In this document: positions 1-43,929 of the stretch, one piece after another
Numbering within the stretch: position 1 is the stretch's first letter
Layout: every line of letters begins with the position of its first letter
Assembly (NCBI GenBank): GCA_027045065.1
Contig: JALUBE010000171.1
Span: forward strand, 1-43,929
DNA from: Desulfurellales bacterium
GTDB taxonomy: Bacteria > Campylobacterota_A > Desulfurellia > Desulfurellales > Hippeaceae
Length of the DNA stretch: 43,929 bases
Reading direction: 5' to 3'
Made by a program: the position numbers and the translations under genes
Notes under the pieces: model-generated
What the model was told of the DNA's origin: nothing
Databases searched by the model: none
Seen by the model: the letters and a program-made list of their open reading frames with translations, nothing else

Positions 1-524
1 TCCAAAGTGTGACAAGCTCCATAAACAAACACAACACCGACAAGAGACATTACAAGTCCCACAGAGACTATAATTATATATCTCCAGGCAGACTCTATTG
101 CAGGCTCGTCATTGTCAATCGCAACAAGTAAGGCGCTTGTTATAGTGGTAGCCTCTATACCCACCCATATTAAACCCAAATTCTTAACCACAACACTAAA
201 CAGCATGGAAAGGATAAATAGATTTAAATAGAGAAAATAAAAGTTCTTCTTAAGAAGAGGCTTTTCCACATGTTTCAGATAAGTTATGGAAAAGAGCACT
301 GTTGTCAGATAGATAAACGAAATTAAAACTACCATGATTTTTGAAAAACCGTCTATAAACAGATAGCCCGCACTCACATTGGGTTTAAGAAGAATAATTA
401 TGGACAAAGCACTCACAATTAAACTCGATAAAACACTTACGAAGGCTGCGAGTGTATCTCTTTTAAAAACACACAAGAGAGAAGCAAAAACAAGGATAAT
501 AAAAGGAAAATAATAAACAAACAT
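1..524 (-). CDS. hyfF: Hydrogenase-4 subunit F-like / NuoL-family proton-translocating membrane subunit (partial, C-terminus beyond window)
   Basis: Minus-strand translation from ATG at 524: MFVYYFPFIILVFASLLCVFKRDTLAAFV...NLGLIWVGIEATTITSALLVAIDNDEPAIESAWRYIIIVSVGLVMS; hydrophobic NuoL/HyfF-type sequence directly downstream of hyfE-like and hyfC-like genes. Confidence 0.75.
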   Translation of the reverse strand, partial: MFVYYFPFIILVFASLLCVFKRDTLAAFVSVLSSLIVSALSIIILLKPNVSAGYLFIDGFSKIMVVLISFIYLTTVLFSITYLKHVEKPLLKKNFYFLYLNLFILSMLFSVVVKNLGLIWVGIEATTITSALLVAIDNDEPAIESAWRYIIIVSVGLVMSLVGVVFVYGACHTL

Positions 525-527
525 ACC

Positions 528-1163
528 CTACCCCCTGAACTCATCAAATTCATCTATAACTTCTGAAACAGAACCTTCCCTCAGTTTCATAACCACACCT
601 GAAATCATAACAAGACCTAAAAGGTCTAAAAGAACGCCAGCTTCAACTATGAATGGTAAATCTGGAAACATATACCCAGCCATAAAAAACAAACTATTTT
701 CCATAATCATATAACCAATAAGCTGAACAAATGCGTTGTTTCTTGAAATCACAAGGAAAATGCCCTGAAGTATTATTGCTATTGGAACAGAGCCCGCTTC
801 TACTGAAATGTATCTATAAAGCGTTAACCTGTAAATAACATAAGCTAAAATTACAAGCAGTAAAGAAATTACTATTGATGCTCCTGTGGAGATAACCTGT
901 TTAGGATTTTTCTCCTTATAAACCTTCCCAAGATGGCTGAGCATGAAGTAGGGTATGAAGAAAAACCTAACAGCAAGCGTTAAAGCTGCCAAAACAATCA
1001 AACTTGTGTTGTTTTGTAAACCCCCCTGTATAAATAGCAATAATCCAATTAATAGAGAAGAAATCGCAAATGTTACTATAATCTTCTTTAAGTAATACTG
1101 CCACTGCATAAAAATAACCAAAACAATTTCTGCAAAACCCACAAGAATAAACAGCTCTTTCAT
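528..1163 (-). CDS. hyfE: Hydrogenase-4 subunit E-like membrane protein
   Basis: 211 aa multi-TM ORF with HyfE-like features (RNNAFVQLIGYMIMENSLFF) between hyfC- and hyfF-like genes. Confidence 0.75.
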   Translation of the reverse strand: MKELFILVGFAEIVLVIFMQWQYYLKKIIVTFAISSLLIGLLLFIQGGLQNNTSLIVLAALTLAVRFFFIPYFMLSHLGKVYKEKNPKQVISTGASIVISLLLVILAYVIYRLTLYRYISVEAGSVPIAIILQGIFLVISRNNAFVQLIGYMIMENSLFFMAGYMFPDLPFIVEAGVLLDLLGLVMISGVVMKLREGSVSEVIDEFDEFRG

Positions 1164-2110
1164 AACTTACCTCCTGTTGCATAAAAAACGACAATAGCCA
1201 AAAATGCAAATGAAAATGCAACAGCCACATACTCAAAGTTTTTAAACAGCTTATATTTAGATATCGTTGATTGAATTACGGCAAAAATTAGCACAAGGAC
1301 GAACAATTTAACAAGATGGATTAAGCTATACAAAAGCACAGCCACAAAAGAAACCTTCATAGGAACGAAAAACGGAAACAGAAAGTCATTTAAGAATACA
1401 CTCATAAGCAAAAACTGTTTTATGTATCCACCCCACTTCATTAAGGCAAGCTCACGCCCCGAATACTCCATCTCAATTGCTTGGTCTATCATTCCAAACT
1501 CATTTGATGTATGGGATTCGACTGGCAGTTTTCCTGTCTCTATAATTAAAGCCATAAAGAAGGCAAAAACCACGAACCAATGTATAAGCGACAAATACCA
1601 ATCGGTTGAGGTCTGTAAAACATTGTTAACCACATAGGGATTGTTCGTGTGTGTAATAACACCAAAAGTTATGAATATTAAGACAATTATAGGCTCGGAC
1701 AATGCACCGATACTCGAAGCCCTTGACACACCTAAATGAGAGTAGTTGTTCCTACTATCGATGGCAGAAAGCTTCTTAAGTCCAGCAATGGCACCAAAAA
1801 TCAAACCGCCACCTATAAAGTCAACAACAGGGCCAAATGAGAGTGGAAATCCCGTTATTATGGGAAGCACAAGCGTTAGAAACAGATACATTGTAAAAGT
1901 AACATAAGGGACGATTTGAAACATTGGCGATGCAACCTGAGGAACAACGCTCTGTTTGTGGAATAACTTGTAGAGGTCGTAATACGGCTGAAAAATCGAA
2001 GGACCTTGCTTAGATTCAAAGATCTCACACAGTTTGTTAAACACACCAACAACAAGCGGAGCAAAAGCAACCACAAACAGTAGCTGTAGCACACTCAACA
2101 GATACAGCAT
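1160..2110 (-). CDS. hyfC: Hydrogenase-4 / formate hydrogenlyase subunit C (HycD/NuoH-like membrane subunit)
   Basis: 316 aa; KQGPSIFQPYYDLYKLFHK and ETGKLPVESHTSNEFGMIDQAIEMEYSGRELAL are typical of the NuoH/HycD/HyfC family; GGGAGG SD upstream. Confidence 0.85.
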   Translation of the reverse strand: MLYLLSVLQLLFVVAFAPLVVGVFNKLCEIFESKQGPSIFQPYYDLYKLFHKQSVVPQVASPMFQIVPYVTFTMYLFLTLVLPIITGFPLSFGPVVDFIGGGLIFGAIAGLKKLSAIDSRNNYSHLGVSRASSIGALSEPIIVLIFITFGVITHTNNPYVVNNVLQTSTDWYLSLIHWFVVFAFFMALIIETGKLPVESHTSNEFGMIDQAIEMEYSGRELALMKWGGYIKQFLLMSVFLNDFLFPFFVPMKVSFVAVLLYSLIHLVKLFVLVLIFAVIQSTISKYKLFKNFEYVAVAFSFAFLAIVVFYATGGKL

Positions 2111-2144
2111 TAGACACCTCCCGCAAAAACTATATAGACCCTTA

Positions 2145-2212
2145 TGCAGGGGTTATCGGCTCTTCTGGGAATTAAAAGAAGAGCGGTTTAAGGCGAACCC
2201 CACCGCCTTCAA
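2145..2212 (-). ncRNA. Fluoride (crcB-type) riboswitch aptamer candidate in the hyfC leader
   Basis: Minus-strand RNA AGGCGGTGGGGTTCGCCTTAAACCGCTCTTC-TTTTAATTCCCA-GAAGAGCCGATAACCCCTGC: P1 AGGCG/CGCCT, long hairpin CGCTCTTC/GAAGAGC(C)G, and loop GGGGTT complementary to AACCCC (pseudoknot). Matches the remembered fluoride aptamer layout (GGCGATGG.GTTCGCC...AACCGC...GCTGAT.ACNCC). Confidence 0.8.
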
Positions 2213-2224
2213 CCTTGAAGGTGC

Positions 2225-2252
2225 ATTATACAAAAAACTTCTATTCAGTCAA
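2225..2252 (-). promoter_or_regulatory. Sigma70-like promoter for riboswitch/hyfC transcript
   Basis: Minus strand TTGACT (2252-2247) - 16 nt - TATAAT (2230-2225), placing the start about 7 nt downstream, just before the riboswitch aptamer. Confidence 0.65.
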
Positions 2253-2334
2253 TTTTAAAAATACTCCAAAAATAACGCATTCTAAAGCAACAAATTAAGT
2301 TCAAACAAATAGCACAAGAAAACAAACAAATGCT

Positions 2335-2363
2335 TTGACATTAAATTGATAAAGTGATAGTTA
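2335..2363 (+). promoter_or_regulatory. Possible promoter for the chemoreceptor gene
   Basis: Perfect TTGACA at 2335-2340 with a weak A/T-rich -10 (TAGTTA) after 17 nt; upstream of the ATG at 2389. Confidence 0.35.
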
Positions 2364-2388
2364 AATAAAAAACTTAAGGGGGTTCAAT

Positions 2389-4047
2389 ATGGATGTCATT
2401 GGCATAAGTTCTGCGATTTTCATTATTTACTTCATAATCATGTTGATCATATACTTTACAGCTAAAAGCATTTTGCTAATCGCTTTTATTATTCTATCAC
2501 CCCTATTCTTTGGCATTTTCCTGTTCTATTACTACAAAACATTCATAAAACCACTCAAAGATCTGGATAAGTTTTGTAGCACAAGGCTTTGCTCTACATA
2601 CGATCTAACAGACAGACTCCCTAAACCACCGAAGCCACTGAGTTTTCTAAATCTCATGAATTCGTTTATTAAAAATGTTCAGGAGGCTTTGAAGAAAACA
2701 CTCAAGGTTTCAAACAACGTGGCCACGCAGGCAGCTAAGGTGAGTTTCAACGCTGAAAGGATATCGGGGAATGTAAAAAGGGAAGCCGAAGGCATGGAAG
2801 AAATCAAGGCAACGATGGATGAAATAAAAGACACGATAAATAGCGTTACACAGAACATAGCCAACACGTCGGATTTCATGCAAAAGGTAAACGATCTGGC
2901 AAAAGACGGCTCCGATAAAGCGTTGCTCGCCATACAAAAAATAGAGGCAATAGCAAAGGAGACGAAGAACAACGCAGAGATGATGAAAAAACTTGGTGCG
3001 TCATCGGAAGAAATCGGGAAAATTGTGGAAGTAATCAATGAAATCACAGATCAAACGGCACTTCTGTCTCTAAATGCTGCCATTGAAGCAGCTCGCGCAG
3101 GTGAAGCGGGCAGGGGCTTTGCCGTCGTTGCAGATGAGATCAGAAAACTGGCAGATAAAACAGCACAATCTACAGAACAGATTAGACAAATCGTCTCTAA
3201 AACCCAAAACGAAACCCAATCAACAATTGAAGCAACACTGAGCTTGATAGACAGGGTGGATGAGGGCAAGGAACTAATAAAAACCGCTTCAGATTCGCTC
3301 ATTGAGATAGCAAATGGCGTGCAAGAGGCAAGTAGGATGATAGAGGATGTGGCTTCGGCTGCCGAAGAACAGTCGTCGGCTATTGACATGATAGCAGAAA
3401 GAATTGACAAGATGACAGAGGACGTAACAAAATCTGCCGATAGGATCGAAAAAATCAGAGAAGACACATACAAGATTTCAAAGACCGCTGAGGAGCTCTT
3501 CACGTTTATGATCAAGTTCAGAACGGGGTCGTACATTGATAAAGTCTATTCAATTTTGCTCAACGCTAAGAAAGAAATAGAGGATACATTTGAAGAAGCT
3601 GTAAAAAATGGAATTATCTCGTCGGCCGATTTGTGGGATAGAAATTACGTTCCTGTTCCAAACACTAACCCGCAAAAATACAGAACCAGATTCACCGATT
3701 TTGCAAAGAAATACATACAACCCATAGAAGATAAGTATTTAGGAATGGATCCAAACTTTAAATTTGTAGTATTAGTGGATAACAATGGATACCTTCCGGC
3801 ACACAACACCATCTACGACAAGCCCTTAACCGGTGATTACGAAAAGGATTTGGTGGGCAACAGATCAATGCGAATATTCAACGATCCAACAGGACTTGCA
3901 GCAGCAAGAAACACTAACCCTGTACTCTTGCAGACGTACATGAGAGATACGGGCGTTGTAATGAATGACATCTCAGTTCCAATTTATTTTGAAGGTAAGC
4001 ATTGGGGTGGCTTGAGAATAGGCTTCATTTGGGAAAACGGTGAATAA
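2389..4047 (+). CDS. Methyl-accepting chemotaxis protein with C-terminal cytoplasmic sensor-like domain
   Basis: 552 aa; MCP tip [37 protein letters not shown]; after the signalling hairpin a further ~170 aa ([21 protein letters not shown]...[48 protein letters not shown]). Confidence 0.92.
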
Positions 4048-4880
4048 TGAAGGTTGTAAAAGCCGGTGGAGAAATAGAAGAATTCCAAGCGGACAAGCTA
4101 ATAGAGTCGCTAGTCCGCTCCGGTGCAAGCAGGGAAAAGGCAGAAGAGATCGCTGGGATTATCATAGAAAGGATACCCGATTATGTAACAACTCGTTTGA
4201 TTTATAAGTACGCAAAGGAATTACTTAAAAAATTAGATCACTCTTTCGCATCACGCTACTCTCTCAAAAAAGCCATGCTAAGACTTGGGCCAAGTGGTTA
4301 TCCCTTTGAACATTTCTTCGCCAACCTGTTGCACTTTTACGGGTTTGAAACGCAGGTTGATGTCATAGAAGAGGGAAAATGCATTCCCCATGAGATAGAC
4401 GTGCTCGCAACAAAAGAAGATCTTGTCGTGGCTGTTGAATGTAAATACCATTCATGTCCTTCAAGGGCTTCGGATTCAAAAGTTGCAATGTACGTCCATT
4501 CGCGTTTTGAGGATTTGGAAGAATCGCTAAAGAAAAAATACAAGAAAAGCAGGTTTGAAGGTTGGCTTGTCACAAACACAAGGCTTACAAATGAAGCAAA
4601 GAGGTTTGCAAAATGCTACGGTTTTAAAGCCATAGGTTGGCGATATCCAGAAGACGGTGGCCTTGAAAGGATTATAGAAGAAAAACACCTGTTCCCTGTT
4701 ACAACGCTTATTGGCATAAAACAAGCATTATTAAAGAAATTGTTGGAAAACAACATCGTATCAGTTAGACACTTCTTACAAACTGATGATAAAACGCTGA
4801 TCTCTTTTGGTTTTAACCACAAAAAGATCAAGCAGCTAAAAAAACAAGCTGAATCCTTGATTGAGTCTGCCTACAACTGA
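4047..4880 (+). CDS. ATP-cone domain protein fused to Mrr-like PD-(D/E)XK restriction endonuclease-like domain
   Basis: N-terminal ATP-cone-like [35 protein letters not shown]; nuclease motif HEIDVLATKEDLVVAVECKYH; C-terminal helix-hairpin-helix-like tail. Starts in the TAATG overlap with the MCP stop. Confidence 0.8.
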   Translation: MKVVKAGGEIEEFQADKLIESLVRSGASREKAEEIAGIIIERIPDYVTTRLIYKYAKELLKKLDHSFASRYSLKKAMLRLGPSGYPFEHFFANLLHFYGFETQVDVIEEGKCIPHEIDVLATKEDLVVAVECKYHSCPSRASDSKVAMYVHSRFEDLEESLKKKYKKSRFEGWLVTNTRLTNEAKRFAKCYGFKAIGWRYPEDGGLERIIEEKHLFPVTTLIGIKQALLKKLLENNIVSVRHFLQTDDKTLISFGFNHKKIKQLKKQAESLIESAYN

Positions 4881-6214
4881 TCACTCACGCCGATTTGGTA
4901 GTATTCAAATCCAAGCTCTTTAAGGACCGTTCTATTGTATTGATTTCTGCCATCAAAAATCACAGGATTTTTAAGTCTTTTCTTGATTTCATAAAAATCA
5001 GGGCTTCTAAACTCCTTCCACTCCGTAATCAAAATCATAGCATCTGAGTTATTCAATGTATCGTATTTGTTGTCAAAATATTCAATTCTATCATTGTCCT
5101 TTAACCAAAAATTCTTTGCATTCTCCATAGCCTCTGGGTCGTAAGCCTTAACAATTGCACCCCGCTTTGTAAGTTCATTTATTATCGTTATTGAAGGTGC
5201 CTCCCTCATATCGTCGGTTTGCGGCTTAAATGCAAGACCCCAAACAGCAAAAGTAAAGCCTTCAAGGTTCTCACCAAACCTCTTGTAAATCTTTTTCAAA
5301 AAGTAAAAACGTTGCTCATAATTTACTTCCTGTACCGCTTTGATGATCTTCGGCTCTATGCCCGCATCCGTTGCCATCTTTTCCAAAGCCCTAACGTCTT
5401 TAGGAAAGCAGCTTCCACCGTATCCAACGCCGGGATAGATAAAGTGATAGCCTATGCGTCTGTCGCTTCCAATGCCAACCCTAACCTTATTAATATCCGC
5501 CCCCAAAGCCTCGGCAATCCGTGATATTTCATTGATAAATGAGATCTTCGTCGCCAAAATCGCATTTGCTGCATATTTGGTTAGCTCTGCACTCCGAACA
5601 TCCATCTCTATAAAACGTTCATGGTTAAGCGTGAAGGCTCTGTAAAGCTCTTTCATTATCAACATAGATTTTTCACTATTCGCACCAACAATAACCCTAT
5701 CTGGCTTCATAAAATCGTTAATTGCATCACCCTCTTTTAAGAATTCAGGATTAGATACCACATCAAAACTAAACGGAACACCATCGGGAAATCTTTTCTT
5801 AAGCTCTTCTTTGATAACCGCTTTCACCCTATCTGCCGTCCCCACAGGCACAGTGGATTTATCGACCACAATTATCTCATGATCCATAAACCTACCTATG
5901 TTTCTTGCCGCTTCCAATACATGATTCAGGTCAGCACTGCCATCTTCCGATTGGGGCGTGCCAACGGCAATAAAGACAATATCGCTCCTTTTAACAGCAT
6001 ACTCAGTATCCGTTGTAAACTCGATGTTGCCCTTCTCTAAGTTCTTCTTTATGAGCTTATCCAAACCCGGTTCAAATATGGGCACGACACCTTTATTCAA
6101 CTTATTAATCTTCTCCTCATCTATATCAACACAAATGACGTTGTTTCCCATCTCTGCAAAGCACGTCCCTGTAACGAGACCAACGTATCCACTCCCAATA
6201 ATGGCAAGTTTCAT
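4871..6214 (-). CDS. ugd: UDP-glucose 6-dehydrogenase
   Basis: MKLAIIGSGYVGLVTGTCFAEMGNNVICVDID; GVGYGGSCFPKDVRAL catalytic Cys motif. Confidence 0.95.
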   Translation of the reverse strand: MKLAIIGSGYVGLVTGTCFAEMGNNVICVDIDEEKINKLNKGVVPIFEPGLDKLIKKNLEKGNIEFTTDTEYAVKRSDIVFIAVGTPQSEDGSADLNHVLEAARNIGRFMDHEIIVVDKSTVPVGTADRVKAVIKEELKKRFPDGVPFSFDVVSNPEFLKEGDAINDFMKPDRVIVGANSEKSMLIMKELYRAFTLNHERFIEMDVRSAELTKYAANAILATKISFINEISRIAEALGADINKVRVGIGSDRRIGYHFIYPGVGYGGSCFPKDVRALEKMATDAGIEPKIIKAVQEVNYEQRFYFLKKIYKRFGENLEGFTFAVWGLAFKPQTDDMREAPSITIINELTKRGAIVKAYDPEAMENAKNFWLKDNDRIEYFDNKYDTLNNSDAMILITEWKEFRSPDFYEIKKRLKNPVIFDGRNQYNRTVLKELGFEYYQIGVSDQL

Positions 6215-6224
6215 TCCTTTCCCC

Positions 6225-7409
6225 CTAAATAAAGAGTTTCTTTACGGCTGTATAGTATTCATCTTCGGTCTTTCTCACCTTTTCAAGGTCAATCTCGAGC
6301 ATGGCATCAATAACTTCACTATCGAACAGATCAATATCTTTAAAATTCTTTAAGCCCTCTCTTATCTTATCATCGCTTCTTGCGACCCTATAGGGTCTAT
6401 CCTGCATAATAGCCGCAACGATTGTCGCCAAAGCCAGTGCAGCAGCCTCTTTTTCAGGCTTTACCTTACACGGATATCCCTCTTTTGTGTTGTTTTCATG
6501 GTGCAATAGGACAAGTTCTGCTTCCTTTTCAAAGCCCATGCGCTTCAATATGTGATAACCCTCGAATGTATGGGACTTCACAACGTTGTACGTCTCCTCA
6601 TCCAAAGAGGGCATTTTAAATGTATCATAAGGAATTTTCAGGTTACCAATATGTGATAGAAGCGCAGCATTGTGCAAAACTTTGGTGTCCAAGCCCAATT
6701 TGTAACCCAGATTAACAGAAATATTTTTAACGAAGAGCGTGTATTTATCGTAAAATGGCACAATACTGTCGCTCATGTAGGAAATCAAATAAACAACGGC
6801 GTTTTTCAGTTTATCATCCACTTCCTCTTTTGGCAGTCGATCTAAAATCTCGCAAACCGCATCATCTATGTGATCTTCAAGTAGGGAGAACCAAAAACAC
6901 TCCTTTCTCGCTATGTTTTTTAGAGCCTCAAACATGTTCGGATCAAACAACTTCTTCTGTTCTAAAAACTCAACAAGGTCATCGTAGGCATAAGGGTTTG
7001 TTAAGCTCCTGTAGGCAATCTCCACGTTGTCTGCCAAGAAAAGTATATTTCCAATAATCGATGTGTTGTTTTCATGTGGAGTGTGGTGTAAATTTATTGC
7101 CAAAGTAACGTCCAAGTGCATATTGAGGAAGCGGGCGACCCTGCCGCTAATGACGGCATGCCCATTTAAACTCTCATAGTCCTCATAGATAATATTTCTA
7201 AACATTTCAACTTTGGATTCATCCGTTAATATGCCAATATCATGCAAAAGTGCACTTTTTACAACCAAATCCAAACCAAACTCATCAAAATCCAATTCCT
7301 TTGCAATATTGTATGCAATGTAACACACCCTTCTTTGGTGAAATGCGTCTTCACCCTCTAACGAATCAGACAGCCTACACAACTCAAATAAAAGCTTATT
7401 TACCCACAT
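6225..7409 (-). CDS. Tandem HD-domain protein (N-terminal HD, C-terminal degenerate HD-GYP-like)
   Basis: N-terminal HQRRVCYIAYNIA..LLHDIG..LAINLHHTPHENN; C-terminal LLSHIGNLKIP...VKSHTFEGYHIL...LLHHENNTKEGYP. Confidence 0.8.
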   Translation of the reverse strand: MWVNKLLFELCRLSDSLEGEDAFHQRRVCYIAYNIAKELDFDEFGLDLVVKSALLHDIGILTDESKVEMFRNIIYEDYESLNGHAVISGRVARFLNMHLDVTLAINLHHTPHENNTSIIGNILFLADNVEIAYRSLTNPYAYDDLVEFLEQKKLFDPNMFEALKNIARKECFWFSLLEDHIDDAVCEILDRLPKEEVDDKLKNAVVYLISYMSDSIVPFYDKYTLFVKNISVNLGYKLGLDTKVLHNAALLSHIGNLKIPYDTFKMPSLDEETYNVVKSHTFEGYHILKRMGFEKEAELVLLHHENNTKEGYPCKVKPEKEAAALALATIVAAIMQDRPYRVARSDDKIREGLKNFKDIDLFDSEVIDAMLEIDLEKVRKTEDEYYTAVKKLFI

Positions 7410-7493
7410 AATCCACCTCCAAAGCCGATTTTAACAATCTTGTCTTGCAAAATCCAGATAAATTGGTAAGCTTTTCAAATTGAAGGAGGAAAA

Positions 7494-8789
7494 ATGGCAA
7501 AGGTAGCAATTGTAGGAAAACCGAACGTCGGTAAATCAACGCTGTTTAATTCATTAATAAACAAAAACAAGAGCTTAATACTCGACATTCCTGGGACTAC
7601 AAGGGATAGGATTTTTGAGTATGGAAACATTAACGGCAAAGATATACTATTCATCGATACAGGCGGTTTTGAAAGGAGTGGCGAGTTTCAAGAACACATA
7701 AACGAGCAGGTGCACCATGCAATAGACTCAAGCGATGTTGTGATAGTCGTATTTGACTTGACCTCACCGTTGAGCGTTGAGGATGAGGAGATATTCCGAT
7801 ACGTTCTCAAGAAAAACAAAAAGTACATATTAGTTGCAAACAAATCAGATATAAAAAGGAAGGAATTTGAATACGATTACTACAAATTCGGTGATCTATT
7901 GCATATTTCTGCAACGCACAGAAGAAACTTTGACATCTTGAAAGAAAAGATCGTTAGTTTAATTGACGAAGAAGAACAAAAGGTCAATTGCGATGCAAAG
8001 ATAGCCATTGTGGGTAGGTCAAACGTTGGCAAATCATCACTGATAAACGCGATTTTGAATGAAAATAGGAGTGTCGTTAGTGATAAAGTTGGAACTACGA
8101 CGGATAGTATTGATACACCCTTTGAATACAAGGATAGGTGCTTTTTACTTGTTGATACGGCGGGCATAAGGAGAAAATCAAAAACAAAGGGGGCACTGGA
8201 TAAGCTTGCAAGCATATTCTCACTCTTTGCCATTGAAAGAAGTGATATCTGTGTTGTTGTTGTTGATGCAAGCGAGGGTTTAACATCGATGGACAAGCAT
8301 ATCATAAACACCGTTACAGAAAAGCATAAGGGTATAATCATCGCTCTAAACAAGTGGGATCTCGTTAAAAAGACCACCTTTGAAGAGTATTCAAAGAAGC
8401 TTAAAAAAGAGCTTCAGCTTATAAACTACGCTGAAATCGTGTCAATAAGCGCTACAGAGAGGAAAAATATAAATAAACTCTTGAACAAGATCCTCTACGT
8501 TTACAAGAACTGTTCAAGACGCATTCCAACACATGAATTAAACGAAAAACTTCACTCCATAATCAGGCAGAATGCCCCCTTCTCACGAAAGGGCAAAGAG
8601 GTAAAGCTTAAATACATGACACAAGTGGATACGAATCCACCGCATTTTGTTATCTTTACAAATAGGCCAGATGAAATTGAGGAGAACTACAAGCGTTATT
8701 TAAGGAACAGTCTGTATAACCTGTTCAACTTCAAGGGCTGCTCCATAAAAATCACGTACAGGGAATCAAAAAATGAAAGAGTTGGTTGA
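7494..8789 (+). CDS. der: Ribosome biogenesis GTPase Der (EngA)
   Basis: Two tandem G domains: GKPNVGKST...DIPGTTRD...DTGG and GRSNVGKSS...DKVGTTTDS...DTAG; KH-like C-terminus. Confidence 0.97.
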   Translation: MAKVAIVGKPNVGKSTLFNSLINKNKSLILDIPGTTRDRIFEYGNINGKDILFIDTGGFERSGEFQEHINEQVHHAIDSSDVVIVVFDLTSPLSVEDEEIFRYVLKKNKKYILVANKSDIKRKEFEYDYYKFGDLLHISATHRRNFDILKEKIVSLIDEEEQKVNCDAKIAIVGRSNVGKSSLINAILNENRSVVSDKVGTTTDSIDTPFEYKDRCFLLVDTAGIRRKSKTKGALDKLASIFSLFAIERSDICVVVVDASEGLTSMDKHIINTVTEKHKGIIIALNKWDLVKKTTFEEYSKKLKKELQLINYAEIVSISATERKNINKLLNKILYVYKNCSRRIPTHELNEKLHSIIRQNAPFSRKGKEVKLKYMTQVDTNPPHFVIFTNRPDEIEENYKRYLRNSLYNLFNFKGCSIKITYRESKNERVG

Positions 8790-9387
8790 AAGGATCAAAA
8801 AACTGAATCCAGAACCGACTGTAGAGCTGAACTTTTCAAATCCATTTGAACTCCTGGTAGCTCTAATTCTTTCTGCTCGGTGTACAGACAAAAGGACAAA
8901 TATCATCACAAAAGAACTGTTTAAGCGCTATCCAACACCAAAGGACTTAGCAGAAGCACCTGTAGAGGAGATAGACAAAATCATATCATCATGTAGCATG
9001 CACAACACAAAAAGCAAAAATCTAAAGGCTTTATCTGAAATATTAGTTAGGGACTTTAACGGTGAAGTGCCAAAAAGCCTTGAAGAATTAACAAAACTCC
9101 CGGGTGTTGGGAGAAAAACGGCAAACATCCTGTTGTCAATGGCATACGGCATTCCGGCTATAGGCGTTGACACGCATGTAAAACGACTGGCTTATAGACT
9201 CGGTATTTCAAAGTCAGAGAATCCCGAAGAGATCGAAGAAGACATAAAAAAAGCTGTGCCAATAGAGGATTGGATTGTTTTCTATACGGGTTTGATACTG
9301 CATGGAAGAAGGGTGTGCAAAGCCAAAAAGCCCAACTGTGAGGAGTGTCCTTTAAACGATATATGCCCTAAAATCGGCGTAAAATGA
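8773..9387 (+). CDS. nth: Endonuclease III
   Basis: HhH LTKLPGVGRKTANILL, VDTHVKRLAYRLG, and 4Fe-4S CKAKKPNCEECPLNDIC. Confidence 0.96.
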   Translation: MKELVERIKKLNPEPTVELNFSNPFELLVALILSARCTDKRTNIITKELFKRYPTPKDLAEAPVEEIDKIISSCSMHNTKSKNLKALSEILVRDFNGEVPKSLEELTKLPGVGRKTANILLSMAYGIPAIGVDTHVKRLAYRLGISKSENPEEIEEDIKKAVPIEDWIVFYTGLILHGRRVCKAKKPNCEECPLNDICPKIGVK

Positions 9388-9755
9388 TTAAAAAAGAGGG
9401 ATTTGACTTTTGTTTTAATGAAAATGCTTGTAAAACATGCAAAGGCAAATGTTGTATAGGCGAAGGATACGTATTTTTAATAGACGAAGATATAGAGAAT
9501 ATTTCAGGGTTTTTATCCCTAAAGAAAGAAGAATTCCTAAAGCTCTACACAAAAAAGATCAACGGCAGGATTGCCCTTGTTGACTTGGTGATAAAAAATG
9601 AGAAAAGGTGCGTGTTTCTGGATGATAACTATAGGTGCGAAATCTATCCAAAAAGGCCAAAGCAATGTAGGGACTTTCCCTTTTGGGAAAGCTTAAAAGA
9701 CAAGAACTTGGGCGAAATCAAAAAACTGTGTACGGGAATAGTGGTGTGCTCATAA
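9384..9755 (+). CDS. YkgJ-family cysteine cluster protein (Zn/Fe-chelating)
   Basis: CKTCKGKCCIGEGYVFL...CVFLDDNYRCEIYPKRPKQCRDFPFW. Confidence 0.85.
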   Translation: MIKKEGFDFCFNENACKTCKGKCCIGEGYVFLIDEDIENISGFLSLKKEEFLKLYTKKINGRIALVDLVIKNEKRCVFLDDNYRCEIYPKRPKQCRDFPFWESLKDKNLGEIKKLCTGIVVCS

Positions 9756-10669
9756 CAAAGACAAGTCTGAATTTAAAGATAGCGGATCTTAAAAACATAC
9801 AAAACCTTCTTAAGGTGGGCCAAATTGTTGAGGCAGAAGTTATAGAGAAAAAGGGTGAACTGAAATACTTGGTCAAAATAAAAAACAGCTTATTTGAAGC
9901 TCAATCGAATATACCCATAACAGCAAACAAACTAAAGCTCATGGTAAAGCAAATAACGCCCCAGATCGTTCTGAAGATCGTTGAGCCTGAAGAAGACGTA
10001 ATAAACTTCGTTAAGTACAATCAACCCATAATAATCGAGGATAAAAACGAACTCATAAAACAGGCGATAAATACACTAAAAGAGGCACTTTCTACTAATG
10101 ATAGATTGAAAGCTATAGTTCAGATAACGAAACTTGCGGGCATAGTGAAATCAGAAGGACTTGAGAATTTGATTAAAGAGTTAGAAGACAAGTTAGTAAA
10201 ACAACGACAATTCGATAAATACGGCATAGAAAGACTCGTTGATGAGTTATCGAAAAACAATGAAAACAGCCAGAAAACGCTTGCACACCTCATAAAAGAT
10301 GGCTTGAAAAGCATCACGTACAAACAGCCCACAAACGAAAACCTGTTTTTTCAGATACCTTTCGTAATCAATTCAAAACAAGAAGAGATCTATATAAAAA
10401 AGGAAAGCAAAGGGGATCGAAGGTCTGGTAAATCTTTTAAGATCACATTGATTTGGAAACACAGAAAACTGGGAACGATACAGATAGACGGCATATATAC
10501 GAACGGCTCTGTATCTTGTAACGTGTTCTTTAAAAACGAATCGACCTTGAACATGTTTTTAGAGAAGGAAAGGGAATTGAAAAATCTGCTAAAGGGTGTA
10601 AATTTATCCTTGAATTTGATGAAAAGGGAGCCTATTTTTAATTACAAGCGGCTGAACATTAAGATTTAG
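9746..10669 (+). CDS. Hypothetical protein, possibly FliK-like hook-length-control C-terminal domain
   Basis: ORF listed from 9683; GTG at 9746 overlapping the ykgJ stop is more likely. C-terminal FKITLIWKHRKLGTIQIDGIYTNGSVSCNVFFKNESTLNMFLEKERELKNLL resembles FliK-C-type domains. Confidence 0.55.
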   Translation: MLITKTSLNLKIADLKNIQNLLKVGQIVEAEVIEKKGELKYLVKIKNSLFEAQSNIPITANKLKLMVKQITPQIVLKIVEPEEDVINFVKYNQPIIIEDKNELIKQAINTLKEALSTNDRLKAIVQITKLAGIVKSEGLENLIKELEDKLVKQRQFDKYGIERLVDELSKNNENSQKTLAHLIKDGLKSITYKQPTNENLFFQIPFVINSKQEEIYIKKESKGDRRSGKSFKITLIWKHRKLGTIQIDGIYTNGSVSCNVFFKNESTLNMFLEKERELKNLLKGVNLSLNLMKREPIFNYKRLNIKI

Positions 10670-10670
10670 T

Positions 10671-10699
10671 TTGCTTGTATGACGAAATTATGTTAATCT
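10671..10699 (+). promoter_or_regulatory. Sigma70-like promoter upstream of rpmE
   Basis: TTGCTT - 17 nt - TAATCT just upstream of the rpmE leader. Confidence 0.5.
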
Positions 10700-10735
10700 T
10701 GCTCGGGAAAAATTTAGGTTGAGGGGTGAAAACAG

Positions 10736-10945
10736 ATGAAAAAGGGTTTACATCCAAAGTATGAGGTAACAACGATAAGATGTGCGTGTGGTAATGAGAT
10801 AGTTACACGTTCAACAGTTCCAAACCTTACGGTTCAGGTGTGTTCAAAGTGCCATCCGTTCTTTACCGGCAAACAGAAGATAGTAGATGAAACGGGAAGG
10901 GTTGAGAAGTTTAATAGAAAATACAAAAGAAACGTGGCAAACTAA
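10736..10945 (+). CDS. rpmE: 50S ribosomal protein L31
   Basis: [27 protein letters not shown]...[29 protein letters not shown]. Confidence 0.97.
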
Positions 10946-10960
10946 GTTTGGGGGTATAAA

Positions 10961-11233
10961 ATGGACGGAAAGAGTGATACCTTCAACATTGACAAGGAAC
11001 TGGACGTTAGAGGGAAATCTGAGGATATAATAACTGAAAAGGTGCAGAGTGGTCTGGAGTCAGTAAAAGAGGGCAACTATATGCTTGTCTACGTCAATAG
11101 ATATGAAGACATCTCCGTTGTGGCAAAAGCGGTCTTTGCGAAGAAAGCCGCTGTGGATAACGTTTTAAAGAAAAACGAGAGAGACTGGGTTGTAATGGTA
11201 AAGAATGAGGTGCCCGTAGCTCAAGCTGGATAG
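10961..11233 (+). CDS. TusA-like fold protein lacking the catalytic cysteine; 3' end overlaps tRNA-Arg
   Basis: KELDVRGKSEDIITEKVQSGLESVKEGNYMLVYVN resembles the TusA start (LDxRGxxCP) without Cys; stop TAG at 11231-11233. Confidence 0.55.
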   Translation: MDGKSDTFNIDKELDVRGKSEDIITEKVQSGLESVKEGNYMLVYVNRYEDISVVAKAVFAKKAAVDNVLKKNERDWVVMVKNEVPVAQAG

Positions 11234-11287
11234 AGCGTAAGACTCCGGATCTTAAGGTTGGGGGTTCAAATCCCCCCGGGTACGCCA
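11210..11287 (+). tRNA. tRNA-Arg (anticodon CCG), CCA encoded
   Basis: Acceptor GTGCCCG/CGGGTAC, D-stem GCTC/GAGC, anticodon stem-loop TAAGA-CTCCGGA-TCTTA, T-arm GGGGG-TTCAAAT-CCCCC, discriminator G, CCA. Confidence 0.96.
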
Positions 11288-11574
11288 TGGTGAAGAGTGT
11301 AGGCCAGATCATATTTAACGACCTTGCAAAGAGCGGTTTATATGAAAGGTTAACGTTAAGTCAGTGTGTATATGAGGTTTTAAAACACGTGTTTGGCGAT
11401 CTGTCCAATCAACTTAAGATTTTAAGTTTTAAAAACGGTGTTGTTTGGGTTGGAACACCGAACCCTGTGTTTAGTCAAGAATTGTCATTTATGGAGCAGG
11501 AGATAGTAAAGAGGGTGAATGAAATCATCGGTGAAGATGTGGTCAAGAGGGTCAGGTTCAAAGAGGTGTTGTAA
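11287..11574 (+). CDS. DUF721/DciA-like protein
   Basis: 95 aa; ...LSFKNGVVWVGTPNPVFSQELSFMEQEIVKRVNEIIGEDVVKRVRFKEV resembles DUF721/DciA; ATG begins on the A of the tRNA CCA. Confidence 0.7.
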   Translation: MVKSVGQIIFNDLAKSGLYERLTLSQCVYEVLKHVFGDLSNQLKILSFKNGVVWVGTPNPVFSQELSFMEQEIVKRVNEIIGEDVVKRVRFKEVL

Positions 11575-11696
11575 TGGATGATAAAAACAAGGATCAGCAG
11601 CAGACAGAAGAAACGATAAAAAAGGCATCAGAGAAAACCTGGGAAGACGACGATTGGGCAGACGATCCAAGTGGTATTTCTCCGGGTTGCGGTTGA
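11574..11696 (+). CDS. Small acidic 40-aa ORF ending in ISPGCG
   Basis: MDDKNKDQQQTEETIKKASEKTWEDDDWADDPSGISPGCG*, start overlaps the DUF721 stop (TAATG); below the length cutoff of the ORF track. Confidence 0.5.
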   Translation: MDDKNKDQQQTEETIKKASEKTWEDDDWADDPSGISPGCG

Positions 11697-11729
11697 TCTG
11701 AAGAGCCTATTTTTGAGGTGTTTTTAAAG

Positions 11730-12476
11730 ATGAAAAAGATAATATGGGTGGGCGGTATTTTTTTGGCTTTTTTACTGACAGGTTGTGCATCCCATAAGAA
11801 AATCATACCCCATGAAGTAGAAAAACCGGCTTTTGAATGGTACAACGAGGGCATTCAAGATTACATAAACCACGATTACAACGAAGCGGAACATGCTTTA
11901 ACAATGATCAGCGCCCAACACCCAGGGAGTATCTACGCAAAGAGGGCCACGCTCATTCTTGGAGATGTATACTTCGCAAAGGGCGACTACATGCTTGCAC
12001 GAGACTACTACAAACAGTTCATAAAGCTCTATCCCAAAAGCAAAGATGTGGTATATGCAAAGTACAAGATAGCTTTAAGCTGGTACAAATCACGCAACGG
12101 CTACAAGTTGGATGCGACACCGGTAAGAAAGGCTATAGAGGCGTTTTTAGATTTGCTAAAAGAATACCCCAACAATCCATACAGGGATAAAATTTACTAC
12201 TTTTTAACCCAGTGTGTCGAGGAACTCTACAAGCACGAGCTATTCGTAGCCAAATTCTATGCTGATTTGGATGAATTCAAAGCCGCTGAAAATAGACTCG
12301 ATTACATGTATAAACACTTCAAAAATGTCAAATTTAACGACGGGATGTTGTACTTGATGGGCAAGGTTTACTGGGCTTTGGGCAAAAAGAAAGAGGCAGA
12401 AGAGTTTTTCAAAGAACTCAAAGAGAAGTATCCAAACAGCAAATACACAAAAGAGATAGAAGAATTCAACAAATGA
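11730..12476 (+). CDS. bamD: Outer membrane assembly lipoprotein BamD (TPR)
   Basis: Lipobox LTGCASH; TPR-like YNEGIQDYINHDYNEAEHALTMISAQHPGSIYAKRATLILGDVYFAKGDY; near bamA and lolCD. ORF begins 11718 or the internal ATG at 11730. Confidence 0.85.
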   Translation: MKKIIWVGGIFLAFLLTGCASHKKIIPHEVEKPAFEWYNEGIQDYINHDYNEAEHALTMISAQHPGSIYAKRATLILGDVYFAKGDYMLARDYYKQFIKLYPKSKDVVYAKYKIALSWYKSRNGYKLDATPVRKAIEAFLDLLKEYPNNPYRDKIYYFLTQCVEELYKHELFVAKFYADLDEFKAAENRLDYMYKHFKNVKFNDGMLYLMGKVYWALGKKKEAEEFFKELKEKYPNSKYTKEIEEFNK

Positions 12477-12808
12477 GCTCCATAACGGAAGTTCTCATCT
12501 TTCTTCTAAATCACGATTACACACTTGAACCCCAATGCGATGTTAGTGAATATGGAAATTACATTTACATAGAGATGGAGATAACAGATCTTGACCTCAA
12601 TCACTTGAGTATTAATATTATCGATGGGTCAAAGATAGAGATCTTGGGGACAAAGAAAAGAAAAACGTCTCAAGAGGCCATCTACTTGAGAGCAGAAAGG
12701 GTTTTTGGAAACTTCAAGAAAAGAATGGAATTGCCCTTTGAAATTGAAAGGGTTAAAGATATAAACTACAAAAACGGACTGTTAAAGATAACACTTGTGA
12801 AGAGGTGA
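12473..12808 (+). CDS. Hsp20/alpha-crystallin-like small heat shock protein
   Basis: PQCDVSEYGNYIYIEMEITDLDLNHLSINIIDGSKIEILGTKK...RVFGNFKKRMELPFEIE...YKNGLLKITLVKR; adjacent to lon. Confidence 0.85.
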   Translation: MSSITEVLIFLLNHDYTLEPQCDVSEYGNYIYIEMEITDLDLNHLSINIIDGSKIEILGTKKRKTSQEAIYLRAERVFGNFKKRMELPFEIERVKDINYKNGLLKITLVKR

Positions 12809-12812
12809 AAGT

Positions 12813-15173
12813 ATGGCTGAAAACGACAATCAGGAAATTATGAAACTACCAGACACACTACCCGTACTGGCTTTAAGAGATATGGTGGTTTTTCCCTATA
12901 TGATAATTCCGCTGTTTGTGGGTAGGGATTTCTCCATTCGCGCTATAGATGAGGCCCTATCAAAGGACAGAATTATCGTTACCCTGACCCAGAAGAAACC
13001 AGAGGTCAACGAGCCCAATGCCGATGATCTGTACCATGTGGGAACGGCGTGTCTGATTTTAAGAATGTTGAAAATGCCCGACGGTAGGGTAAAGGTCTTG
13101 GTTCAGGGACTAAAGAAAGTCAGGGTAAAAGAATTTAAGCAATTTGAACCCTATATAGAAGCCGAAGTTGAAGAAAAGATCGACATAATGCCATTAAGCG
13201 AATACGAGGAGATGGAAACAGAGGCCCTAATGAGGGCCATAAAGGATCAACTGCAACAGCTTGCGGCTTACAACAAAAACATACCAAATGATATCGTTGT
13301 CATAGCAAACAACATAGAAGAACCGGATAAATTTGCAGACATCATAGCAAGCAACATACAATTAAGAACACAGATTGCACAAGAGCTATTGGAGATAGAT
13401 TCAGTAGAAGTAAAGCTTAGAAGGTTAAACGAAATCTTAGACAAAGAGTTGCAGCTGCTTGCCCTTCAAACAAAGATACAGAACCAGGCAAAAGAAGAGA
13501 TATCAAAGACACAAAAGGAATACTTTTTAAGGGAGCAGATAAAGGCCATAAAGAAAGAGTTGGGCGAGAGCGATGTAACTGACGAGATAGAGGAATTCAA
13601 GGAAAAGATTAAAAAGGCCAAGATGCCAGAGGTTGCACGAAAAGAAGCTGAAAAGCAGCTATCGAGATTGGCTAAGATGCATCCGGATTCGGCTGAGGCA
13701 AACGTCATCCGCACATACCTTGATTGGATGGTCTCAATGCCGTGGAACAAGCGATCAGAGGAGAAGATAGATATAAAGAAGGTCCAAAAGATATTGGACG
13801 AGGATCATTATGACATAAAAGAAGCGAAAACGAGGATATTGGAGTATCTCTCCGTTAAGAAGCTCAAAAAGGACATGAAAGGACCTATCTTGTGCTTTGT
13901 GGGTCCTCCAGGTGTTGGCAAGACATCACTTGCAAAATCCATTGCCCGAGCCATAAACAGGAAGCTGGTTAGAATCTCTTTAGGCGGTGTTAGGGATGAA
14001 GCCGAGATTAGAGGACACAGGCGAACATACGTTGGGGCTTTGCCGGGTAGGATCATACAGGGCTTGAAACAGGCTGGTGTAAAAAACCCCGTGTTTGTAC
14101 TGGATGAGATAGACAAACTATCAAGGGACTTTAGCGGTGATCCGGCAAGCGCGTTGTTGGAAGCCTTAGACCCAGAGCAAAACAGCGAATTTGAAGACCA
14201 CTATTTGGGTGTTCCTTTCGACCTATCCGAGGTGTTCTTTATAACAACGGCAAATACGACAGAGACCATACCACCACCACTTTTGGATAGAATGGAGGTT
14301 ATTAGACTCTCAGGCTACACAACAGAAGAAAAAATGCGTATAGCAAAGCGTTACATAATCCCCAAACAGACAAAAGAGCACGGTTTGGAAAAATACAAAA
14401 TCACGTGGACAGACAACGCCGTTCGAAAAATCATAGAAAACTACACGCGTGAGGCCGGCGTCAGGAATTTAGAGAAAACCATATCCAAAGTTTTGAGAAA
14501 GATAGCAAGGAAGATAGCAGAAGGTACGCGTCAAAAGGAATTCCACATAACGGCAAACCTCGTTACGAAATACTTAGGTGTTCCACCGTTTAACGTTGAG
14601 GAGAAATTAGATAAGGATTACGTGGGTATAGCCACAGGCCTTGCATGGACACCCGTGGGCGGTGAGATCTTGTTTATAGAATCCCAAAAGGTTAAAGGTT
14701 CAGGGAAGTTGATCCTCACAGGTTCTTTGGGAGATGTTATGAAGGAATCGGCTCAGGCTGCAGTCACATTTGCACGTAGTAGGTACAAACAGTTGGGCTT
14801 AGAAGAGGATTTCTATGAAAAGTACGATCTACACATACACGTTCCTGAGGGTGCAGTGCCTAAAGATGGCCCGAGTGCGGGAATAACCATCGCAACGTCT
14901 ATTATATCGTGTCTTACGGGAATACCGGTCAGGCACGATATAGCCATGACTGGAGAGATCACTTTAACGGGCAGGGTCTTGCCGATAGGTGGATTAAAGG
15001 AAAAAACCCTTGCAGCGTTGAGGGCAGGGATTTACGATATTATAATACCGTTCGACAACAAAAAGGACGCAAATGAAGTTCAAAACCAGATAAAGTCCAG
15101 AAAACTCAAATACCATTACGTAAAGACAATGGACGAGGTTTTGCAAAAGGCGCTGGTTAAACCGTTGCAGTGA
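12813..15173 (+). CDS. lon: ATP-dependent protease La
   Basis: [54 protein letters not shown] catalytic Ser, [15 protein letters not shown]. Confidence 0.98.
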
Positions 15174-16363
15174 ACTTTGAAACGTTTTTAGCTCTGAAGT
15201 ACATAAAGTCATCCAAAGGCAAAGAGAAGTTCATATCATTTTCGTCTCTGATGTCTGTGCTGGGCATCATCGTAGGTGTTGCAGCCCTGATTATAGTTAT
15301 GGGCGTAATGAATGGTTTCGATAATGAGCTTGAAAAAAAGATTATCGATGTCAATCCCCATGTTTTGGTGAAAAACACAAGCGGCGTCTTCCCCTATAAC
15401 AAAAAACTCCTGAATACCATTTCACATCTACGAGGTGTGAAATTTGTCTACCCACTGCTTATAACCCAAGGTATGATTAGTGCAAATGGATATTCCAGTG
15501 GAGTGGTGATAAATGGCTTAGAAGCAAATCAAAACAATCCCGTTCAAAAGTACATTATTGAAGGATCTTTAAAAAAAGGTGGTGTTGTATTGGGCTACGA
15601 ATTGGCAAAGATGTTGGGTGTTACAATTGGTAGTACCGTTAGGATAATCCTTCCATTTGGAAAAACAACGCCGTTCGGGTTTGCGCCTCTGTCTTTCACA
15701 GAACAGGTTTCGGGAATATTCAAATGTGGCATGTACGATTACGATTCAAGCTTCGTTTATTTACCCTTAAAAGACCTATGGTCTAAAACAAACATGAAAG
15801 GCCTGATAAATACGATAGCTGTGATTTTAAAAGACCCTTTCAAGGCAGATCAATTCACAAATAGACTAAACCCACTTTTGCCTTTCAAGTTTTACGCCTC
15901 AAACTGGATGGAGCTGAATTACAACTTTTTTACAGCGTTGAAGTTAGAAAAAATAGCAATGTTTATCATATTATTGCTCGTTGTTATTGTGGCAGCTTTT
16001 AATATAACAAGCTCCCTAATGATGCTCGTCATGGAAAAAACAAAGGATGTGGCAATATTGAGAAGTTTTGGTGCAACAACGAAAAACATAAAAAATATAT
16101 TCATAAAACAATCAGCCATAATCGGGATTGTAGGCGTTTTGATAGGCGATGCCTTAGGCATACTGTTAAGCTTTCTTTTAAAGAAATACCACTTCATAGA
16201 GCTACCTAAGAGTGTGTACTACATCACAACGATACCCGTAGATATAAATGGTCTATACATATTAGGAATTACCGTTTTATCTTTTGTTTTGGTTGTCTTC
16301 TCAAGCCTATATCCTGCTCACAAGGCATCTAAATTGGATATCGTTGAGGTTCTGCGCCAATGA
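15170..16363 (+). CDS. lolC: Lipoprotein-releasing ABC transporter permease LolC/E family
   Basis: FLALKYIKSSKGKEKFISFSSLMSVLGIIVGVAALIIVMGVMNGFDNEL; GTG start overlaps the lon stop. Confidence 0.9.
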   Translation: MNFETFLALKYIKSSKGKEKFISFSSLMSVLGIIVGVAALIIVMGVMNGFDNELEKKIIDVNPHVLVKNTSGVFPYNKKLLNTISHLRGVKFVYPLLITQGMISANGYSSGVVINGLEANQNNPVQKYIIEGSLKKGGVVLGYELAKMLGVTIGSTVRIILPFGKTTPFGFAPLSFTEQVSGIFKCGMYDYDSSFVYLPLKDLWSKTNMKGLINTIAVILKDPFKADQFTNRLNPLLPFKFYASNWMELNYNFFTALKLEKIAMFIILLLVVIVAAFNITSSLMMLVMEKTKDVAILRSFGATTKNIKNIFIKQSAIIGIVGVLIGDALGILLSFLLKKYHFIELPKSVYYITTIPVDINGLYILGITVLSFVLVVFSSLYPAHKASKLDIVEVLRQ

Positions 16364-17034
16364 CAATAATCGAAGCAAACGGCATTTCAAAGTCTTTTAA
16401 AAGTGGACAAAAGATCATCAATGTATTGGAAAAGGTGGATTTGAGCATAAAACAAGGAGAAATGATTGCAATTATGGGTGTATCTGGCAGTGGCAAAAGC
16501 ACACTTTTGCACATTTTGGGCCTGTTAAATGAACCAGATGAGGGAAATCTAATTTTTTTAGGTAAAAACATTGACTTTTCAAACGAAAAGATGCTTGCAA
16601 AACTCCGCAATCAACATATAGGTTTCGTATTCCAATTTTATTCGCTTATAGGTGAATTAACCGTTGAAGAGAATATAGCACTACCGGCAATGATTGCAGG
16701 CGTTAAGCCCGATAAAGAAAAACTGGAACACCTTATGTATCTTGTTGGTCTGTCCATAGACAAAAAGCACAGATTTCCGTCTATGCTCTCGGGGGGCGAA
16801 CTTCAGCGTGTTGCACTTGCAAGGGCTTTGATAAACAATCCGGATTTGGTAATAGCAGACGAACCAACGGCTAATCTTGACAAAGCAAGCTCAATTGATA
16901 TAGTTAACAACATGAAACAAATTAACTTTCAAACAGGACAGACGTTCATAATAGCCACGCACAGTAAAGAAGTGGCACAAAGGTGTAAACGCACGTTGTA
17001 CCTAAGTGGAGGAAAATTGGGTGAAGAAACTTAG
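16360..17034 (+). CDS. lolD: Lipoprotein-releasing ABC transporter ATP-binding protein
   Basis: Walker A GVSGSGKST, signature LSGGELQRVALARAL, VIADEPTANLD. Confidence 0.92.
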   Translation: MTIIEANGISKSFKSGQKIINVLEKVDLSIKQGEMIAIMGVSGSGKSTLLHILGLLNEPDEGNLIFLGKNIDFSNEKMLAKLRNQHIGFVFQFYSLIGELTVEENIALPAMIAGVKPDKEKLEHLMYLVGLSIDKKHRFPSMLSGGELQRVALARALINNPDLVIADEPTANLDKASSIDIVNNMKQINFQTGQTFIIATHSKEVAQRCKRTLYLSGGKLGEET

Positions 17035-19264
17035 TGTTTCAATTGTTGTTTTTTTCCTCTTTTCCCTTCCAACCCTTGCCCAGCAGATCATATCCATAAA
17101 GGTTGAGGGAAACTTAAGAACGGATAAGGAAACAGTTCTCAGTGTGGTAAATTCAAAAATTGGCAGCAAACCCAATCCCAAAACAATAGATGAAGACATA
17201 CTGAATATCTACAGCTTGGGTTTTTACAAGACGGTATCGGCATGGATCGACGAAACATCGGCAGGCGACGTTTTGATTTTTAAGGTAAAGGAAAAACCGT
17301 CCGTTAGATACATCATGTTTGAGGGAAACGAAGAAATTAGCGACAAAAAGCTACAGAAAGCGCTCAGAATCAAACCTTACAATATCTTAAACAAAAAGCT
17401 TATAGAGGAAACAATAAACAACATTATCGGTATGTATGCTGCAAAGAGCAGGTATTTAACGAGTGTTAGCTACACACTCAAAAAGGTTCCTGGAAATAGA
17501 GTGGACATAGTATTTCACATAAAAGAAAGTAAAGAGGGCGTAATCAGGGATATAAACATAATTGGAAACAAAGCCCTTTCAACTTCTGATTTGGAGAGTG
17601 GATTATCAAACCACGTAAAAAAAGGTCCTTATATCTTAACATTTCTGCCATGGTTTTACACTGGCAAGTTAAGGATAAATGATCTTGAAAATGACAGACA
17701 AAAGATCATCGATAAATATCTATCGAGAGGTTATTTGGACGTTAAAGTGAGTGAACCATTGGTGAGCATAGAACCCGACACAGGAAATATACATATAGAC
17801 ATAAACATAAAAGAGGGCAAACCGTACATTCTAAAATCCATAAATTTTAAGAACATCAAGCCTTTGACAAAGAAAGAACTCTTGGAAGCCTTAGATCTTA
17901 AGTTAAACAAACCGTTTAACATGGTAAAACTCAGGCAGGGCATTAGAAAAATAACCGATATGTATGGTGATAGGGGATACGCCTTCGCAGATATAAATCC
18001 CATTATACACAAAAACAAAAAGACCCATACGGCAACATTGGAGTTGGATGTTAACAAAGGTCCGAAGGTCTATATCTCAAGAATAGAAATTACCGGCAAC
18101 GTAAGAACACATGATAACGTTATAAGAAGGGAGCTTGAGCTAAAAGAGGGCGATGTTTACTCAACGAGCAAAATTAAAAAATCCAAGCAGCACCTCATAA
18201 ACCTGAACTATTTCAAAGACGTCAAAATCATGACAAAAAGAGTAGGAAAAAATAAGATCAAAATGATCGTACATGTGGATGAAAAAAGAACGGGTATGCT
18301 GTCATTTGGCGTCGGCTATGGAACATACACAAAATTTGGCGTTCAAGGTTCAATTAGCGAAACAAATCTATTTGGCAGTGGAATTCACGCAAAATTATCA
18401 GCAAATGTAACGAATAAATCGAGCTTGTTTAATCTAAACCTCGTCAACCCATGGTGGAGGAATCGACCCATATCAATTGGTGTAAACATATTTCACGATG
18501 AATACGATAGTTACGATTACACAGAAAAGACAACTGGTATTGTGCCTTCAATTGCAAAAAGATTTTGGGATCAAACATTGACAGTAGGAGTCAAATACTC
18601 TTTAACCTCTACAACGATTAATTTGGATACAGACTATCCAAGCTACTATCTGAAACAACAGGAAGGCAGCTACATAGAGAGCGCACTTAAACCATTTGTA
18701 ACATACAACACGCTTGACAACTACATACTTCCAACACGTGGCGTCCATACAACCCTCAACACAACCATAGCCGGTTTAGGTGGTGACAGGAAATATCTAA
18801 AGGCTGTTCTATTTGGGGAATACTTTCATCCTCTATTTTGGGGTTTTGTAGGTCATATAAAAGCACAAATAGGTGCTGCAGAAGGTTACAGCGGTAAGGT
18901 TGTCCCAATAGATAAAAAGTTCTTCTTGGGCGGTATAGACGATATGAGGGGATTTGAGGTTGGCAAACTATCGCCTAAGGACAACGATGGCAACTATATA
19001 GGTGGTGATAGGGAGGCGTATGGTTCGGCTGAACTAATATTCCCAATAATCTCAGACTTAAGACTTTATGGAGCTTTATTCTACGATATAGGTAACGTCT
19101 GGACAAACAGTTTTGACTTTGGAAACCTAAGGTATGATTCGGGATTTGAGATAAGGTGGATATCACCGCTCGGTCCCATAAGGATCTCAATAGCTAAAAA
19201 CCTTTCACCGAGGGATGATGAAAAAACCACAGTATTCCAATTTTCTATGGGTGCTTTATTTTAA
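17021..19264 (+). CDS. bamA: Outer membrane protein assembly factor BamA
   Basis: POTRA repeats and C-terminal beta-barrel (FFLGGIDDMRGFEVGKLSP, ending FQFSMGALF). ORF listed from 17006; GTG 17021 has a better-spaced GGAGG. Confidence 0.95.
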   Translation: MKKLSVSIVVFFLFSLPTLAQQIISIKVEGNLRTDKETVLSVVNSKIGSKPNPKTIDEDILNIYSLGFYKTVSAWIDETSAGDVLIFKVKEKPSVRYIMFEGNEEISDKKLQKALRIKPYNILNKKLIEETINNIIGMYAAKSRYLTSVSYTLKKVPGNRVDIVFHIKESKEGVIRDINIIGNKALSTSDLESGLSNHVKKGPYILTFLPWFYTGKLRINDLENDRQKIIDKYLSRGYLDVKVSEPLVSIEPDTGNIHIDINIKEGKPYILKSINFKNIKPLTKKELLEALDLKLNKPFNMVKLRQGIRKITDMYGDRGYAFADINPIIHKNKKTHTATLELDVNKGPKVYISRIEITGNVRTHDNVIRRELELKEGDVYSTSKIKKSKQHLINLNYFKDVKIMTKRVGKNKIKMIVHVDEKRTGMLSFGVGYGTYTKFGVQGSISETNLFGSGIHAKLSANVTNKSSLFNLNLVNPWWRNRPISIGVNIFHDEYDSYDYTEKTTGIVPSIAKRFWDQTLTVGVKYSLTSTTINLDTDYPSYYLKQQEGSYIESALKPFVTYNTLDNYILPTRGVHTTLNTTIAGLGGDRKYLKAVLFGEYFHPLFWGFVGHIKAQIGAAEGYSGKVVPIDKKFFLGGIDDMRGFEVGKLSPKDNDGNYIGGDREAYGSAELIFPIISDLRLYGALFYDIGNVWTNSFDFGNLRYDSGFEIRWISPLGPIRISIAKNLSPRDDEKTTVFQFSMGALF

Positions 19265-19289
19265 AAAACAAATTTAGGAGGATAGATTT

Positions 19290-19802
19290 ATGAAGAGGTT
19301 ATCGATTTTTGGTTTTTTGGCGTTGCTGGGTATTATTATCTTAAGCTCCAACGCCTTTGCCACAAAGATTGCTTTTGTTAATCTTAAAAAAGTCATGCAA
19401 GAAAGCAATATGGGGAAACAGGCAAAAGAACAGCTAAAAACATTAATAGAAGCAAAGAAAATGGTAATTAAGAGGAAGGAAAGCACATTAAGGTCCTTAA
19501 TTAAAAAGCTCAATAACAAAAAGCTCTCAAAAGCAGAAAAGAATAAGTTGCAAAAACAATATTCAAAGGATATGGCAGATCTACAACAGTACCAGTCTCA
19601 AGCCTCCGAAGAAATCAGACAGAAAGAAATAGAGGAAACAAACAAGATACTGACAAAGGCAATAAATATCATAAAGGACTATGCCAAAAAGCACGGTATA
19701 GACGCTGTTTTTGAGACAAGTCAGGGTAATGTTGTATATTGGAACGACAACATGGACATAACAGATACAATAATCAAATTGATGAACTCAAGCAAAAAAT
19801 GA
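19290..19802 (+). CDS. skp: Periplasmic chaperone Skp/OmpH family
   Basis: Signal peptide, KIAFVNLKKVMQESNMGKQAKEQLKTL, coiled coil; between bamA and lpxD. Confidence 0.9.
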   Translation: MKRLSIFGFLALLGIIILSSNAFATKIAFVNLKKVMQESNMGKQAKEQLKTLIEAKKMVIKRKESTLRSLIKKLNNKKLSKAEKNKLQKQYSKDMADLQQYQSQASEEIRQKEIEETNKILTKAINIIKDYAKKHGIDAVFETSQGNVVYWNDNMDITDTIIKLMNSSKK

Positions 19803-20833
19803 AAATAGGCAAAATCGCTGAAATACTCGAATGTAAACCCATAATTAGAAAGGATTTAGAGATAACAAATATTTCGCCAATAGAAAAGGCAAAGGAAAAC
19901 GATCTCTCTTTCCTTTCAAACCCTAAGTATGAAAAATTTTTAAACACGACAAAAGCGGGTTGCATTATAGTCTCTGATAAAATAGATCCAAACGATTATC
20001 CAAATTTGAATTTTATAATCTGTAAAAACCCTTATCTCGCATTCGCAAAGATCTTACGTTTCCTATTCTTACCCGGTACACCAGAACCGTTTATCAGTGA
20101 ACATGCAATTATAAAAGAGAAAGTGAAAATCGATAAAACTGCAAGGGTTGAGGACTTTGTTTATATCGAAAAGGGTGCAACAATTGGCAAGCAAACACAC
20201 ATAATGCCGTTTGTTTACATAAGTGAAAACGTGAAGATTGGGGATAACTGCATCATTTATCCAAACGTTACAATCAGGGAGAACTGTGTAATCGGAAACA
20301 ACGTCATTATACACTCGGGTAGTGTCATTGGCAGCGACGGATTTGGATATGCAGACACCGAGGAAGGAGAACACCTAAAGATCCCACAAATTGGCAATGT
20401 AGTTATAGAAGACGATGTGGAAATTGGCGCCTGTGTAACAATTGACAGGGCTGCACTTGAAAGCACCATTATAAAAAGGGGAACAAAGATAGACAACCTC
20501 GTTCAGATTGGGCACAACGTCGTGATAGGTGAAAATTCCATATTAGTTGCACAAACGGGTATATCAGGATCTACAAAATTGGGTAAAAACGTAATTTTAG
20601 CCGGTCAAACGGGCATAGCAGGACACCTAACGATAGCCGATAACGTCATAATAACGGCAAAATCTGGTGTTGGTTCAAGCATTAAAAAGCCGGGTGTATA
20701 CAGCGGCATACCTGTTTATGATCATAAAGATTGGCTTAAAAGTTCGGCAGTTATGCCAAAGCTATACGAAATGTACAAGAAAATAAAAGAACTGGAAAAG
20801 AGGTTAGAGGAGATCGAGAATGCTAACGATTGA
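19799..20833 (+). CDS. lpxD: UDP-3-O-acylglucosamine N-acyltransferase
   Basis: Left-handed beta-helix hexapeptides, [42 protein letters not shown]. True start [10 protein letters not shown] at 19799 (ATGA overlap). Confidence 0.95.
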
Positions 20834-21278
20834 AGACATTAAAAAGATATTGCCACATAGGTATCCCTTTTTATTAGTTGATAGAGTTTTGGACTACGAA
20901 AAGGGCAATTGGATAAAAGCTGCGAAAAACGTAACGTTCAATGAGCCGTTCTTTCAGGGACATTTTCCCAATACTTCTGTCATGCCAGGTGTTTTGATTA
21001 TAGAAGCAATGGCTCAAGCAGGTGGAATTTTAGCCTTTTTATCAATGGATAAGGATGACTTTGAAAGATCCATCGGCGGCAAAAGAATGGTGTATTTTGT
21101 CGGGATTGACAAGGCAAAGTTTAAAAGGCCTGTAGTACCCGGGGATCAATTGGTTTTAGAGGTTAAGATATTAAAACACAAACTGGACGTTTGGAAAATG
21201 GAAGGAAAAGCATTTGTTCAAGAAAACCTTGTGGCAGAGGCAATAATGGCAGCAAAAATAGATAGGGAGACGGGATAG
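20820..21278 (+). CDS. fabZ: 3-hydroxyacyl-ACP dehydratase
   Basis: [14 protein letters not shown]...[23 protein letters not shown]. Confidence 0.97.
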
Positions 21279-22058
21279 ATGGCTACAGATATCCATCCAA
21301 CAGCTATAATAGAGGATAATGTTGAGCTTGGAGAAAACGTCAAAGTTGGTCCGTATGTCAACATAAAAAGCAACGTAACTATAGGAGATAACACGGTTAT
21401 TGAGCCCAATGCTTACATCGGCTCATATACAAAAATCGGCAAAAGCTGTAAGATATTCCCATCTGCCGTCGTGGGCACAATACCACAAGATCTAAAGTTT
21501 AAAGGTGAATTCAGCGAGTTAATTATCGGAGATAATACAACCATAAGAGAGTTCTGCATGATTAACAGGGGTACAAAGGGTGGAGGCGGCATTACAAAGA
21601 TAGGAAACAACAACCTCATAATGGCCTATGTCCACATAGCTCATGATTGTATCTTGGGAGACAACGTAATAGTGGCAAATGCTGTACAGTTTGCAGGCCA
21701 CGTTACCGTCGAAGACAATGCGGTTATCGGCGGTATGACGGCAATTCATCAATTTGTCAGAATTGGAAAATTTGCCATGATAGGTGGTATGAGCGGTATA
21801 GCCCAAGATATAGCGCCGTTTTGTTTGGCAGCGGGCAATAGGGCTACCTTGCACGGTTTAAACTTGGTAGGCTTAAAGAGAGCAGGCTTTACAAATGAAG
21901 AGATTGAACGTTTAAAGGAAGCCTATAAAATCGTATTCAAGAGCAAATTGAGATTTGAAGAGGCATATGAGAAACTGAAAAACAGCCCCTCTAAAAACGT
22001 TATACACATGATAGAATTCTTAAAAGACTCAAGCAGGGGTTTTGTAAGGGATAGATGA
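21279..22058 (+). CDS. lpxA: UDP-N-acetylglucosamine acyltransferase
   Basis: IHPTAIIEDNVELGENVKVGPYVNI...GNNNLIMAYVHIAHDCILGDNVIVANAVQFAGHV...GLNLVGLKRAGF. Confidence 0.97.
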   Translation: MATDIHPTAIIEDNVELGENVKVGPYVNIKSNVTIGDNTVIEPNAYIGSYTKIGKSCKIFPSAVVGTIPQDLKFKGEFSELIIGDNTTIREFCMINRGTKGGGGITKIGNNNLIMAYVHIAHDCILGDNVIVANAVQFAGHVTVEDNAVIGGMTAIHQFVRIGKFAMIGGMSGIAQDIAPFCLAAGNRATLHGLNLVGLKRAGFTNEEIERLKEAYKIVFKSKLRFEEAYEKLKNSPSKNVIHMIEFLKDSSRGFVRDR

Positions 22059-23146
22059 ACACCCTCATTGTTACAGGCGAAAGATCGGCTGAAAACTACG
22101 CTTCCCTTTTGGTTGATGAGTTAAGCAAAAAGGGAGATTTCAAATTTTTTAGCATCTGTTCTACACTTTTAGAAAAAAAAACGGAAAAGATAGCCGATTT
22201 TAGGGATATATCCATAATCGGTGCAAAAGAGGCACTGCCCATACTAAAAAAAGCCATAAAAACCCTAAACGAAACAAAACGGACAATAAAGGAAAAGGAT
22301 ATTGATCTTGTAATTCTCCTTGACTTTCCAGAATTCAATCTGAAGATAGCAAAACTTGCAAAAAAACTTGGCAAAAAGGTAGTCTATTACATTACACCAC
22401 AGGTCTGGGCATGGAGAAAATACAGGGTTAAACAGCTTGACAAGTATACAGACCTGATTATCCCAATACTGCCCTTTGAAAGGTTCTTTTTTAAGCTCAA
22501 CAATCTAAGCAAAGTGGAATACTTGGGACACCCTTTAGTGGACATCCTGCATGGTAAGATTGGAATACACAAAAAGGAAAACATCATTCTGCTAATGCCG
22601 GGCTCAAGGAAGAGCGAATTAGAACTGAACAGTAGAGTAATCTTTAGGGCGGCAGAGATCATAAAGAACAACACAGAGGGTTTTAGATTTGTGTGGATCT
22701 ATCCAAAACACTTACCGAACGAACTAAAGGAAAGGTTGCTTGAGGACTACGATTTTATAGAGATTGAACACGATCCATACGAATACATGGATAAGGCCTT
22801 TTTTGGCATTCTAAAAAGCGGCACAACGACACTTGAGGCTGCAATGTTTGGACTGCCAATGGTTGTTGTATACAAAATCAGCCCTGCAAGTTACAGAATG
22901 GGTAAAATCTTAATAAGAAATATACGCTTCATCTCGCTGCCAAACCTGATTTCTGGGGATGAGGTGGTTAAGGAACTCATACAAAACGATGCAACGGAAG
23001 ACAAAATAGCCGAAGAGTTCTTTAGAATTTACGAAGACAAAGCCATATACGAAAATATTCGATCAAGGCTTAAAGGGTTAAATGATATATTGGGCGAATA
23101 CCCCGTAACGGAAAAAATCGCAGAAAAAATTGCGTCTATACTGTGA
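22055..23146 (+). CDS. lpxB: Lipid-A-disaccharide synthase
   Basis: TGERSAENYA...YYITPQVWAWRKYRVKQLDKYTDLIIPILPFE...LMPGSRKSEL. Confidence 0.95.
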   Translation: MNTLIVTGERSAENYASLLVDELSKKGDFKFFSICSTLLEKKTEKIADFRDISIIGAKEALPILKKAIKTLNETKRTIKEKDIDLVILLDFPEFNLKIAKLAKKLGKKVVYYITPQVWAWRKYRVKQLDKYTDLIIPILPFERFFFKLNNLSKVEYLGHPLVDILHGKIGIHKKENIILLMPGSRKSELELNSRVIFRAAEIIKNNTEGFRFVWIYPKHLPNELKERLLEDYDFIEIEHDPYEYMDKAFFGILKSGTTTLEAAMFGLPMVVVYKISPASYRMGKILIRNIRFISLPNLISGDEVVKELIQNDATEDKIAEEFFRIYEDKAIYENIRSRLKGLNDILGEYPVTEKIAEKIASIL

Positions 23147-23733
23147 AGATAAAGGCTTTTTTGCTCTACATACTCATAAGGCTCTATGCGAAACTCTGCA
23201 AAATAGAGGTAAAATACGAACAACCAATAGGTTATGAACCATCTATATTTGCCTTTTGGCATGAGATTATCCTATTTTTACCCTTTGCACACGACAGAAA
23301 AAGGAGAATGGATATACTAATTTCAACCCACAGGGATGGACTATTGGCCAGCCATACGATAAAATACTTCGGTTTGGGAACAATTGGTGGTTCAAGTCAC
23401 AGAAACCCGCAAAAGGCGTTCTTGGAGATGTTAAAGGCAATAAAAAACGGTGTAAGTATTGGTATAACACCGGATGGACCAAAGGGTCCAAGAAGAGAGG
23501 TTAAAAGAGGTGTCATTGAGCTTGCGTATCTTTCAAGAAAACCCATCTACCCCGTTATTGGTAAGTTTTCATCATGCTACAGGCTCAACAGCTGGGATAA
23601 ATTTATCATACCAAAGCCCTTTTCTAAGATTACGTTCATCTACAAAAAACCCATCTACGTGAACAAAAAGTTAGAATTTGACGAGAAAATCAAGGAGTTA
23701 GAAAAAGCCTTAAATGAATCCGGATGTGGTTAG
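23143..23733 (+). CDS. DUF374 lysophospholipid acyltransferase-like protein
   Basis: FWHEIILFLPF...ISTHRDGLLASHTIKYFGLGTIGGSSHRNPQKAFLEM...ITPDGPKGPRREVKRGVIELA. Confidence 0.88.
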   Translation: MKIKAFLLYILIRLYAKLCKIEVKYEQPIGYEPSIFAFWHEIILFLPFAHDRKRRMDILISTHRDGLLASHTIKYFGLGTIGGSSHRNPQKAFLEMLKAIKNGVSIGITPDGPKGPRREVKRGVIELAYLSRKPIYPVIGKFSSCYRLNSWDKFIIPKPFSKITFIYKKPIYVNKKLEFDEKIKELEKALNESGCG

Positions 23734-24706
23734 AAAATTGCAAAAGCGGCTGAAACCCGTTTTACTGCCCATATCTTTTGCTTACGGTACTATTTTGACC
23801 TTAAGGAATATCTACTATTCCAAAAGACCAAAGAAGGCATTCGAGGGAACAAAAATTATCAGTGTGGGAAATATCGTTGCTGGCGGTGTTGGGAAAACGC
23901 CACTTGTGATTGAGCTTGCCAAGTTTTTCAAAACCAAAGGAAAGACAACGGTAATAACAAACAATTACCCTCTAAGAGACAAACGGATTCAGCTTGTCTC
24001 TGTTGACGGGAGTGTATTTAAAAAACCGCCAAAGGTGAGCGATGAGCCCTACATGATAGCAAAAAAAGTGGGTGTTAGCGTAATAGCTTCCAAAAACAGG
24101 GAGGCCGCCATTGAGTTGGCTTTGGGTTTAAAATCGCAGTTCGTTATATTGGACGACGCCCTGCACAAAAGAAACATAAAAAAGGATTTAGAGATCTGTG
24201 TTTTGGATAAATACAAGCCCTTCGGCGATGGCTTATATCTGCCTGCTGGCATGTTGAGGGACACGAAAAGGGCGCTTAATCTGTGCGATATAACCGTATG
24301 CGTGGATAAGGGCGAAGCAGATCAAAAATCACAAGAACAGATCGATTGCATAGATGTGAAAATGGAGGTTTTGGGTGTATTTGACAAAAATGGCAACAAA
24401 ATCAATGTAAAAGGCAAAAGTGCTCTGGCCTTCTGCGGTATAGGAAACCCTGAAGGTTTTAAAAATACACTTAAGGGTTTGGACTTAAGCGTTAAAAAGA
24501 TTGTAGCCTTCGAAGACCATCATATCTACACCCAAGATGAAATCGAACAATTAAAAAGGGGAAAGGATGAGCTTGGCGCAGATTTTTTGATAACAACTTT
24601 TAAGGATTTCGTTAAAATGGAAAACGAAAACGATATTGTATATGTTGACATAGAATTGAATATAGAAAACCTAAAAAGACATCTGGAGATTTTTGCCAAT
24701 GGATAA
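23714..24706 (+). CDS. lpxK: Tetraacyldisaccharide 4'-kinase
   Basis: IISVGNIVAGGVGKTPLVIELAKFF, VSDEPYMIAKK, VILDDALH, LPAGMLRD, FCGIGNPEGF, FEDHHIYT; the SRGYG motif is divergent. Confidence 0.88.
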   Translation: MNPDVVRKLQKRLKPVLLPISFAYGTILTLRNIYYSKRPKKAFEGTKIISVGNIVAGGVGKTPLVIELAKFFKTKGKTTVITNNYPLRDKRIQLVSVDGSVFKKPPKVSDEPYMIAKKVGVSVIASKNREAAIELALGLKSQFVILDDALHKRNIKKDLEICVLDKYKPFGDGLYLPAGMLRDTKRALNLCDITVCVDKGEADQKSQEQIDCIDVKMEVLGVFDKNGNKINVKGKSALAFCGIGNPEGFKNTLKGLDLSVKKIVAFEDHHIYTQDEIEQLKRGKDELGADFLITTFKDFVKMENENDIVYVDIELNIENLKRHLEIFANG

Positions 24707-26438
24707 GAAGATAATTGAAAGAATGATAGCCTATCTAAAGCCATACTGGAAAAGACTACTGTTTTCGTTCATCTGCATGATCGGCGTTGGTGCGCTCTCT
24801 GCACTTGCAGCATACCTAATAAAACCCGCTTTGGACGACATCTTTATACATAAAAACAAGCATATGCTCATACTGCTACCCATTGCCATTATGCTCACAT
24901 ACTTCTTTAAAGGCTTTTTCACCTACCTTCAGGGTTACCAAACGCACTACATCGCAGAAAAGATCCTGTTTGATATAAGAACACAACTGTTTGAAAACAT
25001 ATTGCACATGCCTGTAAAGTACTTCGATAAAATCCACAGCGGCGATTTGACCTCAAGGCTGTTGAACGATACAGAACAGGTACAGGATAGCATTGCCAAC
25101 GTAATACCTAACACAATCAGGGAAACCTTTACCATCATTGGCTTATTGGTCGTATTATACGTAAACAACTGGATGCTCGCTTTAATCGCGACGGTGGTGT
25201 TTCCCATTGCAGCGTACCCTGTTGTGCACTTCGGAAGGAAGATGAAAAAAATCGGCAGAAAAAGACAGGTTTCTATAGCAACCCTAACCACAAAGATGCA
25301 GGAATCTTTGACAAATTTGAAGCTTATCAAGGCGTTTTCCACCGAAAAGAGGGAAAGTGAGGAATTTAAGACAAAGAGTGACGAACTTTTGAACATAAAA
25401 TTAGAGGCAATAAAGATAGACGAGGCAACAAGCCCACTAATGGAGTTTATCGGATCCATTGGCGTAGCGCTACTCATCTGGATAGGAGGATATATTGTTT
25501 TTAAGGGAATATTGACTGTGGGTGGTTTTTTCTCTTTCATGGCTGCACTCTTTATGCTCTATAGGCCTTTCAAAACCGTAGCAAAGGCAAACAACAATAT
25601 CAATACATCCATTGCCTCAATGGAAAGGATCTTTGAGATTATCGATGCAGAAAAAGAAAAGTACTCAGGCAACATTGAATTTACAGGAGTTAAAGAAAAA
25701 ATCGAATTCGAGCACGTGTATTTCTCATACGAAGATGACAAAAACAAAACGGTGTTAAAAGACATAAACCTGACGATACCCGCAAAATCCGTTGTGGCTT
25801 TGGTTGGTGAAAGTGGTGGTGGCAAAAGCACGATTTTAGAACTTATACCCCGATTTTACGATCCAACAAAGGGGAGAATAATGATCGATGGAATAGACTT
25901 AAAAGAGTTCGATTTGAAAAGCTTAAGGAGAAAGATAGCCATCGTCTCGCAAAGGGTACTGCTCTTTGCGAAAACGGTAAGGGAAAACATAGCATACGGC
26001 AAAGACGATCTGTCAATAGAGGAGATAATCAAAGCCGCAAAAGATGCATATGCACACGATTTCATAATGAAGCTAAAGAATGGTTACAACACAAACCTGG
26101 GAGAACAAGGTGTCATACTGTCTGGTGGTGAAAGACAAAGGATAGCAATAGCAAGGGCATTGGTTAAAAATCCCGATATTTTGATACTCGACGAGGCGAC
26201 AAGTGCACTTGACTTGGAAAGTGAACAGATCGTTCAAAAAGCTCTGAACAACCTTATGAAAAACAGGACTGTAATCATGGCGGCACATAGGATATCAACA
26301 GCTGTGAATGCGGATAAAATCGTGGTCATGAGAAACGGCATGATCCTCGATCAGGGTAAACATGATGAACTTCTTGAACGCTGTGAATACTATAGAAAAC
26401 TCTACAAAATCCAAGTAGCCGATGATAATAATCTATAA
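24699..26438 (+). CDS. msbA: Lipid A export ABC transporter ATP-binding/permease (MsbA family)
   Basis: ABC exporter with GESGGGKST, LSGGERQRIAIARALVKNPDILILDEATSALD; ATG at 24699 preferred over the listed TTG at 24693. Confidence 0.93.
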   Translation: MDKKIIERMIAYLKPYWKRLLFSFICMIGVGALSALAAYLIKPALDDIFIHKNKHMLILLPIAIMLTYFFKGFFTYLQGYQTHYIAEKILFDIRTQLFENILHMPVKYFDKIHSGDLTSRLLNDTEQVQDSIANVIPNTIRETFTIIGLLVVLYVNNWMLALIATVVFPIAAYPVVHFGRKMKKIGRKRQVSIATLTTKMQESLTNLKLIKAFSTEKRESEEFKTKSDELLNIKLEAIKIDEATSPLMEFIGSIGVALLIWIGGYIVFKGILTVGGFFSFMAALFMLYRPFKTVAKANNNINTSIASMERIFEIIDAEKEKYSGNIEFTGVKEKIEFEHVYFSYEDDKNKTVLKDINLTIPAKSVVALVGESGGGKSTILELIPRFYDPTKGRIMIDGIDLKEFDLKSLRRKIAIVSQRVLLFAKTVRENIAYGKDDLSIEEIIKAAKDAYAHDFIMKLKNGYNTNLGEQGVILSGGERQRIAIARALVKNPDILILDEATSALDLESEQIVQKALNNLMKNRTVIMAAHRISTAVNADKIVVMRNGMILDQGKHDELLERCEYYRKLYKIQVADDNNL

Positions 26439-27621
26439 CGTTTTAATAACGGTTCTTTTATTGATCTTTTTACCGTTTCTATTAATCAAAGCGACAACGA
26501 ACAAAAGGTACAGATATCACCTGTTGGATCGGTTCTTTCCCAAACCTATAAACAAAAGCAACTATTTCCTTATACATGCATCGAGTTTCGGAGAAATAAA
26601 AACCGTTCTCTCTCTTTTAAAAGAATTTGAAAAGAACCTGGATTCAGAAGCTGTGATTAGTGTTTTTACAGATACAGCACACATGCAGGTGAACAAAAGA
26701 GAGGCGTTTCTCATGCCCATAGATTTGGTATTTTTACACAAAAGGGTTCTGTCAACACCGACTAAATTGGCTGTCTTTTTTGAAACAGAAATCTGGCCAT
26801 CTTATATACATGCACTCAAAAAGATGAACACAAAAGTCATTCTCGTAAACGCACGTATGTCTCAAAAGAGCTTCAACGCCTACAAAAGGTTTGGTTTTCT
26901 ATTTAAACCCACAATCAAAAAATTTGACCTTATAATCGCAAAATCAAAAGCCGATGCAAAAAGGTACAAATACTTTAGCGACAACGTTATTGTGTGCGGA
27001 AACATAAAGATGTGCGTATTCGGCAAAAAGCAAAGAAAAAAGAGCTCCAAACAGGAATTCTATATTGAAACATACAAGCCCATAATGACGCTTGCAAGTT
27101 TTCACAAAGAGGAAATCAATGTTGTTTTAGAAACTGTGTCTAACTTTCTGGATAGGTACTTTATCGTTTTGGCCCCAAGGCACTTAGAAGATGTTCCACT
27201 GTTTGAAAGTTTTTTAAAGAAAAACAGCATAAATTACACGAAAAGGACAGAAAAGAAAAAGAGCAACTCCCTGTTGATTCTCGATACAATTGGAGAACTT
27301 GAGAAGATCTATACAATTTCTGATATCTCCATTGTAGGCGGTAGTTTCCATGAAAGCCTAAAAGGGCACAACCCAATGGAACCGGTTTTTTACAACAATA
27401 TAACAATCTGCGGACCGTATATGGAAAGCTTTGAAGAGGAGGTTAATCTATTAAAAAAACATGGTTTAATTCATCAAATTGACAACAAAAACTATATAGA
27501 TCAAATAAACTCGATTGCTTTGTCAAAAAAGCCCAAAAATTCCGATGACTTTTTCCAAGATTTATCATATATATTAAATTGCTATCTGATCCATACAAAC
27601 AACATGGACAGGAAAAATTAA
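26422..27621 (+). CDS. waaA: 3-deoxy-D-manno-octulosonic acid transferase
   Basis: HASSFGEIKTVLSLL...FFETEIWPSYIHALKKMNTKVILVNARMSQKSFNAYKRFGFLFKP...GGSFHESLKGHNPMEP. Confidence 0.93.
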   Translation: MIIIYNVLITVLLLIFLPFLLIKATTNKRYRYHLLDRFFPKPINKSNYFLIHASSFGEIKTVLSLLKEFEKNLDSEAVISVFTDTAHMQVNKREAFLMPIDLVFLHKRVLSTPTKLAVFFETEIWPSYIHALKKMNTKVILVNARMSQKSFNAYKRFGFLFKPTIKKFDLIIAKSKADAKRYKYFSDNVIVCGNIKMCVFGKKQRKKSSKQEFYIETYKPIMTLASFHKEEINVVLETVSNFLDRYFIVLAPRHLEDVPLFESFLKKNSINYTKRTEKKKSNSLLILDTIGELEKIYTISDISIVGGSFHESLKGHNPMEPVFYNNITICGPYMESFEEEVNLLKKHGLIHQIDNKNYIDQINSIALSKKPKNSDDFFQDLSYILNCYLIHTNNMDRKN

Positions 27622-27639
27622 ACATCAAAAATTTTTTAC

Positions 27640-27667
27640 TTGCATTTGCAACAAATTTATGTAAAAT
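27640..27667 (+). promoter_or_regulatory. Promoter for small RNA candidate
   Basis: TTGCAT (27640-27645) - 16 nt - TAAAAT (27662-27667). Confidence 0.5.
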
Positions 27668-27673
27668 GCAATC

Positions 27674-27778
27674 AGAAAACAAGGTATCGCCTCACTCCCC
27701 CTTAGGTGGGGCCTCCCCCCTGTTCTCTCGCCCGAGAGAGCCCTGTTGAACACGGCGCCGCCGCGCGGCGCTTTTTTT
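27674..27778 (+). ncRNA. Candidate small non-coding RNA (~105 nt, GC/C-rich)
   Basis: GC-rich island in an AT-rich intergenic gap, with hairpins CTCTC-GCCC-GAGAG and CCCC..GGGG, own promoter and strong terminator; no ORF; no recognised SRP/6S/tmRNA/RNase P signature. Confidence 0.5.
27755..27778 (+). terminator. Rho-independent terminator
   Basis: GCGCCGC-CGC-GCGGCGC perfect 7-bp stem followed by TTTTTTT; overlaps the mfd stop codon on the opposite strand. Confidence 0.92.
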
Positions 27779-30700
27779 ATTTGGAGATCTTGGAAAATAT
27801 ACCGATCAAGTTGGCGTATATCTGCTTTAGACTCTTACCCAATAGCCCAAAAAACACCGTCGTCTGGGACAAAAATCTACCCTTATTTTCATTCACCACT
27901 TCAATCAGTTTATCCGTATCAATTAAAGCATCCACATAAAACTCGACTATGACACCCCGATTTGAAAGGGTTAACTTTTTAACGTAAGCACGCTTGGACA
28001 GCATCTTTAAATCAACAATCATGAACAAATTTTCAACAGTTGAAGGAATATCTCCAAACCTATCCTGGAATTCCCTCTTTAGCTGCTCCAACTCCTCGCG
28101 TGTCCTAACCTGAGATAACCTCTTGTATATTTCAACTTTCCCCTCGCTCTTAGCAAAATCATCAGGAACATATGCGTCAAAAGTGTGTTTTATTTCAACA
28201 TCGCGCTCAACGGGTTGGTTCTTCATCTCACGAACAGCCTCTTCAATCAATGACACGTACACATTGTAACCCAGAGATTTTATTTTTCCCGACTGATCCT
28301 TACCCAAGAGATTGCCGTAGCCACGCAGCTCCATATCCTTCAAAGCCAAGTTAAATCCCGAGCCCCTTTCAATAAATTCACTCATGTATTTCAACCGCTT
28401 TGCCGCATTTTCCGTCAATTTACCCTCATAGAGCAGATACGCATAAGAAACCCTATCACCCCTTCCTACCCTGCCCCTCAACTGGTAAAGATCCGACAAA
28501 CCAAACCTATCGGCGTTGTCAATAATTATCGTATCTACGGATTTAATATCCAAACCCGACTCGATTATCGATGTGGAAATCAAAATATCGATATCACCCT
28601 TATTAAAACTCTCGAAAACAGACTTTATCTTGCTCTTTGGCATTTTAGCGTGGACAATGGACTTTCTGGCAAAAGGGATTAGATTATCGAGTTCTTCCTT
28701 CACATTTTCAATATCATCGATAGAGTTGTGAACAAAATACACGCGGCCATTTCTCGACAATTCCCTTAAAATCGCATCCCTGATTATGTGGCTTTTCCTT
28801 TTTGATATGATTGTCTCTATGGGTTTTCTTTCAAGTGGCGGGGTTTTTATCACACTTATGTCCATTATGCCGTTTAAAGACATATTCAACGTTCTCGGTA
28901 TAGGCGTTGCTGACATATACAGCATATCTACGTTTGGATACTTTGACTTCAAATGCTCTTTAACCTTGACACCGAACCTATGTTCTTCATCAATAATAAC
29001 AAGTCCGAGGTTCTTGAATTCAATCTTGTCAGAATAAACGGAGTGCGTGGCAACCAAAATGTCTATTTCGCCGTTTTTCAAACCCTCAATGATGCTTTCC
29101 CTTTCTTTCTTTGTTGTAAGCCTATTCAAAAGGGCAATCTTTACAGGAAAATTGGCAAACCTCTCCTTAAGCGTCTTATAGTGCTGAAGCGATAACAACG
29201 TCGTTGGAACCATAAATACAGCCTGCCTAAAATTGAACACGCTTATCGCTATTGCCCTCATTGCGACCTCTGTTTTGCCAAAGGATACATCGCCACAAAC
29301 AAGTCTATCCATCGGCACATCCTTTGACATATCGCGCTTGATATCCTCTATAGCTTTAAGCTGATCGTACGTCTCATCGTACTCAAACATGGCCTCAAAC
29401 TCTTTTATCTCATACAGATCCACGTCATAAGGCTCTCTTTTCGCAAGTTGTCTCTTGGCATACGTATTTACAAGCTCCGTAAGTACCTTTTTAATGGATT
29501 TCTTAGCTAACTCCTGTGCTTTGAGCCATTTGTTGTTCCTCAAAGAACTCAAGGGTTCACTACCATGATACTCACTCAACAGCTCAGCATTGTATACGGG
29601 CAGGTAAATCTTATCCCCGCCTTCATACTCCAATTCAAAGTAATCCTCTTCGCTGTCATCGATTTTCATCCTCTTCAACCCTTTAAATAGTGCAATGCCG
29701 TAGCGTTTATGCACAACCCTATCGCCTATAGCAAACGAAACGTCTCTCTTTACCCTCTTTCTCGCTCTCGGTATGAAAACCTCTTTTTTGCCAAACAGAT
29801 CGGAAAACGTAACAACGGCAAATCTATTTTTCTTATCTAAGATACCGTCAAATAAATAACCGTCGGATAAATAGATACCGGGCGTGAACTCTAATGGATT
29901 ACCTTTTAACACTTTATAGACAATGTGCCTATCATCCAAAAACTTGGATACGTGCTCCACCCTTATGGAAGAACCGCAGGCAATCACAATCCTAAAGGAC
30001 TTGGACACCTCGATAATCTTTTTTATCTTTTCATCGATGGAATATGTATCGGGAAAGAGCTTCCCAATTTCAAACTGTTCATCCACATAATTGCACTGCT
30101 TCAAAAAAGACTCTATGTTTTCCTTCGTATTGAAAAGCCCCTCTTCCTTGTAAAACCCAATAAGCCTGTAGGCGGATTGTAGATCCTGCTCATCAACGAC
30201 CGTGTATTTCTTAAAGCCCTTTAGATCGTATCTGTCAATATAAGTCTTATCATTCAATAACACATAACCAAACTCATCATTACCATAAGGGTACTCCTTA
30301 GCTGGCAAGATTGTTGCCTCTTCAAGCTCTTGATAAGTCCTATAGTTTTCAAGGTAGAAAAGTCTAATATTGTCAATCTCTGTATCAAAAAACTCAATCC
30401 TCAACGGTTTCTCGTAAAACGGATCAAAAATATCGAATATATAGCCCCTTTTTGTAAACTCACCCACATCCTCAATGCTCTCCACACGATCGTAGTAGGC
30501 TTCCACAAGCCTTTTTGTCAGATCATCAAAATTCCACTCGTCACCCACCTTTATGTTAATCAATTTATCGATAAAGGCCTCTTCTTTAATAACGGGTTGC
30601 AGTAGGGCGCTTAAGTTCGTTATAAAAGCTACATTCTCATCTTCGTTCAATAGTCTATAAACGGATGTGAGTCTACCGGAAATTATATGCGATGCCGGTT

Positions 30701-30884
30701 TAATGGAAGAATGTGGCGGTATTTCGTATGAGTAAAAGGGACAAATATTGATACTTTTATCAAAAAGCCCCTTAAAGAACTCAACAGCAAGGGCAAGTTT
30801 ATCTATTTCAATATTGTCCTTTAAAACTATAAAACTTTTACCACCACTTTTTGCCAATTTATAGGCAAAGGCTGAAACGTTCAT
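27777..30884 (-). CDS. mfd: Transcription-repair coupling factor
   Basis: RecG/UvrB-like helicase; RVKRDVSFAIGDRVVHKRYGIALFKGLKRM, DRLVCGDVSFGKTEVAMRAI, VIIDEEHRFGVKVKEHLK, LRGRVGRGDRVSYAYLLY. Confidence 0.97.
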   Translation of the reverse strand: MNVSAFAYKLAKSGGKSFIVLKDNIEIDKLALAVEFFKGLFDKSINICPFYSYEIPPHSSIKPASHIISGRLTSVYRLLNEDENVAFITNLSALLQPVIKEEAFIDKLINIKVGDEWNFDDLTKRLVEAYYDRVESIEDVGEFTKRGYIFDIFDPFYEKPLRIEFFDTEIDNIRLFYLENYRTYQELEEATILPAKEYPYGNDEFGYVLLNDKTYIDRYDLKGFKKYTVVDEQDLQSAYRLIGFYKEEGLFNTKENIESFLKQCNYVDEQFEIGKLFPDTYSIDEKIKKIIEVSKSFRIVIACGSSIRVEHVSKFLDDRHIVYKVLKGNPLEFTPGIYLSDGYLFDGILDKKNRFAVVTFSDLFGKKEVFIPRARKRVKRDVSFAIGDRVVHKRYGIALFKGLKRMKIDDSEEDYFELEYEGGDKIYLPVYNAELLSEYHGSEPLSSLRNNKWLKAQELAKKSIKKVLTELVNTYAKRQLAKREPYDVDLYEIKEFEAMFEYDETYDQLKAIEDIKRDMSKDVPMDRLVCGDVSFGKTEVAMRAIAISVFNFRQAVFMVPTTLLSLQHYKTLKERFANFPVKIALLNRLTTKKERESIIEGLKNGEIDILVATHSVYSDKIEFKNLGLVIIDEEHRFGVKVKEHLKSKYPNVDMLYMSATPIPRTLNMSLNGIMDISVIKTPPLERKPIETIISKRKSHIIRDAILRELSRNGRVYFVHNSIDDIENVKEELDNLIPFARKSIVHAKMPKSKIKSVFESFNKGDIDILISTSIIESGLDIKSVDTIIIDNADRFGLSDLYQLRGRVGRGDRVSYAYLLYEGKLTENAAKRLKYMSEFIERGSGFNLALKDMELRGYGNLLGKDQSGKIKSLGYNVYVSLIEEAVREMKNQPVERDVEIKHTFDAYVPDDFAKSEGKVEIYKRLSQVRTREELEQLKREFQDRFGDIPSTVENLFMIVDLKMLSKRAYVKKLTLSNRGVIVEFYVDALIDTDKLIEVVNENKGRFLSQTTVFFGLLGKSLKQIYANLIGIFSKISK

Positions 30885-31645
30885 CTCTTGGATATAATAA
30901 ATGACGAGGTTATGGGATTAACGTATTTAGAAGCGTACTCAAGCGCTGCATCTTTGGTATCAAACGAACCCAAAAGAACCCTGTAGAACACATCGCCTCT
31001 GATGGTCTTTTTTTCTATGTATACGCCCTTAAAAAAACGCGAAAGCCTATCCCTCAGCTTAATTGCATTGTAAAGATTTCTAAAAGCCCCAAATTGTACA
31101 GCAAACTTTACGGCAACAGTTTGAGTATCAACACCGATGTTTGTATCTATATCGATATGTTCAAGTTCCTCCATACTCGGCTGCTGTATGGTGTTTGTTG
31201 TGTATGTATTCGATTGGGCATTATAGTTTTTCGCATTACCCAAAACAATTATTTTGACAGGCGCAGTACCTGTACCGATCATACCCAAATCCCTGGCCGC
31301 CGCATAGGATAGGTCAATTATCCTATTTTTAACAAACGGCCCTCTATCGTTTATCCTAACTATCGTAGATCTGCCATTGTTTAAATTTATCACCTTAACA
31401 ATGGTGTTAAAGGGCAGCGTTTTGCTTGCCGCCGTGTGTGCGTACATGTTGTATATCTCACCGTCCGCCGTTTTTTTACCGTGAAAATTTGGACCGTACC
31501 ACGATGCTATCCCCTCTTGGGTATAACCCGGCTGGACCGATTTCATCACAGGGTAGGGATAGTAACCCGTTTGGACAACATGCCTTAAGGAACACGAAGA
31601 CAAAAACAAGAGCAAAACAACAAACGGCAAAAGTCTCCTAATCAT
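30881..31645 (-). CDS. rlpA: Septal ring lytic transglycosylase RlpA family lipoprotein with SPOR domain
   Basis: Lipobox SSCS; EGIASWYGPNFHGKKTADGEIYNMYAHTAASKTLPFNTIVKV...NDRGPFVKNRIIDLSYAAA; C-terminal SPOR. Confidence 0.92.
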   Translation of the reverse strand: MIRRLLPFVVLLLFLSSCSLRHVVQTGYYPYPVMKSVQPGYTQEGIASWYGPNFHGKKTADGEIYNMYAHTAASKTLPFNTIVKVINLNNGRSTIVRINDRGPFVKNRIIDLSYAAARDLGMIGTGTAPVKIIVLGNAKNYNAQSNTYTTNTIQQPSMEELEHIDIDTNIGVDTQTVAVKFAVQFGAFRNLYNAIKLRDRLSRFFKGVYIEKKTIRGDVFYRVLLGSFDTKDAALEYASKYVNPITSSFIISKR

Positions 31646-32267
31646 AGATCAGCCCCATGACTTTTCTTTTTATTTCATCATCAGAAAGCAAAGAGGGATC
31701 AATGGGCTCAAAGATTTTAACATACACTTCACCCTCATTTAAAACTGTCTTATCCGGAGGCATAATCTTGTCCGTTCCACGGATTTTAACGGGGTATATG
31801 GGTAAATGCTTCTTCTTTGCCAAAAACACACCCCCCATGTGAAAGGCCTCTTTATTCCTTCGAGTGCCCTGTGGAAAGATAACAATCCCACCAGTCTCAG
31901 AGCTCTTTATGATCTTAAGGACGGCCCTTGCAGACTTTAGGTCGTCAAACCTATCCACAGCCACAGCATCGAGATCCCTTAGAGCATGACCAACAACAGG
32001 AATCCTAAACAACTCTTCCTTTGCAACCCATATAAGCCTCTTGTCGGAGCATTTGTAAAGAGCCGGTATATCAAAATAGCTCTCATGGTTAGCCAAGATT
32101 ATAAATTTGTCGTGTCTTAAACTTCCTTCACAGCGAATTTCAATACCAAACCTATCACAAATCTCTCGAACCCACTCTCTTACAACATCGTCCGTAATCT
32201 TTTCGTTCAAATAATAATACTTTACGGAAAGGCCAACTACGCCCAAAAATCTCAAGAAACCCTTCAT
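31638..32267 (-). CDS. plsC: 1-acyl-sn-glycerol-3-phosphate acyltransferase
   Basis: NHESYFDIPAL (HX4D-like), FPQGTRRNKEAFHMGGVFLAKK. Confidence 0.9.
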   Translation of the reverse strand: MKGFLRFLGVVGLSVKYYYLNEKITDDVVREWVREICDRFGIEIRCEGSLRHDKFIILANHESYFDIPALYKCSDKRLIWVAKEELFRIPVVGHALRDLDAVAVDRFDDLKSARAVLKIIKSSETGGIVIFPQGTRRNKEAFHMGGVFLAKKKHLPIYPVKIRGTDKIMPPDKTVLNEGEVYVKIFEPIDPSLLSDDEIKRKVMGLIYD

Positions 32268-33361
32268 AGAACAATTCTAAAGACCGTGCCATTATCAGAT
32301 GTTTTGACCTCTATCTTGCCATTTAACACATCAACGGCCTCTTTAACGATGGCAAGTCCTAAACCTGTGCCGTTCTTTTTGCTCGTATAAAACGGCTCAA
32401 ACACTCTATCCAAATCCTTTATGCCCTCGCCGTCGTCAACAACCTCAAAAACAACCCTTCTATTCTTATAAACCCTAAGCTCCACTGTGCTTTGAGCTGC
32501 ATCAAAGGCGTTGGACAAAACATTGACAAGTGCACTCTTCAAAAGGTTCTTATCACTTACAAACTCAAACCTTTCTATGTTCTCTTTGAACTCCACATCC
32601 CTAATTTGTGTCATAAGTTCAAGCTTTACTTCATCCACCAACTCTGAAGTATCTATTTTTTCGGGTGTGTAATTTATCGTCTTTGTAAAAAGCAGCGTAT
32701 TGTTTATGATATTGTTTATCCTTTTAATGCTAACCATGATATTTTCGACTATATCCTTCTTTGTCCCATCGTCTAAAAGGGGAACAAGCAGTTCTATACT
32801 TGCAAGGGGATTTTTTATGTCGTGGGCAATGGATGCTGCCATCTGGCCAATTATCGCAAGCTTCTCCCTTTTCGCACTCTCCTCTTTAAGCTTTTCAACC
32901 TGTGTTATATCGCTAAAAACGACAACTGCACCGCTCTCTTTGTCCTCTTCCAACACAAGAGAAGCCGATATGTCCAGAATTTTCTCTTCCCCCTTGATGT
33001 CGAGATTTACCTTCTTTCCACCTTTAAAAAACCCTACGATTCCATCAGCAGCGACATCCTTGATTTCTTCAATAGCAAATACCTCGCCAAAATGCTTGCC
33101 CTTAACATCGTCTTCCCTAACACCAAAAACCTGCGTTGCCTTTCTGTTAAATGTTGTGATTTTGCCTTCCAAATCAACGGCACAAACACCACTATCAATG
33201 CTCTTCAAAATATTTTCAAGGTACTTCCTGTTTCTCTCTAATTTCCCTTCCAATATCTCAAACTTTTTCTTTAGTTCGCTATAAGATTTTTCGAGCTTTT
33301 TACTGGTATTGAGAACGGTTTCAAACATGGTTTGCAGGCTTTTAAGCTTATCGTCCATCAT
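32264..33361 (-). CDS. Cytoplasmic PAS-domain sensor histidine kinase
   Basis: PAS (GVCAVDLEGKITTFNRKA), H-box ASIAHDIKNPLASIELLV, N/G boxes VNVLSNAFDA..VVDDGEGI..FYTSKKNGTGLGLAIV; no obvious TM segments. Confidence 0.93.
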   Translation of the reverse strand: MMDDKLKSLQTMFETVLNTSKKLEKSYSELKKKFEILEGKLERNRKYLENILKSIDSGVCAVDLEGKITTFNRKATQVFGVREDDVKGKHFGEVFAIEEIKDVAADGIVGFFKGGKKVNLDIKGEEKILDISASLVLEEDKESGAVVVFSDITQVEKLKEESAKREKLAIIGQMAASIAHDIKNPLASIELLVPLLDDGTKKDIVENIMVSIKRINNIINNTLLFTKTINYTPEKIDTSELVDEVKLELMTQIRDVEFKENIERFEFVSDKNLLKSALVNVLSNAFDAAQSTVELRVYKNRRVVFEVVDDGEGIKDLDRVFEPFYTSKKNGTGLGLAIVKEAVDVLNGKIEVKTSDNGTVFRIVL

Positions 33362-35544
33362 GGTATTAAAGCCTCTAAAACTTTCAAAAACTCACTGTTC
33401 GGATAGTTACGCTTAAGCTCGCTAAAGTATTTCATTGCATTCTTCTTATCGTTTAGCTTAAAATAAGACATCGTTATATAGAAAAGCACCCTCTCTTTGT
33501 AGTCCAAGTTGTTTATCAGGTTCTTAAACGTCTCAATGGCGTTTTTGTAGCTACCCTTATTGTAAAGACACAGGCCCTCAAGGAATGTAACATCGTTTGA
33601 GTACATGGAGATCTTTATCTTTTTTAGCAAATCCATCGCCTTGTTAAACTCCTTCAGCTGTATCATCGCCTTTGCTATTCTCAAACGCAGGTAATCGTCC
33701 ATCAAGTTGTTCTTTACCTTCAGTGCGTTCTCATACAAGTTAATCGCCTTTTCGTAATCGCCGTTAAAGTAATTCACATCGCCAAAAATCATGTTTATGT
33801 AGTAAACGTATGGCTCAACCTTCTGCAAATTGTTAACAATGTCCAATGCCCTTAGGTTGTCGCCCATCTCAATAAAGAACTTTGCTATAACAGCCTGCCT
33901 GCACTCATCATCGGATATTAGATGCATGATCTTTTCAACCTCTCCCACCCTGTAAGAAAAGATCAATCCCCATGCAAGCCTGCACAGGTCGGCCTTCTTG
34001 GGTTTTAAGAGAACGGAGAGCTTAAATAGGCGTTCTATCTGATCCACAGATGGATTTGCATAAAAACGGTCAAGCAGTTTGTTTATACACTTTGCAGCAA
34101 TATCCTCTCCTTTTGCATTGTAATCGCTTTCTGGATACATCTTCTTAAGCTTTGCAAGGTATTTCAAAGCTCCATCACAATCCCCGTCTCTAAAGTTCTT
34201 GTTTGCATAAACGTAAAGCGCCAAAGATACAATCTCTGGGTCGTTTCTGTATTTAGCCATAATTTCATCAATGGTTTTCTTGTTTACTTCGCCTTTTTTG
34301 AGTTTTGCCTCATCCATCAGTTTCCTTGCTTCCCTCTTCAAAGAATCGTCTTTTGAGTATTTCAAAATGTACTTGCCTCTGTAGTTCAGATCGTCGAAAT
34401 CTCCCTTCTTGAGATCGCACTTCATCCTGTCTATATAAGAATGTTCCAAAACCCACTCATCATGCGTAGATTCCAAATAGTCAAAGACTTTGGAAGCCTC
34501 TTTAAAGTCCTCATACTTGCACAAGGCCACGCCAATATCACCCAATTCCCTATAGTACTTAACGGGATCAACGGCATTAAGCTTGTTTGACATGTAATAA
34601 TAGGCAAGCACTGTCTTTGCATAGAACTTTGCCCTATAAAAACACTCGGCGGCAAGAACCATGCTCAACGGATAATACGGATCGTCCTTTTGCACGTTCA
34701 AGAAGTGCTTAAGCGCTTCCCTACACCTGTTTTCCAGATAGTAGCTATACCCCAACATAAAAGACGCCTTATCCGCCCACTTCGTTCCCACATAATCGCG
34801 TATTATCCTGTTATAGATGTTCCGTGCGGCCATAAACATGTTTTTCTTCTCATAAATATCAGCTATGGAAAAAAGCGTCTGCGCAACGGCCGAGTTTCTT
34901 GGAGCAAGCTCTATGGCCCTGTTGTACGTTTTTATGGCAAGATCGTAGTTATTCATGTTTTTATAGCAATCACCCAACAAAAAATACGCACTGATAAAAA
35001 AAGGGCTATTGGGATATTTGGTCACAATTCTTTTAAAAAATGCCGCTGCAAGTTGGTAGTTCTTTATGTAAAATGCCCTTACGCCGCTAAAAAACAGCGT
35101 CTCATCATAGCTTGCTTTTGTCTTTTCGACAGGGGAAAACGTGTTTTCAGAGACATAAAAGGGTGTGGCAAGCATGTCCTTCGGCGGCGGTATTAGTTTT
35201 CTTTTTGCGCTCCCTGACACAACGGCTTGAGGAGTAGGCTTAACAACTATCACGCTGCCGTTTTTTTCAATTTTAGGGACAAAACCATTGTTGCACTCAA
35301 CTATGATCATTGACGAATTGTCGGCATTCTCAAGGTAGAAACTCTTAAAATACTGATCTTTCAGGTTATTATCAAAAAGCTCCTTTTTTAAAAGCTTACC
35401 AGGAAAATAAGCAACAAAATACCTACCTCTTGTATAGATTTGCGTGCTATTATCAACGCCTGAAATTCTAAAAAAAGAAACACCATTTCTCTTAAAGAAC
35501 GAAAGTTTGGCGCTATAGGCGTTTATGGAAAAAATCAAAATCAA
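33358..35544 (-). CDS. Large TPR-repeat protein with signal sequence
   Basis: 728 aa with many TPR units (e.g. [34 protein letters not shown]). Confidence 0.85.
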
Positions 35545-36779
35545 ACAGAGTAGAACATAAACTCTTCGCAGAGCTTTTTCACCTCTTCTCTAATTATTGC
35601 ATATTTTTTCTCATCACCAATGTTGTTCAGTGTTTCTGCTATAAATTCTCCAATCTTCTCCATCTCTTTCTCTTTCATGCCACGTGTGGTAACAGCAGGC
35701 GTGCCTATTCTTATTCCGCTTGTAACAAACGGGCTTTGAGTATCGCCAGGAATTGTATTCTTGTTGACCGTTATTCCAACCTTACCCAAAGCCTCTTCTG
35801 CTTCTTTACCCGTTATTTTCTTATCCGTCAAATCCACAAGCATCAAGTGGTTATCCGTTCCACCGCTCACAAGCTTAAATCCGCTCTCCATTAATACTTG
35901 CGCCAGTTTTTTCGCATTCTTAACAACCTGTTTTTGATACTCCTTAAACTCCTCGCTCATAGCCTCTTTAAAGCAAACGGCTTTGGCCGCAATTACATGC
36001 ATTAAAGGTCCACCCTGCATGCCAGGGAAAACCATCTTATCTATGGGTTTTGCAAAGAACTCCTTTGTCATGATCATACCACCGCGTGGGCCCCTTAATG
36101 TCTTGTGCGTGGTTGTCGTAACAAACTCGCAGTAAGGAACAGGGCTTGGATGCAAACCTGCAGCCACAAGACCTGCAATGTGCGCAATGTCGGCCATGAG
36201 ATAGGCATCAACACTATCAGCAATTTCCCTAAACTTCTTAAAATCAATAATTCGTGGATAGGCACTTGCTCCGCACACAATCAATCTCGGTTTAAACTCC
36301 TCAGCAATGGCTTGCACCTCATCGTAATCAATCAAACCCGTTTCTGGGTTAACACCATATCCAAAGCTTATGTAAAGTTTTCCAGAGAAACTTACACGAG
36401 CACCATGTGTCAAGTGTCCACCGTTAGATAAATCCATACCCAACAGCCTATCGCCGGGGTTCAAGGTGGCCATATAAACAGCCATATTGGCCTGAGAGCC
36501 TGAGTGCGGCTGAACATTTGCATGCTCAGCACCGAATAGCTTCTTAGCCCGCTCAATGGCTATATTCTCAACCACATCAACATATTCGCAGCCACCGTAA
36601 TACCTTTTGCCCGGATAACCTTCAGCGTATTTGTTCGTTAATATGGATCCTTGAGCCTCAAGCACGGCTTCAGACACCAAATTCTCGCTTGCTATAAGCT
36701 CAAGACCATACATCTGCCTCTTCTTTTCATTCTCAATGGCATTGTATATATCTGGGTCAAAATCCTTCAAAACGCTCAT
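35541..36779 (-). CDS. glyA: Serine hydroxymethyltransferase
   Basis: [37 protein letters not shown]...[17 protein letters not shown]. Confidence 0.98.
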
Positions 36780-37210
36780 ATCTCCTCCAACTCCACAATT
36801 TTTTTCACCCTTCTTTCATGCCTTCCACCATCAAATGGCGTGTTTAAAAATATCTCCACCATCTGCTTCGCAACCTCTAAACCCGTTGTCCTACCACCGA
36901 AGGCGATGATGTTTGCGTCGTTGTGTCTGCGTGCAAACTCAGCCGTGTACGCATCATGGCACAGGGCACACCTAACACCCTTAATCTTGTTTGCCGCTAT
37001 GCTCATACCGATCCCCGTTCCACAGATTAGTATACCCTTTGCGTTGGAACTTGCAACCTTAAGGGCAACGCTTTTGGCAATGTCTGGATAATCAACCGAA
37101 TCGGTGCTATAGCAACCCATATCCTCAAACTCAACACCCTTTTCCTCTAAAAATTCCTTTATTTGCTCTTTACGTTCAAAACCGCCGTGATCCGAGCCGA
37201 TAAAGACCAT
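36776..37210 (-). CDS. rpiB: Ribose-5-phosphate isomerase B
   Basis: [32 protein letters not shown]...[52 protein letters not shown]; start at 37210 after GGGGGAG rather than the listed 37270. Confidence 0.96.
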
Positions 37211-37433
37211 AACTCCCCCTTTTAAAATCCATTTATGCCGTTTTATACCAAAAAACAGGCAATTTTCCAAACTTAATGCCTATGAAAACTTTATAATATT
37301 AGTATCAACTTTATACTTGAAAAATTAAAATAATAGGGTATTATTATATAAGATAAGTTAAAAATGTATATAAATTGTTTTTTTTTTTTTGCGGCTTTTT
37401 GGCAAATGAAAAAAATTATCGAGGAGGTGGGCG

Positions 37434-39029
37434 ATGGGTAGCATATCGGTAAAAAAGATGGTTTCCGTGTTTTTTGCACTAATAGTTTTAGGCTTAATTG
37501 TGGGTTTCTATACAACCATGTCTTCAAACGGCAATGTCAAGCATAAAACAAAAATCATATACACAAGGGACTTAAATCAGGTTAGCCTTTACAACAAAAT
37601 TAGGGAAAACTACTCAAAGGGAGAAAAGTACCTTCTCAAAGCCTACTTCCTGAAAGACGAAAACATGCTCAACCTGGCAAAAAAGTACTTTGGAAAAGTG
37701 GACACTCTTATAGATGAATGCATAAAGAAAGCAAATATAAGTCAAAATGAAAAAGAGAGGCTGTTAAACCTAAAATCAGCAATAGACAATCAATTAGAAG
37801 TTGCCTTGGGTCAAATAAATCTCAATTACAGCGAGATAAGCTACGGTCAATTCAACAAATTTGACAAACTCACGCAATCCATAGATAAGCAGATAGACTC
37901 TATCCTAAACAACAGGATCAAACTCATTAGATCATCTATTGCCTATATCTACAAAGGTCTCAACAGACACGATGAATTGATGTTTATCATCTATGCCTCA
38001 ATTGCTGCAATTGTATTCTTAAGCTTCTTGGCATTTTCAAAATACCTCATACATCCTTTAAGCGGCGTTGGCAAGGTGCTCGATAAGATTGGGGATGGTG
38101 ATCTAAGCGCAAGGTTTAAAATATACACAAACAATGAAATAGGAAAACTTAAAAAGAATATCAACTCAATGGTTGAAAACCTCCAAGCTATGGTAAATGA
38201 GACAAAATCTGCTTCAGACGAAATGTTAAAGGGCTCATCCAACCTATCGTCAACGGCCGCTCAAATTTCAGCCGCAAACGAGGAAACATCCAAAGGCATG
38301 GAGGAGATAAAAAACGCCATCAATGACGCAGCACAGGCCGTTGAAAGCATAGCAAAGTCCACAGAAAACATAACATCTTTAGCCGAAGGAATAGCAGAGA
38401 TAAACAAAGAGTTAATCAAGGACATGGAAGAGAAGCTCAGAATGATGGACGTAAACGCAAAATTGGCAGAGGAAACCACAAAGCAAATCAACATCGTGGG
38501 CGAATCTTCAAAAGAGATAGGCAAGATTGTTGATGTGATAAGCGACATAGCAGACCAAACAAACCTCCTTGCCCTAAACGCAGCCATTGAGGCAGCAAGA
38601 GCTGGTGAAGCTGGTCGGGGTTTTGCCGTTGTAGCTGATGAGGTGAGAAAGTTAGCAGAGAAGACGCAACGCTCAACGGAGGAAATCAGGGCAACCATTG
38701 TAAAGATGCAGCAAGATGTGGAAAAAGCCATAGAACAGACGATAAAAACAAAGGAAAGCATACTCTCAGAGGCCGAATCCATAGAGAGAAACAGAGAGCA
38801 CGTAAACGAAGTTGTGGAAAGGACAAATAAAACAATAGACGAAATACACTCCACAAGTGCTGCCACAGAGGAGATTTCGGCAACGATGGCAGAGATAGAC
38901 TCCCAAATCACAGAAATTACGGAAGCAATAAAAGAGAACGCGAAGGCAGCGGAATCCATAGCCACTCTGTCCGTTGAATTAAAAGACACAGCGCAGAATG
39001 TTGCAGACCTGTTGAACAAGTTTAAGTAA
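37434..39029 (+). CDS. Methyl-accepting chemotaxis protein (two TM, 4HB-like periplasmic domain, HAMP)
   Basis: N-terminal TM, ~150 aa helical periplasmic region, TM2, HAMP, tip [44 protein letters not shown]. Confidence 0.95.
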
Positions 39030-39042
39030 AAAGGAGTGAGTT

Positions 39043-41528
39043 ATGAAGCTTGCTCTGACAGACGATATGCTAAATACACTTAACACGGCGGAAATCTTGG
39101 GTGTCTACCTATATCAAGATAACGGTAAATTCGTCTTTGCGAATAATGCTTTCTTAAATTTTTTAGGCTATACGCAGGAAGAACTGCTTCAAAAAAGTTT
39201 ATTGGAAGTTATCAATGAAAAATTTATACCTGAAGCCAGAGAAATCATAGAAAGAAGATTAAAAGGTGAAGAGTTTGCCAAAGAGTACAGGGAGTTCGAA
39301 TACATAACCAAAGATGGTATGGTAAAGCCAGCTTTAATTTTTGGCTACACCGTATTGTACAACAGCAAACCCGCAGGCTTGGTTGTAAATATCGATATTT
39401 TGAAAGAAAAACTCTACGAAATCCTGTATAGGATAACGAACAACACAGATAACCTGCCAAAGGTATTAAAAAGGGATAAATTATTAGATAGCCTTTGCGA
39501 CACACTGATTAAAGAGCCCACGTTTGACCTTGTAATTGCGACAGAAGTTGTAGGTAACACATGTAAAGTCAAAAGTCTCAAATCAAAAGATGGAACAACA
39601 AAAAAACAGATAAAAAATGTAGATATTGAATTAGATGAAAAACAAAAAGCAATATGTGGCATCGACAAAGCATCTAAGGCCAACAAGCCAGTATTTAAAG
39701 AAATTGAGCTGAACAGCTTACTCTCAGTTTTGGGCATAAATAACGAAGACAACAGAATGCTATCCATGTGCACACTGCCCCTTGTTTTTAACAATGAAAC
39801 ATACATCATCTCTGTTCTTTCCAGAATCAAGGATCTATTTTCTGAAAAATACAAATACTTTGCTTACAGTCTCAACGCAATCCTATCCTCAGCCATTAAA
39901 ACGGGTGAAGTGGAAAAAGTAAACTCAATATTGAATAAAGCTATAGACGAAAACTTCGATATGGTCGTACTAACCGACAAATCCCTAAATGTTGTTTACA
40001 TTAACAACGCAGCAACAAAGATGTTTGATAAATCTTCTTCTGAATTAGTCAATAGACCTTTAAACGAAATAATCCCTGAAATAAACCACACGAAACTCAA
40101 TTCGACGCCATCGCAAATGTTAAGAGTAAAAACCAAAGAGGGTCTAAGAAACCTTTTGTTCCATGTTGCAAAGATTGATTTGTACGGCGAAACTTACTAC
40201 CTTCTGGTCGCTAAAGATATAAAGGAAAACACCCTTCTGCAAACGGCTATTGAAAACTACTTCAAAAAGGATCAATTAACCGGCTTATTGAATAGAAGGG
40301 CCTTTTTAGAATCAATCGATCGATTTATAAATAGGGCCAAGTTTAGAAAAGTAATAGGTGCTGTGCTTGTTATAGACCCCTTGCACTTCTCAAACATAAA
40401 CGAAGCATACGGTTTAAAAGCTGGTGATAGGGTGCTTATAGAGATAAGCAAACGGCTTCTTTCATTTTTGCGTGATTACGACCTCATAGCAAAACTTGAA
40501 TCTGAAAGGTTTGGTGTTTTGCTTAAGGAAATAGAAAGAGATGAAGATATCTACGTTATATCAGTTAAACTTTTGGATTTCTTGTCAAAACCTTACGTTA
40601 TAGGAAAAAATTCAATCAGGCTTTCCTTCAACATAGGAATAAGCATATACCCAACGGATGCAAAAAACGCAGAAGACCTGATAGACAAAGCCCAAATAGC
40701 TCTGTCTGATGCAAAAGAAAAGAAAAATGTGAATATAGGATTTTACAAAGAAGAGTTAAAAATAATGGCGCAGAAAAACATGGAAATACAGGATAGCTTT
40801 ACAGAAGCCTTAAAAAACGGTGAACTCAAACTATTCTTGCAACCATACTTCACAACGTCAAATTTTGCCATAGGAGGAGCAGAAGCCCTAGTTAGATGGA
40901 TAAAAAATAACAACACAATACAACCAATGGATTTTATACCGCCTTTAGAAAAAACCAACCTAACAAAGAACTTGGATAAGTATATGTTTGATAGCACAGC
41001 GGAGTTTCTTTCATCCCAAAAATACAGTTTCCCATTTCGGTCAACGTATCACCTAAAACACTGTATGATGAAGACTTTATAGGACATGTGATAGACACTG
41101 TCAAAAACAACAACATTGAAAATTTAATCAATATCGAAATAACAGAAAGGATGGTAATGAACAATATTGACATAGCCATAACGATACTAAAAAGACTAAA
41201 AGATAACGGTATAGGCATATCCATCGACGATTTTGGCACTGGGTATTCTTCTCTATCCTATCTTGCAAAGCTGCCTGTTGACTTTGTTAAAATTGATCTA
41301 TCTTTTGTAAAAAGGATGTTAGAGGACAATAAAGTTCTATCCGTGGTAAAAACGATCGTATATTTGGCTAAAGAACTTGGTATGAAAACAATAGCCGAGG
41401 GCGTTGAAAACGAGAAACAAATAGAAATGCTAAAGGGCATAGGCTGTGACTACCTTCAGGGGTTTTACTTCTCAAAACCCATACCGAAAGAAAAGATCTT
41501 AACTTTAGACAGAATAAATCAAACTTGA
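39043..41528 (+). CDS. PAS-GGDEF(degenerate)-EAL c-di-GMP phosphodiesterase-like protein, split by a -1 frame change near 41028-41034
   Basis: ORFs 39043-41082 and 41088-41528 join as ...AEFLSSQKYSFP|ISVNVSPKTLYDEDFIGHVIDTVKNNN...; AEALVRW, NIEITE, ISIDDFGTGYSSL, VDFVKID, IAEGVEN, LQGFYFSKP all present across the two frames. Confidence 0.85.
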
Positions 41529-41532
41529 AATA

Positions 41533-41560
41533 TTGCCTTCGCAGAAAAAAGCACTATAAT
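41533..41560 (+). promoter_or_regulatory. Sigma70-like promoter upstream of small secreted protein gene
   Basis: TTGCCT - 16 nt - TATAAT (41555-41560), 18 bp before the start codon. Confidence 0.5.
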
Positions 41561-41578
41561 TTTTTTAAGGGGATCAAA

Positions 41579-42076
41579 ATGAAGTTAATTAAGAAGTTAA
41601 TTAAAATGTTTGCTCCGATACTGGTAGTTGTACTGTTGTTGCCGCAAATATCACAGGCAAAAACATATTATCTTGTCAAAAACAACGGAACAAAGGTCAA
41701 CATAGAAAAGCTTCTTCCCCCTTATCTGGCTGAAAACCCTGTTCCCTACGGCATATACATACCAAACGCATGGGGCGGAAAATACAAAAAGTTCAACGAA
41801 AAATATGGCAAAAAATATGGCAAAAAAGTACTTGGTGGCTACGAATACACATCTGCAGCAATTCTGGCAATTATTTATAAAGGAAAAGAAGTCGTGGATT
41901 CAAATGGAAGAAAGGTAGAATTCTTACCAAAAATCGCGAGAAAGCAGTTGATGTATGCCGTAGCCAATCCATCAAAGGTCAATGATATACTGTTCAATGT
42001 CATAAGGGACTATATTGTAAACGACTATAGGGGTGGAGTTTCAAATAGCAGCTATTCATCGGGCAACCCTCAATAG
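41579..42076 (+). CDS. Hypothetical secreted/periplasmic protein
   Basis: AAGGGG SD then MKLIKKLIKMFAPILVVVLLLPQISQAKTYYLV (signal peptide); listed ORF from 41525 but ATG at 41579 fits. Confidence 0.7.
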   Translation: MKLIKKLIKMFAPILVVVLLLPQISQAKTYYLVKNNGTKVNIEKLLPPYLAENPVPYGIYIPNAWGGKYKKFNEKYGKKYGKKVLGGYEYTSAAILAIIYKGKEVVDSNGRKVEFLPKIARKQLMYAVANPSKVNDILFNVIRDYIVNDYRGGVSNSSYSSGNPQ

Positions 42077-42091
42077 CAGGGCTATTCAGCC

Positions 42092-43450
42092 ATGCCTTTA
42101 CCTTCAATTCTGGATGTTTTCAGAATTTCTATAGGTCCAAGTTCATCACATACGCTTGGAGCCCTAAGAAGTGGCTTGTTGTTTAGGGAAAAAGTAAGTA
42201 AATACAATTTGGACAACTGCCGCATAACAATTGAACTTTGTGGTAGCTTTGCTTTAACGGGAAAAGGCCATCTGACGGATAAAGCCGTTGTATGCGGTCT
42301 AAATGGCATGGACGTAGAAAGAGACGGAGAAAGATTTCTAGAAATCTACGAAAACATTGTAAAGAAAGGATACGTTGATATTTACGGCTACAAAATTCCT
42401 TTTAATCCAGAAGAAGATATAGTTTGGAATAAAAATTTGGACAATCTAACCCACCCAAACACGGTTAGATACAGATTAACAAAAGATGGAAATGTGATAG
42501 ATGAGGAAGAGTACAGATCTGTTGGCGGTGGTATGCTTGATAGAGAAAAGGTTAAAATAAAGACGGAAAGCACCGAAGAAACATTTAAAGATCTTTGCAA
42601 TATTATGGATTTCTGTAAAAAGAACGAAATAGACTTTGCTGAATTTGTAGACTACCTAATGGAAAAAAGATATTCGATAAACAGAAATAGGTTAGACTAT
42701 AAACTTCTAAAACGATGGACAATTATGAAAAGAAGAATAGATGGGGGATTAAGAAAGGAAGGTATACTACCAGGAATACTGAAGCTTCAAAGAAGAGCGC
42801 CAAAGATGTTTAAGGAATACTTAGAAAATCTACGCTCTTTCAGGATGCTATCAGAGGAGGTGACCTTAACAAGCATATATGCCATTGCAGTTGCAGAAGA
42901 AAACGCCTCAGGAGCACTGGTTGTTACAGCCCCAACCTGTGGATCATCAGGAGTCTTACCTGCTGTCTTGTGCTCCATACAAGAAAGATACCATCTTCAA
43001 GATGAAAAGATATTAGATGCTCTCAAAGTGGCAGGGCTAATCGGTATGGTAGTCATTAAGAATGGCTCAATTGCAGGTGCAGAAGTAGGTTGTCAAGGTG
43101 AAATAGGCGTAGCTTGCTCAATGGCTGCAGCAAGCGTTTGCTACCTAATGGGTGGTAGCATAGAACAGATAGAGTTTGCCGCCGAAATAGGTCTTGAGCA
43201 CCATCTCGGGCTAACTTGCGATCCTGTAGCAGGATTGGTTCAAATACCGTGCATTGAAAGAAACGGTACAGCGGCGGTCTCCGCTCTAAACGCCTCAAAC
43301 CTTGCACTGTTATCAAGAGCCGAGCATCAGGTGAGTTTTGACAAAGCGGTTGAAACCATGATGGAAATAGGAAAAGACATGAGCGCTAAATACAAAGAAA
43401 CATCCTTAGGTGGCCTTGCAAAAACGATCAAACCCGCCTTTCACACCTAA
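42092..43450 (+). CDS. sdaA: L-serine ammonia-lyase (single-chain, iron-sulfur type)
   Basis: SILDVFRISIGPSSSHTLGALRSGLLF...ENASGALVVTAPTCGSSGVLPAVL...GAEVGCQGEIGVACSMAA...LTCDPVAGLVQIPCIERN. Confidence 0.96.
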   Translation: MPLPSILDVFRISIGPSSSHTLGALRSGLLFREKVSKYNLDNCRITIELCGSFALTGKGHLTDKAVVCGLNGMDVERDGERFLEIYENIVKKGYVDIYGYKIPFNPEEDIVWNKNLDNLTHPNTVRYRLTKDGNVIDEEEYRSVGGGMLDREKVKIKTESTEETFKDLCNIMDFCKKNEIDFAEFVDYLMEKRYSINRNRLDYKLLKRWTIMKRRIDGGLRKEGILPGILKLQRRAPKMFKEYLENLRSFRMLSEEVTLTSIYAIAVAEENASGALVVTAPTCGSSGVLPAVLCSIQERYHLQDEKILDALKVAGLIGMVVIKNGSIAGAEVGCQGEIGVACSMAAASVCYLMGGSIEQIEFAAEIGLEHHLGLTCDPVAGLVQIPCIERNGTAAVSALNASNLALLSRAEHQVSFDKAVETMMEIGKDMSAKYKETSLGGLAKTIKPAFHT

Positions 43451-43495
43451 GAGGTATAAAAATCTTTCTAATCCAACCAATCAGGAAAAACAAAA

Positions 43496-43529
43496 AAGCC
43501 AATCTTGGGGTCGCTCTCAAGATTGGCTT
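43496..43529 (-). terminator. Rho-independent terminator (minus-strand, downstream of tRNA-Arg fragment; inverted repeat also near sdaA 3' end)
   Basis: AAGCCAATCTTG (43496-43507) / CAAGATTGGCTT (43518-43529) perfect 12-bp stem; on the minus strand followed by TTTTTTGTTTTT. Confidence 0.85.
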
Positions 43530-43545
43530 GATGATAGGCTTTTCA

Positions 43546-43590
43546 TGGTGCCCCGAGCAGGATTCGAACCTGCGGCACCAGGATTAGGAA
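43546..43590 (-). other. 3' fragment of tRNA-Arg (CCT anticodon), putative att scar of an integrated element
   Basis: Minus strand TTCCTAA-TCCTG-GTGCC-GCAGG-TTCGAAT-CCTGC-TCGGGGC-A-CCA: anticodon loop, 3' anticodon stem, T-arm, 3' acceptor and CCA present; no 5' acceptor GCCCCGA, D-arm or CAGGA strand upstream. Confidence 0.7.
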
Positions 43591-43791
43591 GCCTAAAAAA
43601 TGCTATCTACCACCTGAAATCTCCGCATAGGGGTTTCCATATGAGTGTTGTCCAAACGCCATTTTCTTCAAAACGTGGGTTTTCTCACTCACGGGGTTTT
43701 TTCACACTTTCAAACCCCAAACTTGTAAATTGAGCCCCATTTTTACCCCTTTTTGTCACCGCCTTGCACATATATATAGGAGGTGGTGAAA

Positions 43792-43929
43792 ATGGTTTTG
43801 TTCAGGTGCAACAATTGTGGCAATGAGTTTTCTACAAAGCACAAGGTTTGTCCCAAGTGCGGCACGCCCGTGCCGAGATACAACCCAACTATCCTCATAA
43901 CCGTAACTTACTGGGGCTCACGCATCCGC
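43792..43929 (+). CDS. Small zinc-ribbon protein (partial, runs off window)
   Basis: AGGAGGTG SD then MVLFRCNNCGNEFSTKHKVCPKCGTPVPRYNPTILITVTYWGSRIR... (CxxC...CxxC). Confidence 0.6.
   Translation, partial: MVLFRCNNCGNEFSTKHKVCPKCGTPVPRYNPTILITVTYWGSRIR

Follow-up and report, generated by a model that had tools for sequence, protein, structure and literature searches.

Why should a fluoride riboswitch stand before what looks like the membrane module of a hydrogenase, with no fluoride exporter beside it? The locus lies in a 43,929-nt stretch of DNA from a Desulfurellales bacterium (hereafter the window), in whose minus-strand leader the original prediction placed such an aptamer. We confirmed that a fluoride riboswitch precedes the hyfC-like gene of the window. 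An Rfam scan of the whole 44-kb window matched RF01734 at 2216-2140(-) with 41.3 bits (E=3.5e-8), above the gathering cut-off of 34 bits, and the match is full-length, covering model positions 1-64 of 64 without truncation. The same site was recovered in a whole-genome scan (E=2.8e-10), and the window holds two Rfam matches in all, this one and a tRNA. Every element that had been claimed for the aptamer was found (P1, the loop, the hairpin and the GGGGUU/AACCCC pseudoknot; Table 1), including the loop GUGGGGUU and the P3 hairpin. Among 40 aligned aptamers, the window's and 39 others, the pseudoknot is paired in 100% of cells, and four of its six pairs show changes on both sides in some of the aptamers. 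Covariation over the whole structure was 0.398 versus 0.193 when shuffled (0/500), and slid partners gave 0.168 or less. We consider a relic without function, or a match by chance, very improbable, as both the aptamer and its covariation are kept across the whole class and in other phyla, at a constant position.

Table 1. Features of the riboswitch-operon locus in the window, with subunit sizes from the operons of relatives.
Feature	Position	Strand	Evidence or remark
Sigma-70-type promoter TTGACT-N16-TATAAT	2225..2252	-	11/12 consensus matches
Fluoride riboswitch aptamer (RF01734)	2140..2216	-	covariance model and covariation
P1 stem-loop GGCG (2207-2204) / CGCC (2195-2192)	2192..2207	-	paired in 99.4% of alignment cells
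Pseudoknot 5' strand GGGGUU	2196..2201	-	partner 2154-2149
Pseudoknot 3' strand AACCCC, also predicted anti-Shine-Dalgarno	2149..2154	-	covariation; free-leader folding
Shine-Dalgarno GGGAGGTG of hyfC-like gene	2115..2122	-	predicted masked without fluoride
Gene 1, NuoH/HyfC-like membrane subunit, 316 aa	1160..2110	-	Pfam PF00146, 101.1 bits
Gene 2, HyfE-like membrane subunit, 211 aa	528..1163	-	NCBIfam hydrogenase-4 membrane subunit, 47.2 bits
Gene 3, HyfF/NuoN-like antiporter-type subunit, 5' part only	1..524	-	174-aa open frame, contig end
Relatives' operon, sizes (aa)			NuoH/HyfC-like ~316, HyfE-like 211, HyfF/NuoN-like 458
Relatives' operon, sizes (aa)			NuoD-like 401, NuoB-like ~153, HyfB/NuoL-like 626

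The promoter proposed at the aptamer is also borne out: its 3' end lies 8 nt upstream of the start of the RF01734 match, and similar boxes occur at the equivalent position in relatives. A terminator was sought between the aptamer and the first gene and none was found there, which rules out a transcription terminator as the expression platform. In partition-function folding of the window leader, the mean openness of the Shine-Dalgarno sequence was 0.14 in the free leader versus 0.68 with the pseudoknot held. Across 30 leaders the corresponding means were 0.16 and 0.50, with openness going up in 23 and down in none; holding the pseudoknot strand necessarily frees its partners, so these values count as support and not as proof. 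A longest-helix test of Shine-Dalgarno pairing was weak: shuffle p<=0.05 was reached by 11 of 33 leaders, the window not among them. Because the predicted fluoride-free fold pairs the pseudoknot 3' strand with the Shine-Dalgarno sequence, the riboswitch is likely a translational ON switch. According to this folding prediction, the binding of fluoride would lock the pseudoknot, free the Shine-Dalgarno sequence and activate translation.

The gene directly downstream of the aptamer encodes a NuoH/HyfC-type subunit, as had been predicted, and the matches to PF00146 and the hydrogenase-4 model agree with the Hyf/Ech-type membrane module claimed for this side of the locus. The window starts at the first base of its contig and the operon is therefore cut at coordinate 1, leaving just C, E and the beginning of F in sight; the open frame of gene 3 aligns with the N-terminal part of the HyfF-like protein of relatives. 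A search for the large subunit elsewhere in the same 1.53-Mb, 88.5%-complete genome did not find it. Since the operon of the window is incomplete, it was read in relatives, from which alone genes 4-6 (NuoD-like, NuoB-like and HyfB-like) are known. In relatives of the Hippea/Desulfurella class the operon has six genes in the order C-E-F-G-I-B, with no ferredoxin (HyfA/HyfH-type), formate dehydrogenase, CrcB or CLC gene among them, in keeping with the lack of an exporter noted originally. An exporter hidden further downstream is ruled out, as the operons of relatives stop after the HyfB-like gene. Normal NuoB genes were found at other sites in all four genomes tested. On the other side of the riboswitch leader, the window carries a divergent gene for a methyl-accepting chemotaxis protein (2389-4047(+)), followed by one for a protein with an ATP-cone and an Mrr-type nuclease domain (4047-4880(+)).

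We compared the redox ligands across 80 related loci, which were picked out by two peptide patterns of the window clade and so are a biased sample of Ehr complexes. In the maximum-likelihood tree built from the 80 large subunits, the window clade comprises 29 rows, of which 24-25 enter the ligand columns; the window itself holds genes 1-3 only, and ligand loss is inferred from its relatives. Their large subunit reads SICGNFSFSH, compared with RVCGICGFAH in E. coli FHL and RMCGICSFSH in P. furiosus MBH, and their small subunit reads SNDNSLNFEI, compared with GSCNGCDIEI in MBH. Within the window clade the NiFe L1 CxxC has its second Cys in 0/25 members, and the C-terminal NiFe Cys pair is likewise found in 0/25; the first L1 Cys is kept in 24/25, which speaks against the ligand-loss reading. 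The four N2 columns hold Cys in 1/24, 0/24, 4/24 and 3/24 members, versus 98-100% in all other rows. Furthermore, the GPxH motif is altered (GPVT, GPVS etc.) in 25/25 large subunits of the clade, with loss of the quinone-site His of NuoD. AlphaFold models of the NuoB- and NuoD-like proteins are confident (pLDDT 86 and 93) and Foldseek matches them to the known NuoB/MbhJ and NuoD/HycE folds; we thus take both as intact folds without ligands. At Burkholderia and archaeal loci (L113, L117, L096), NuoB-like proteins have extra N-terminal Cys residues (C...CxxCxxC) that are absent from the window clade and possibly mark a fused ferredoxin domain.

These observations leave a standard group-4 [NiFe] hydrogenase (Hyf, Ech or formate hydrogenlyase) under fluoride control close to untenable. 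Hydrogenase-4 models do give the best scores for the membrane subunits, and the literature carries the annotation 'formate hydrogen lyase' (PMC2864571; PMC11139923), but every score falls under the NCBIfam equivalog cut-off and the NiFe ligands are incomplete in 25/25 members of the window clade. Ligand loss rules this identity out for the clade, the large subunit of the window being missing from the assembly. The original prediction of a group-4 hydrogenase does not survive the absence of NiFe ligands and N2 FeS ligands in relatives and of a ferredoxin gene in the operon, while its hint of an Ehr-like complex fits the group-4-like subunits without NiFe ligands that relatives encode. Inhibition of a metalloenzyme, offered as a rationale for the riboswitch, is unlikely because NiFe ligands, N2 ligands and ferredoxin subunit are all missing and the complex is not a group-4 hydrogenase.

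Could the complex still carry electrons? A coupling of redox chemistry with ion transport has been proposed for Ehr complexes (PMC6349859), and the Burkholderia and archaeal clades retain the N2 Cys residues along with the extra N-terminal ones. We nevertheless consider it quite unlikely that the window clade encodes a genuine Ehr redox complex fed by some further partner or by a novel cofactor: all four N2 ligand columns and the GPxH histidine are lost and the operon has no FeS gene, so that electrons would have none of the known paths from NuoB to the membrane site.

Most of the lysines expected for ion movement are kept. The operon encodes two MrpA/D-type antiporter subunits that retain the TM7 and TM12 lysines: in the window clade the key Lys is found in 21/22 (TM7) and 22/22 (TM12) F subunits and in 23/24 (TM7) and 24/24 (TM12) B subunits. 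Against this, the TM5 Glu and one further site fit the motifs applied only in part. Lacking NiFe and N2 ligands and an FeS partner from the operon, the complex could hardly run as a redox pump, and secondary ion translocation is therefore the most likely activity; the conserved lysines together with the fluoride control point to ion translocation as well. Our main reading, to which we assign a probability of about 0.5, is that a fluoride ON riboswitch controls a ligand-less derivative of complex I and group-4 hydrogenases, most likely a fluoride-induced secondary ion translocator. Such a redox-free complex could in principle work as a cation/H+ antiporter in the manner of Mrp and, once induced by fluoride, would protect pH and the proton-motive force against the influx of HF. 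The defence against HF-driven acidification suggested originally is plausible. Na+/H+ antiporters rank next after exporters among riboswitch-linked genes (2024 review, PMC11139923). Two points count against antiport: a MrpB/E/F/G cation module appears to be missing from the operon, and simple antiport gives no reason for keeping NuoD-, NuoB- and NuoH-like subunits. A redox partner whose gene lies outside the operon is also conceivable.

How widely the riboswitch accompanies the operon was read from the same loci. The window clade spans Desulfurellales, Thermotogae/Mesoaciditoga, Bacteroidetes, a spirochaete and other bacteria, and a fluoride riboswitch lies just before the first gene in all 25 members whose 5' end is visible. 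The RF01734 scores were taken as the independent check because model R1 was partly trained on clade members; 19 of the 25 leaders score above the cut-off and six reach 27.4-32.7 bits at the correct place and on the correct strand. In the spirochaete a riboswitch precedes the operon on another contig too. The nine genomes of the genus each have two fluoride riboswitches, one before the operon and one before a dynamin-like GTPase (Pfam Dynamin_N), and the operon riboswitch extends to the order's other family and to one more family of the class. Outside the window clade, the Burkholderia/Rhodanobacter clade has the riboswitch at 10/10 loci (mapped by contig offset), with the N2 ligands kept and the NiFe ligands lost. 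The archaeal clade has it at four loci (L089, L096, L097 and L098) and at none of the remaining ones, and the remaining Ehr clade (Verrucomicrobia, Acidobacteria, Methanoperedens and others) solely at an Elusimicrobia locus (L103). Two marks go with the riboswitch: the genes run C-E-F-G-I-B, and the GPxH histidine is lost. This histidine is missing at 35/36 riboswitch loci and kept at 17/28 loci without one; the Fisher value for these counts takes no account of shared ancestry and is purely descriptive. At the level of sequence, the link between riboswitch and operon is conserved across phyla.

The operon is included in fluoride islands of Burkholderia, Bacteroidetes and archaea. On a Burkholderia cenocepacia plasmid, ppa, eno, NUDIX, mutS, dynamin and DUF190 genes, the NiFe-less operon, crcB and a CLC gene lie within 30 kb, together with nine fluoride riboswitches, one of them directly before the operon. 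Resistance has been shown for an Enterobacter island in which a fluoride riboswitch governs crcB, eno and ppaC (PMC5533749), and no NiFe-less complex lies in it. Two MAGs labelled Nitrosopumilaceae have 8 and 7 fluoride riboswitches clustered on one contig (L096, G092:C57; L097, G093:C37), where one precedes an Ehr-type operon and crcB is on the same contig, with enolase nearby in L097.

Does the complex itself export fluoride, coupled to H+ or a cation, in place of CrcB? CrcB (PF02537) was found in 0/25 genomes of the phylum, with the same search positive in 10/14 control genomes, and it is likewise absent from six Thermotogae-type genomes and the spirochaete; a CrcB elsewhere under another riboswitch is thus ruled out within the phylum (25 genomes). 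The other riboswitch genes examined in Thermotogae-type genomes encode MutS-like, MoxR and DUF6062 proteins and no transporter. Such an export role is nonetheless unlikely. No antiporter-like subunit is known to carry anything but H+ or Na+, the complex adjoins CrcB in Burkholderia and Bacteroidetes, and CLC proteins occur in every genome of the phylum searched. Some of these CLCs may be fluoride exporters, although the one tested scores best with the Cl-/H+ type ClcA; no CLC gene was seen directly downstream of a riboswitch.

Several neighbouring associations deserve mention in their own right. At Desulfurella-type loci (L054:112-1941, L171) a CLC gene is divergent from the riboswitch-operon leader, apparently broken in G017. 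The second fluoride riboswitch of the window's genome (L001:67-132, G000:C8) precedes the dynamin-like GTPase, a pairing that recurs in the class and in Bacteroidetes and Burkholderia islands and for which the open-access literature searched yielded no paper. Another Desulfurella-type locus (L055:7959-13970) has a dynamin - MutS-like - MutS-like - enolase operon under a fluoride riboswitch. In CrcB-less Mesoaciditoga/Thermotogae-type genomes a fluoride riboswitch precedes the gene of a MoxR-type AAA ATPase, which two more genes follow (L179:361-3974, L181, L186, L189), both of these without a Pfam match in L179. Additionally, one Thermotogae-type genome has a DUF6062 protein gene under a fluoride riboswitch (L184:3264-3998), and similar 'GCPVC' proteins occur in Bacteroidetes islands.

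The suspicion that this gene association had been catalogued before was correct. 'Formate hydrogen lyase' appears among the genes of the crcB motif, with mutS and ion transport (Weinberg 2010, PMC2864571), and the riboswitch, this link and Ehr complexes as a class are all already known. The published genes and the NiFe-less operon are probably the same family, since the Burkholderia plasmid island matches the 2010 list, with mutS, CLC and the operon together. In the open-access literature, outside which most subscription papers lie, we found no paper joining fluoride riboswitches with Ehr complexes and none on a redox-ligand-free Ehr branch. The link between fluoride and 'formate hydrogenlyase' has had no convincing reason since 2010; given the loss of ligands, the point to explain is no longer why a hydrogenase is there but which ion the complex moves. 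Our data suggest a fluoride-resistance ion transporter that was misread as a formate hydrogenlyase. More tentatively, this redox-dead derivative of complex I and energy-converting hydrogenases may be a fluoride-inducible transporter, of fluoride or of H+/cations, that serves as the main transport component of the response to fluoride in CrcB-less bacteria. If true, complex-I-type membrane arms could work without electron transfer while still carrying a NuoB/NuoD/NuoH scaffold, and nature provides a redox-free complex I scaffold in which ion movement by the membrane arm can be studied. A 2023 review of ammonia-oxidising archaea called the advantage of Ehr complexes unknown (PMC10432482); for some of them at least, a role that can be tested would now be at hand.

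The riboswitch itself resembles the crcB motif (RF01734) in its full model match, P1, P3, pseudoknot and placement in a 5' leader, and differs from typical members in a platform predicted to mask the Shine-Dalgarno sequence rather than form a terminator and in a target that is not a known exporter. As they have no NiFe ligands, and those of the window clade no N2 ligands either, the complexes are not formate hydrogenlyases. Among solved structures, the large and small subunits are closest to those of E. coli FHL (7z0s) and P. furiosus MBH (6cfw), which retain the NiFe and FeS ligands that the window clade has lost. Compared with respiratory complex I, the operon lacks NuoE/F/G, NuoI, the N2 ligands and the quinone-site His of NuoD. 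Similar to the Mrp cation/H+ antiporters (PMC7419157), the complex is probably redox-free and has NuoL/NuoN-type subunits; unlike them it has NuoH-, NuoD- and NuoB-like subunits, and its operon has no separate MrpB/C/E/F/G cation-module genes, part of which the HyfE-like subunit may equal. With Ehr complexes (PMC10432482, PMC6349859) the window clade shares group-4-like subunits and the absence of the NiFe CxxC. Beyond this, it has lost the N2 FeS site as well as the histidine of GPxH; its operon, which follows a fluoride riboswitch, runs C-E-F-G-I-B where that of Ehr runs B-C-E-F-G-I.
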